Shown: positions 1 to 51,594 of the stretch, in pieces
Position numbering within the stretch: position 1 is the stretch's first letter
Layout of the letters: each line of letters begins with the position of its first letter
Source: a bacterium
GTDB lineage: Bacteria; Vulcanimicrobiota; Vulcanimicrobiia; Vulcanimicrobiales; Vulcanimicrobiaceae
Assembly (NCBI GenBank): GCA_028869385.1
Contig: JAGWSR010000091.1
Span: forward strand, 1-51,594
DNA length: 51,594 nucleotides
Reading direction: 5' to 3'
Translations under genes and position numbers: made by a program
The notes under the pieces: model-generated
What the model saw: the letters and a program-made list of their open reading frames with translations, nothing else
What the model was told of the DNA's origin: nothing
Databases searched by the model: none

Positions 1-3
1 AAA

Positions 4-34
4 GCGGCGCGGCAGGTTTCACCTGCCGCGCCGC
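4..34 (-). terminator. Stem-loop terminator downstream of the HtrA-like gene
   Basis: A perfect 14-bp stem with a 3-base loop (arms 4-17 and 21-34). Read on the minus strand it is followed by TTT at the window edge and lies just after the end of the protease gene. The U-tract cannot be followed past base 1, so intrinsic termination is likely but not fully shown. Confidence 0.65.
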
Positions 35-40
35 CTCCCG

Positions 41-81
41 TGTCACCCTGAGCTTTGTGTCACCCTGTGCTTGTCGAAGGG
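41..81. repeat. Dispersed repeat, copy A (TGTCACCCTG...TGTCGAAGGG)
   Basis: Two imperfect head-to-tail units (41-55 and 58-81) of the same repeat that recurs at 42542-42598 and, in the opposite orientation, at 46059-46167. Here it fills the space between the protease stop codon and its terminator hairpin. No coding role is seen at this copy. Confidence 0.75.
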
Positions 82-1299
82 CTACGGTTGCTGCTGTTGC
101 GGTTGCGGGTTGGCCTGGCCGGCCGGGCGCTCTTCGAGCTTGATCGGCACGAATTTCTTCACGCCTTGCGACCAGACGCTCAACCGGATCGTCGTACCGG
201 GCTTCTTCGACCCGATGTACTTGCTCAGATCCGCCGCGCTCGTGTAGGGCTTGCCGTCGGCCTCCAGGATCACGTCGCCCGGGCTCAGACCGGCGGTGTC
301 CGCCGGGGTGCCCGAGAGCACTTGCACCACCGCGACGCCGTCCTTGCCCGTGTAGCCGATCTCGTTGCGCAACTGCGCGTTGAGGTTGGCGAGCGAGATG
401 CCGGCGAAGCCGGTCCCCGTGCCCTGGTGGACGCCCGGGTTCTTCAGCAGATCGGGAATCGCGGTCTTGACCGTGTTCGAGGGGATCGCGAAGCCGATGC
501 CCTGCGCGGCCTCGTTGGTGAGCTGGTTGACGCCGATGACCTGGCCGTCGATGTCGATCAGCGGGCCGCCCGAGTTGCCCGGGTTGATCGGCGCCGAGGT
601 CTGCAGCAGGTCCTTGAAGTCGTAGAGGCCGCGGCCGCCCTCGCCCTGCACCTGCTCGTCGCGGTGGAAGGCCGAGACGACGCCGAGCGTGACCGTCTGC
701 TGGAGCTCGTAGGGTTCGCCGATGGCGATCGCCCACTGTCCCTGCTCGAGCTTGTCGGAGTCGGCGAGCTGCAGCGGCGGCGGGAGCTTCTTGTAGTTGT
801 CCACGCGGATCACCGCGAGGTCCTGGCCGATGTTGACGCCGATCACCTTCGCCGGCACGTGATCGCCGTTTGCGAAGATCACGGTGAGGTTCGAGATCTG
901 GCCGCCGGTGGGCGGATTCACGACGTGCGCGTTGGTCACGATATCGCCTTGCGTGTCGAAGACGAAGCCCGATCCCGACGCGCGCCCTTTATAGCGCTGG
1001 ACGATCCCCGGGCCTTGCTGCCCGAAGAACTGCTGGAGGAACGGATCGACCGGGACGACCTGCTGGCCGTTGATCGTCTCGGTGATGGCGACGACCGAGG
1101 CCTTCGTGCGCTTGACGGCGCTCACGATGCGGTCCTGATCGCTCACGCCGGTGAGCGGAGCAGCAACAACCGCCGGCGGCGTATGATTCGGCCCGGCCAC
1201 GTTCGAGAAGTGCGTGCTCGCGTAGAGCATCATGAGAAAACTGCCGAGGATGGCGCCCACCAACCCGACGATGAGTGTGGGCATGACGCGGTTCTTCAC
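82..1299 (-). CDS. HtrA/DegP-like trypsin-type serine protease with PDZ domain
   Basis: Envelope quality-control protease of the HtrA/DegQ family (S1C), about 405 residues. An N-terminal hydrophobic segment (about 7-27) is a signal anchor. The catalytic triad is visible as His125 (TNAHVV), Asp160 (QDLAVI) and Ser243 (GNSGGP). One PDZ domain follows near residues 295-380, and the tail is Pro/Gln-rich. The GTG at 1299 was chosen because AGGAGA lies just upstream; an in-frame GTG at 1317 would add six residues but has no clear ribosome site. It stands downstream of, and co-directional with, the efflux operon, separated by about 90 bases. With one PDZ it resembles DegS or short HtrA forms more than two-PDZ DegP. 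Confidence 0.93.
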   Translation of the reverse strand: MKNRVMPTLIVGLVGAILGSFLMMLYASTHFSNVAGPNHTPPAVVAAPLTGVSDQDRIVSAVKRTKASVVAITETINGQQVVPVDPFLQQFFGQQGPGIVQRYKGRASGSGFVFDTQGDIVTNAHVVNPPTGGQISNLTVIFANGDHVPAKVIGVNIGQDLAVIRVDNYKKLPPPLQLADSDKLEQGQWAIAIGEPYELQQTVTLGVVSAFHRDEQVQGEGGRGLYDFKDLLQTSAPINPGNSGGPLIDIDGQVIGVNQLTNEAAQGIGFAIPSNTVKTAIPDLLKNPGVHQGTGTGFAGISLANLNAQLRNEIGYTGKDGVAVVQVLSGTPADTAGLSPGDVILEADGKPYTSAADLSKYIGSKKPGTTIRLSVWSQGVKKFVPIKLEERPAGQANPQPQQQQP

Positions 1300-1391
1300 G
1301 GTTCTCCTGATTTTCACGTGCGCAGTAAGGTGCGTGGTTCTTGAGCTAACCTACCCACCCAGCCCCATGCGGTTACACAGGAGTTCCCCAG

Positions 1392-2114
1392 CTATCCGGC
1401 CGTGGTTGGGCTCGCCTGCTCGTCGGCGACGATCAAGCCGTCGCGTAACCGGATGATCCGACGCGCTTGGCTCGCCACCTCCTCGTCGTGGGTGACCATG
1501 ATGATCGTGCGGCCCTGCTCGTGGAGTTTGTCGAAGAGCGCCATGATGTCGGCGCTGGTCTTGGTGTCGAGGTTGCCGGTCGGTTCGTCGGCAAGCAGCA
1601 CGGCGGGATCGTTGATCAACGCGCGCGCGATCGCGACGCGCTGTTGTTGACCGCCGGAGAGCTCGTTCGGCTTGTGGTGCGCGCGGTCGCCGAGACCGAC
1701 CTCGTCGAGCGCCGCGACGGCGCGACGCTCGCGCTCCTTGGTGCCGATCCCGGCGTAAAAGAGCGGGAGCGAGACGTTCTTGATCGCATCGGTGCGCGCG
1801 AGCAGGTTGAAGCCTTGGAAGATGAAGCCGAGCTTGCGTAAGCGGATCGCCGCGAGCGCGTTGTCGTCGAGGTCGGAGACGTCCTCGCCGTCGAGGTGGT
1901 AGCTGCCGCTGGTCGCGCGGTCGAGGCACCCGATGATGTTCATCATCGTGGACTTGCCCGAGCCCGACGGTCCCATGATCGCCACGTACTCGCCGTGCTT
2001 CACGACGAGATCGATGCCGTGCAGCACCGGCACCTCGAGCGTGCCGTTCTTATAGGTTTTGGTGATGCGCTCGAAGACGATCGCTGCGCTTGATTGCGTG
2101 GAGCCGTTATTCAT
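1392..2114 (-). CDS. ABC transporter ATP-binding protein (MacB/LolD type)
   Basis: Energises the two permeases encoded just upstream. About 240 residues from the ATG at 2114. Walker A (GPSGSGKS), signature (LSGGQQQRVAIA), Walker B (LLADEPTGNLD) and H-loop (MVTHDEE) are all intact, as in the MacB/LolD/FtsE branch. The start overlaps the permease stop (ATGAATAA), a sign of translational coupling; an upstream in-frame TTG at 2129 is less likely. It is the last gene of the operon. In E. coli MacB the ATPase and permease are one chain; here they are separate genes. The substrate is unknown: macrolide, peptide, lipoprotein and siderophore export are all possible. Confidence 0.95.
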   Translation of the reverse strand: MNNGSTQSSAAIVFERITKTYKNGTLEVPVLHGIDLVVKHGEYVAIMGPSGSGKSTMMNIIGCLDRATSGSYHLDGEDVSDLDDNALAAIRLRKLGFIFQGFNLLARTDAIKNVSLPLFYAGIGTKERERRAVAALDEVGLGDRAHHKPNELSGGQQQRVAIARALINDPAVLLADEPTGNLDTKTSADIMALFDKLHEQGRTIIMVTHDEEVASQARRIIRLRDGLIVADEQASPTTAG

Positions 2115-3303
2115 AGCGGAGGGCCTCAATGGGATCGAGACGGGCGGCGCGATAGGCCGGATAGGTGCCGAATGCGAGGGTGACGATGACCGCGAATCCC
2201 GCGGCGATGCCGAAGGCCTGCGCGAAGGGAATGGCCACCGTCGTTCCGGTGAGGCGCACGATGAACGCGGCGTTGACGAAGCCGCCGATGGCGAGGCCGA
2301 TGAGCATGCCGATCATGCAGCCGGAACTGCAGAGCAGCAGCGCTTCGATGAAAAACTGCCAGAGGATCTGGGCGCGGCGAGCGCCGATCGCTTTGCGCAC
2401 GCCGATCTCGCGCGTGCGTTCGGCGACCGAGACGAGCATGATGTTCATGATGCCGATGCCGGCGACGAGCAGCGAGACCGCGCCGATCAGCCCGACCACG
2501 AGCGTGATGGCGTTGAAGATGCCGTTGATCGAGCCCGTGACCTGCGACTTGTCGAACATTTGATACGCGAGCCCCTGCGCGCCGCCGCGCAGGGCGCGCA
2601 GCTTGGCGATCACCGCGAGTTCGAGCGCCGGGATATCGGATGCGTCGGCGGTGACGAAACGCGCCGCGAAGATCGAGTCGCCGCGGATGTAGTTGCGCAC
2701 GTAGGTCGTCCAGGGAATCGAGATGCCGCCGCCGCCGAAGTTCGCATTGAGGAAGCCTTGCTTGGGTTTGCTCAGTACGCCGACGATCAGGTAGCGGTGC
2801 GGTCCCACATAGATGCTCTGGCCGGTCGGATCGCCGCCCTGCGGAAAGAGATGCGTGTACGCATCGTACGGCAGCACGCAGACGTCGGTCGCGAGCGCCA
2901 CGTCGGACGACGAGATGATGCGACCGTAGATCGCCGGCAGGTTGTTGAACGGTATCGCGCCCTCGGCGCCGATGCGCTCGCGCGCGACGTTGTGTCCGAC
3001 GCGCACGAGATCTTGGAACTGCTCGATCGGCAGCGCGTCCTGGATGCCGGGGATCGCGCGCAGCGCCGGTAGGTCGCTCAAGCGAATCGCGGCTTGCCGC
3101 ACGTTGCGCTGCGTCGCGTCGGGAAAGATGATGAAGGTGTTGTCGGCAAAGGTTCCGAGCGCGCCGTTCACCGCGCCCGCCATGCTCGTGCCGAGCACTT
3201 GGATCGCGACGACCGCGCCCACGCCGATGATGAGCCCGAGGATCGTCAAGAGCGAGCGGATGCGATTGGCGACGAGAATGCGCCAGGCTTCGTCGAGATA
3301 CAT
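2107..3303 (-). CDS. ABC transporter permease, MacB/FtsX family (first of two)
   Basis: About 398 residues with the MacB plan. It has an N-terminal membrane segment (SLLTILGLIIGVGAVVAI), a large periplasmic domain (about 45-265), then three membrane segments near the C-terminus in an FtsX-type domain. The motif GIMNIMLVSVAERTREIGVR is typical of the family and is also present in the neighbouring permease. The start overlaps the stop of the upstream permease (GTGATG). It probably forms a heterodimer with that protein on the ATPase. The periplasmic domain should contact the MacA-like adaptor. Confidence 0.93.
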   Translation of the reverse strand: MYLDEAWRILVANRIRSLLTILGLIIGVGAVVAIQVLGTSMAGAVNGALGTFADNTFIIFPDATQRNVRQAAIRLSDLPALRAIPGIQDALPIEQFQDLVRVGHNVARERIGAEGAIPFNNLPAIYGRIISSSDVALATDVCVLPYDAYTHLFPQGGDPTGQSIYVGPHRYLIVGVLSKPKQGFLNANFGGGGISIPWTTYVRNYIRGDSIFAARFVTADASDIPALELAVIAKLRALRGGAQGLAYQMFDKSQVTGSINGIFNAITLVVGLIGAVSLLVAGIGIMNIMLVSVAERTREIGVRKAIGARRAQILWQFFIEALLLCSSGCMIGMLIGLAIGGFVNAAFIVRLTGTTVAIPFAQAFGIAAGFAVIVTLAFGTYPAYRAARLDPIEALRYE

Positions 3304-4502
3304 CACGAGCGGAGTGCCTCGATCGGATCCATCTGCGACGCGCGCACGGCGGGGTACGATCCGAAGACCGTGCCGACCAAGAGCGAGAAGACGAGCGCGA
3401 TGCTCACGATCAGGAGGTACGGTATCAAGAGCGTACCGAGTTGCTTGCTGAGCAGATTCGCCGCACCTACCGTCGCGAGGATGCCGAAGAGCATTCCCGT
3501 CAAGCCGCCGCCGAGCGAGAGGAGCACCGCTTCGATCAGGAACTGCGCGACGATGTCGCGGCGGCTCGCTCCGATGGATTTGCGGATGCCGATCTCGCGC
3601 GTGCGTTCGGTTACCGAGACGAGCATGATGTTCATGATGCCGATGCCCGCGACCACGAGCGCCACGCCGCCGATCGCCGAGAGGCCGGTGCCGACGATGC
3701 CGAGGACGTTGGTGAAGGCTTGCACCTGCGCGGCCGCGTCCTGCACGCGATACTGCGCGCGCGAGCCGTGGATGTGCTGCAGCACCTTCACGGCCGCGTT
3801 GCCGACCGCTTCGTCGGCGAGCGGATCGGTCGGATAGACCATGAGAAAATCCGGCGGCCGATCGTGGGCGAGGGCGATGTGATAGGTCGTGTAGGGCACG
3901 AGCACCGTCGAACTGCCGGCCAGACTGTTGAAGAGCGAGCCGCTGATGTCGCCGTACACCCCGATCACCGTGAAGCGCGTCCCGCCGACGCGAATCTCGC
4001 GTCCGAGTGCTGAGGCGTCACCGAAGAACTTGGTGGCGAGGTCGTGCGTGATCACGGCGACGCGCTGCGCGCCGTCGACCTCGTCAACGGTGAATTTATG
4101 CCCCTCGGCCATCTTGAGGCCGTCGGCGTGGTAGCTGCCGTCTTGGGTCGCGTTCACGTGCGCGGTGACGCCGCCCGCCGAGACGGTCAGGTTGGTGTTC
4201 CACTGCGGCAGCACGGCGCGTGCACGATCTCCGAGCGCTTCGCGCACCGTCGTGATGTCGCGGTAGTGAATCTGCGCGACGCTCGGATAGAGCTGCGACG
4301 GATCGGCGAAGATCACGGCCGGTTGCTGGCCGAACGAAGAGAAGCTCGCGGCAATGCCGCTCGTCGCGGCCTTGCTGATGCCGAAGACCGCGATGATGGA
4401 CGAACTGCCGATGATCATGCCGAGCATCGTGAGCGCCGAACGCACGCGGTTGCGCCAGATCGAGGCGAGCGCTTCCTCGACGTAGGCGAAGAAGCGCGTC
4501 AC
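3303..4502 (-). CDS. ABC transporter permease, MacB/FtsX family (second of two)
   Basis: A 399-residue paralogue of the downstream permease with the same arrangement. The first membrane segment is at about 20-45, followed by a MacB periplasmic core domain and three C-terminal segments. The shared motif reads GIMNIMLVSVTERTREIGIR. It starts with GTG at 4502, overlapping the adaptor stop by four bases (GTGA). The two permeases share the ends but differ strongly in the periplasmic domain, which suggests an asymmetric heterodimer rather than a recent copy. Confidence 0.92.
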   Translation of the reverse strand: MTRFFAYVEEALASIWRNRVRSALTMLGMIIGSSSIIAVFGISKAATSGIAASFSSFGQQPAVIFADPSQLYPSVAQIHYRDITTVREALGDRARAVLPQWNTNLTVSAGGVTAHVNATQDGSYHADGLKMAEGHKFTVDEVDGAQRVAVITHDLATKFFGDASALGREIRVGGTRFTVIGVYGDISGSLFNSLAGSSTVLVPYTTYHIALAHDRPPDFLMVYPTDPLADEAVGNAAVKVLQHIHGSRAQYRVQDAAAQVQAFTNVLGIVGTGLSAIGGVALVVAGIGIMNIMLVSVTERTREIGIRKSIGASRRDIVAQFLIEAVLLSLGGGLTGMLFGILATVGAANLLSKQLGTLLIPYLLIVSIALVFSLLVGTVFGSYPAVRASQMDPIEALRS

Positions 4503-5800
4503 GTCGCGGGCGATGCCGAGGGACTCGCCGACGGGAGCGGCGTCACCGCCGCGCCGTCGGTCAGGTCCAGACTCTTCTGCGCGACGATCTCGTCGCCGAC
4601 CGCGAGGCCCGAGGTGACGAGCGTCGTCGCGTCGCCGGCCTTGCCGAGCTTGATCGGCGTTTTCTTGGCGACGCCGCCGCGCACCACGTAAACGTACGAC
4701 GTGCCCTTCTCGGTCGTGATCGCGTCGTTCGGGATCGCGAGCGCGTGCGGCATGTCGGTCGTAAGGATGTCGACGTCGGCGGTCATGCCGTCGCGCAGGA
4801 ACGACGGCGACTCGTCCAGCTCGATCGTCGTGAGTACCTGCATCGCGGTGCTCGATGCGTCGGTGGATTTCTGCGCGACCGGCGAGAGCGCCGCGACGTG
4901 CCCGTGCAGCGTTTTGCCCGGAAAGTCCTGGCCGGTGACATTCACGGGCTGTCCGACGCGCACGTTGATGATGTCTTGTTCGTCGACTTGCGCCTTGACG
5001 ATGAAGTTCGTGCTCGAAGCCATCGTGAAGAGCGCCTGTCCCGCGCTCACCGCATCGCCCGGCTGCAACGAGCGCAGCGGATCGCCGCTCTCCGCGGCGA
5101 CCGTCTGGATGATGCCGTCGAAGGGAGCGACGATGCGCGTGTAGTCGAGCTGCTGCTGGTTCTGATCGTTGACGATCTGCGCTTTCTGCGCGTTGGCTTT
5201 GGCGGCTTGCACGCTGTCCTGTCCGTATCCCGAGACCGCGCCGAGCTTGAGCTGCTCCACGGCTTGGTTGTAGGCGACCAGCGCTTGATCGTACTTCGCT
5301 TTGTCGGCGTCAACCTGATTGCGGGCGATCGCCTTCTCCTTGAGGAGGGCGACGTCGGCGAGATAGACGCGCTGCGCCTCGTCGAGATTGCTCTTCTGGG
5401 TGGCGACCGCGGCTTGATAGGTCACGCGCGCGTTGCGTTCGTTGATGCGCGCGGTCGTCACGTTCGCGACCGCGTTGCCGTAGTCGGCGCGCGAACTCTC
5501 GGCGTTGTACATGAGCGTCGGGTTATCGAGCGTCGCCAAGAGCTGTCCGCGCGAGACGCGTTCGCCCGCCTTGACGTAGATGTGGTCGAGGTTGCCGGCG
5601 ACGAGCGCGGGAACGGTCGCGGTCTGCGGATGCATGATCGTCCCGTTCTCGGGCAGCTTTACCGTGAACGTGGAGTAGGTGAGCCGCTGGATCTTGACCG
5701 GAAGGGCCGTGCTGCCGCGGTGCGACGCGAAGACGGCGACGACGACCACGGCGACGAGCGCCGCGAGCACGATGATGGCGTTGCGAGTACGAGGATTCAT
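4499..5800 (-). CDS. Periplasmic adaptor (membrane fusion protein), MacA/HlyD-like
   Basis: Links the inner-membrane ABC permeases to the outer-membrane channel. 433 residues. One N-terminal membrane anchor (AIIVLAALVAVVVVAVFA) is followed by a biotinyl-lipoyl-like half (ALVAGNLDHIYVKAGERVSRGQ). A long alpha-helical hairpin spans about 100-215, rich in Ala, Asn and Gln. The second lipoyl half (IVAPFDGIIQTVAAESGD) and beta-barrel domains follow. The C-terminus ends in a Ser/Pro/Ala-rich tail. It lies 10 bases after the tolC-like gene and overlaps the next permease gene by four bases. Confidence 0.94.
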   Translation of the reverse strand: MNPRTRNAIIVLAALVAVVVVAVFASHRGSTALPVKIQRLTYSTFTVKLPENGTIMHPQTATVPALVAGNLDHIYVKAGERVSRGQLLATLDNPTLMYNAESSRADYGNAVANVTTARINERNARVTYQAAVATQKSNLDEAQRVYLADVALLKEKAIARNQVDADKAKYDQALVAYNQAVEQLKLGAVSGYGQDSVQAAKANAQKAQIVNDQNQQQLDYTRIVAPFDGIIQTVAAESGDPLRSLQPGDAVSAGQALFTMASSTNFIVKAQVDEQDIINVRVGQPVNVTGQDFPGKTLHGHVAALSPVAQKSTDASSTAMQVLTTIELDESPSFLRDGMTADVDILTTDMPHALAIPNDAITTEKGTSYVYVVRGGVAKKTPIKLGKAGDATTLVTSGLAVGDEIVAQKSLDLTDGAAVTPLPSASPSASPAT

Positions 5801-5810
5801 GGCGCGAGGA

Positions 5811-7211
5811 TCATTCCTTCCGTGCGTTCGCGGCGGTGAGATCGGCGACGGCGCTCTTGGCGTCGTAGATGCCGAGGGAGACGCGCAGTTTGACGACGGC
5901 GTCCACGTACGCGACGCGGGCCGACACGAGGTCGAATTGCGAGGCGACCGATTGCGACTGCGTCTGAATCACGTCGGAGAGGGCGATCAATCCGCGCTGA
6001 TACTGGAGCTGCGCGATCCGCGCGCTCTCGAGGCTCAGTCGCGATTCGTCGCGCGCGAAGGCGAGTTGCGCGAGCGCCGTCTGCGCCGCGCGATAGCTCT
6101 GACGTACGTCGAGCTGCGCCTGCTCCTTTGCTTGGCGTTCGGCAGCGACCGCAGCCGCGAGCGCGGCATCGTCGCTCGCGCGCTCGGTGCGACGCGCGCC
6201 GTAGTCGACGAAGGGAAGTTGGAAGGTCGTGTTTGCGCTCAGCGTCCAGAAGCCGGGCGTGCCGCGCGGAATCGTGATCGGTTTGCCGTTCGAATCCACG
6301 CCGACGATCTGCCCGGCGCTCGTCGGAGCGAACTGGTTTCCGAACGCCGCGCCGATCTGCACTTGAGGAAAGAGTTCGCGATCCCAGCCCTTGCGCGTCG
6401 CGCGTGCGGCGGCGAGCGACGCGTCGGCCGCCGCGACGTCGCTGCGATTGGCGAGCGCGATCGTCTCGAGGCGGTCGAGCGGCTGCGTCGGGAGCGCGGG
6501 CTCCGCGACGCGCTCGGGAAAGGCGAATTGTTGTTCGAGCGGAGCGCCGATCGTCTGGGCGAGCGTCTCGCGCGCGTTTTCGACATCGGCGCGCGCGCCG
6601 ACGAGCGCCGAGGCGCTCTTCGCCTGCGCGACCTGCGCGCGCAGCACGTCGACGCCGGCGACGACGCCGGCGTGCTCCTTCGCCTTCGCTGCGTTCACGA
6701 GCGCGTTTTGGTACGAGAGGTCGCTCTCGTCCACGCTCACGTTCGCGCGTTTCTGTACCACGGTGAAGTACGCGTTGGTCACGCTCGACGCGAGTTGGTC
6801 CTCGCTGTTCGCAAGGTCTTTCTGCGCCTGTGCCGTCTGCGCGCGAGCGGCGGTAAGTTGCAGCAGCGCGAGGCCGCCGGTCGAGATCGTGTAGTTGGTC
6901 CCGATCTGCGCGGTGTTCTGGCTTACGACCGGAACTTGCTGCGCCCCGATCGCCGCGTAGGCGCCGCCATAGTTCGAACTCTTGCTCATGTAATTCGAGA
7001 GCGAGCCGTTGACGGTCGGGAAGGCGCTCTCGCGGGCGAGCGCGAGCGAATGTTCGCTCTGCGCCACCGTCGCGTACTTCTGGGCGATCGCCGGATCGTG
7101 ATCGAGTGCGTAGGAGACGGCATCGCCGAGCGTCATCGGCTGCGCGCTTGCCGCAATCGGAAGGGCGGCCGCTGCACCGAGCAACGCGGCGGCGAGGAAA
7201 CGAGCGAACAT
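5811..7211 (-). CDS. TolC-family outer membrane efflux protein
   Basis: Outer-membrane channel of the tripartite export system, 466 residues. There is a clear signal peptide (about 1-23, ending ASAQ). Two repeats of the outer-membrane efflux domain follow, rich in Ala and Gln, with the long heptad-like helices usual for TolC. It starts at the ATG at 7211 and is followed after 10 bases by the adaptor gene. The order channel > adaptor > permeases > ATPase shows a complete export machine in one transcript. The presence of this protein is the strongest direct evidence in the window for an outer membrane. Confidence 0.95.
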   Translation of the reverse strand: MFARFLAAALLGAAAALPIAASAQPMTLGDAVSYALDHDPAIAQKYATVAQSEHSLALARESAFPTVNGSLSNYMSKSSNYGGAYAAIGAQQVPVVSQNTAQIGTNYTISTGGLALLQLTAARAQTAQAQKDLANSEDQLASSVTNAYFTVVQKRANVSVDESDLSYQNALVNAAKAKEHAGVVAGVDVLRAQVAQAKSASALVGARADVENARETLAQTIGAPLEQQFAFPERVAEPALPTQPLDRLETIALANRSDVAAADASLAAARATRKGWDRELFPQVQIGAAFGNQFAPTSAGQIVGVDSNGKPITIPRGTPGFWTLSANTTFQLPFVDYGARRTERASDDAALAAAVAAERQAKEQAQLDVRQSYRAAQTALAQLAFARDESRLSLESARIAQLQYQRGLIALSDVIQTQSQSVASQFDLVSARVAYVDAVVKLRVSLGIYDAKSAVADLTAANARKE

Positions 7212-7220
7212 CGGGAAGAC

Positions 7221-7943
7221 TTACTTCGCGTTCACGGCCGCGAGCAGCGCGGGGACGATCAGCATCAGCGCGCCGCAGACCCACGCCGCGAATGGGCGCG
7301 CGCGCCCAATGCGCATAACGGCGAGCGCGACGAGCGCCGCGGACCACAGGCTAAATGGCGTGATCGTTGCGAGGAACGTCATAAGTTTGATGCCCGCGCC
7401 GGGCGCGAGCAGCGCCGCCGACGGGAGGGAGCTCTGCACCGCGAGCATGGTTGGGAAGCTGTTCGCGCCGCGGGCCATCGTGATGATGCCGAGGATGACC
7501 GCGGCGATGCCCGAGACGATGGCGATGTTGCACGCCGCCGCCCAGTATTTTCCGAAGCTGCCGTCGCCGCGCCCGACCTTGTCGAAGACGAGCATGACGA
7601 GCGCCGAGATCAGCGCGAAGAACGGTACCACGAAGATCGTGACGATCCACCCGAAGCTAAAGAACTTCTGCTGCATGGCAATGATGCTCTGCAGCTTGTC
7701 GGGATCGAGTGCCGCGAGCTTCGGATCCGATGCCGCCATGTGTGCGAACGTGCCTGCAAAGCCGTGCGCCATCGCGGGTGCGGAGAGATAGGTGCCGAGC
7801 GCGCTGAGGACGATCGCGACGACGAGCGCGAGGCCCCACGTCGGAACCGCGCGGATCGCGCCGAATGCGTCGGCCGGAGCGATGATCGTGTCGACCATCG
7901 TATTGACGGCGTTCGCTTGCGATACTTCGGGATCGGCAACCAT
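7221..7943 (-). CDS. YIP1-family integral membrane protein
   Basis: About 240 residues from the ATG at 7943, preceded by GAAAGGG. The open frame runs further upstream, but that part is low-complexity and lacks a start signal. Five hydrophobic segments are visible, starting with LALVVAIVLSALGTYLSA and ending with ALMLIVPALLAAVN. The arrangement fits bacterial Yip1-domain proteins, whose function is poorly known. It lies 9 bases upstream of the tolC-like gene and is probably the first gene of the efflux operon or of a short run including the small gene at 7982-8311. A role in export is inferred from position only. Confidence 0.75.
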   Translation of the reverse strand: MVADPEVSQANAVNTMVDTIIAPADAFGAIRAVPTWGLALVVAIVLSALGTYLSAPAMAHGFAGTFAHMAASDPKLAALDPDKLQSIIAMQQKFFSFGWIVTIFVVPFFALISALVMLVFDKVGRGDGSFGKYWAAACNIAIVSGIAAVILGIITMARGANSFPTMLAVQSSLPSAALLAPGAGIKLMTFLATITPFSLWSAALVALAVMRIGRARPFAAWVCGALMLIVPALLAAVNAK

Positions 7944-7981
7944 CGGGACACCCTTTCGCGGAGAGAGCAGCGGAGACGTGA

Positions 7982-8311
7982 CTACCGACAATAGGTAGTG
8001 CCCGCACGCTCGTTTTGTTTCGGATATCGCTCTCGTGTGCCTGGCGTGGGTTCCGGGAGTTTCGGCTCTGGGGTGAAGAGCGCATCGAGCGGAATCCGAT
8101 GCAGGATCACCTCGCGCACGCGCTCGAGGCGCTCCTCGCGCAACTCGAGCAGGCGGAGCTGCAGGAGCAGGCGCGCGCGCCGTAGCGCGCGGGCCGAGTA
8201 GAGCGAGGGGGCCGGCGCGCAGGCGGGGTGCCGAGCGCCGGGGTGCGCGGCGAGCCCGAGTGCGAGGGCGAGCGAGGGCAGTACGACCTCGGCGCGGTAA
8301 CGAACGAACAT
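7982..8311 (-). CDS. Small hypothetical protein with N-terminal hydrophobic segment
   Basis: I do not recognise this 109-residue product. Three consecutive ATG codons (8317, 8314, 8311) follow a GGAGG at 8318-8322; the third has the best spacing. The N-terminus has a signal-like hydrophobic stretch (about 8-24). An Arg/Leu/Glu-rich helical region follows (RARLLLQLRLLELREERLER), then a Pro-rich tail. It ends 38 bases before the YIP1 gene and is divergent from RNase J. The strong ribosome site and amphipathic helix argue for a real gene, but it could be a chance frame. Confidence 0.5.
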   Translation of the reverse strand: MFVRYRAEVVLPSLALALGLAAHPGARHPACAPAPSLYSARALRRARLLLQLRLLELREERLERVREVILHRIPLDALFTPEPKLPEPTPGTRERYPKQNERAGTTYCR

Positions 8312-8367
8312 CATCATCCTCCGGCCGGCCTTCACGCCGACCGCACCGCCCGTAAAGTAGCCGTCTG

Positions 8368-10062
8368 TTGAATTCCGACACCTTCATCGTGCCCCAACCC
8401 CCCGCCGAACCGTTCGTGCGCGTCGTCCCATTGGGCGGCTGCGGCGAGATCGGCCGCAACATGACCGTCATCGAGACGAACGACGACCTCGTCATCGTCG
8501 ATTGCGGGCTCATGTTCCCCGACGACGAGATGTTCGGCGTGGACGTCGTGATCAACGACTTCACCTACGTTCGCGAGCGGGCGCACAAGCTGCGTGCCGT
8601 TCTCGTGACACACGGGCACGAAGATCACATCGGCGGCATCCCCTACTTCCTCAAAGCCTTTCCGGGGACGCCGGTCGTCGGGACCGCGCTCTCGATCGCG
8701 CTCATCAAGGCGAAGTCGCGCGAGCATAAATTCGGCGAGATCGACTTCGTCACGGTCAAACCCGGCGATCGCGTGCGCCACGGGGCGATCGAGACCGAGT
8801 TCGTGCACATCAACCATTCGGTCGCCGGCGCATGCTCGCTCGCGCTGCGCACGCCGGTCGGGACGATTTTCCACACCGGCGATTTCAAGTTTGACCAGAC
8901 GCCGATCGACAATAAGCCGGCGGACTTCGCGCGCATCGCGCGCATCGGCGACGAGGGCGTGCTCTGCATGCTGGCCGACTCGACGAACGCGGAGCGTCCG
9001 GGGCACACCCTCTCGGAGCGCATCGTGGGTGAAGCCTTCACCGCGATCTTCCAGCGCGCCAAGGGACGCATCGTGGTCGCGTCGTTCGCGTCGAACGTGC
9101 CGCGCATTCAGCAAGCGGTAGATCATGCGGTGCGCTTCGGGCGCAAGGTCGCGTTCCTCGGGCGCTCGTTGCAGAACGTGGTGCACTTCTCGACCGAACT
9201 CGGCTACCTGCGCATCCCGCCCGACACCGTGATCAAGATCGAAGACGTCGAGGGCTATCCGCCCGAGCGCGTCGTCGTGATCACGACGGGATCTCAGGGC
9301 GAACCGATGAGCGGACTCGCGCGCATGTCGGTGCGCGATCACAAGAAGTTCAAGATCGTGCCCGGCGATACGATCGTCATCAGCGCGACGCCGATTCCCG
9401 GCAACGAGAAGAAGGTCTATAAGACGATCAACAATCTCTACAAGCTCGGCGCGACCGTGATCCACGGAACCGACGGCCGCTCGCACGTCTCGGGGCACGC
9501 CTCGCAAGAAGAGCTGCTGCTGATGCTCAACCTCGTGCGTCCCGAGTTCTTCATGCCGGTGCACGGCGAGTATCGCATGCTCGTGCAGCACGGCCGACTT
9601 GCGGTGCAGACCGGCGTGGAGAGCGAGAACGTGTTCGTGGTCGAGAACGGCGACGTGCTCGAGTTCACCGCGGAGTACGGCGACAAGATCGGCAAGACGT
9701 ACGGCGGCTACGTCCTCGTGGACGGATCGGACGTCGGCGGTATCGGCGAGGGTGTGCTGCGCGACCGCAAGGCGCTCTCGAACGACGGCATCATGATGGT
9801 CGTCGTCGCGATCGACGCCGAGGAGGCGCGCATCATCGGCGAGCCCGACCTGATGTCGAAGGGCGTCTTCTACATTCCGGAGTCGGGGGAGATTCTCGAC
9901 GACTTGCGCGCGACGCTGCGCAAGGCGCTCGAGGAGGTCTCCGTCGAGGCGCTGCGCGACGTGAACAGCGTCAAGGAGCACATCCGCACGACGCTCTCGC
10001 GTGCGGTGTACGCCAAGACGAAGCGCCGCCCGGTCATCGTTCCCGTCGTCATGGAAGTCTAG
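8368..10062 (+). CDS. rnj: Ribonuclease J
   Basis: Metallo-beta-lactamase-fold RNase acting as 5'-3' exonuclease and endonuclease in mRNA decay and rRNA maturation. 564 residues, close to the usual 555. The zinc motif HGHEDH is at 82-87, followed by a beta-CASP domain (TTGSQGEPMSGLARM) and the RNase J C-terminal domain. The start is a TTG at 8368; no ATG occurs before the conserved core, and the conserved LGGCGEIGRN begins about 20 residues in, so this start is sensible. A possible -10 (TAAAGT, 8353-8358) would leave almost no leader. The EamA gene follows after 4 bases. Confidence 0.96.
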   Translation: MNSDTFIVPQPPAEPFVRVVPLGGCGEIGRNMTVIETNDDLVIVDCGLMFPDDEMFGVDVVINDFTYVRERAHKLRAVLVTHGHEDHIGGIPYFLKAFPGTPVVGTALSIALIKAKSREHKFGEIDFVTVKPGDRVRHGAIETEFVHINHSVAGACSLALRTPVGTIFHTGDFKFDQTPIDNKPADFARIARIGDEGVLCMLADSTNAERPGHTLSERIVGEAFTAIFQRAKGRIVVASFASNVPRIQQAVDHAVRFGRKVAFLGRSLQNVVHFSTELGYLRIPPDTVIKIEDVEGYPPERVVVITTGSQGEPMSGLARMSVRDHKKFKIVPGDTIVISATPIPGNEKKVYKTINNLYKLGATVIHGTDGRSHVSGHASQEELLLMLNLVRPEFFMPVHGEYRMLVQHGRLAVQTGVESENVFVVENGDVLEFTAEYGDKIGKTYGGYVLVDGSDVGGIGEGVLRDRKALSNDGIMMVVVAIDAEEARIIGEPDLMSKGVFYIPESGEILDDLRATLRKALEEVSVEALRDVNSVKEHIRTTLSRAVYAKTKRRPVIVPVVMEV

Positions 10063-10066
10063 CGCC

Positions 10067-10909
10067 TTGTTCGGCGTGCTCTGCAGCCTGCTCGCGGCTG
10101 CGGCGTACGGCGCGGCTGATTTCTGCGGCGGCCTCGCGTCGCGGCGTACCGCGATCCTCGCGGTGGTCGTCATCTCGCAGTTCGTCGGACTGCTCGTGCT
10201 CCTCGCCTTGCGTCCGTTCGTTCCGGGGCACGCATCGCCGAGCGATCTCGGGTGGGGAGCGCTCGCCGGGCTCTGCGGCGCGGTCGGAATCGCGCTCCTC
10301 TACCACGCGCTCGCGATCGGCAAGATGGGTGTCGTCTCGCCGATCACGGCCGTGCTCGCGGCGGCGTTACCGCTCGCGGTCGGCGTCGCGCGCGGCGAGC
10401 ATCTGAGCGCGCTGCAAGGCGTCGGCATCGCGCTCGCCCTCGTCGCGATCGTGCTGATCTCGATCTCGACCGAGGAGAACGGCACGCGCGAGATCGCCAC
10501 GGCGGGCGTGCGCGAAGCGATCCTCTCCGGTATCGCGCTCGGCGGTTTCTACATCTTTCTCGCGGTGCCGCATCGCACGGCGGGGCTCGACCCGCTCGCG
10601 AGCGCGCGCCTCGCTTCGGTACTCTTGCTGCTCGCGATCGCGGTCGCCACGCGAACGCGCCTGCGACCCTCCGCGGGAGGCGCCGCGTTGATCGTGTTGT
10701 GCGGAACGCTCGACATGACGGCGAACGCCCTCTATGTGGTTGCCGCTTACGCGGGCTATCTTTCGATCGCCGCGGTGCTCACGTCGCTCTACCCGGCGAG
10801 CACCGTCGCGCTCGCGAGGATCGTGCTTCGCGAGCGCCTGCAGCGCTCTCAGCTCGCCGGCGTCGCGCTCGCGCTCGTCGGTGTCGCCTTGATCGCGGCG
10901 CGCTCGTAG
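10067..10909 (+). CDS. EamA/DMT-superfamily transporter
   Basis: Drug/metabolite-transporter-like permease of about 280 residues, with ten hydrophobic segments in two five-helix halves. The internal repeat is visible as LQGVGIALALVAIVLISI and LAGVALALVGVALIAARS, each closing a half. The start is placed at TTG 10067, four bases after the RNase J stop. An upstream in-frame start inside rnj would add a charged segment with no family match. Substrate unknown. The 3' end overlaps the convergent glycosyltransferase gene by 61 bases. Confidence 0.85.
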   Translation: MFGVLCSLLAAAAYGAADFCGGLASRRTAILAVVVISQFVGLLVLLALRPFVPGHASPSDLGWGALAGLCGAVGIALLYHALAIGKMGVVSPITAVLAAALPLAVGVARGEHLSALQGVGIALALVAIVLISISTEENGTREIATAGVREAILSGIALGGFYIFLAVPHRTAGLDPLASARLASVLLLLAIAVATRTRLRPSAGGAALIVLCGTLDMTANALYVVAAYAGYLSIAAVLTSLYPASTVALARIVLRERLQRSQLAGVALALVGVALIAARS

Positions 10910-12033
10910 GCCCGGAGCGTCGCGGTCGCCGCGGCCTCCCAGGTGTACTCGCTGCGAATGCGTCGCGCGAGTTCGGCGCGCCGTTCCGCGTCGTCGTCGA
11001 AGCGCGTCCATGCCGTGTGTACCGCGCGTTCGATCGAGAACGCGTCGCACGGATCGCAGTAGTAGGCGCCGTCGCGAAAGTACTCGGCCTCGAAGGCGAG
11101 ATTGCCGACGACGATCGTGCGCTCCAGGAGCGCGGCTTCGAGCGAGGAGAGCCCGGGCGATTCGAAGATGCTCGCGAGCACGTGTACGCGTGCGCCGGCG
11201 TAGAGATGCTTGAGCTTCGCGTGCGAAAGAAACGGATAGTGGTAGACCGGCGCGCTGCGCCCATTCGCGAGCGCCTGCACGCGCGCGAATATCTCTTGGT
11301 CGGTGCGCTCGCCCACGAACACGACCGGCACGTCGAGGCGCTTGAGCGCGAGCATGAGAAAGTCTTGCTGTTTGCGTGCGTCGAATCGCGCGCTCATCAT
11401 CACGTACGGGCGTCCGCGCAACTCTTCCGGGAGCTCGTCGGGCGATGCGCCGTCGAAATCGCGTGCGTCCACCGCGTTCGGAACGATCGCGTGCGCGGCG
11501 AAGTCGCCGAGAAACGTGAAGATCGCGCTCAACTCCATCCACGAGTTCGGCAAGATGAGATCGACGCGTTCGAGGATCGCGCGGCACTCCGCCGTGAACG
11601 GATGCGGCGCGAACGCGGAGAGCTTCGTGCCGTCGAGCGTGAAGTCGAGCGCGCGCGCGGCGATCGCGCGCAGGTCGTTGCGCGCGAAACCGAGGTCGAG
11701 CGTCGCGCCGTCGGGATAGCGGGAGAAGAGCCAGCGCCGAGCCGCATCCATCCAACGCACGAGATGATGCGGCGCCCAAATCGGCGAGAAGGCGATCGGC
11801 ACGCGTCCGCGCAGAGGCGCGAGCGCCTCGACCTGCGGCGCGAGCATATGCGGAGCGTGCAGGCTCGTCCAGAGGTGCACCACGTCGTAGGGCTGAGCGC
11901 GGGCGCTCTCGGCCGGGCCGACGTCAACGACAACGCCGAGGGCACGAAGCGCCTCGGCGGTCTTGGTCATCTGCACCACGTCGCCGCCGAAGATGCGGTC
12001 GGCGTCGGGGCGAGGGACGAAGAGCACGCGCAT
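10849..12033 (-). CDS. Glycosyltransferase, GT4-like (GT-B fold)
   Basis: 394 residues. The N-terminal Rossmann half opens MRVLFVPRPDADRIFGGDVV, with the glycine-rich acceptor loop. The C-terminal half carries the nucleotide-sugar motif ESPGLSSLEAAL, the GT4 E-x7-E. No signal peptide, so it probably acts at the cytoplasmic face on a cell-surface polysaccharide or LPS. It lies 18 bases after the dual-PilZ genes on the same strand, so its expression may be tied to theirs. The last 20 codons overlap the end of the convergent EamA gene; both frames look intact. Confidence 0.88.
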   Translation of the reverse strand: MRVLFVPRPDADRIFGGDVVQMTKTAEALRALGVVVDVGPAESARAQPYDVVHLWTSLHAPHMLAPQVEALAPLRGRVPIAFSPIWAPHHLVRWMDAARRWLFSRYPDGATLDLGFARNDLRAIAARALDFTLDGTKLSAFAPHPFTAECRAILERVDLILPNSWMELSAIFTFLGDFAAHAIVPNAVDARDFDGASPDELPEELRGRPYVMMSARFDARKQQDFLMLALKRLDVPVVFVGERTDQEIFARVQALANGRSAPVYHYPFLSHAKLKHLYAGARVHVLASIFESPGLSSLEAALLERTIVVGNLAFEAEYFRDGAYYCDPCDAFSIERAVHTAWTRFDDDAERRAELARRIRSEYTWEAAATATLRAYERAAIKATPTSASATPAS

Positions 12034-12051
12034 ACGCGCGTACCTTCTCAG

Positions 12052-12924
12052 TTAGGCGTTACGAATCTTCGAGAGTTGCACCGCATGCGTGAAACGAGCG
12101 ATCTCCTCACGCGTGTAGCCGTCGATCTCGAGAAAGGCGACGCCGTATACCTCGCGGTCGCGCACGGGCTGGAAGCGCGTGACGACGCGGCCCCGCAGCG
12201 CCATCTCTTCGAAGGGGCGGCGCAGATCCGGGCGTCCGGCACGGCGCGGCGTGGCGCCCGAGAGGTCGAGCACCGCGGTCTCTTCGGGATAGACTTCGAG
12301 GACGCTCGACGGCATCGTGATGCGCAGATCCACGAGCACGCCGATCGGCAGCGGCTGCGAGCAGTTCATCCGGATGCCGGTGCTCGAGATATCGCCGACG
12401 CGCGCTTCGGTCCAATCCTCGCCTTCGCGGCGGAAGCGCATGGGGAAGGCGCTGAGCGCGCGGTAGCTGCCGCGGCGTTCGCGGTCGGTGGTCGGGAGCG
12501 CGTCGAGCGAGCGCTGGATCGAGCGGGACGCTGCGGCGCGGCGCTCGAGCTCGCGGATCGCCCGAGCGAGCGCGTCGATCTGCGATTCGCGCATGTCGAA
12601 GGTGAGGTAGTATTCGAAGCGCGCTCCGGCTTGGGCGTTGCGTCGCGCCTCGACGCGCGCGTTCGCCGTGATCGTAGCGCCGCCGATGCCGAGATCGAAT
12701 TCGACCTCGGTGCCGCGCTCCATGAGGACGAGCGAGCGAATCTTCGCCCCGTGCGCGGTGACCTCCATCAGCGTTCCGTACACCGGAGCCGGCAAGCGGC
12801 GCACGCTCATGACGACGGGCATCTCGAGCGAGTGCGCGTGCGACGTCTGGGGCATGGGCGGTGGCGGTGCGGGCGTGGGCGCCGCGTTTGCGGTACTGGT
12901 CGTTCGCTTAGGAATCCATGTCAT
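12052..12924 (-). CDS. Dual PilZ-module protein (paralogue 1, first module degenerate)
   Basis: 290 residues, with GGAGGGG just before the ATG at 12924. Residues 30-110 resemble a PilZ barrel but lack the binding motifs: the RxxxR position reads SHAHSLE, and the (D/N)xSxxG position reads MEVTAHG. A helical linker (about 112-140) leads to a second module that keeps both motifs, RGSYR (151-155) and DISSTG (178-183). PilZ domains bind cyclic-di-GMP. The C-terminus, DGYTREEIARFTHAVQL, is nearly the same in the neighbour. Together with the next gene it is a tandem duplication. Likely a c-di-GMP sensor; its partner is unknown, though the GT4 gene follows directly. Confidence 0.85.
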   Translation of the reverse strand: MTWIPKRTTSTANAAPTPAPPPPMPQTSHAHSLEMPVVMSVRRLPAPVYGTLMEVTAHGAKIRSLVLMERGTEVEFDLGIGGATITANARVEARRNAQAGARFEYYLTFDMRESQIDALARAIRELERRAAASRSIQRSLDALPTTDRERRGSYRALSAFPMRFRREGEDWTEARVGDISSTGIRMNCSQPLPIGVLVDLRITMPSSVLEVYPEETAVLDLSGATPRRAGRPDLRRPFEEMALRGRVVTRFQPVRDREVYGVAFLEIDGYTREEIARFTHAVQLSKIRNA

Positions 12925-12942
12925 GGTCGTCCCCTCCGAGGG

Positions 12943-13809
12943 TTACTCCGATCGCAACCGTGCGAGTTGAACGGCGTGCGTGAAGCGGGCGATCTCTTCA
13001 CGCTGATAGCCGTCGATGTCGGTGAATTGTACGCCGAAAACTTCCCGCCCGCGCGTGGGCTGGAAGCGTGAGACGACACGACCCGCGATCGTCATTTCTT
13101 CGAATGGGCGGCGATTGTCCGGAATGCGCACGCTGCGCGGTCCGAACGGCGTTATCTCGGTGCGCGCCCCAGCGGGCGGGAACACCGCGAGCACGTGGCT
13201 CGGTAGGCTGAACCGAAGCTCGACCTGCGTTCCGAGCGGGATCGGCTCCTGGCACATGAGGCGCAGGCCGCCGGTGGAGATGTCGTTGGCCTCGGCGACG
13301 ATGGATGGCTTGCCCGGCACGCGGTAGCGTACCGCGAAGGCGACCATCGTGCGCACGCTGCCGCGACGCTGTTTGGCGCTCTTGGCGATCGGTGCCGGTT
13401 TTGCCGGCGCCTTGGACTCGGCCCGCGTGAGCGCTTCGCGGCGCTGCATCTCGTGGATCTCGCGAGCGAGCGCGGCGCGTTCGGTACTCGTCATCCGCGA
13501 GAAGTTGACGCCGTACTCGTAACCGCCGCCCGAGGGCGGGGTCGCGCGGGTGACGACGCGGCCCTTGAGGGGCATCGCCGGTGCGCCCGGACGCGCTTTG
13601 ATCTCGAAGTTGACGTCGCGATCGCGCTCGATGAGGATCAGCGAGCGCAGCCGGCAGCCCGTCTCCGAAATGTTGATCAGGGTGCCGTATACGGGCGCGG
13701 GAAGTCCGCTCACCTCGATCGCGATCGGGAGCTCGATGGATTGCCGGTAGTAACGCCGCTGATTGCTCCGTTCTAAGTTTTGAACGGAGCGGCGCGATAG
13801 CCAGAGCAT
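12943..13809 (-). CDS. Dual PilZ-module protein (paralogue 2, both modules intact)
   Basis: 288 residues, the upstream member of the duplicated pair, 18 bases before the next gene. Module 1 (about 17-105) has RRYYR (18-22) and NISETG (46-51). A helical, Ala/Lys-rich linker follows (about 106-147). Module 2 has RGSVR (149-153) and DISTGG (176-181). The C-terminal block DGYQREEIARFTHAVQLARL matches paralogue 1. Two intact motifs predict two cyclic-di-GMP sites per chain. The ATG at 13809 sits inside one arm of an inverted repeat (13801-13809 with 13905-13913). No strong ribosome site is visible upstream. Confidence 0.88.
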   Translation of the reverse strand: MLWLSRRSVQNLERSNQRRYYRQSIELPIAIEVSGLPAPVYGTLINISETGCRLRSLILIERDRDVNFEIKARPGAPAMPLKGRVVTRATPPSGGGYEYGVNFSRMTSTERAALAREIHEMQRREALTRAESKAPAKPAPIAKSAKQRRGSVRTMVAFAVRYRVPGKPSIVAEANDISTGGLRLMCQEPIPLGTQVELRFSLPSHVLAVFPPAGARTEITPFGPRSVRIPDNRRPFEEMTIAGRVVSRFQPTRGREVFGVQFTDIDGYQREEIARFTHAVQLARLRSE

Positions 13810-13913
13810 CTCGCTATAGGGTTCGGCCTCGCGAATCAGGCTCCTTAACCCGGAGCTTACGTTTCATGAGTGTAAAGTCCCAAGTTCATGAAATCTTTAC
13901 ACGAATGCTCTGG
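13801..13913. repeat. Nested inverted repeats over the PilZ operon start
   Basis: Outer arms CCAGAGCAT (13801-13809) and ATGCTCTGG (13905-13913); inner arms GTGTAAAG (13870-13877) and CTTTACAC (13895-13902). TTCATGA also occurs twice (13863-13869 and 13885-13891). This 112-base gap between the IDH-family gene and the PilZ operon must hold the PilZ promoter. The outer left arm contains the PilZ start codon. An operator or a leader hairpin that controls translation is possible. Confidence 0.5.
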
Positions 13914-13921
13914 ATGATAAC

Positions 13922-14998
13922 CTAAAGGGTGGACCACACGTCGAGTTTGCGCTTCACGCCGGCGATCACGGCGTCCGTGAACTCCGTCGTCGTTGCGTGT
14001 CCGCCGAGATCGGCGGTCGCGATGCCCTCGTGTACCGCCTCGAGCGCGGCCTCGTACACGGCGCGTGAGGCGTTGGCCGCGCGACGGTCGTCCACGTACG
14101 AGAGGAGCGCGCCCGCCGCGAGGATCATCGCGAGCGGATTGGCGACGTTCTTGCCAAAGAGGCGCGGCGCGGTGCCGTGCGGCGCTTCGGCCATGACGAC
14201 CGAGGGTTTGAGATCGGCGTCGAACGAGAGGAGCACCGACTCCGCGCCGGCGATCGATCCGAAGAGTTGCATGACCAGATCCGAGAGGCAGTCGCCGTCG
14301 CGGTTGAGCGACGGGATGACGAGCGGAAGGTCACCCGCGTTCGAGAGCAGGAGCGCATAGGTCGCGTCGATGAGCTGCGGCTCGTAGGGGACCTCGGGAT
14401 GGCGCTCGGCGGCGGCATCCATCTCCTCTTTGAGCATGCCTTCGTACACCGGGCTCACCGTGTACTTGGGTCCGCCGAACACCTTGGCGCCCATCTTTTT
14501 AGCGTGCACGAAGGCGTACTCGGAGACGTAGCGGCACACGCCGCGCGAGATGGTCTCCGTGCGGTACGCGATCTCGTCCACACCCTCGCCCTCGCGCCAT
14601 TCCTTGGCGCCGTAGGCGTCGCCGACGGCCATGCGGACGACCGAGATCGGTGCGTGGATGCCTGCGACCGGACGCACGCGCGGCAGCTTGCGCCCGGTGC
14701 GAACGATCACTTTGCCGTCGATGGCTTTGCGCAGGATCGCGTTCGGCGAGCCGACGTCGCCTTTGACTTCCGGCGTGATCGTCGCCGCTTTGAGTCCGAG
14801 CTTGTGAACGAGCATCGCCTCGGCCGCGTCGCGCACCACCTGATTGTTTGTCGCGCGACGCGCTTCGAGCGAGAGGTCGTAGCGCTCGAATGCGAGCTCG
14901 ATATCGATCACCGATGCATCGAGGACGCGCAGCGATTCGGCGAGCAGCTCTTGTCCGGTCTGGTCGCCTTCCAGAACGACGATCGTGGGCTTAGGCAA
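13922..14998 (-). CDS. Isocitrate/isopropylmalate dehydrogenase-family protein, atypical
   Basis: 358 residues from TTG at 14998, five bases after AGGAG. The metal-binding aspartates are present (NRDGDCLSDLVMQLFG), as is the cofactor loop EAPHGTAPRLFGKNVANP. So it should be an NAD(P)-dependent beta-decarboxylating dehydrogenase. However, the usual substrate-loop motif (REN(T/S)E...Y.G) is replaced by VVRMAVGDAYGAKEWREGEG. The serine-arginine region reads SPNAILRKAIDGKVIVRTGR. The substrate (isocitrate, isopropylmalate, homoisocitrate or tartrate-like) cannot be assigned. It is divergent from ftsK with a 36-base gap. Confidence 0.82.
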   Translation of the reverse strand: MPKPTIVVLEGDQTGQELLAESLRVLDASVIDIELAFERYDLSLEARRATNNQVVRDAAEAMLVHKLGLKAATITPEVKGDVGSPNAILRKAIDGKVIVRTGRKLPRVRPVAGIHAPISVVRMAVGDAYGAKEWREGEGVDEIAYRTETISRGVCRYVSEYAFVHAKKMGAKVFGGPKYTVSPVYEGMLKEEMDAAAERHPEVPYEPQLIDATYALLLSNAGDLPLVIPSLNRDGDCLSDLVMQLFGSIAGAESVLLSFDADLKPSVVMAEAPHGTAPRLFGKNVANPLAMILAAGALLSYVDDRRAANASRAVYEAALEAVHEGIATADLGGHATTTEFTDAVIAGVKRKLDVWSTL

Positions 14999-15034
14999 GT
15001 GAACTCCTAGTGTGACGACGAATCGACGGTACTC

Positions 15035-17287
15035 ATGGCTCGCGTACGCCGCAAGGCGAGTGCAAAGAAACTCAATCTCGAAATCGTGGGGATCGCAGCG
15101 ATCGGCGCCGCGCTCCTGTTCGGTTTTGCACTAGCGGTGCCGGAGCACGCGGGCAACGTCGGCCGCTTCGTCGCGGACGGGTTGCGCCGTCTCTTTGGAG
15201 GAGCGGCCCCGCTTTTCCCGGTGCTCGTCGCGCTCTTCGGCGGCATCGTCTTCCTCGAGATCAACGTCCCGCGGATGATCGCGGGCCTCGGAAGCGCGGC
15301 GCTCGCGTACTTTCTCTTGGTGGACGCGGCGTTCGGCTCGGGCGGCGCGCGGCGCGGCGGCATCGTGGGCGGTGCCATCTGGAGCGCGCTTGCGAGTTTG
15401 GTCGGAAGCGTCGGCGCGTGGATCGTGCTCGCGCTGATCGCTCTCTCGCTCACGCTCTACCTCACGAACGCGAGCTTAAAGAAGATGATCGGCTGGGTGC
15501 TCCTGACGCTCGGGCGCCTGCGTCCGCGCGAGATGCCGAAGCTGCGCGTGAGCCTTCCGAGCGGGCACGGGTCGCTGCGCGAGGCGTTCGCGCTGCCGAA
15601 GGCCGAGCCGAAACCGAAGCGCGAACGCGCCCCGATCTTCGACGTGTCGGAGCCCGCGGCCGACCCGCAAGACGACGAGGACGACGAGGACGACGAGCGC
15701 GCGCTGCCGGTCGTCGCGGTCTCGCCGGTCTTCGCGCCGGTCGCCCCGCCGCCGATGCCGGTCCGGCCCCGTGAGGTCGAGCCGATCGTCGGCGACTACG
15801 AATCCGCGGATCTCGTCGCGACGCGTCCGGAACTGGGCGACCGCATCTACGCGCTGCCGGACCTCGCGCTCTTCGATCCGCCGCAAGCGCAGGTGGTTGA
15901 CGACTCCAATCGCGCGCACGTGCTCGAAGATACCCTCGCCAGCTTCGGCGTCGGCGCGAAGGTCACGCACATCGAGCGCGGTCCGTCGATCACGCGCTAC
16001 GAGCTCAAGCCCGACCGCGGCGTGAAGATCTCGAAGATCGCTTCGCTCGCCGACGACCTGGCGCTCGCGCTCGCGGCGACGAGCGTGCGCATCGAGGCGC
16101 CGATTCCGGGCAAATCCGCCGTGGGCATCGAGGTCCCGAACAGCACCGTATCGGTGGTCGCCATTCGCGAGATCCTCGACGCGCTGCCAAATCGCGGCAC
16201 CGTGCCGCCGCTCTGGATGGCGCTCGGAAAAGATATCACCGGGCGGCCGGTCTTCGGCGATCTCGGAAAGATGCCGCACTTGCTCGTCGCCGGCGCGACC
16301 GGATCGGGTAAATCGGTCTGCTTGAACACGATCATCGCGTCGCTGCTCGTCTCGGCGACGCCCGATCAAGTGCAGATGCTGATGATCGATCCCAAACGCG
16401 TCGAACTCACCGTGTACAACGGCATTCCGCATCTGATCAAAGAGGTCATCACCGATCCGCGCCTGGCCGCGGGCGCGCTCTTCGAGATGACCAAAGAGAT
16501 GGATACGCGCTACGAGCGTTTCGCCAAGGCGGGCGTTCGCAAGATCGAAGAGTACAACGCGAAGTTTCCCGACGAGAAGCTGCCCTACGTCGTCATCGTC
16601 ATCGACGAACTCGCCGATCTCATGCTCGTCGCACCCGCGAAGGTGGAGACGACGATCATGCGTCTCGCGCAGCTCGCGCGCGCGACGGGCATTCACCTGA
16701 TCGTCGCCACGCAGCGTCCGTCCGTGGACGTGATCACCGGGCTCATCAAGGCGAACATCCCCTCGCGCATCGCGTTCGCGGTGAGTTCGCAAGTCGATTC
16801 GCGCACGATCCTCGACATGGCCGGCGCGGAGCGCCTGCTCGGGCGCGGCGACATGCTCTATCTGCCGATCGACGCACCGAAGCCCGTGCGCGCGCAGGGC
16901 GCGCTGATCACCGGCAGCGAGGTCAATCGGTTGGTCGAGTTTTGGGCGAAGCAGGGGCGTCCGGAGAATCTGCTCGACGTCGAGGTCGTTCCGGTATCCG
17001 ACGACGACGAGAAGAATAAGCGCGATGCCGATCCGCTCTGCTACGACGCGGCGAAGTTCATCATCGAGACCAATTACGCGTCCACCGCGCAATTGCAGTC
17101 GCAGTTCTCGATCGGACATCCGCGAGCGGTGCGCTTGATGAAGCAACTCGAAGAGTTCAAAGTCGTCGGACCGCACGAGGGCACGAAGCCGCGCAAGATC
17201 ATCATCGGCCTCGCGGAGCTCGAGGTGATCGCGCCGCGCCTGGGCCGCTCCGACGACGGGCAGACGGAACTCTTCGCCGATGCCTGA
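15035..17287 (+). CDS. ftsK: DNA translocase FtsK/SpoIIIE
   Basis: Septal DNA pump that clears chromosome termini at division. 750 residues. About four N-terminal membrane segments (20-150) are followed by a short linker with an acidic run (DPQDDEDDEDDE, about 210-221). Then come the alpha and beta motor domains, with Walker A GATGSGKS at 420-427 and Walker B VIVIDELADL near 520-529. The C-terminal gamma winged helix (about 680-742) contains STAQLQSQFSIGHPRAVRLM. The linker is short compared with E. coli FtsK. No strong ribosome site is seen at the ATG. It overlaps the PAP2 gene by 8 bases. Confidence 0.96.
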   Translation: MARVRRKASAKKLNLEIVGIAAIGAALLFGFALAVPEHAGNVGRFVADGLRRLFGGAAPLFPVLVALFGGIVFLEINVPRMIAGLGSAALAYFLLVDAAFGSGGARRGGIVGGAIWSALASLVGSVGAWIVLALIALSLTLYLTNASLKKMIGWVLLTLGRLRPREMPKLRVSLPSGHGSLREAFALPKAEPKPKRERAPIFDVSEPAADPQDDEDDEDDERALPVVAVSPVFAPVAPPPMPVRPREVEPIVGDYESADLVATRPELGDRIYALPDLALFDPPQAQVVDDSNRAHVLEDTLASFGVGAKVTHIERGPSITRYELKPDRGVKISKIASLADDLALALAATSVRIEAPIPGKSAVGIEVPNSTVSVVAIREILDALPNRGTVPPLWMALGKDITGRPVFGDLGKMPHLLVAGATGSGKSVCLNTIIASLLVSATPDQVQMLMIDPKRVELTVYNGIPHLIKEVITDPRLAAGALFEMTKEMDTRYERFAKAGVRKIEEYNAKFPDEKLPYVVIVIDELADLMLVAPAKVETTIMRLAQLARATGIHLIVATQRPSVDVITGLIKANIPSRIAFAVSSQVDSRTILDMAGAERLLGRGDMLYLPIDAPKPVRAQGALITGSEVNRLVEFWAKQGRPENLLDVEVVPVSDDDEKNKRDADPLCYDAAKFIIETNYASTAQLQSQFSIGHPRAVRLMKQLEEFKVVGPHEGTKPRKIIIGLAELEVIAPRLGRSDDGQTELFADA

Positions 17288-17918
17288 CGCGCGGCGGCGC
17301 CTCGTCGCGCTCGCCTGCGCGCTCGTCGCGTTCTCGCTCCTGCTCGCGCTCGCGCACGCCGTCGGGCGCGCGCCCGATCCCGCGTGGCTGATGGGGCGCG
17401 AGGCGACGTGGGTGAATCACTCCACGCTCGTCGCCTGGTGGATTACCTGGTGCGGCTATGCGTACGTGCTCGCACCGCTCGCGCTCGTCTCGATCGCGCT
17501 CGCCGTACGCTATCCGGCCTGGCGCTGGCGCGTCGCGCTCGCGATCGTCGCGCTGCTCCTCGCGTGGCAGGGCGCCGACCTGCTGCAGCACCACTTCATG
17601 CGGCCGCGGCGATTGGACTGGGTCGTCAAGCACGAGACCGCGTTTTCGTTCCCCAGCTCGCACGCGGCCATCGCGACCGCGTTCTACGTGCTGTGGTCCG
17701 CGTTCGTCGCGCGCAGCACGCTGCGCGGCCGGGCGGTAGCCGCGAGCCTCCTTGCGTTGCTCGCCCTTGCGATCTGCTGGTCGCGCCTCGCGCTCGGGGC
17801 GCACTACCTGACCGATTTGGTCGGCGGCGCGCTCTGGGGGGTGACCGTCGTGGCGCTGCTCGCGGCGGCGGCGCCGATAAACGTCTTCGAGGGGCGCCCC
17901 TCGCCCTCTTTAGAATAG
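17280..17918 (+). CDS. PAP2-superfamily membrane phosphatase
   Basis: 212 residues with about five to six membrane segments. The three lipid-phosphatase motifs are visible: a K/R-rich first motif region (RPRRLDWVVKHE), FPSSHA in place of PSGH, and SRLALGAHYLTDLVGG (SR...H...D). Likely substrate is an isoprenoid diphosphate such as undecaprenyl diphosphate, which recycles the carrier for peptidoglycan and O-antigen. The ATG overlaps the ftsK stop (ATGCCTGA), and mqnE begins 7 bases after the end. Confidence 0.88.
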   Translation: MPDARRRLVALACALVAFSLLLALAHAVGRAPDPAWLMGREATWVNHSTLVAWWITWCGYAYVLAPLALVSIALAVRYPAWRWRVALAIVALLLAWQGADLLQHHFMRPRRLDWVVKHETAFSFPSSHAAIATAFYVLWSAFVARSTLRGRAVAASLLALLALAICWSRLALGAHYLTDLVGGALWGVTVVALLAAAAPINVFEGRPSPSLE

Positions 17919-17925
17919 GGCCACG

Positions 17926-19071
17926 ATGGCATACGACATGGATCCCGCGCTCGTCGAGATCGAGCGCAAGGTCGAGGCAGGCGTCTCCCTCTCGATGGAG
18001 GATGGCCTCGCGCTCTATCGCACGCACGACATTCACCATCTCGGCCGGATGGCGCGCGCTCAGAAGGAGCGCAAGAGCGGGAAGAACGTCTACTACGTAC
18101 TGAACCGCTACATCAACTCGACCAACGTATGCTACGCGAACTGTAAGTTCTGTTCGTTCGCCGCCGACGAATTCAAGCAGCCCGAGAAGGTCTTCCGCAT
18201 GACGGCCGATCAGGTCTTCGCGAAGACGCTCGAGACCGGCGCGAACTTCAACCAGATCCACATCGTGGGCGGACACGATCCGCGCCAGCTCTCGCTCGAC
18301 TACTGGCTCCCGCTGATGCGTCGCTTCAAAGAGACGCTTCCGCACGTGCAGCTCTCGTTCTTCACCGCGGCGGAGATCGAGTACATGGCCAAGCGCCATC
18401 GCATGAGCATTCCCGACATCGTCAAGACGCTCAAAGAGGCGGGCCTCGACAACGTCAACGGCGGCGCCGCGGAGATCTTCGCCGAGGAGACGCGTAAGAA
18501 GATCTGCGCGAACAAGGTGAGCTCGGAGAACTGGCTCGCGATCCACGAAGAGCTGCACCGCCAGGGCGTCGCGTCGAACGCGACGATGCTCTACGGTCAC
18601 ATCGAGTCGCTCGAAGATCGTCTCGATCACATGATTCGTCTGCGTGAATCGCAGCGCCGTTCTCCCGGATTCAACGCGTTCATTCCGCTCGCGTATCATC
18701 CCGACGGCAACGAACTCTCCGACTGCGGTTGGACGAGCGGTATCGACGACCTCAAGACCTTCGCGATCGCCCGCCTGATGCTCGATAACTTCGACCACAT
18801 CAAGGCCTACTGGATGATCCAGGGCCTGAAGATCTGTCAGGTCGCGCTGCAGTACGGCGCCGACGACATGGACGGCACGCACGGCTCGACCGACGAGGAG
18901 ATGATCTATCACGCCGCGGGCACGCAGTCGGGACAGTACGTGGACGATCGGGAGTTCCGACGTCTGATCGAAGACGCGGGCTACGTCCCGGTGCGCCGCA
19001 ATTCGACGTACGACACCTTCCCGCACGATTGGACGCCGCCGGCGCCGGACAAGGCACTGGTCGAAGTCTAG
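17926..19071 (+). CDS. mqnE: Aminofutalosine synthase MqnE (radical SAM)
   Basis: Makes aminodeoxyfutalosine from 3-[(1-carboxyvinyl)oxy]benzoate and SAM in the futalosine route to menaquinone. 381 residues. The radical-SAM cluster cysteines are C69, C73 and C76 (CYANCKFC). The motifs IVGGHDPRQLSLDYW and GGAAEIFAEETRKKI are typical of MqnE rather than MqnC. The C-terminus retains the substrate block QYGADDMDGTHG. mqnA starts directly at the next base after the stop. With mqnA and mqnC it forms a tight operon; mqnB and mqnD are not in the window. Confidence 0.96.
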   Translation: MAYDMDPALVEIERKVEAGVSLSMEDGLALYRTHDIHHLGRMARAQKERKSGKNVYYVLNRYINSTNVCYANCKFCSFAADEFKQPEKVFRMTADQVFAKTLETGANFNQIHIVGGHDPRQLSLDYWLPLMRRFKETLPHVQLSFFTAAEIEYMAKRHRMSIPDIVKTLKEAGLDNVNGGAAEIFAEETRKKICANKVSSENWLAIHEELHRQGVASNATMLYGHIESLEDRLDHMIRLRESQRRSPGFNAFIPLAYHPDGNELSDCGWTSGIDDLKTFAIARLMLDNFDHIKAYWMIQGLKICQVALQYGADDMDGTHGSTDEEMIYHAAGTQSGQYVDDREFRRLIEDAGYVPVRRNSTYDTFPHDWTPPAPDKALVEV

Positions 19072-19908
19072 ATGAGCCTGCGCTGCGGACGGATCGTCTA
19101 TACGAACGATCTTCCGGTCTACGATGCATTCGACCGCGGCGTGATCGCCTATCCGGGAACGCTGCATGCCGACGTTCCCGCGCGTTTGAACGCGATGCTG
19201 CTCGGCGGCGAGCTCGACTTGAGCCCGATCAGCGCGTTCGCCTGGGCCAAGCATGCCGAGCAACTCGTGCTGCTGCCCGATCTCTGCATCGGCGCGCGCG
19301 ACGAGGTCGTGTCGGTCGTGCTCGTCTCCGCGACGCCGCCCGCGTTGCTCGACGGCGTGCCGATCGCGCTCACCGGCGAGTCCGCGAGCGGTCGCAATCT
19401 CCTGCGCGTGATGCTCGAGCGCCGCTACGGGGTGCGGCCGCAGTACGTCGAGTCGGCGGATCCGCTCGCGGCGGCGGGACGAAACGAGCCCGCGCTCTTG
19501 ATCGGCGACTCGGCGATCGACGCACTCGAACGTTTTCCGCGCGAGCACGTGTACGATCTCGGCACGCTCTGGCACGAGTGGACTGGGCAGCAGACGGTCT
19601 TTGCCGTGTGGGCGGCGCGTCGCGACGCGTACGAGCGCGATCCCGAGGCCGTTCGCGCGTGCATGCACGCGCTCACCGACTCGTACACGTGGTCGCGTTC
19701 GCACATGGCCGAGGTGATCGAAGACGCGCAGCGCGCGCATCCGCGTGCGCCGGGATTCTACGAAACGTACTACGGCAAACTCAACTTTACGTTCCACTCC
19801 GCGGCGCAGAGCGGTCTCGCCGCGTATTGCCGCGAGCTGCACGCGATCGGTGCGATCGAACGCGTGCCGTCAGCGCTTCCGGAGGTCATCGGTGTCGTCT
19901 CTCGCTAG
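19072..19908 (+). CDS. mqnA: Chorismate dehydratase MqnA
   Basis: First futalosine-pathway step: chorismate to 3-[(1-carboxyvinyl)oxy]benzoate, the substrate of the adjacent mqnE product. 278 residues, the normal size for this periplasmic-binding-protein-like fold. Seen features are the N-terminal GRIVYTNDLPVYDAFD, the loop DLSPISAFAWAKHAEQ, and IALTGESASGRNLLRVML in the middle. The ATG follows the mqnE stop with no gap, and the 3' end overlaps mqnC by 17 bases, so the three are translationally coupled. Confidence 0.94.
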   Translation: MSLRCGRIVYTNDLPVYDAFDRGVIAYPGTLHADVPARLNAMLLGGELDLSPISAFAWAKHAEQLVLLPDLCIGARDEVVSVVLVSATPPALLDGVPIALTGESASGRNLLRVMLERRYGVRPQYVESADPLAAAGRNEPALLIGDSAIDALERFPREHVYDLGTLWHEWTGQQTVFAVWAARRDAYERDPEAVRACMHALTDSYTWSRSHMAEVIEDAQRAHPRAPGFYETYYGKLNFTFHSAAQSGLAAYCRELHAIGAIERVPSALPEVIGVVSR

Positions 19909-20980
19909 TCTGCTCGATCGCGCCGCGAACGGCGGCCGCCTCTCGTTCGACGAGGGCGTTCGGCTCTATCGCGAGGCGGATCTCCACGACCTCGGCATGG
20001 CGGCGCACGCGCGGCGCATGCGCCTGCATCCGACCGTCGACGTCACGTACGTGATCGATACGACGATCGACTATACGAACGTCTGCAACGTGCACTGCAC
20101 CTTCTGCGCGTTCTTCCGGCCCGAGCATCACAAAGAGGGCCGCACGCTCGATCACGATGCCGTCGTCGCTCGCGTGAAGAAGGCTGCCGATCTCGGGGCC
20201 ACCCAGATCATGATCCAGGGCGGCGTCAATCCCGATCTGCGTCTCGCGTGGTTCGAAGAGCTCTTCGCGCGCGTTCGCGCCGAATTTCCGCGCGTGGACA
20301 TCCATTCGCTCTCGGTCTCCGAGGTGACGGGTCTCGCAAAGGTAGAGGATCTCTCGGTGCGCGAGGTGCTGACGCGCTTACAGGCGGCGGGATTGAAGTC
20401 GCTGCCGGGTGCGGGAGCCGAGATATTAGTCGAGCGCGTGCGCAAGCGCATCTCCGCGCGTAAGGTGACGCCGGACGTGTGGCTCGACGTCATGCGTCAG
20501 GCGCATCTGCTCGGCATGAAGACGACCGCGACGATGATGTACGGCTCGATCGAAACCGACGAAGAGCGCATCGAGCACATGGCGGTGCTGCGCGATCTGC
20601 AGGACGAGACCGGCGGCTTTACGGCGTTCATTCCGTGGTTCTACGTTCCGTTCAAGACGCCGTTGCGCGGAAAAGAGGCGACGGCGCTCGAGTATCTGCG
20701 CGTGCTCTCCGTCGCGCGCCTCTTCATGGATAACTTCCCGCATCTCCAAGCGTCGTGGCTCACGCCCGGCCTGAAGCTCGGCCAGCTCGCGCTCATGTAT
20801 GGATGCGACGACATGGGCGGCGTGATCATCGAGGATCGCGTGGTGCGCGACGCCGGCGCTCGCAACGACGCGACGCGTCGTGAGCTCGAAGAGGCGATCA
20901 TCGGTGCCGGATTCCGCCCGGTCATCCGCGACACGTATTGGAACCTGCGCGAGGATATGGCCCTCGCGACCGCCTCTTAG
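19892..20980 (+). CDS. mqnC: Cyclic dehypoxanthine futalosine synthase MqnC (radical SAM)
   Basis: Radical-SAM enzyme that cyclises dehypoxanthine futalosine in menaquinone synthesis. 362 residues from GTG 19892, chosen because GGAGG (19881-19885) lies six bases upstream. The longer frame from 19745 is Arg-rich shadow sequence within mqnA. Cluster cysteines are C65, C69 and C72 (CNVHCTFC). The family block IMIQGGVNPDLRLAWFEELF and LPGAGAEILVERVRKRI are present. The stop shares four bases (TTAG) with the stop of the convergent PAS gene. Confidence 0.95.
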   Translation: MSSLASLLDRAANGGRLSFDEGVRLYREADLHDLGMAAHARRMRLHPTVDVTYVIDTTIDYTNVCNVHCTFCAFFRPEHHKEGRTLDHDAVVARVKKAADLGATQIMIQGGVNPDLRLAWFEELFARVRAEFPRVDIHSLSVSEVTGLAKVEDLSVREVLTRLQAAGLKSLPGAGAEILVERVRKRISARKVTPDVWLDVMRQAHLLGMKTTATMMYGSIETDEERIEHMAVLRDLQDETGGFTAFIPWFYVPFKTPLRGKEATALEYLRVLSVARLFMDNFPHLQASWLTPGLKLGQLALMYGCDDMGGVIIEDRVVRDAGARNDATRRELEEAIIGAGFRPVIRDTYWNLREDMALATAS

Positions 20981-23115
20981 CTCGGGAACGTCCCTTCGGC
21001 GACGGCCTGCACGTGTTCGATGCAGGCTTCGACGCAGAAGCGCAGCGCGGTGAGGTCGCGCCCTTCGAGGGGCTGCGTCCATTGTATGCGGTACGAGCGC
21101 CCGCTGAGGCGAAACGTCGCCTGACGCGCGCTTGCGTTGATCTGCACGGAGTCCGCGTGCCGCAGCGACGGTTCTTCCGCAAGCTCGGCTTCGAACGTGT
21201 CGAGGAGCAGCGCGCGCAGCACCTGAATGTGCTCGTCGCTCGTGCGTACCTCTCGAAACGCCGAGAGCAGCGTCGAGAGCGAGAGCAGGCGGCTGCGATC
21301 CGACGCTTCGCTCGCGCCGATGCCGAGCATCCGCTCGACGGTGAGCACGGCCTCGAGCCGCGCGCCGTTGCGAACGGGAATGGCCGTGAAGTCCACGACG
21401 GTCGGTACGCCGCGCGCATCGTGTTCGGCGAAGACGAGATGGACGCGTTCCCCCGCGAGGATGCGCGCGCGCACGTCGCCGCTCGACGATGAAGCGCCGC
21501 CCCACAGCTCGAGGAGACGGTATCGGTCGCGCGCGACCGATGCGCCGTTTTCGTATGCTGCTTCGAGGTCATCGGAGATGCCCGCTTCGTAGAGCACGAC
21601 GGGACTCGGCGCCTGGTCGAGCGCGGCGAAGAGCAGCGCGAGCTGATTGGTCGAGCGACGTCGCAGCGAGATATCGCGGCCGATACTCATGCGTTGGACG
21701 CGCCCGTCGGCCATCACGAACGGCTTTCCGACGAATTCGATCCAGAACTCGCTCCCGTCTTTGCGCCGCACGAGGATCTCGCGATAATTCACGTCGCCGG
21801 CGCGCAGCGTCTCGCGAATCGATCGCATCAGTACGGCGTCGTTGCGCTCGGAATAGAACGCGGTATAGGTTCGCCCGAGCAGATCTTCGGGCTCGTAGCA
21901 CGTCGCTTCGTAAAACGCACGGTTCGCGTAGAGCAAGAGCGGGCCGCCCGCGTCGGGCGGCGTGTCGTCGAAGAGCAGCACGAAGTCGTTCGCCTGCTCG
22001 ACCGACTCGCTCAACAGGCGCATCCAGTCGTCATTCGCGCGCCGTTCGCTGATATCGTTGATGAGCAGCACGGCATATTCGGGCGGGGAGCCGAGCGCGT
22101 GTGCGCGCACCTCGGCCCAAAACGGCGTCCCGTCGCGCCGATAGAGTTCGACCTCGACGTGTACGTGCTCGCCGCGCAGCACGCGCTCCGTCGCATCGCG
22201 CACGATGCCGCGCTCGCTGCGCTCGCCGAGGATGACGGGATAGATGCCGCGAGCGATCTCCGCTTTGCCGTACCCGGTGAGCGCGCCGAATCCGTCGTTG
22301 CTGTACGCGATCGCGGGGCGTAGGATGTGCTCGGGCTGCAACTCGACGACGAGGACGCCCGAGGGCGTGGCCTCGATGGCCGCCGCGAGGCGATCTCGAT
22401 CGCGCTCCGCCCGTTTGCGCTCGGTAATCGGTCGAGCGATTGTCACGTAGCGCAGTCGTTCGCGGCCGTTCGACTGGAGCGCGCGAACGATGACCTCCGT
22501 CCAATATCGTTCGCCGCTGCGCGCGGTGAGTTCGATCTCGAAAGGGGTTTCATCGCCGCTGCGCGCGCGAGCGACAATATGTTCGAGAGCTCGCGCGTTC
22601 TCGCCGAGACGGTAATAGGCCGCGGTGTCGCGGGTAAGCTCGGCGTTCGAGAACCCCATGCGCGCGCGTGAGCCCTCGCTGATGAATTCGCAGGTCGGCC
22701 ACGCCTCGCCGGTGCCGATCGAGAACACGCTGACGCCGATTCCGCCGAACGCCGCCGCCTCGCGCAGCACGTCGTAGCGGCTCGACTGCAGCGTCTCGTC
22801 GCCGAGCAGCGCGGCGGCAGCCCGTGCGACGCGCTCGAGCGCGCGCACTTCTTGCGAGTCGTAGAGGCGTCCGCGTCGGCGATCCAGGATGCAGAGTGCG
22901 CCCGAAAACCCGCTTTCGGGCGGCAACGAGATTTCTAGAACGCCGAAATCGGAGAAGCCGTTCGCGAGCAGCGTCGAAGCTGCGGCGAGTGAGATCCCGG
23001 CTGCGGCGCGTGGAGCTACGCCGTCGTCGTCTAGCGTCCAGAGAATCGCAATCTCGGCGGCGACGCTCGCAAGAGCGGCACGCGCGAGCGCATCCAAGGC
23101 GAGCGGCGACTCCAT
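20977..23115 (-). CDS. Multi-PAS sensor protein without recognised output domain
   Basis: 712 residues. A GAF-like module (about 10-108) is followed by three clear PAS/PAC modules at about 115-235, 240-358 and 365-485, and a fourth, degenerate one at about 490-598. Each PAC ends in the usual style, for example VLLINDISERR and SIGRDISLRR. The C-terminal 110 residues (about 605-712) show no H-box, ATPase, GGDEF, EAL, HD or DNA-binding motif I can recognise. So it may signal through protein contact, or use a novel output. GGAGGG lies almost against the ATG at 23115, which is closer than usual. It faces mqnC tail to tail. Confidence 0.85.
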   Translation of the reverse strand: MESPLALDALARAALASVAAEIAILWTLDDDGVAPRAAAGISLAAASTLLANGFSDFGVLEISLPPESGFSGALCILDRRRGRLYDSQEVRALERVARAAAALLGDETLQSSRYDVLREAAAFGGIGVSVFSIGTGEAWPTCEFISEGSRARMGFSNAELTRDTAAYYRLGENARALEHIVARARSGDETPFEIELTARSGERYWTEVIVRALQSNGRERLRYVTIARPITERKRAERDRDRLAAAIEATPSGVLVVELQPEHILRPAIAYSNDGFGALTGYGKAEIARGIYPVILGERSERGIVRDATERVLRGEHVHVEVELYRRDGTPFWAEVRAHALGSPPEYAVLLINDISERRANDDWMRLLSESVEQANDFVLLFDDTPPDAGGPLLLYANRAFYEATCYEPEDLLGRTYTAFYSERNDAVLMRSIRETLRAGDVNYREILVRRKDGSEFWIEFVGKPFVMADGRVQRMSIGRDISLRRRSTNQLALLFAALDQAPSPVVLYEAGISDDLEAAYENGASVARDRYRLLELWGGASSSSGDVRARILAGERVHLVFAEHDARGVPTVVDFTAIPVRNGARLEAVLTVERMLGIGASEASDRSRLLSLSTLLSAFREVRTSDEHIQVLRALLLDTFEAELAEEPSLRHADSVQINASARQATFRLSGRSYRIQWTQPLEGRDLTALRFCVEACIEHVQAVAEGTFPS

Positions 23116-23165
23116 CCCTCCAGCTATCGGAGCGATGGATCGCGCAATTTACTTGTGACCTTTGA

Positions 23166-24254
23166 TCACGAAGCCGAGCGGATGGTCGCTGCGCCCAGCA
23201 CTTCGCGTGCATCCTCATCGAAGATCGCGACCAACTGACCCGGCGTGATCGCACGAAGCGGGCGTTCGAACGCCAGCTCGAGTGTGCCGTCGTCGCAGAG
23301 GGTTGCATCGGCGAGCGCGGGCGTTGCGCGGTAGCGAACCATCGCGCGAACGCGCGTCGATCCGGCGGCAAAGCGCTCGGGTCGTATGAGGTTGACTTCG
23401 TCGGCGTGCAGGCGTTGTGAGAGCAACTCTTCCTCGCGTCCGATGAAGACCGCGTTCGTCGCCGGGTCTATTCGCGTGACGTAGCGCGCGCCGTCGTTGC
23501 TCGCGGGCAGTTTGGCGCGCTGACCGATCGTGTAGTTGGCGATGCCGACGTGCGCGCCGACCACGCTCCCGCTCGCCGTTCGAATCTCGCCCGCTCGGTT
23601 GATGCCGGGGCGAACGCGTTCGAGCACGTCGCGATAGTCGCCGCCTTCGACGAAGCAGATGTCCTGCGATTCGGTCTTCTGATGTACGGGGAGCCCCATG
23701 CGCTTGGCATGCTCGCGCGTCGTCGCCTTGTCGAACTCGCCGACCGGAAGCAGCAGCATCGCGAGTTGCTCGCGCGTGAGCTGGGCGAGCGCGTAGGCTT
23801 GATCCTTCGTGCTCTCGCCGCGAAAGAGATGGGGGCCGTCGGATTCGTGCGTGACGCGCCCGTAGTGGCCGGTCGCGATGTAGCGCGCGTCGAGCCGCTT
23901 CGCATATTCGGCCAGCGTGCCGAGCTTCACGAAGTTGTTGCACGCCACGCACGGATTCGGCGTGCGGCCGCTCGCGTAGTCGTCGGCGAAGCGCTCGATC
24001 ACGTGACGCCGGAACGTCTCTTCGAAGTTCAGCACGTAATGCGCGATGCCGAGCGCCGCCGCCGTTCGGCGCGCGTCGTCGAAATCGTCGGCACCGCAGC
24101 AGCTCTTCGCGTGCGGCGCGCGCGTCGGCGAGTACATCTTCATGGTGACGCCGACGACGTCGTATCCGGCTTCGACCAAGAGGCCGGCCGCGACGGCGGA
24201 GTCGACGCCGCCGCTCATGGCGGCGATGACGCGAGGCAAGTTTGGGCTCTTCAT
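23166..24254 (-). CDS. mnmA: tRNA-specific 2-thiouridylase MnmA
   Basis: Makes the 2-thio group of U34 in tRNA Lys, Glu and Gln. 362 residues. The ATP pyrophosphatase loop SGGVDS is at 14-19. The two catalytic cysteines are visible, C102 (NPCVAC) and C200 (SQDICF). The C-terminal beta-barrel contains [11 protein letters not shown] promoter-like pair lies just upstream on the minus strand (24274-24302). It is divergent from the rodZ-like gene and separated from the PAS gene by 50 bases. Confidence 0.96.
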
Positions 24255-24273
24255 ACGGGTGATACCAGGGCAC

Positions 24274-24302
24274 AGGATAACAGGGATAGGGGACTAACTC
24301 AA
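24274..24302 (-). promoter_or_regulatory. Possible sigma70-type promoter for mnmA
   Basis: On the minus strand TTGAGT (24302-24297) and TATCCT (24279-24274) are separated by exactly 17 bases, each matching 4 of 6 consensus positions. The predicted start is about 24267, giving a leader of roughly 13 bases to the mnmA ATG. The spacing is good and the boxes are moderate. Confidence 0.35.
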
Positions 24303-24309
24303 AGCCCCA

Positions 24310-25083
24310 ATGTCAGCGCTCGGCGAACGGTTCCGTGCGGCCCGCGAAGCGCGCGGCCTCTCCCTCTCCGACGTAGCCGAGCAGATCCGTATTCGCTCGG
24401 TCTATCTCGCTGCCATCGAGGACGAAAACTGGCCGGCCATCGGCGCCCCCGTGTACGTCCGCGGCTTCCTGCGAACGTACGCTCGCTTCCTTGCCCTCGA
24501 TACCGACGAGGTAATCGGCGCGTTCAATGCGGCGACCGGCGGCGGCTCGAGTACCCCCGAATCCGCCTCCGCACCCTCCGAGCGACGCCCATACGAGCCG
24601 GAGGCGGCACGCTCGCGTACCCTTTCACCCCTCATCTGGCTCGCCTCGCTCGTGGCGGTCGTGCTGATCGCGTTCGTCTCGTACAACGAGTTTACGCTGC
24701 ACCAGCAGCCGGTCGCGGCCACGACGACGCCCTCCGCGACGGCGACGATGCTCGTCGTCACCTCGGCCAGCCCGGCGCCGTCCGATGCGGCGAGCGCCGT
24801 GCCCTCGGAGTCCCCGAGCCCGGCGCCTTCGGGCAGCCCGGCGGCGGATGGCGCGCAGATGCTGGCGCTCGCCTTCACCGCTCCCTCGTGGGTTAGGGTC
24901 ACCGTTGACGGCAATGTTAGCATGGAGGGTACGTTTCCGGCGGGGACCGCTCGACAGTTCCACGGAAAAACGGCCGTTCTGCGCATTGGGAATGCGGGCG
25001 GCGTCTCGGTCACCGTGGACGGGAAGAACGTTGGAGTCCTCGGGAAGACGGGCGACGTCGTGGAACGCACTTTCACGCTGTAA
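24310..25083 (+). CDS. rodZ: RodZ-like HTH transmembrane protein
   Basis: 257 residues with the RodZ layout. A cytoplasmic Xre-type helix-turn-helix occupies about 3-70 (LSLSDVAEQIRIRSVYLAAIE). One membrane segment follows (LSPLIWLASLVAVVLIAFV, about 106-124). Then comes a Ser/Pro/Ala-rich linker and a DUF4115-like beta domain (about 185-257). RodZ couples MreB to the cell-wall elongation machine. No mreB is in the window, so the cell-shape role is from the family. It leads a run with yajQ, rimO, LCP and deacetylase genes. No clear ribosome site precedes the ATG. Confidence 0.85.
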   Translation: MSALGERFRAAREARGLSLSDVAEQIRIRSVYLAAIEDENWPAIGAPVYVRGFLRTYARFLALDTDEVIGAFNAATGGGSSTPESASAPSERRPYEPEAARSRTLSPLIWLASLVAVVLIAFVSYNEFTLHQQPVAATTTPSATATMLVVTSASPAPSDAASAVPSESPSPAPSGSPAADGAQMLALAFTAPSWVRVTVDGNVSMEGTFPAGTARQFHGKTAVLRIGNAGGVSVTVDGKNVGVLGKTGDVVERTFTL

Positions 25084-25104
25084 CACCTATCCGGAGAGCA
25101 GTTC

Positions 25105-25596
25105 ATGGCGAGCGAATCGTCGTTCGACGTTGTGTCGCGCATCGACCAACAGGAACTCGATAACGCGCTGAATCAGGCGCGTCGCGAGATCGAGAATCGC
25201 TTCGATTTCAAGAATTCGAAGACGAGTATCGACTGGGACGATAAGAAGATCACCGTCGTCACCGACGACGAGCTGAAGATGCGAAACGTCATCGACGTGA
25301 TCCAGGCGAAGGCCGTCAAGCGCGGCATCGACATCCGCGCCTTCGAGATGGGCGAGGACGAACCGGCGTCGGGCGGCACCGTGCGGCGCGTCGTCACGTT
25401 GCGCAGCGGCATTCCGAAAGATAAGAGCAAGCCGCTGATGGAGAAGATCAAGGCGCTTAAACTGAAAGTCGCGGCGCAGTATCAAGACGAGCAGATTCGG
25501 GTCTCGGGAAAGAACCGCGACGATCTGCAGCGCGTCATCGCCGAACTCAAGGCGATGGAGTACGAATTGCCGCTCCAGTTCACGAATTACCGGTAG
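25105..25596 (+). CDS. yajQ: YajQ-family nucleotide-binding protein
   Basis: 163 residues, the full family length. It starts MASESSFDVVSRIDQQEL, typical of YajQ, with GGAG before the ATG at 25105. Two ferredoxin-like half-domains are expected; GIDIRAFEMG and VTLRSGIPKDKSKPLMEKIK are visible. Family members bind RNA and, in Xanthomonas, cyclic-di-GMP. With the PilZ genes this adds to the c-di-GMP theme, though direct binding here is inference. rimO follows after 5 bases. Confidence 0.95.
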   Translation: MASESSFDVVSRIDQQELDNALNQARREIENRFDFKNSKTSIDWDDKKITVVTDDELKMRNVIDVIQAKAVKRGIDIRAFEMGEDEPASGGTVRRVVTLRSGIPKDKSKPLMEKIKALKLKVAAQYQDEQIRVSGKNRDDLQRVIAELKAMEYELPLQFTNYR

Positions 25597-25601
25597 CCGC
25601 G

Positions 25602-26960
25602 ATGTCGAGCGTATCGTTCGTCAGCCTCGGCTGCGCCAAGAATCTCGTGGATACCGAAGTCATGATCGCGAAGCTCGGCGCCGCGGGGTACGAACTCGCG
25701 CCCGAAGCGGAGAGTGCCGACACGATCGTGATCAACACGTGCGCGTTCATCGATCCCGCGCAGTCCGAGTCCACCGACACGATCCTCGAGCACGCGCAGC
25801 GCAAGCGCCGCGGCCAGCAGATCGTCGTCGCCGGCTGTCTCGCGCAACGGTACGGCGAGCAACTGCAGGCGCTCATCCCCGAGATCGACGGCATCGTCGG
25901 TACCGGCGCCTACGGCAGCATCGTCGAGTTGCTCGACGACGTGCATGCCGGCAAGAAGCCGATTCGCCTCGACTTCGAAGCGGAACCCGAGCACGACTTT
26001 CTTCCGCGTCTGATCACGACGCCGCGTGCGACCGCGTATCTGAAGGTCGCCGAAGGCTGCGATCATCCGTGCACGTTCTGCATTATTCCGCAGTTGCGCG
26101 GCAAGTTCCGCAGCCGCAGCGAAGAGTCCATCCTCAAAGAAGCACGCGCGCTCGCGGCGGGCGGAACCAAAGAGCTGATCCTCATCGCGCAGGACACCTC
26201 GATGTACGGTCGCGACCGCGGCGCTCGGCGCGGCGGTCTCGCGCAGTTGCTCGAGTCGCTGCACGACGTCGACGGCCTCGAGTGGATCCGCTTGCTCTAT
26301 CTCTACCCGGCTACGGTGGATCGCGAGTTGATCGACGCGATGGCAAACCTGCCGAAGGTCTGCAAGTACATGGATATGCCGCTCCAGCACGCGCACCCCG
26401 ACGTGCTGCGGCGGATGCTGCGCCCGAGCAACGGCGAGCGCTATCTCGAGATCGTCAACGAATTTCGCGAGCGCGTGCCGGGGATCACGATGCGCTCCAC
26501 CTTCATCGTCGGATTCCCAGGCGAAACCGAGGAACACGTGTCATACCTCGAGGAGTGGATCGGCCGAGCCGAACTCGACCGCGTCGGATTCTTCGAATAC
26601 AGCGCGCAGGATGGAACCCCGGGCGCGACGCTCGAGGGCGCGGTGAACGCAAAGGAGCGCCGCCGTCGCCTCGTGCGCTTGCGCGAGGCGCAACGCCGAG
26701 CCTCCGAGCGTGCTCGCGCGCGGCGCATCGGCAGCACGGTGCGCGTGCTTGTCGAAGAACGGCGCCGTCTGCGCAAGAGCGATCCGTTCCGTGCCGCGCT
26801 CGGCGGTGCCGACGCGTGGGTGGGGCGCTCGCAGGGTGAAGCGCCGGGCGTGGACGGCGGCATCTTCTTCGCGGGCGAAGCCGAGGTCGGGTCGTTCGTC
26901 GATATCACGCTCGACGGTCACGGACCGTTCGACTTCTACGGACACGTCGGGGAGCTTTAA
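25602..26960 (+). CDS. rimO: Ribosomal protein S12 methylthiotransferase RimO
   Basis: Radical-SAM enzyme that adds a methylthio group to an Asp of ribosomal protein S12. 452 residues. N-terminal cluster cysteines are C11, C47 and C79. The radical-SAM cluster is C153, C157 and C160 (CDHPCTFC). A C-terminal TRAM domain ends near residue 452 (DITLDGHGPFDFYGHV). The sequence CTFCIIPQLRG and the TRAM ending favour RimO over the tRNA enzyme MiaB. Between yajQ and the LCP gene in one run. Confidence 0.95.
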   Translation: MSSVSFVSLGCAKNLVDTEVMIAKLGAAGYELAPEAESADTIVINTCAFIDPAQSESTDTILEHAQRKRRGQQIVVAGCLAQRYGEQLQALIPEIDGIVGTGAYGSIVELLDDVHAGKKPIRLDFEAEPEHDFLPRLITTPRATAYLKVAEGCDHPCTFCIIPQLRGKFRSRSEESILKEARALAAGGTKELILIAQDTSMYGRDRGARRGGLAQLLESLHDVDGLEWIRLLYLYPATVDRELIDAMANLPKVCKYMDMPLQHAHPDVLRRMLRPSNGERYLEIVNEFRERVPGITMRSTFIVGFPGETEEHVSYLEEWIGRAELDRVGFFEYSAQDGTPGATLEGAVNAKERRRRLVRLREAQRRASERARARRIGSTVRVLVEERRRLRKSDPFRAALGGADAWVGRSQGEAPGVDGGIFFAGEAEVGSFVDITLDGHGPFDFYGHVGEL

Positions 26961-26968
26961 GGGGTTTC

Positions 26969-28378
26969 GTGGGTAAACATCTCGATCCGGTACAGCAGGC
27001 GACGCGGCCGCGCGGCGCGATTCCGCGCCCGCCGCTCTGGGCAAGGCGCGCGATCCTCGTCATCGGCATCGTCTTGATCGGCTTCGGCTCGGCGCTCGCC
27101 GGTTTTGCGATCTTCAAGCACGAAAACCCGATCGAACTCCTCGCACAGAGCTTCGTGCCCTCGCCGCAGCAAGTGTTCGGGCGACCGAATCTGCTCGTGC
27201 TCATCGAGGGGCTCGACTACGACTACACGGCGAACGACATCGAGTTCTCGGGCGCGTCGCGCAGCGACGTCATCAAGGCGATCAACCTCGACTTCAACAA
27301 CAAACGTGCCTACGTCGTCTCGGTGCCGCGTGACATGCTCGCCGAGTATCCCGACGGCAGCAAGCGCAAGATCAACGAAGCGCAATCCGATGGCGGCGTG
27401 AAAGAGGCGCAAGAGGTCATCGCCAAGTTCCTCGGCATCCCCGGATTCGATCGCTATGCGATCCTGCGCATCGACGCGACCAAAGATATCATCAACGCGA
27501 TCGGCGGCGTCGACATCTACGTCAAGACGTCGGATTGCCTGCGCTCGCACACCGGCTGCACCGGCGGCCGCATCGACTACGACGACTCGTGGGGGCATCT
27601 CCATATCCACTTGACCGAGGGCATGCACCATCTTACCGGCGATCAGGCCGTCGGATACGGGCGTTTCCGCCACGACTGGTGTAGCGATCCGTGTCGAATC
27701 ATGCGCCAAGATCAAGTGATCAGCGCGGTCGTGGACAAGCTCAAAGGCGATAAGCTCAACACGTTGCTGAGCGCCGGGAATCTGCTGAAGGTCGTGCGCA
27801 AAGACGTGCAGACCAACTTTACCGACGGCGAACTGTTCGCGCTCGCGAGCTACTTTACGGGCATCGGGAAAGACGACGTGCACTTCAAAGAAATTCCGTA
27901 TACCGGTGACGTCGAACTCGCGGACGGCGACGATCTGATCCCCGACGACGCGGCGCGTGCGAGCATCGTGCAGAACTACCTGATCGCGCCGCCGACGCCG
28001 GAGCCTTCGCCCGACGCGATGGCGCTCGCGGCGATCGCGCCGAGCACTCTGACCGTCGACGTCGAGAACGGAAGCGGCGTCTCCGGCGCGGCGCTCGACG
28101 TGGCGAAATTGCTGAAGAAGGCGGGCTTTACGATCGGAACCGTCGGCAACGCCGCAACCGCGGACCATCGCGTCTCGGAGATTCGCGAACACTCGGCGAC
28201 GACGTGGGCGGGGGCGAAGGTGCGAGCCGCGCTTCCCGTCGCGGAGCAGAGCATCGCGATCGAGCGCGAGATCAGCGCCGCCCCATCCGGCGGACGACAC
28301 AGCGACGTCACGCTCGTCGTCGGCAAAGACCTCGCCGCTGCGGCCGTGGCTACGTCGGCCGCGTCTGCGATACCGTAG
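26969..28378 (+). CDS. LytR-CpsA-Psr (LCP) family protein with LytR_C tail
   Basis: 469 residues from GTG at 26969. One N-terminal membrane segment (AILVIGIVLIGFGSALAGFAIF) precedes the LCP catalytic domain (about 70-300), whose motifs SRSDVIKAINLDF and SVPRDMLAEYP are intact. A LytR_C domain follows at about 350-455 (LTVDVENGSGVSGAALDVAKLL). LCP proteins transfer glycopolymers from lipid carriers to peptidoglycan in Gram-positives and also occur in some diderms. The deacetylase gene starts at the next base after the stop. Confidence 0.9.
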   Translation: MGKHLDPVQQATRPRGAIPRPPLWARRAILVIGIVLIGFGSALAGFAIFKHENPIELLAQSFVPSPQQVFGRPNLLVLIEGLDYDYTANDIEFSGASRSDVIKAINLDFNNKRAYVVSVPRDMLAEYPDGSKRKINEAQSDGGVKEAQEVIAKFLGIPGFDRYAILRIDATKDIINAIGGVDIYVKTSDCLRSHTGCTGGRIDYDDSWGHLHIHLTEGMHHLTGDQAVGYGRFRHDWCSDPCRIMRQDQVISAVVDKLKGDKLNTLLSAGNLLKVVRKDVQTNFTDGELFALASYFTGIGKDDVHFKEIPYTGDVELADGDDLIPDDAARASIVQNYLIAPPTPEPSPDAMALAAIAPSTLTVDVENGSGVSGAALDVAKLLKKAGFTIGTVGNAATADHRVSEIREHSATTWAGAKVRAALPVAEQSIAIEREISAAPSGGRHSDVTLVVGKDLAAAAVATSAASAIP

Positions 28379-29197
28379 GTGACCCGCCGCATGCAGAGCA
28401 TCATCGCCGTCGTCGCAGCCGTCCTCATCGCGTTCGGCGGTTACCGCGCTTTCCGTCACGAAAGCGATCTCAAGCCCGCGCTCGTCACGCCCCACATGGA
28501 CGTGCATCGCGAATTTTCGGGCGACCTCTCCGCGCGCTTCTACCGCGTCACGCACGCCGCCACGGCCGCGCGCGCGCTCGCGCATCCGAAGCTGATCGCG
28601 CTCACCTTCGACGACGGTCCCTACCCGATGTTCACGCCGCTGCTGCTCGACGAATTGCGCGAGATGCACGTTCCGGCAACGTTCTTTCTGATCGGGCGCG
28701 ACGCGGAGCAGTGGCCCGGCATCTCGCATGCCGTCGAGGCCGACGGGAACGAGATCGCCGATCACACCTACTCGCATCCGAACCTCGACCAGGAATCGCC
28801 GGCGCAGGTGCGTGACGAGATCATCCACGGCCGCGACGTGCTCTGGCGACTCACGCACGACCCCTCGGTGCGCGAGCTCATGCGCCCGCCGCACGGTCGC
28901 TACACGCTGCAGACGCTGCGCGTCGCGCAAGACCTCGGCTACCGCGTCGTCCTCTGGACCGACGACTCGGGCGATTGGCGCACGCTCACGCCGCGAGAGA
29001 TTCAAGCGAACCTGCTCGGCTCGGCGAGCGCACCGGATATCGTCCTGCTCCACAGCGGCAAGCTCGCGACGATCGAGGCCCTGCCGGCGGTCGTGGCGCG
29101 CTTTCGTAAGGCAGGCTATACCTTTGTTACGGCGGGCGAGCTGCTGCGCGCGGTCGCGCCGGCGGCGATCAACCATCCGCGCCATCTCGCCGTCTGA
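28379..29197 (+). CDS. Polysaccharide deacetylase (NodB homology), membrane-anchored
   Basis: 272 residues from GTG 28379. N-terminal signal anchor (about 6-22). Carbohydrate-esterase-4 motifs: TFDDGP with D78 and D79, HTYSH with the metal histidines H129 and H133, and RPPHGRY. The C-terminal LLHSG contributes the last catalytic motif. It should remove acetyl groups from peptidoglycan or another envelope glycan outside the cytoplasm. Directly adjoining the LCP gene, it may act on the same polymer. Confidence 0.92.
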   Translation: MTRRMQSIIAVVAAVLIAFGGYRAFRHESDLKPALVTPHMDVHREFSGDLSARFYRVTHAATAARALAHPKLIALTFDDGPYPMFTPLLLDELREMHVPATFFLIGRDAEQWPGISHAVEADGNEIADHTYSHPNLDQESPAQVRDEIIHGRDVLWRLTHDPSVRELMRPPHGRYTLQTLRVAQDLGYRVVLWTDDSGDWRTLTPREIQANLLGSASAPDIVLLHSGKLATIEALPAVVARFRKAGYTFVTAGELLRAVAPAAINHPRHLAV

Positions 29198-29235
29198 CCG
29201 CGACCCATCGTAAAGAGAAGGAACGAACGACCCGC

Positions 29236-29427
29236 GTGCCCCGTCAAATCATCGATACCGAGACCAGCCGCCCTGCCTACCAGCGCCGCCTGCTCGTGCG
29301 CTGGATCCTCGCGGCAATCGTGCTGCTTGCCCTCACCCTGCTCGGATTCGAGTGGATGAAGGCCCACCGGACGCCCTCCGTGAACCTGGCTCCGGTTCCT
29401 CACTCTAGGAGTTTCTATGCTGCGTAG
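29236..29427 (+). CDS. Small single-pass membrane protein (hypothetical)
   Basis: 63 residues from GTG 29236, with AAGGA about 13 bases before it. Composition is a basic N-terminus (YQRRLLVRW), one hydrophobic helix (ILAAIVLLALTLLGF, about 26-40) and a short outer tail. The end overlaps the lipoprotein start by 11 bases. I do not recognise a family. The clean membrane helix and coupling to the next gene favour a real gene. Confidence 0.55.
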   Translation: MPRQIIDTETSRPAYQRRLLVRWILAAIVLLALTLLGFEWMKAHRTPSVNLAPVPHSRSFYAA

Positions 29428-30574
29428 GTTTGCCTTCAGTTTCGTCGGAGTCGTCACGGTCGCGCTCGCCGTCTCGGCGTGCGGTTCGAGCGGCGGGTCG
29501 TCGTCCACGATCTCGGTCGGTCCGAACTTTGCTTCGCAAACGCTCTACGCGACCAACACGAACCAGAACGGCGTGAGCATTTATCCGGCGGGCACCGCGA
29601 CCGGCGCCAGCCCGCAGTACCAGATCGGCGGTTCTAATACGACGCTCGCCGGTCCGCAGTACCTAACCTTCGACAGTGAGGGAGATCTCTTCGTCTCGAA
29701 CTGGTCCGCGAGCGCGAACACCGGACTGTTGCTTGAGTTCAAAGCGACGGCCACGGGCAACGTGCTCCCGTATAACAGCTCGCAGCTCTTCGGGGCTCGC
29801 GTGCGCGGCATCGCCGGATACCAAACCAGCTTCCCCGGCGTGACAACGAAGACCGACGTCATGGCGGCGAGCCTCTACGACCCAACGCAAGCAAGTGGCT
29901 TCCAGAGTCAGGTGCGTTTCTATCTCGACTCGGTTCTGCTCTCGTACCAGTCGCTCGGCGGCCCGCTCACCGGACTGAACGTCCCGAGCGGCATCGCGGT
30001 GGACAAGAATCAGAACCTGTATGTGACCAACCTGCTCTCGCCGTCGGTCGAGGTCTTCTCGGTGCCCACGCCGTCGCCGACCCCCTCGCCGACCGCGACG
30101 CCGACCGCCTCGCCGACCCCGTCACCGACTCCGAGCGGCGCGACGCCATCGCCGACTCCGACGGCAGCGCCAACCTCGACGCCGATCAACATCGCCCCGA
30201 TCGCCACGATCTCGGGTCCGACGACCGGTATCGGCACGCCGACCGGCATCGCGCTCGACGCCAACGGCAACATGTACGTGAGCGATCAAGCCTCGACCAT
30301 TTGCGGCGGCGGTGCGAAGTGCCCCGCGATCCTCATCTTCCCCGCCGGATCGAACGGCGCGGTCACGCCGTCGGCGATCGCCGGTTCGAACACGAATCTG
30401 CTCGCGCCGACCGACGTGAAGGTCGACGGTAAGGGACAGATCTACGTTGCCGACTCGACGCGAGCGGGCGCGGGCGTGATCTACATCTTCGCTGCGGGAG
30501 CGACCGGCAACGTCGCGCCCATCGCGACGTACGCCTCGCCGGGTAACGTGATCGGCCTCGCCCTCTCTCCGTAA
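29417..30574 (+). CDS. Lipoprotein with NHL/SBBP-like propeller repeats and Pro/Thr-rich linker
   Basis: 385 residues. A lipoprotein signal peptide ends in the lipobox VSAC with C22. AGGAG lies 8 bases before the ATG. Repeats of a beta-propeller type occur on both sides of a low-complexity linker: PSGIAVDKNQNLYVTN and PTGIALDANGNMYVSD both carry the G-(I/V)-A-x-D-x-x-x-N-(L/M)-Y-V pattern. The linker (about 217-255) is made of Pro-Thr, Pro-Ser and Ala repeats. Function unknown; binding or scaffolding at the outer membrane is likely. Confidence 0.8.
   Translation: MLRRFAFSFVGVVTVALAVSACGSSGGSSSTISVGPNFASQTLYATNTNQNGVSIYPAGTATGASPQYQIGGSNTTLAGPQYLTFDSEGDLFVSNWSASANTGLLLEFKATATGNVLPYNSSQLFGARVRGIAGYQTSFPGVTTKTDVMAASLYDPTQASGFQSQVRFYLDSVLLSYQSLGGPLTGLNVPSGIAVDKNQNLYVTNLLSPSVEVFSVPTPSPTPSPTATPTASPTPSPTPSGATPSPTPTAAPTSTPINIAPIATISGPTTGIGTPTGIALDANGNMYVSDQASTICGGGAKCPAILIFPAGSNGAVTPSAIAGSNTNLLAPTDVKVDGKGQIYVADSTRAGAGVIYIFAAGATGNVAPIATYASPGNVIGLALSP
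30066..30182 (+). repeat. Proline/threonine-coding low-complexity tract
   Basis: In-frame tract of CCG, ACN and TCG-type codons within the lipoprotein gene. It encodes alternating Pro-Thr and Pro-Ser. Such tracts are prone to length change by slippage. It separates two groups of propeller repeats in the protein. Confidence 0.7.
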
Positions 30575-30610
30575 CGAAGGCAGGATCTCGTTCGCACGCA
30601 CGCCGACCGC

Positions 30611-33193
30611 TTGAGAGCGCTCGCCGAGATCGCCGATGCCGCGGACGCGGCGACGCGAGCGGCGGTGCTCGCGCGCGGGGCGCGCGACCTCCTCGGCGAT
30701 GCGAGCGTGGCGAGCGTGCTGCTCTTCGCCGACGACGCGGTCGAAACGGCAATCGAGCCGGCGGGCGCGCGGGGTTTCGTCCTTCGGGACGGCTCCGCGG
30801 AGCTTCGCCGGCTCTTTCTTCATGCGCTCGCGCGCTTCGGTGAGGCGAGTGCGATCTTCGTTCCGCGCGAGCGCCAGCGTGCGTTCGTCGGCGTGAGCGC
30901 GACCGTCGGCGAGCGCGATCTCTTCGTCGCGCCGCTCCTCGCGGATGGCCGCACGCTCGGCGTGATCGCGGCCTTCGTGGACGGCGAACCGTCGCACGAA
31001 CTCGGCGACGAACTGATCGCCTTTGCGGCCGCGGTTTCGCGCGTGCTCGCGATGGATCGCGCGCTCGTCGCAGCGCGGCGTCAGTCGCGCGATAGTCAAC
31101 TGCTGGGCATGGTCAACGAGCGGCTACACAAGTCGCTCGATCGTCGCGACGTCCTCTTCGGCATCGTCGAGGGCGTGCGGGCCGCGTTCGAGGCCGATCG
31201 CTGCGTCGTCTTCAGTCGCTCGCCGGACGGCGAACACGCCTCGATCGTCGCTGCGGCGACGTCGAGCGCGGAGGATGTCGAACTCGCGCGCTCGCTTCCG
31301 CTCGATGCCGACTTGCGGCGCGTTTTCGGTGGACTCACCGTGCGGCGCGACGTCTTCGACGGCAGCCCGATCTACGGCGCGAGCGCGCGTAGCGCGGTCG
31401 CGCTTCCCTTCGTCGTCGACGGGCGCGTCGAGGATGCGCTCGTGCTCGCGTACGACCGTCCGCGCGCGTTCGCGGACGCTGACGTTTCGGCGCTCCGTTC
31501 GCTCTCGTTTCACGTGGGTCTCGCGCTCTCCAACGCGCGCCTCTACGAGCGCGAGCGCGCGCGTCGCGCGCAGGCCGAGTCGCTCGAACACGTCGTTCGC
31601 ATCCTGCGCGACACGCAGTATGTGGACGAGGTGCTGCTGGTCTTCGTCGTGACCGTTTCGCACGAACTTCCCGTGGACTGCGCGGCGTACGTTCTCGATG
31701 GCGACGTGCTGGTTCGTCGCGCCATGCGTTCGAGCGAGCCGCGCGGATTCGAGCCCGCGGTCTCGCTCGAACGCGCGGCGCTCGAGCCGTTTCTGGCCGT
31801 GGACGAACCCTCCGATGCGAGCCTGCTGCCGCGACCGTCACGCGATATGCTCTTCGACGGTCGCGCCGGCGTGATCGTTCCGCTGCGGCTCGAAGGTGCG
31901 CTGTGGGGCACCTTCGTCGTGCGCTGGAACGAAGACGCCCTCGCGTGGCCGCAGGCGGAGCGCGCGACGTTCTTTCGCACGCTCGGTTCGCATCTCGAGA
32001 TCGCGCTTGCGAACGCTCGCGCATACGAGCGCGAACTGCGGCGCGCACAGGAGCGCGAGACGCTCGCCGAGGCGGCGCGCACCATTCTCGCATTCACCGA
32101 GGTCGGCGCGCTCGCCGCGGTACTGAGCCGGCTCGCGGCGACGCTCGCGCGCGCGGATCGCGCGTGCGTGCTGCGCTGGAGCGGCGAGCGCTACGTCGTC
32201 GTCGGCGCCTACGGCGATCGCGCCGACTCGACGATCGCGCGCAGCGGCTTCGATCTGGAACATCGAGCGGAGCGGCTGCCGGGGCTCGTCGAGGACGAAC
32301 GACGCGTGCAGCGCCTGATCGATGGTCCGGGCTACGTCGTCATTCCGCTCGCGGGACCGGGCGACGGCGACACGATCGACGCGTTTCTGCTCGTCGGGCG
32401 CGATACGGAAGAGCGCTTCGGGCGGGACGATCTGCGCATCATGCAGGAGCTCGGCGCATTGCTCGCGCTCGCGCTGCGCAACCTCGACCTCTACGAGAGC
32501 ACGCATCTCGCGAACCGTGCGCTCAAAGAGTCGAACTCGTTCAAAGACGACCTGCTCGCGATGCTCGCGCACGATTTCAAGGGGCCGCTCACCGTGATTC
32601 TCGGCTACTGCGAGCTGTTGCTCGAGAGCGATCCCGCGAGCGCCGAAGAGATCGAGACCGTGTACTCGCAGACCAAGCGCCTCGTGCGGCTCTCCGAGGA
32701 TGCGCTCGTGCTCGCACAGACGCAGGCCGAAGGGTTCTCGCTCGCCCGCAGCGTTGTGGACTGCTGCGCGTTCGTCGCCGACTGCGTGGACGCGATCGCG
32801 CGCAACAACCCGCGCGTGCTGCTCGACGTGCCGCCGGAGCGGCTCGCGGTCGAGCTCGATCCGACGCGCTTTCGCCACGTCGTCGACAACTTGGTCTCGA
32901 ACGCGCTCAAGTATTCGCAAGACGACATTCGCGTCATCGTGCGACGACACGGCGATCGCGTCGCGATCGAGGTACGCGACCGCGGGATCGGCATCCCAGA
33001 GGGCGAGCTCTCCACGCTCTTCACGCGCTTCGGGCGCGCGAGCAACGCGCGCGAGTTCGGCATCGCGGGTTCGGGCATCGGCCTCTACGTCGCGCGCAAG
33101 ATCGTCGAGGTCCATGACGGACGCATCACGGTCACCTCGCGCGAGGGTGAAGGGGCGACTTTTGTCGTCACCTTGCCGCTCGCGGTCGGCTAG
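30611..33193 (+). CDS. Multi-GAF sensor histidine kinase
   Basis: 860 residues from TTG 30611; no ATG or GTG lies between the previous in-frame stop and this point. About four GAF-like modules occupy residues 1-625. They are followed by a HisKA dimerisation helix with H654 (MLAHDFKGPL), N-box DNLVSNALKY, G1 DRGIGIPEGE and G2 GSGIGLYVARK. No membrane segments, so a cytoplasmic sensor of small ligands, redox or light. No response regulator is adjacent, so it is an orphan kinase. It follows the lipoprotein gene in the same direction. Confidence 0.9.
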   Translation: MRALAEIADAADAATRAAVLARGARDLLGDASVASVLLFADDAVETAIEPAGARGFVLRDGSAELRRLFLHALARFGEASAIFVPRERQRAFVGVSATVGERDLFVAPLLADGRTLGVIAAFVDGEPSHELGDELIAFAAAVSRVLAMDRALVAARRQSRDSQLLGMVNERLHKSLDRRDVLFGIVEGVRAAFEADRCVVFSRSPDGEHASIVAAATSSAEDVELARSLPLDADLRRVFGGLTVRRDVFDGSPIYGASARSAVALPFVVDGRVEDALVLAYDRPRAFADADVSALRSLSFHVGLALSNARLYERERARRAQAESLEHVVRILRDTQYVDEVLLVFVVTVSHELPVDCAAYVLDGDVLVRRAMRSSEPRGFEPAVSLERAALEPFLAVDEPSDASLLPRPSRDMLFDGRAGVIVPLRLEGALWGTFVVRWNEDALAWPQAERATFFRTLGSHLEIALANARAYERELRRAQERETLAEAARTILAFTEVGALAAVLSRLAATLARADRACVLRWSGERYVVVGAYGDRADSTIARSGFDLEHRAERLPGLVEDERRVQRLIDGPGYVVIPLAGPGDGDTIDAFLLVGRDTEERFGRDDLRIMQELGALLALALRNLDLYESTHLANRALKESNSFKDDLLAMLAHDFKGPLTVILGYCELLLESDPASAEEIETVYSQTKRLVRLSEDALVLAQTQAEGFSLARSVVDCCAFVADCVDAIARNNPRVLLDVPPERLAVELDPTRFRHVVDNLVSNALKYSQDDIRVIVRRHGDRVAIEVRDRGIGIPEGELSTLFTRFGRASNAREFGIAGSGIGLYVARKIVEVHDGRITVTSREGEGATFVVTLPLAVG

Positions 33194-33244
33194 GGTCTCC
33201 CTCGCAGCAGAAACTTCCCACCACGGAGAACGTTAGAACCCGGT

Positions 33245-35908
<2,664 letters not shown>

Positions 35909-35932
35909 CTTTCGGCTCCGCGATATGCGTCG

Positions 35933-36835
35933 CTACGCGCCTTCGTAGCGAATCGGACGCGGAATCCGCAGGGGCGGCGTCGGACCCGGGGTGGGCGTAG
36001 GCACGGGAATCGGACCGGGAGGTGCGACGTGCGTGCCGCCGCTGTCGAGCAGCGCGCCGCCGAGATCGACGTTGTTCCCGCTCGTGCTCACGTCGACGCC
36101 GGTTCCGTTCGAGCGCATCGTCGTCGTGATCTGACCGCCCGCGCCGTTCGTGCAAGTGACCGTGAGCGCACCGCCGGCATCGCGCGAGACGAACTCGCCG
36201 TTGCCGAGATCGTACGAGGTGCCGGGCTGCACCGCGAAGCTCGTCCCGTTCTGAACGATCGCGGCGGCACCGCTCTTGTCGAGACTCACGCTCGTCGCGC
36301 CGCCCGCGGTCGTGACGCTCGCTTGCGCGTTATAGGTGACGCCCTGCGCGTTCGGCGGCGTGACCACGGTGGAGAGCTGGTACCCGCCCGGGATCGAGTC
36401 CGAGTGCAGCAGATCGCTCTGCGAGTGCATGTCGTCCCAGTGTTGACCGTTGAAGGTGAGATGGGGATCGCCGACCGAGCCGCCGCTCGCGTTCGCGAAG
36501 TACTGCTCGCTCCCGAACGGCGAGCCTCCGGTGCCGTTCGTGCCACCCTGCGTGGCACCGAACATCTGCTGCAAGAGCGTTCCGATCTGCTGCAGTAAGC
36601 CGCCGAGCGGCGAGAGGAACGCCGTTCCGGAGAGCACGCCGAGCAGACCGCCGAGCGGTCCGAGCGCATCCGACGTGCCCAAACCCGGCGGCACGATGCG
36701 CGAGATGCCGTCGCCGGGCGTCGGGCCGAGTGGTGCGCCGTAGCCGAACGGCGCGGCGAACGCGTTCGTACCGAGCTCCGGCGGGAGCGCCGTCGCGCCG
36801 CCGTCGAGCGGGCGTTCCAAGAGCTGAACATTCAT
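35933..36835 (-). CDS. GDPH-motif protein resembling DUF1521/VWD-type autocleaving domains
   Basis: 300 residues from the ATG at 36835, with GGAGG 11 bases upstream; starts at 36856 or 36871 are possible. The N-terminal 100 residues are Gly/Pro/Leu-rich with a helical QQ-rich part. A conserved-looking block begins VGDPHLTFNGQHWDD (G122-D123-P124-H125) and continues with LLHSDSIPGGYQLSTVVT. A beta-rich region and a Pro/Thr tail follow. GDPH is the cleavage motif of metal-ion-inducible autocleavage domains (NopE1 type) and resembles von Willebrand D starts. No signal peptide is seen. Function is inference. Confidence 0.65.
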   Translation of the reverse strand: MNVQLLERPLDGGATALPPELGTNAFAAPFGYGAPLGPTPGDGISRIVPPGLGTSDALGPLGGLLGVLSGTAFLSPLGGLLQQIGTLLQQMFGATQGGTNGTGGSPFGSEQYFANASGGSVGDPHLTFNGQHWDDMHSQSDLLHSDSIPGGYQLSTVVTPPNAQGVTYNAQASVTTAGGATSVSLDKSGAAAIVQNGTSFAVQPGTSYDLGNGEFVSRDAGGALTVTCTNGAGGQITTTMRSNGTGVDVSTSGNNVDLGGALLDSGGTHVAPPGPIPVPTPTPGPTPPLRIPRPIRYEGA

Positions 36836-36934
36836 GAATCGAGAAACCTCCGTCATCTGACACCGGCTCATTCACGCGCGCGACGCGGCGCGACAAGGGA
36901 GCGCGCCGCCGTCCAAGAAGCGATGTGGTTAACC

Positions 36935-38045
<1,111 letters not shown>

Positions 38046-38050
38046 GCGGC

Positions 38051-39388
38051 GTGCGGGATCGCTTCCTCTGGATCGCGGTCGCGCTCTATGCGGCCCTCTT
38101 CACCTGGCTTGGCGCCCTGCGCTTTGCGGTCCATCGGAATTTCGTCGATTTCGGCATCTTCGCGCAGACCGCGGCGAGCGCGTTCGGATGCTTTTGCAAC
38201 GCGATCGAGGGAAGTCACTGGGCCTTTCACTTTTCGCCGATCCTCTACGTCGCGGGAGCCGTGGTGTGGCTCTGGCACTCCCCGCTCGCGCTCGTCGCGC
38301 TGCAAGCGCTGGCCGGAGCACTCGCGATTCCGCCGATCTACGGCATCATCGAACGCCGCGCCGGAGCCGGCCCGGCGCGCATGGGCGCGATCGTCGTCGC
38401 GCTCTATCCCGCGCTCGCGGGAACGATCTTCAACGACTTTCATGAAAACGGGTTCGCGCCCGCGGCGGTCGCGTGGATGCTCTGGGCGTTCGACGGCGGT
38501 ATGCTCGGTGCGTCGTTCGCTTTCGCGCTCGTTACGCTCGCCGTCAAAGAGGATCAGGCGATCTTCCTCGCGATCGCGGGAGGGCTCGGCGCGTGGCGCT
38601 ATCGCGGGGAGCGGGCCGGGCGCGTAGCCCTCGTCGTCGCGCTTCTCTCGCTTGCGGTGCTCGCACTCTTCTTTCTCGTGGTGCAACCGCACGCCGCGGC
38701 GAATCCGCTGTGGTCGCCGACGCGCTTCTATGCATGGACGGCGCAGGATCTGCGCGCGCTCGTTCCCGGCGGCATCCTCGCGCGACTGGGGTTCATCGCG
38801 CTCGCCTTCGTGCCGCTGCTCTTTCTCCCGTTTCGTTCGCGCATGATGTGGCTCGCGGCCGCGCCTCTCGCCGAAGTGCTGCTCTCGCGCATGCCGACGA
38901 CCTTCACCATGGGATCGCATTATGCCGGAGCGTGGCTCGGATACGCATTCGTCGCGTTCGCGTTCGCGGTGCGCGAGCTTCCGCAGCCGCGCGTGACGCG
39001 TGCGCTCTGGTGGTGCATCGGGTTGTGCGTCGTCGAACTCGCGGTCGCGAATCCGCTGCATCCGGGGATGAACCTCCGCGTGCGCGAGGCGCGCGACGCT
39101 CGCCTCGACTCGGTGCTCGCCGCGCTGCCGCGCGGCATCTCCATCGCGACGCAGGAAGAGGCGTACACGCATCTCGCGCTCGCGGATCCGTTCGCGCGAC
39201 TACTGCCCGAAGATCCGAGCGTGCCGACCGACGCGTGCTTCATCCTTACCGATGCCGCGTATCCCGATTCGCCGCGCCTTCAGGAGTACGGCGCGGCAGT
39301 GGATGCGCTCGTACGCGAGGGCGCGTACGTGCCGATTTTCGCGCGCGACGGTATCGCGCTCTTTCGCACGACGGGGCTCTGCCGCTAG
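38051..39388 (+). CDS. DUF2079 integral membrane protein
   Basis: 445 residues from GTG 38051, five bases after prfB. About nine to ten membrane helices. Near the N-terminus VDFGIFAQTAASAFG matches the FDxGIFxQ signature seen in DUF2079 proteins, which look like GT-C glycosyltransferases (mannosyltransferase-like). The FHENGFAPAAVAWMLWAF block fits the same family. The C-terminus (about 360-445) is a soluble domain. A role in lipid-linked sugar transfer is inferred. Its stop shares CTAG with the stop of the convergent GT9 gene. Confidence 0.82.
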   Translation: MRDRFLWIAVALYAALFTWLGALRFAVHRNFVDFGIFAQTAASAFGCFCNAIEGSHWAFHFSPILYVAGAVVWLWHSPLALVALQALAGALAIPPIYGIIERRAGAGPARMGAIVVALYPALAGTIFNDFHENGFAPAAVAWMLWAFDGGMLGASFAFALVTLAVKEDQAIFLAIAGGLGAWRYRGERAGRVALVVALLSLAVLALFFLVVQPHAAANPLWSPTRFYAWTAQDLRALVPGGILARLGFIALAFVPLLFLPFRSRMMWLAAAPLAEVLLSRMPTTFTMGSHYAGAWLGYAFVAFAFAVRELPQPRVTRALWWCIGLCVVELAVANPLHPGMNLRVREARDARLDSVLAALPRGISIATQEEAYTHLALADPFARLLPEDPSVPTDACFILTDAAYPDSPRLQEYGAAVDALVREGAYVPIFARDGIALFRTTGLCR

Positions 39389-40356
39389 CGCACGACTGCG
39401 GCGAGCGCCGTGGCGGCATGAAGTGGCCACGCACCTTCGGCGCGCACGACCTCGCACGGCGCCGCCCACGGGCGCCAACGCGCCGTCTGCAGCACGAACG
39501 ACGCGATCGGCGGAAAGACGGCGACCGTCGGCGTGCCGAGCATTCCCGCGACGTGCAGCGCGCCGGAGTCGGGCGCGACGAGCGCTCGCGCGCCGGCAAT
39601 CGCCTCCTTCCAGGGTTCGAGCTCGTCGAAGCAGGTCACGGTGAGGCCGGATGCGCGGGCGACGCGCTCGGCGTAGAGACTCTCATTCGTCGAAGCGATG
39701 AGCGCGAGCGGCGCGACGTCGGCGCACGCGGCGATCGCCTGCACGACCTCGCCGAATGCGATGCCCAAGCGTTCCCACTTGTCGCTCACCTGAAAGACGA
39801 CGCGCTCGCCGCGCGGCACCTCGCGTTCGATGACGAAGGGGCGCAGCCGCGCCGGGTCGCGCGTCGGTTCGGCGTCGCCGAGTAGCGGGCGCGCGAGTGA
39901 GAAGAGCACTTCGCATTCGTGCGGTGCGTTGGGATCGAGACCCGCGCTGCGTACGACGCTGCGGGTGAGGATCGTGCGCGCCCAGAGCGTTTTGAACGGC
40001 TTGCCCCAGCCGTTGGTGAAGCCGATACGTTCGGGCGCTCCGACGGCGCGTGCGAGGCGGTATCCACCGGGATCCTCGGTCGCGACGAGCACATGCGAGT
40101 AGGCGCGCCCGCGCAACGCGCGGCCGAAGCTCGCGATCGCCGCCCGGTTCTCGCGCGTGCTCGAACGCAGCGCGAACGGCGCGACGAACGTTTCGCGTGC
40201 GGCGCGCGACGCGAAGACGTGCGCGTTCATCGCGCGCAGCACGAGATCCACCGGGATCGCGCGCTCGGCGAAGGCGGCGAGCAGCGGGGTCAGCGCGAGC
40301 GCGTCGCCGATGGCGTCCAGGCGGATCACGAGCACCGACGGGGAAGAATCGGGCAT
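39385..40356 (-). CDS. Glycosyltransferase family 9 (heptosyltransferase-like)
   Basis: 323 residues from ATG 40356. The longer upstream frame is antisense shadow of the ybjQ and UDG genes. The N-terminus VLVIRLDAIGDALALTPLL is the typical GT9 start. The C-terminal motif APDSGALHVAGMLGTPTVAVF is the GT9 nucleotide-sugar site, where the D-SG-HxA pattern contacts ADP-heptose. This points to LPS core synthesis, although a general lipopolysaccharide glycan role is possible. It converges on DUF2079 and diverges from the ybjQ-like gene by 42 bases. Confidence 0.9.
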   Translation of the reverse strand: MPDSSPSVLVIRLDAIGDALALTPLLAAFAERAIPVDLVLRAMNAHVFASRAARETFVAPFALRSSTRENRAAIASFGRALRGRAYSHVLVATEDPGGYRLARAVGAPERIGFTNGWGKPFKTLWARTILTRSVVRSAGLDPNAPHECEVLFSLARPLLGDAEPTRDPARLRPFVIEREVPRGERVVFQVSDKWERLGIAFGEVVQAIAACADVAPLALIASTNESLYAERVARASGLTVTCFDELEPWKEAIAGARALVAPDSGALHVAGMLGTPTVAVFPPIASFVLQTARWRPWAAPCEVVRAEGAWPLHAATALAAVVR

Positions 40357-40398
40357 GACGGTGGTCGTTGTTCCCGCACGCGCGGTGCGGGCGCCTGC

Positions 40399-40746
40399 AT
40401 GATCGCGCCGGAGAACGTCGCGACGTTCGACGATCTCGCGGGAGCGAGGATCCTTCGGCGTTACGGCTATGTCTCGGGCATCGCCACCCGCCCCCGCAAT
40501 CGCTTCCGTTCGACCTTTCGCAGCCTCGGGATGCTGGTCGGGCTCGCCGCGCACGAGTATTTGAGCGATGCCGAGCACCTGCGGCGCGAGGCGCTCGAGG
40601 CGCTGCTCGCGCGGGCGAACGCGCTCGGCGCGAACGCCGTCATCGGCTTGAGCTTTCACGTCTCCGAGGGGAGCGACGGCTCGTGCAAGGTCGTCGCATT
40701 CGGTGAGGCGGTGCACACGGTCGCCGAGGGAGCGCCCGATGCTTGA
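40399..40746 (+). CDS. YbjQ-like (DUF74) heavy-metal-binding-domain protein
   Basis: 115 residues from ATG 40399. The later part, EALEALLARANALGANAVIGLSFHVS, matches the YbjQ family signature in which a helix is followed by GANAV(I/V)G(L/V)xF. The family forms pentamers; the proposed metal role is weak. The N-terminus (IAPENVATFDDLAGARILRR) is longer than in compact YbjQ. The stop overlaps the UDG start by 8 bases, so the two are likely translated together. Confidence 0.72.
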   Translation: MIAPENVATFDDLAGARILRRYGYVSGIATRPRNRFRSTFRSLGMLVGLAAHEYLSDAEHLRREALEALLARANALGANAVIGLSFHVSEGSDGSCKVVAFGEAVHTVAEGAPDA

Positions 40747-41398
40747 GGAGCGCGCGCGTCGCGAGCGGCTGCTCGCGCATGCCGCCGGCATCGCGAGCGC
40801 GTGCCGCAAATGTGCGATCGGCGCGCAGCGTCGCACCAACGTGTACGGCGAGGGCGACCCCTGCGCCGAGCTCATGGTGATCGGCGAAGGTCCCGGCGAG
40901 ACCGAGGATCTGCTCGGACGCCCGTTCGTGGGGCGTGCGGGCCAACTGCTGGAGAAGATGCTCGGCGCGATCGGTCTCGCGCGCGAGGACGTCTATATCT
41001 GCAACACCGTCAAATGCCGGCCGACGCTGCCGGGCCCGCGCGGACCGAAGAATCGAGCGCCCGAACCGACCGAGATGGTGAATTGCCGCCCGTATCTGGA
41101 CGAACAGATCGACATCATCCGGCCGCGCGCGATTCTCGCGCTCGGTGCGCCCGCCGCGAAGTCGTTCCTCGGGAAAGACTTCCAAATCACGAAGATGCGT
41201 GGGAACTGGTACGAGGGCCCGCACGGCATCGCGCTGATGGTGACCTTGCACCCGGCCTACCTCCTGCGCCAGACCGGCGGAGAGCTCACCGCCGTTAAGC
41301 GCTTGGTCTGGAGCGACCTCAAGGCGATCCGCGCGAAGCTCGACGAGGCGCCGCCCGTCGCGGCGCCTGAGCAGGCCGCGCTCTTCTCCGAGCCGTAG
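40739..41398 (+). CDS. Uracil-DNA glycosylase, family 4 (Fe-S)
   Basis: Removes uracil from DNA. 219 residues. The active-site motif GEGPGETEDLLGRPFVGRAG and the HPAYLLR motif are intact. Four cysteines suit the 4Fe-4S cluster: C22, C25, C93 (NTVKCRP) and C116 (VNCRP). The stretch between the last two is about seven residues longer than in the family-4 members I recall, with a Gly/Pro-rich insert (LPGPRGPK). The ATG lies inside the end of the ybjQ-like gene. Confidence 0.93.
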   Translation: MLEERARRERLLAHAAGIASACRKCAIGAQRRTNVYGEGDPCAELMVIGEGPGETEDLLGRPFVGRAGQLLEKMLGAIGLAREDVYICNTVKCRPTLPGPRGPKNRAPEPTEMVNCRPYLDEQIDIIRPRAILALGAPAAKSFLGKDFQITKMRGNWYEGPHGIALMVTLHPAYLLRQTGGELTAVKRLVWSDLKAIRAKLDEAPPVAAPEQAALFSEP

Positions 41399-41427
41399 GC
41401 GCTGCGGCGCCGAAAGCCGGAATGTGG

Positions 41428-41433
41428 TATAAA
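41428..41433 (+). promoter_or_regulatory. Possible -10 box (TATAAA) for rlmN with almost no leader
   Basis: TATAAA at 41428-41433 with an upstream TG (41423-41424, one base more than the usual extended -10 spacing). The expected start is near 41440, only about two bases before the rlmN ATG at 41442. No good -35 is visible. The AAAGGG here might instead act as a ribosome site on a longer transcript. Confidence 0.35.
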
Positions 41434-41441
41434 GGGTCGTC

Positions 41442-42527
41442 ATGACCCGCGATCCTCAGGCCATCTGGTTTGCCGATGTCGCCGCGCGCCTCGGCTTTGC
41501 CGATGCCGCCGCGTTCGCGCAGGCCTTCGAACTCAAACCCTATCGTCTCACGCAGATCTACCGCGCCGCGAACAAGGAACTGGTGGAGAGCGTCGAGGCG
41601 GTGACGACGCTGCCCAAGGAGCTGCGCGCCACGCTCGCGGAGCGCGGGCTCGCGTTCACCGCCGTCGAACCGGTGGTGCTGCAGCGCTCGCGCGACGGCA
41701 AAACGACGAAGGGGCTCTTTCGCCTGCACGACGGCAACGAAGTCGAAGCGGTGCTGATGGAGCACAAGGGCGAGCGCACGACGGTCTGCATCTCCTCGCA
41801 AGCGGGATGCGCGTTCGCGTGTGCGTTCTGTTCGACCGGTCAGGCCGGATTTACGCGCAACCTCACCTCAGTCGAAATATTCTCGCAAGCGCGCTTCTTC
41901 GCGCGCGACTTGCACGCGCGCGGCAAGCGCATCACCAACGTCGTCTTCATGGGCATGGGCGAGCCGTTTCACAACTACGACGCGGTGATGGGCGCCGTCG
42001 CGCTGCTCAACGATCCGCACGGGCTCGGCCTCGGCCATCGGCACATCACGATCTCGACCGTCGGGCTCGTGGATAAGATCGACCGTTTCGCCGAGGAGGG
42101 GCTGCAGGTCAACCTCGCGATCTCGCTGCACGCGCCGAGCGACGCCGTGCGTAACACGATCATGCCGGTCAACCGTAAATTCTCGACCGACGAACTCATG
42201 GCCGCTTGCGAGCGCTACGTGGCGAAGACGAATCGCAAGGTCTTCTTCGAATACGTGATGCTCGAAGGCGTGAACGACACCGAAGCGTGCGCGCACGATC
42301 TCGCCGATCTGATGCGCGGCAAGCTCTATCACGTCAACTTGATTCCGTACAACACGACGCCCGACGGTGCGTTCGCCGGCACGGCCGACGACCGCATCTG
42401 GGCCTTCGCCGCGATCCTCGATCGCGCGGGCGTCCCGACGACCGTCCGCCACAACATGGGCCGCGACATCTCCGCCGCCTGCGGACAACTGCGCTCCGAA
42501 ACGCAACCCAAAGCCCACGCCCGGTAG
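41442..42527 (+). CDS. rlmN: Dual-specificity 23S rRNA A2503 / tRNA A37 methyltransferase RlmN
   Basis: Radical-SAM enzyme that places a C2 methyl on A2503 of 23S rRNA and on A37 of some tRNAs. 361 residues. The cluster is C123, C127 and C130 (CAFACAFC). The methyl-carrying cysteine is C347 (ISAACGQ) near the C-terminus, so it is RlmN/Cfr family; housekeeping RlmN is more likely than Cfr given length and context. GMGEPFHNYDAVM is the SAM-binding GGE-like motif. A repeat-rich, gene-free stretch follows. Confidence 0.96.
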   Translation: MTRDPQAIWFADVAARLGFADAAAFAQAFELKPYRLTQIYRAANKELVESVEAVTTLPKELRATLAERGLAFTAVEPVVLQRSRDGKTTKGLFRLHDGNEVEAVLMEHKGERTTVCISSQAGCAFACAFCSTGQAGFTRNLTSVEIFSQARFFARDLHARGKRITNVVFMGMGEPFHNYDAVMGAVALLNDPHGLGLGHRHITISTVGLVDKIDRFAEEGLQVNLAISLHAPSDAVRNTIMPVNRKFSTDELMAACERYVAKTNRKVFFEYVMLEGVNDTEACAHDLADLMRGKLYHVNLIPYNTTPDGAFAGTADDRIWAFAAILDRAGVPTTVRHNMGRDISAACGQLRSETQPKAHAR

Positions 42528-42541
42528 CAAGCCCACCCCAG

Positions 42542-42598
42542 TGTCATCCTGAGCCTGTCGAAGGATGAGCCTGTCGAAGGATGAGCCTGTCGAAGGAT
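42542..42598 (+). repeat. Dispersed repeat, copy B: tandem 16-bp units
   Basis: A TGTCATCCT lead-in (42542-42550) followed by three perfect copies of GAGCCTGTCGAAGGAT at 42551-42566, 42567-42582 and 42583-42598. It belongs to the same family as the repeats at 41-81 and 46059-46167. It lies just 14 bases after the rlmN stop. Confidence 0.9.
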
Positions 42599-42769
42599 GC
42601 CGTTATTGCTCACGCCTGCCTCGAAAATACGATTGATCGCGCGCGACAACCGTCCGAGGCGTGAATCGAATCATACGGCTTTGGCGCTCGATTACGTGCC
42701 GCGTAAATCAGGCGTCCCAATCCGATGTTGGTCCTAAGTGACGCTCGATGAATTGTCGCCCTGAAATGA

Positions 42770-42797
42770 CGAGGCGCCGCATTTCTGCGGCGCCTCG
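42770..42797. terminator. Hairpin copy 1 (perfect 12-bp stem)
   Basis: Arms CGAGGCGCCGCA (42770-42781) and TGCGGCGCCTCG (42786-42797), with loop TTTC. No T-run follows on either strand, so intrinsic termination is uncertain. The 28-base unit is 26/28 identical to the hairpin at 43014-43041 in the same orientation. Confidence 0.5.
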
Positions 42798-42799
42798 CA

Positions 42800-42918
42800 C
42801 GCTTCGACGTGTCTGCCAGCGTGATACATCGCTACAATAACACCTCTGCTGCGTCTTCACAACGGATGTGCCCGGTGCCGCACAGTGTATCACGCTGGCG
42901 GTCAACGCCATCGAAGCG
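42800..42918. ncRNA. Candidate structured RNA or small inverted-repeat element
   Basis: Outer arms CGCTTCGA (42800-42807) and TCGAAGCG (42911-42918) enclose an internal loop (7 and 11 bases) and then a perfect 14-bp stem, GCCAGCGTGATACA (42815-42828) with TGTATCACGCTGGC (42886-42899). The stem may extend with CTGCTGCG and CGCACAG. I could not match it to SRP RNA, tmRNA or a riboswitch. It could equally be a MITE-like insertion remnant. Transcription and strand are unknown. Confidence 0.3.
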
Positions 42919-43013
42919 CCCCCGGCCTCGTTCCATCACTCGCTCACGGACGTGTGACAAGGTGCGTGTGAGGCCGATTCGCAAAAACGCACGCAAGGAT
43001 GAGCAAAAAATAG

Positions 43014-43041
43014 CGAGGCGTCGCATTACTGCGGCGCCTCG
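43014..43041. terminator. Hairpin copy 2 (12-bp stem, one G-T pair)
   Basis: Arms CGAGGCGTCGCA (43014-43025) and TGCGGCGCCTCG (43030-43041), with loop TTAC. Read on the minus strand it is followed by CTATTTTTTGC, a good intrinsic-terminator tail, which would end leftward transcripts. The nearest leftward gene ending here is not evident. It lies 29 bases before the next gene on the plus strand. Confidence 0.5.
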
Positions 43042-43070
43042 TTGTGTAATCACCTCGAGAGAGAGTAACG

Positions 43071-43733
43071 ATGGACGACGAGGTACGCTTCGGCTTTACA
43101 CGGCACGTATCTCCCGTGCGAGGCCCGCAAGGGCTGGCGTGGGACGGTGCGCATCTGTGGGTCACGAGTGCTGCGGATGGTCGCGTGTATGCGATCGACG
43201 CGCGCACGCTGCGCATCGATCGCGAGTTCGTGCCGCCATTCGAGGCGTTGGGCATCACCTGGACCGGTTCGGAGTTTCGGCTGATCCTTGCCCCGGGAAT
43301 TGACGAGCCGGATCTCGAGCGCGACCGTCGCTACGTCTATGCGTTTTCGCCGGGCTCCGGATTCACGCAGTGCTTCGAGTGTCCCGACGGGTCCGGCTCG
43401 TATCTCGCCTATGCCGACGGCGTGCTCTATTGCTCGCAGGCGTGGGATAAACGGCTCATCGCGCTCGGCGAACGCGGCGCTGCGGCGCGCGTCGTGCACC
43501 TGGAGCGGCGTCCGGTCGGCATGACGATCATCGACGACGTTGCATACCTTGTGACGGTGGATGACGCTTGGGGCGACGCTCGCTTCGAACGTATCGGGAT
43601 CCGTGCAGATGACGCGTTGCCGCGCGTGATATGCGAGCTGCCCTTCAAGCCGCGTGGCATTGCGTTTGACGGCGCGCGCTTCTGGAGCGCCGACCGCGAC
43701 CATGACACGTTGGTCTCGTTTGCGCTAGGATGA
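43071..43733 (+). CDS. Beta-propeller-like hypothetical protein
   Basis: 220 residues with AGAGAGAG upstream of the ATG. Repeating patterns such as PQGLAWDGAHLWVTSAADG, LAYADGVLYCSQAWD and PRGIAFDGARFWSADRDHD each read G-(I/L)-A-(W/F)-D-G-A-x-(L/F)-W. This suggests YncE/NHL-like blades, about five in number. No signal peptide, so probably cytoplasmic. No enzyme assignment is possible. It starts a three-gene run with the next two genes (gap 4 bases). Confidence 0.7.
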   Translation: MDDEVRFGFTRHVSPVRGPQGLAWDGAHLWVTSAADGRVYAIDARTLRIDREFVPPFEALGITWTGSEFRLILAPGIDEPDLERDRRYVYAFSPGSGFTQCFECPDGSGSYLAYADGVLYCSQAWDKRLIALGERGAAARVVHLERRPVGMTIIDDVAYLVTVDDAWGDARFERIGIRADDALPRVICELPFKPRGIAFDGARFWSADRDHDTLVSFALG

Positions 43734-43737
43734 GGTC

Positions 43738-44376
43738 ATGCTCAGCATGGTTTTTGCCGTACTCTTCGCACAAAGCTACGCGCCGACGCCGCAGGCCGCC
43801 GCACTCGCGGCCATGCGTCACACGGCCGCCCCGGCCTCCGTGCAGCGCACAAACGTCGTCGGTCGTTACGCGACCGTGCTGACCAAGGGCGGCCGGATGG
43901 AGGGCGCGACGGTGACGAGTCCGCTTTTGCTCGAGCGATTCGCGTTCGGATGGCAGCCGCTCGAACTGCTGAATTTTCGTTGCCGAATCGACGCGCACGC
44001 GCTCGGGGCGTCCGTAGACGAGCGCCTGATGCGCGGCATGCCGCGCGCACACGACGATCGTCCATGCGGCACGCGCGGCATGCTTCGAGATGCGGGGCCC
44101 GCGCGCGAGGTCGAGGCGGTGCGCGCCATCATGCGCGGGCCGCTCGTTCCGGCGGTCGTCGTTGTCGGCACGTGGGCGCTCGGCGATTGGTACGGTGCGG
44201 GCGGCGGCGAGTCGCTCTATCGCAAATCGGACGGCGCGTGGCATCTCGTCACGGGCGGCGGCGGCGCGATGAGCGTCTTCGATATGCGCAAGTACGGCGT
44301 TCCGGCGTCGGCATGGTGTGCGTTCGGCATCTACGATGCGCGCTGCGCGCGGGCTTCGAGCGCGCCGCATGGATAG
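43738..44376 (+). CDS. Hypothetical secreted protein
   Basis: 212 residues. A short hydrophobic start (MLSMVFAVLFAQSYA) looks like a signal peptide cut near residue 15. The middle has two cysteines (CRIDA and DDRPCGTRG) and the end has two more (WCAFGIYDARCARA), which may form disulphides outside the cytoplasm. LVPAVVVVGTWALGDWYGAGGGE is a recognisable Gly-rich block, but I cannot place the family. The stop overlaps the cupin start by 8 bases. Confidence 0.65.
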   Translation: MLSMVFAVLFAQSYAPTPQAAALAAMRHTAAPASVQRTNVVGRYATVLTKGGRMEGATVTSPLLLERFAFGWQPLELLNFRCRIDAHALGASVDERLMRGMPRAHDDRPCGTRGMLRDAGPAREVEAVRAIMRGPLVPAVVVVGTWALGDWYGAGGGESLYRKSDGAWHLVTGGGGAMSVFDMRKYGVPASAWCAFGIYDARCARASSAPHG

Positions 44377-44746
44377 CGCGATCGATCTCCTGGGGGCCTG
44401 CGCGTCGCTCACCGAGTACTGGTCGCCGCGCGTCGTCGGCACGTTGAACGGCGATTACGTCAAGGTCGCTAAAGTGCGCGGAACTTTCACCTGGCACAAG
44501 CACGACGATCAAGATGAATTCTTTCTCGTGCTCCGGGGCGAGTTGGAGATCGCCTTCGAGGGCGGGCGTTCGGTGACGTTGAGACCGGGGCAGTTCTACG
44601 TCGTTCCGCGTAACACGCTGCACTGTCCCTCCGCCGCGCAGGAGTGCTGCATCGCGCTGATCGAGCCGCAGGAGACGAAGCACACCGGCGACGTCGTCTC
44701 CCCGCTCACGCGCTCGATCGAAGCGCAGCTCGGCGAAGGGGCCTAA
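44369..44746 (+). CDS. Cupin-domain protein
   Basis: 125 residues from ATG 44369 inside the end of the previous gene. One small cupin barrel. Motif 1 is TWHKHDDQDEFFLVLRGELEI, with metal ligands HxH and E, and motif 2 ends in FYVVPRNTLHCPSA with the last His. Such stand-alone cupins are often isomerases, dioxygenases or sugar-binding proteins. No substrate can be named. Confidence 0.88.
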   Translation: MDSAIDLLGACASLTEYWSPRVVGTLNGDYVKVAKVRGTFTWHKHDDQDEFFLVLRGELEIAFEGGRSVTLRPGQFYVVPRNTLHCPSAAQECCIALIEPQETKHTGDVVSPLTRSIEAQLGEGA

Positions 44747-44759
44747 CGGTCGAGCGGCG

Positions 44760-45872
44760 TCACGGCAGCGTCGCCGCGGCAAGCGTGACCTTTCGCACGT
44801 TGTTGGTGCTCCAGTCGATGACGTAGAGCGCGTGCGCGACCGGATCGTACGTGATGTCGCCCGGCGTCGCGAAACGTGCATCCGCTCCCGTTGCGTCGAC
44901 GTTCCCGCTCGAGCCGTTTCCGGCGATCGTCGTCACCACACCATCGGGGGCGATCATGCGCACCGCGTTGTTTCCGGAGTCGGCGACATAGACGTTCCCG
45001 GCATCGTCGCACGCGACGCCCGTGGGGCGATCGAATTGCGCCGAGGCGCCGGTCGCATCGGTGAATCCCGCTTTCGTTTGCCCGGCGAGCGTCGTGACGG
45101 TACCGTCGAGTGCGACCGCTCTGATCGCGTTGTTGCCCGTGTCGGCGACGTAGAGGCGGCGGTCGCGTTCGCAGTACGCGACGCCGTGCGGATCGTCGAA
45201 GGTCGCCGCGACGCGCGCACCGTCGGCGAAGCCCTTCGTCCCCGTTCCGGCGAGCGTGACGGCGTTGCCGGTCGGGTCGACTTCACGGATGCGGTTCATG
45301 CAGGCTTCGGAGACGAAGAGCGCGCCTGACGCCGGATCGGACGCGATGCCGATCGGTCCGGAGAAACGCACCTGCGGCTGCTCGCCGCTCGTCGTGCCGG
45401 CGTTCCCCCCGGCGAGCGTGTGCATCGCTCCGGTCGCCGGGTCGAGCACGAGAATACCGTGGAGCGTCGGCCCGGCCGCGGGTTCGGCCGCGCCGCTCGA
45501 ACACGAGGTGCTGCCGACGACCACATAGAGCCGATGCTGCGCGGTGTCGTACGTCATCGCATTGGGCGCGACGGCGTACGAGACGATCGAGACCTCCTGC
45601 AACTGATTTATGCGGCGTAGTGAGTCCTGATTCTCGACGTACGGGCCGAACCACGGCGTTCCGCCGACGCGAAGCGCGTTCCAGTCGCCGACGTACATAT
45701 CGCCGGTGATCGGATCGCGCACGATGCCGTGAAGGTGTTGTTCGCCGCTCGGCGCGGTAAAGAGTTTCGCGTCGACGATCGTCGTGACCGTTCCGGGGCG
45801 CGATACCGTGATGGCGAGCAGCGGAACGGCGAGCGTTGCCGCGGCGGCGAGACGGATGAGGGTGCGGAGCAT
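44760..45872 (-). CDS. Secreted NHL-repeat protein
   Basis: 370 residues with a signal peptide (about 1-21, LAVPLLAITVS). At least four NHL-type blades read like RPTGVACDDAGNVYVADSGNNAVRMI and DPHGVAYCERDRRLYVADTG, forming a six-bladed propeller with the N-terminal region. Blades end in the style of VTTLAGQTKAGFTDATGASAQF, with the acidic D-G/T-A-x-A-x-F step. Likely a periplasmic or surface ligand-binding protein. It is convergent with the cupin gene and divergent from the GT2 gene (90-base gap). Confidence 0.85.
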   Translation of the reverse strand: MLRTLIRLAAAATLAVPLLAITVSRPGTVTTIVDAKLFTAPSGEQHLHGIVRDPITGDMYVGDWNALRVGGTPWFGPYVENQDSLRRINQLQEVSIVSYAVAPNAMTYDTAQHRLYVVVGSTSCSSGAAEPAAGPTLHGILVLDPATGAMHTLAGGNAGTTSGEQPQVRFSGPIGIASDPASGALFVSEACMNRIREVDPTGNAVTLAGTGTKGFADGARVAATFDDPHGVAYCERDRRLYVADTGNNAIRAVALDGTVTTLAGQTKAGFTDATGASAQFDRPTGVACDDAGNVYVADSGNNAVRMIAPDGVVTTIAGNGSSGNVDATGADARFATPGDITYDPVAHALYVIDWSTNNVRKVTLAAATLP

Positions 45873-45962
45873 GGTCGTTATCTCCTCTGTTGCGCGGTGC
45901 TCGTTCGAGCGTACGGCGCAAGCAGGAATAACCGATGCGTTTTCTGCGAATGCTCCGCTCGT

Positions 45963-47189
45963 ATGATTGGGTTCTGGATCCTTGCCGGCGCGTGCTTGCT
46001 GGTGGACGCGCTCTTCGCGCTACGCAGCGTGGAGATCGCGCGGCGTTCGCGCGCCGCGCTTCGACAGGCTCCCCTTCGACAAGCTCCCCTTCGACAAGCT
46101 CAGGGTGACACGCGACAGGCTCCCCTTCGACAGGCTCAGGGTGACACGCGACAGGCTCGGGGTGACGTGGGCGCGGGGGTGTCGGTGGTGGTGCCTGCGC
46201 GGGATGAGGAGCGGCAGATCGAACCGTGCGTTCGCTCCTTGCTTGCCATGGGCGCGGAACTGCGCGAGGTGATCGTGGTCGACGATCGTTCGAGCGATGC
46301 CACCGCGGCGATCGTCGAACGCATCGCGCGTGACGATGCGCGGCTGCGTCTCGTGCGCGGTGAGGAACTTCCCGAGGGATGGGTCGGGAAGCCGTGGGCG
46401 ATCGAGCAAGGCGTTCGCGCGGCGAGCGGTGACTGGCTGCTCTTCACCGACGCCGATACCGAGCACGAGCCGACGTCGCTTGCAGCGGCCCTCGCCTATG
46501 CGCGCGAGCACGAGCTCGACGCGGTGAGCCTCTTGACCGAACAGACGATGCGCACCCAGGCGGAGCGCATCGTGCTGCCGAGCATTCTGTGGGCGATCGC
46601 CGTCGGCACCGGCCCGCTCGACGACGTCAACGATCCAGCACGCGCGAACGCGCTCTTCAACGGGCAGTACATCCTGATCCGGCGCGCCGCATACGACGGC
46701 ATCGGCGGCCATCGCGCGGTTCGCGCCGAGATCGCCGAGGATCTCGAGCTCGCGCGGCGCTTCAAGGCCGACGGACGCTTTCGGACCGCGCTCGTCGGCG
46801 CGAGCGGGCTGGTGCGCACGCGCATGTACCGCTCGTTCGCCGAGATCTGGCACGGCTTCGTCAAGAACTTCGCCCTTGGCGTGCGGGGCGAGCCGTGGCT
46901 CGCCGCGGCGGCGCTCGCCGCCTTCGCGCTCTTCTCACCGGTGCAGCCGCTCGCGTTCATCGCGGCGCTCGCGCTGCATGCTTGGGCGCCCGCGGCGGCG
47001 CTCGGCGCCGGAATGCTCGCGGCGATGGCGGCGGCGGCCTACGGGATGCGCCGCTTCGGCTTTGCGCGCGGCGGGGCGTGGTGGCTGCTCCTCGGAAGCG
47101 GGGTGCTCACCGCGATCTTTGTAACCTCGCTCGTCGCGCACGCGCGCGGAGGGGTCACCTGGCGCGGGCGGCGCTACGCGCGGCCGTAA
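45963..47189 (+). CDS. Glycosyltransferase family 2, with a repeat inserted near the N-terminus
   Basis: 408 residues from ATG 45963. A signal-anchor-like helix (about 1-22) is followed by residues 33-68 made of RQAPLRQA and LRQAQGDT repeats encoded by the dispersed repeat. The GT2 core follows: VSVVVPARDEE, VVDDRSSDAT and LLFTDADTEHEP, where DAD binds metal. Three to four membrane helices lie at the C-terminus. The overall plan is like membrane GT2 enzymes of carotenoid or hopanoid glycosylation, but the acceptor is unknown. The insertion keeps the frame. Confidence 0.88.
   Translation: MIGFWILAGACLLVDALFALRSVEIARRSRAALRQAPLRQAPLRQAQGDTRQAPLRQAQGDTRQARGDVGAGVSVVVPARDEERQIEPCVRSLLAMGAELREVIVVDDRSSDATAAIVERIARDDARLRLVRGEELPEGWVGKPWAIEQGVRAASGDWLLFTDADTEHEPTSLAAALAYAREHELDAVSLLTEQTMRTQAERIVLPSILWAIAVGTGPLDDVNDPARANALFNGQYILIRRAAYDGIGGHRAVRAEIAEDLELARRFKADGRFRTALVGASGLVRTRMYRSFAEIWHGFVKNFALGVRGEPWLAAAALAAFALFSPVQPLAFIAALALHAWAPAAALGAGMLAAMAAAAYGMRRFGFARGGAWWLLLGSGVLTAIFVTSLVAHARGGVTWRGRRYARP
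46059..46167 (-). repeat. Dispersed repeat, copy C, inside the GT2 coding sequence
   Basis: About six imperfect units of the family, in the orientation CTTCGACAGGCTC...GGGTGACA. The order is short, short, full, truncated, full, truncated. The full units end in CAGGGTGACA, the reverse complement of the TGTCACCCTG start seen at 41. The tract is translated in frame as residues 33-68 of the glycosyltransferase. Confidence 0.9.
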
Positions 47190-47242
47190 AGGCGGCACCC
47201 CGCACGGGGATTTCCTCGTGGTTGATAAATTTAACAGCCCTT

Positions 47243-48586
47243 ATGGAAACGGCAGCTCCCGAACAACGCGTCACGATGGACGAGATCACCGCGCTCGCCA
47301 AGCGCCGCGGCTTCATCTTCCAGTCGAGCGAGATTTACGGCGGCATCAACGGCTTCTGGGATTACGGTCCCCTCGGTTCGATCCTCAAGCGTAACGTCAA
47401 GAATGCCTGGTGGCGCGAGAACGTGGAGCTGCGCGACGACGTCGTCGGCTTCGATTCCTCGATCATCATGCATCCGCTCACCTGGAAGGCCTCGGGGCAC
47501 GTGGACGCGTTCCACGACAAGCTCGTGGACTGCAAGGTGTGCAAGCACCGTTTCCGTTTCGACCACCTCAAAGATCCGAATCAATGCCCGGATTGCGGGA
47601 GCAAAGGCAGCTTCACCGAGCCGCGCAACTTCAACCTGATGATGAAGACGCAGATCGGGCCGATGGAGGACACGGCATCGGTCGCGTACTTGCGTCCGGA
47701 GACCGCTCAGGGCATCTTCGTCAACTTCAAGAACGTCTATCAGACCGCGCGCAAGCGCCCGCCGTTCGGCATCGCGCAGATCGGCAAGTCGTTCCGCAAC
47801 GAGATCACGCCCGGCAATTTCACGTTCCGCGTGCGCGAGTTCGAACAGGCGGAGCTCGAGTATTTCGTTCCCGACGACGGCAAGGATATGGACGCGTTCC
47901 AGGGCTGGGTCGAACGCCGCAAGGCGTGGTACTCGCAGTACGGCGTCAAGCCCGACCGCCTGCGCTTCTACGAACTGAACCCCGAAGAGCGCCCGCATTA
48001 CGCGAAGGCCGGCATCGATGTCGAGTATCTCTTTCCGTGGGGCTGGGGCGAACTCGAATCCATCGCGCACCGCGGCACGTACGATCTCGACGCGCACATG
48101 AACCTCTCGGGCAAGGATCTGCGCTTCTTCGACGAGGCCTCGAAGACGCATTACACGCCGATTCTCATCGAAAGTTCGGCCGGCATGGACCGCACGACGC
48201 TCACCATGCTGATCGACGCCTACGAGAAGGAGAAGAGCGTCGATCCCAACGGCAAGGAAACCGAACGCGTCGTGCTGCGGTTCCATCCGTATATCGCTCC
48301 GGTGCAGCTCGCGGTCTTCTCGCTCGCGCGCAACAAGCCGGATCTCGTCGAGCGCGCTCGGTCGATCGAGGGTGCGTTACGCCCGCACTTCCGCTCGCAG
48401 TACGACGAAGGAAATATCGGCCAACTCTATCGCCGCCAAGACGAGATCGGAACGCCGTTCTGCGTCACCGTCGATTACGAGACGCTCGATGACGGCACGG
48501 TGACCGTGCGCGAGCGCGACTCGATGCGGCAAGAGCGCGTCGCCGCCGACGCACTCGACCGATTCTTCCGCGAGCGTTTGGGATAA
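47243..48586 (+). CDS. glyQS: Glycyl-tRNA synthetase, one-chain (alpha2) type
   Basis: Charges tRNA-Gly; class II, 447 residues, alpha2 type. The N-terminus FIFQSSEIYGGINGFWDYGP is characteristic. Four cysteines (C97, C100, C115, C118) form a likely zinc knuckle inside the insertion. Motif 2 is GIAQIGKSFRNEITP, and motif 3 lies near LIESSAGMDRTTL. A C-terminal anticodon-binding domain follows. No ribosome site stands before ATG 47243; a possible -10 (TAAATT, 47226-47231) would give a leader of about five bases. ppdK follows after 17 bases. Confidence 0.96.
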   Translation: METAAPEQRVTMDEITALAKRRGFIFQSSEIYGGINGFWDYGPLGSILKRNVKNAWWRENVELRDDVVGFDSSIIMHPLTWKASGHVDAFHDKLVDCKVCKHRFRFDHLKDPNQCPDCGSKGSFTEPRNFNLMMKTQIGPMEDTASVAYLRPETAQGIFVNFKNVYQTARKRPPFGIAQIGKSFRNEITPGNFTFRVREFEQAELEYFVPDDGKDMDAFQGWVERRKAWYSQYGVKPDRLRFYELNPEERPHYAKAGIDVEYLFPWGWGELESIAHRGTYDLDAHMNLSGKDLRFFDEASKTHYTPILIESSAGMDRTTLTMLIDAYEKEKSVDPNGKETERVVLRFHPYIAPVQLAVFSLARNKPDLVERARSIEGALRPHFRSQYDEGNIGQLYRRQDEIGTPFCVTVDYETLDDGTVTVRERDSMRQERVAADALDRFFRERLG

Positions 48587-48603
48587 GGAGCAGCACGACG
48601 ACG

Positions 48604-51261
48604 ATGAACGCACCCAAGTACGTGTATTTCTTCGAAGAAGGCGATGGCTCCATGAAGGAGCTGCTCGGCGGCAAGGGTGCGGGCCTCGCCGAGATGACCC
48701 GCGCCGGGCTTCCGGTGCCGGAAGGCTTCATCATCACGACGCAGGCGTGCTTGCGTTTCTACGACGCGCAGCGCCGCTTCCCCGAGGGGCTCGACGAGCA
48801 GCTCGCGCAGGCGATGCGCGATCTCGAGGGGCGCATCGGCAAGCGCTTCGGCGATCCGAGCGATCCGCTCCTCGTCTCGGTGCGTTCGGGCGCGCGCGTC
48901 TCGATGCCGGGCATGATGGACACGATCCTCAACCTCGGGCTCAACGACGCAACGGTGGCGGGTCTCGCGACGCTCACCAACAACGAGCGCTTTGCGTGGG
49001 ACGCCTACCGCCGGTTCATCACGATGTTCTCGTCGGTCGTGCTCGATGTCGATAAAGAGCACTTCGAAGAGCTGATCGAGGAGCGCAAGCGCGAACTCGG
49101 CGTGAAGAACGATCCCGAGCTCGACGCCGATTCGTGGAAGGCGCTCGTCGAACGCTTCAAGAGCGTCGTACGCGAGCAGGCTAAGCGGGAATTTCCGCAA
49201 GACGTCGGCGAGCAACTGCACCTCGCGATCCAAGCCGTCTTCGACTCGTGGAACTCCAAACGCGCGATCGACTATCGCCGCTTCAACAAGATCTCCGATG
49301 ACTGGGGCACCGCGGTGAGCGTGGTGCAGATGGTCTTCGGCAACATGGGCGATGATTCGGGAACGGGCGTCGCGTTCACGCGCGACCCGAACACGGGCGA
49401 GAACGTGCTCTTCGGCGAGTATCTCGTCAACGCGCAAGGCGAGGATGTCGTCGCGGGCATCCGTACCCCGCAGAAAATCGCCGATTTGGAGCGTTCGCAA
49501 CCGGCGATCTACAAGCAGTTCCAAGAGATCGCGCACCGTCTCGAACGCCACTATCGAGAGATGCAGGATCTCGAGTTCACGGTCGAACGCGGCAAGCTCT
49601 TCATGCTGCAGACGCGCACCGGCAAACGCAGCGCCGAGGCCGCGGTGAAGATCGCGATCGATCTGGTGAACGAAGGTCTGATCGATAAGAAGACCGCGGT
49701 CGGCCGCGTGAGCGCGCAATCGCTCGATCAGCTCTTCCACGCGAAGATCGATACGAACGAACACTTCGACGTCGCGGCGCACGGCCTCAACGCGTCGCCC
49801 GGCGCGGCGGCGGGTCAGATCGTCTTCACCGCCGACGACGCGGTGGCGTGGAAAGAGGCGGGCAAACCGACGATCCTCGTGCGCGTCGAGACGACGCCCG
49901 ACGACGTGCACGGCATGATCGCCGCACGCGGCGTCCTCACCGCGAAGGGCGGCGCCACCTCGCACGCCGCCGTCGTCGCGCGCGGCATGGGCAAGCCGTG
50001 CGTCGCGGGCTGCGACGCGCTGCAGATCGACCGCCGCAACAAGACGCTCTCGCTCAACGGCTCGACGCTGCACGAAGGCGACTGGCTCACGATCGACGGC
50101 ACCACGGGCAACGTGGTCGTCGGCCAACTGCAGCTCATCGATGCGCCGACCGCGCTCCCGGCCTGGCTTTCGACGTTCCTGTCGTGGGCGGACGAAGTTC
50201 GGCGGATGCAGGTTTGGGCGAACGCCGATACGCCGGAGGACGCGCGCAAGGCGCGCGAACTCGGTGCGCAGGGCATCGGCCTCTGCCGCACGGAGCACAT
50301 GTTCATGCAGCAAGATCGCCTTCCGATCGTGCAGCAGATGATCCTCGCGAACACGCCCGACGCGCGCGCGCAGGCGCTCACGAAGTTGCTGCCGTTTCAA
50401 CGCGAAGACTTCGTCGGCATCCTCGAGGCGATGGCGGGCTATCCCGTGACGATTCGTCTGCTCGATCCGCCGCTGCATGAGTTTTTGCCCTCGCTCGAAG
50501 AGTTGCTCGTCGAGACGACCGAACTGCGCCTCACCAAGGGCGTGGAATCGCCGGAGTACCTCGCCAAAGAGACGATGCTTAAGCGCGTACAGCAACTCCA
50601 CGAGCAGAATCCGATGCTCGGTCTGCGCGTCTGTCGGTTAGGAATTCTCTACCCGGAGATCTATGCGATGCAGGTGCGCGCGATCTTCGAAGCCGCGTGT
50701 GAGCTCAAGAAGCGCGGCGTTGACGCGCGCCCCGAAGTGATGATTCCGGGCGTGGGACCGGCCGAAGAGATGCGCGCCACGCACGACGCGGCGAAGGCCG
50801 TCGCCGACGAGGTACTCGCGCATCACGAGACGACGCTCGCGTATCACATCGGTACGATGATCGAGTTGCCGCGCGCGTGCGTCGTCGCCGACGACCTCGC
50901 GCGGACGGCACAATTCTTCTCGTTCGGCACGAACGACCTCACGCAGACGACGTACGGCTACAGCCGCGACGATGCCGAGGCGACCTTCATTCCGGTCTAT
51001 CTCGATAAGAAGATCCTCAAGGACGATCCGTTTCAGGTGCTCGACCGTCGCGGCGTCGGTTCGCTGATGCGCGAAGCCGTCAAACTCGGACGCGAGGCGC
51101 GTCCCGACATCAAGATCGGCATCTGCGGCGAGCACGGCGGCGAGCCGTCGAGCGTGGCCTTCTGCGATTCGCTCGGCCTCGACTACGTGTCGTGCTCTCC
51201 CTATCGCGTGCCGATCGCACGGCTCGCCGCGGCGCAAGCGACGCTCGGTGCGTTGAAGTAG
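48604..51261 (+). CDS. ppdK: Pyruvate, phosphate dikinase
   Basis: Interconverts pyruvate, ATP and phosphate with phosphoenolpyruvate, AMP and diphosphate. 885 residues. The ATP-grasp domain starts with KGAGLAEMTRAGLPVPEGF. The phosphohistidine domain has H454 in GGATSHAAVVARGMGKPC. The C-terminal TIM barrel holds the catalytic Cys841 (ICGEHGGEPSS). AAGGAG lies upstream of ATG 48604. The reversible enzyme supports gluconeogenesis or pyrophosphate-using glycolysis. The gene is probably cotranscribed with glyQS. Confidence 0.97.
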   Translation: MNAPKYVYFFEEGDGSMKELLGGKGAGLAEMTRAGLPVPEGFIITTQACLRFYDAQRRFPEGLDEQLAQAMRDLEGRIGKRFGDPSDPLLVSVRSGARVSMPGMMDTILNLGLNDATVAGLATLTNNERFAWDAYRRFITMFSSVVLDVDKEHFEELIEERKRELGVKNDPELDADSWKALVERFKSVVREQAKREFPQDVGEQLHLAIQAVFDSWNSKRAIDYRRFNKISDDWGTAVSVVQMVFGNMGDDSGTGVAFTRDPNTGENVLFGEYLVNAQGEDVVAGIRTPQKIADLERSQPAIYKQFQEIAHRLERHYREMQDLEFTVERGKLFMLQTRTGKRSAEAAVKIAIDLVNEGLIDKKTAVGRVSAQSLDQLFHAKIDTNEHFDVAAHGLNASPGAAAGQIVFTADDAVAWKEAGKPTILVRVETTPDDVHGMIAARGVLTAKGGATSHAAVVARGMGKPCVAGCDALQIDRRNKTLSLNGSTLHEGDWLTIDGTTGNVVVGQLQLIDAPTALPAWLSTFLSWADEVRRMQVWANADTPEDARKARELGAQGIGLCRTEHMFMQQDRLPIVQQMILANTPDARAQALTKLLPFQREDFVGILEAMAGYPVTIRLLDPPLHEFLPSLEELLVETTELRLTKGVESPEYLAKETMLKRVQQLHEQNPMLGLRVCRLGILYPEIYAMQVRAIFEAACELKKRGVDARPEVMIPGVGPAEEMRATHDAAKAVADEVLAHHETTLAYHIGTMIELPRACVVADDLARTAQFFSFGTNDLTQTTYGYSRDDAEATFIPVYLDKKILKDDPFQVLDRRGVGSLMREAVKLGREARPDIKIGICGEHGGEPSSVAFCDSLGLDYVSCSPYRVPIARLAAAQATLGALK

Positions 51262-51289
51262 CAGGCTCGTTAGAGCGAGATGAGACCTT

Positions 51290-51319
51290 GCGGGTTCCGG
51301 CAGCGATGCCGGAACCCGC
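51290..51319 (+). terminator. GNRA-loop hairpin after ppdK
   Basis: A perfect 13-bp stem (51290-51302 with 51307-51319) closed by the tetraloop GCGA, 28 bases after the ppdK stop. No T-run follows, so it may end transcription with other factors or protect the 3' end. Confidence 0.6.
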
Positions 51320-51376
51320 GTCGTAGAGCGAGCGTTGTCCACCGCATCAACGTCTTATCTTCGGAGGCAACGTCTC

Positions 51377-51594
51377 ATGCACACGCTTCATCGTCTCGGA
51401 ACGCTCGCACTCGCCGCGGCGGTCGGCTTCGGCGGATATGCGTTCGTCGCGACCGTCGCGCCGGCCGCGGCTCGCGCCGACTGCGCCAGCAACGCGAACA
51501 TCTGGCAGGTACACCGCCACCTCGACGGTGCGATCGATCAACTCGGTCACGACGGCCACGACTACGGCGGTCATCGCGTCAACGCGATCGCCGA
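51377..51594 (+). CDS. Small His-rich secreted protein (partial, runs off the edge)
   Basis: At least 72 residues, cut by the window end. GGAGG (51363-51367) lies 9 bases before the ATG. The signal peptide ends near APAAARADC. The mature part begins ADCASNANIWQVHRHLDGAI and contains a His/Asp/Gly-rich stretch (LGHDGHDYGGHRVNAIA) like those of metal-binding or small envelope proteins. Function is unknown; the closeness to ppdK is probably chance given the hairpin between them. Confidence 0.8.
   Translation, partial: MHTLHRLGTLALAAAVGFGGYAFVATVAPAAARADCASNANIWQVHRHLDGAIDQLGHDGHDYGGHRVNAIA

Follow-up and report, generated by a model that had tools for sequence, protein, structure and literature searches.

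What do two adjacent genes for double PilZ proteins do in a member of a largely uncultured bacterial phylum? The window analysed here, a stretch of 51,594 nucleotides, comes from contig C52 of a metagenome-assembled genome (3.08 Mb) of Candidatus Eremiobacterota. According to a preliminary description of the locus, the two proteins, here called PZ_A and PZ_B, could link surface glycan synthesis to c-di-GMP by way of a neighbouring glycosyltransferase gene. In this report, we find that PZ_A and PZ_B are probably c-di-GMP receptors, a conclusion drawn from their sequence motifs, and we favour, with a probability of roughly 0.58, a reading in which both are soluble proteins of the cytoplasm, belong to the YcgR-like receptors in the broad sense and influence flagellar motility. 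The locus contains these genes:

10849-12033, minus strand: GT4-type glycosyltransferase, 18 bp 3' of PZ_B; linkage kept only in genera g1, g52 and g25.
12052-12924, minus strand: PZ_B, 290 amino acids; module 1 degenerate, module 2 canonical (ORF, Pfam, alignment, AlphaFold).
12943-13809, minus strand: PZ_A, 288 amino acids; two PilZ modules with RxxxR and (D/N)xSxxG in both (ORF, Pfam, alignment, AlphaFold).
13922-14998, minus strand: gene of the isocitrate/isopropylmalate dehydrogenase family, 5' of PZ_A; adjoins PZ_A in nearly all genomes with PZ_A.

On the minus strand the order is thus dehydrogenase, 112 bp, PZ_A, 18 bp, PZ_B, 18 bp and GT4. The two PilZ genes are the tandem duplicate that had been described: adjacent open reading frames whose products are 43% identical over a full-length alignment (52% in module 2, 33% in module 1) and are each predicted to contain two PilZ barrels. 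Both exceed the curated Pfam cut-off for PilZ (PF07238; 91.6 bits for PZ_A and 48 for PZ_B, against 22.5), and the same scan found no DNA-binding or other effector domain in either. An Rfam scan of the window revealed no c-di-GMP riboswitch and no other RNA. The dehydrogenase falls far under every NCBIfam cut-off for isocitrate, isopropylmalate, homoisocitrate and tartrate dehydrogenases. Its near-universal adjacency led us to consider a functional tie to PZ_A, which we set aside: PZ_A lies between the dehydrogenase and an EamA transporter in about 17 loci, and because gene order is conserved all the way from RNase J to the menaquinone genes, the adjacency by itself says little. Most PZ_A and all aligned PZ_B sequences begin with M-x-W (13801-13809 and 12916-12924 in the window), which may be a short docking motif; the remainder of the N-terminus is variable and predicted to be disordered.

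The modules of the two proteins, all on the minus strand, are these:

13414-13764, minus strand: PZ_A module 1 (residues 16-132), canonical PilZ barrel with a C-terminal helix at 108-132 (Pfam, AlphaFold; VIA match to BcsA PilZ 9fp0, Z 11.4).
12946-13371, minus strand: PZ_A module 2 (residues 147-288), PilZ with an insert (VIA match to MotI 5vx6, Z 14.4; Alg44, YcgR, PP4397 and MrkH at Z about 12).
13120-13200, minus strand: insert in PZ_A module 2 (residues 204-230), 27 residues predicted as a short helix and a beta hairpin, which mark the subfamily (AlphaFold).
12949-13011, minus strand: predicted closing helix of PZ_A module 2 (residues 267-287; AlphaFold), common to stand-alone relatives.
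12832-12924, minus strand: PZ_B N-terminus, rich in Pro, Ala and Thr and predicted to be disordered; stands in place of the RxxxR stretch.
12508-12834, minus strand: PZ_B module 1 (residues 31-139), predicted PilZ fold lacking the ligand motifs, conserved (AlphaFold; dN/dS 0.06-0.17).
12055-12480, minus strand: PZ_B module 2 (residues 149-290), PilZ with RxxxR, DxSxxG, insert and closing helix.

Residue by residue, the ligand motifs are distributed as the preliminary description had it. PZ_A has them in both modules (R18-xxx-R22 and N46-x-S48-xx-G51 in module 1; R149-xxx-R153 and D176-x-S178-xx-G181 in module 2), and PZ_B in module 2 only (R151-xxx-R155 and D178-x-S180-xx-G183). The equivalent places in PZ_B module 1 read Q26..A30 and E54-V-T56-A-H-G59, and neither motif is kept. 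The AlphaFold models, built on a 13-sequence alignment, show for each protein two six-stranded barrels with a helix after each barrel; their confidence is medium (mean pLDDT 73 for PZ_A and 67 for PZ_B), and the arrangement of the modules relative to each other is not readable from them because pTM is low (0.46 and 0.40, respectively). In Foldseek searches the full-length matches are the two-domain proteins MotI, PlzA, VCA0042 and MrkH. The degenerate first module of PZ_B is not detected by the Pfam PilZ model at E<=0.001, but AlphaFold predicts a PilZ barrel for it, as had been supposed; among solved structures this barrel comes closest to MotI and to the PilZ part of YcgR (5y6g, chain residues 112-242), with Z 12.1 for both over 106-114 residues. 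A search of PDB sequences with PZ_A gave a single, chance-level match (SCO1997, E 0.095), and a profile search gave none.

The C-terminal block DGY-x-REEIARFTHAVQL, which the preliminary description had both proteins share, is present, but not as a part of its own: it corresponds to the helix that closes PilZ module 2. The AlphaFold model and the occurrence of this helix in stand-alone relatives of module 2 rule out a separate domain, and the helix that closes PZ_A module 1 is its predicted counterpart. The insert in module 2 had gone unmentioned, and ordinary PilZ domains are without it.

YcgR, FlgZ (PP4397) and MotI (DgrA) are two-domain flagellar c-di-GMP effectors; the traits of YcgR proper include binding to MotA and FliG and a slowing of rotation. 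With PZ_A and PZ_B they share two consecutive beta barrels, the second of them a canonical PilZ domain with both motifs and a closing helix; they also share residence in flagellated genomes, and they are the top structural matches. We read PZ_A and PZ_B as YcgR-like motility effectors because RxxxR and the helix that closes module 2, both conserved in the Eremiobacterota subfamily, occupy the matching positions. The resemblance has bounds. The first module is of the PF07238 type, and only that family, with no YcgR-N match, was found there by Pfam; further, PZ_A module 1 retains its c-di-GMP motifs, and PZ module 2 bears the helix-plus-hairpin insert. In MrkH, a transcription regulator, and in PlzA, as in PZ_B, a PilZ-like domain at the N-terminus precedes a canonical PilZ domain. 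These two proteins differ from PZ_B in that its module 1 is close to a paralogue with ligand motifs (PZ_A) and that no sign of DNA binding was found.

The distribution of the family points to flagella. We searched 149 genomes of the phylum with a profile built from PZ_A and PZ_B (E<=1e-12) and looked for FliG in the same set. This survey of the architecture in other genomes, as the preliminary description had proposed, found the PilZ type with insert and closing helix, either full-length or as a stand-alone protein of the module-2 type, in 44 genomes, and FliG in all 44 of them. Within the taxonomic family, the type occurs in 43 of 46 FliG-positive and in 0 of 34 listed FliG-negative genomes (Fisher, 1.8e-19), and by genus in 19/21 versus 0/16 (Fisher, 1.2e-8), P values that treat genomes or genera as independent, which, given shared ancestry, they are not. 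Three flagellated genomes of the family (G024, G101 and G031) had no PZ match. Many of the matches are stand-alone proteins that consist of a single module 2, insert and closing helix included; in several genera the gene has FAD-linked oxidase genes on one side and a NamZ gene on the other. Eight FliG-positive species of genus g9 have kept this member. In G010, a g9 genome that is 99% complete on one contig and has no FliG, it occupies the same position, with the same flanking genes, but is split over three frames:

L145:7100-7570 (G010, contig C1, about 951,100-951,570): broken stand-alone insert-type PilZ gene, a frame-shifted pseudogene.

PilZ proteins as such are not lost with flagella, since FliG-negative relatives retain an ordinary PilZ protein of about 130-134 amino acids that has no insert (L146-L154). 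The PZ family is thus found only in flagellated relatives, and PZ_A and PZ_B therefore probably tie c-di-GMP to swimming.

Two conserved elements lie upstream of PZ_A:

13822-13847, minus strand: sigma-28-like promoter TAAGG-N15-GCCGAA, located 12 nt upstream of the start codon of PZ_A; kept in g1, g52, g31 and g7.
13895-13901, minus strand: TGTAAAG, second conserved upstream element, 54-55 bp before the promoter-like element; g1, g52 and g31.

In the four genera named, the promoter-like element keeps the form TAA(G/T)(G/C)-N15-NNCGA(A/T), with N14 in one g52 genome, and ends 12-13 nt before the start codon, so near that the mRNA would be almost leaderless. The flagellins of the genome have TAAAG-N15-GCCGAT or close variants, a cheY-like gene has TAAAG-N15-GCCGAT, and the head of the fliK-flgD-flgE-flbD-motA-motB-fliM operon has TAAGG-N15-GCCGAT; the PZ_A element departs twice from the strict sigma-28 consensus. 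A genome scan with TAARG-N15-GCCGAW yielded eight sites against four for a control pattern, among them a flagellin, the CheY-like gene, the head of the fliK–fliM operon and PZ_A, but these statistics rest on pattern scans, and because the pattern was widened after the PZ_A site had been seen, so as to take it in, the scan is supporting rather than decisive. A first pattern, TTAAG-N17-CCGA, had fewer matches than its control and was dropped. If the element functions as it appears to, the PZ genes would probably be switched on with the flagellar regulon by sigma-28. For FlgZ/PP4397, a YcgR counterpart, sigma-54 and sigma-FliA promoters both drive transcription (PMC6093933). Upstream of PZ_A, TGTAAAG forms an inverted pair, the other copy lying at 13871-13877 on the plus strand, and TGTAAAG also occurs upstream of PZ_A in g10.

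The genome that carries the pair encodes 23 GGDEF domains, 11 EAL domains and 13 PilZ modules, together with six Flagellin_N matches, flagellar operons and a FliA/WhiG sigma factor above the cut-off. PZ_A and PZ_B lie outside any flagellar cluster, which speaks against a YcgR-like role in motility. Another PilZ gene (G000:C75:7032-7697, L142; 221 amino acids) stands inside the flagellar export operon, directly 3' of fliP-fliQ-fliR-flhB-flhA, and is followed by a CheY-like gene with a sigma-28-like promoter. This gene is a more obvious counterpart of YcgR than PZ_A and PZ_B are, and it likewise counts against the motility reading. It is probably the genome's true YcgR counterpart, and if so, PZ_A and PZ_B would act at another flagellar step.

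That step could be the assembly, placement or expression of flagella, or the regulation of flagellar genes, rather than the motor. The co-occurrence with FliG fits this alternative equally, and a division of labour is plausible because a separate PilZ gene is already present in the flagellar operon. Against it, the closest folds are those of the motor-acting MotI and YcgR, though the transcription regulator MrkH is among them too, and neither protein has a DNA-binding or other effector domain that Pfam could find. We therefore regard an effect away from the motor as rather unlikely, albeit the strongest of the alternatives.

The coupling to surface glycan synthesis fares worse. The preliminary description had placed the PilZ genes in an operon with GT4; in a variant of the proposal that we considered, GT4 would glycosylate flagellin. 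In the window, GT4 does lie 18 bp behind PZ_B; in g25 it follows PZ_A, by about 18 bp in the genomes that retain the junction, and it comes after PZ_B in g1 and, closely, in one g52 genome (G102). Wherever a GT4 relative occurs, it adjoins a PilZ gene, except in g12, whose sole relative is unlinked to PilZ genes, and in the case of two weak matches in G028. Control of glycan synthases by PilZ domains also has precedents in BcsA and Alg44, whose PilZ domains match PZ_A modules at Z 10-13. But those domains are fused to, or part of, machinery for glycan synthesis or export, whereas the PZ locus has only a patchily linked GT4, beside PilZ in three genera; a stable linkage of receptor and glycan-synthesis gene was not found. 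GT4 is missing from the PilZ locus in eight other genera with PZ_A (g31, g7, g10, g28, g11, g27, g33 and g29), most of which have no GT4 at all; in g7 and g10, PZ_B is elsewhere, with no GT4 there. In a further g52 genome (G103), GT4 is reduced to a short remnant (L091:6270-6332, in a stretch towards 3832), followed by what looks by eye like an IS5-type transposase ORF, while PZ_A and PZ_B are intact. No named glycosyltransferase model matched GT4 above its curated cut-off. As a general function, then, glycan coupling does not hold, since the linkage exists in three genera only and the family tracks flagella. We consider it improbable for PZ_A and PZ_B, although a glycan role, possibly the glycosylation of flagellin, may exist in the three genera with an adjoining GT4.

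Least probable of all is that the pair are ordinary receptors of c-di-GMP that serve some process other than motility, with a flagellar link that reflects shared ancestry only: flagellated and non-flagellated genera may be separate clades, and one within-genus loss was looked at, but in that genus the stand-alone gene decays along with the loss of FliG, and another PilZ protein of the same taxonomic family does not track flagella.

The first module of PZ_B bears on how the pair would work. In an alignment of nine PZ_B sequences from five genera (g1, g31, g52, g7 and g10), RxxxR is missing from module 1 in all nine, and the place of the second motif is taken by EVTAHG, EVNANG, HITSSQ, HLSPSE or a close variant. 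The PZ_B orthologues group with an additional, shortened paralogue from G011 in a single clade with good support (98/99), so that the loss of the motifs is most simply a single event, retained thereafter. A degenerating pseudogene is ruled out by the between-species dN/dS of this module (0.06-0.17), which does not exceed the 0.15-0.20 in module 2 of the same protein or the 0.06-0.24 in the modules of PZ_A. These values indicate that module 1 is in use without its ligand motifs and under strong purifying selection. The degenerate module of the preliminary description is thus a conserved one with a predicted fold. PZ_B is directly 3' of PZ_A only in g1, g31 and g52, and lies elsewhere in the genome in g7 and g10. 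The G011 paralogue, third of its kind there, adjoins PZ_B (L056:16190-16858), has a degenerate first module and stands, as judged by eye, behind an MnmA-like tRNA-modifying gene.

If PZ_A and PZ_B do act on flagellar motility, PZ_A would be able to bind two loads of c-di-GMP and PZ_B one. Module 1 of PZ_B would bind none and could serve instead as a fixed domain for protein docking or as a scaffold, like the N-terminal domain of YcgR; the effect on motility would be that of a brake. We infer the binding of c-di-GMP, the control by sigma-28, the target and the direction of the effect.

The double-PilZ kind is already known, since a published survey includes two-PilZ architectures both with and without motifs: proteins with two PilZ-like domains are the second most common PilZ architecture (PMC11800159). 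PZ_A falls within the class that has two PilZ copies with motifs in both. PixB of Myxococcus xanthus, whose two PilZ domains each contain RxxxR and which binds c-di-GMP in vitro (PMC8316039), shares the PilZ-PilZ architecture; it differs in having a GNAT acetyltransferase domain and in lacking the motif Ser in both PilZ domains, whereas PZ_A and PZ_B have no output domain and gave no GNAT match in Pfam. Our literature search on tandem PilZ proteins, or on PilZ in Eremiobacterota, found none, other wordings gave general precedents only, and no study of c-di-GMP control of motility was found for the phylum. What seems to be new is the subfamily, its tie to the flagellated members of the phylum, and a tandem pair in which one module can be seen both intact and without its motifs.

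These features give the pair a wider interest. According to the published survey, the N-terminal PilZ-like domains of YcgR-like proteins may stem from separate origins in different branches of PilZ (PMC11800159), but the known descendants are too divergent to show how they arose. In PZ_A and PZ_B, a motif-bearing and a motif-free copy are adjacent and 43% identical, and the motif-free module is under strong selection; the change is therefore directly testable. We suggest, tentatively and at lower odds than the motility reading itself, that the two proteins preserve the step in which a c-di-GMP-binding PilZ module became a docking domain without ligand, similar in kind to YcgR-N. The PilZ subtype with insert and closing helix also serves as a marker that follows flagella through a largely uncultured phylum. 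If the proposal is true, a protein with two binding sites and a partner with one would together make a graded c-di-GMP switch on the flagellar motor.
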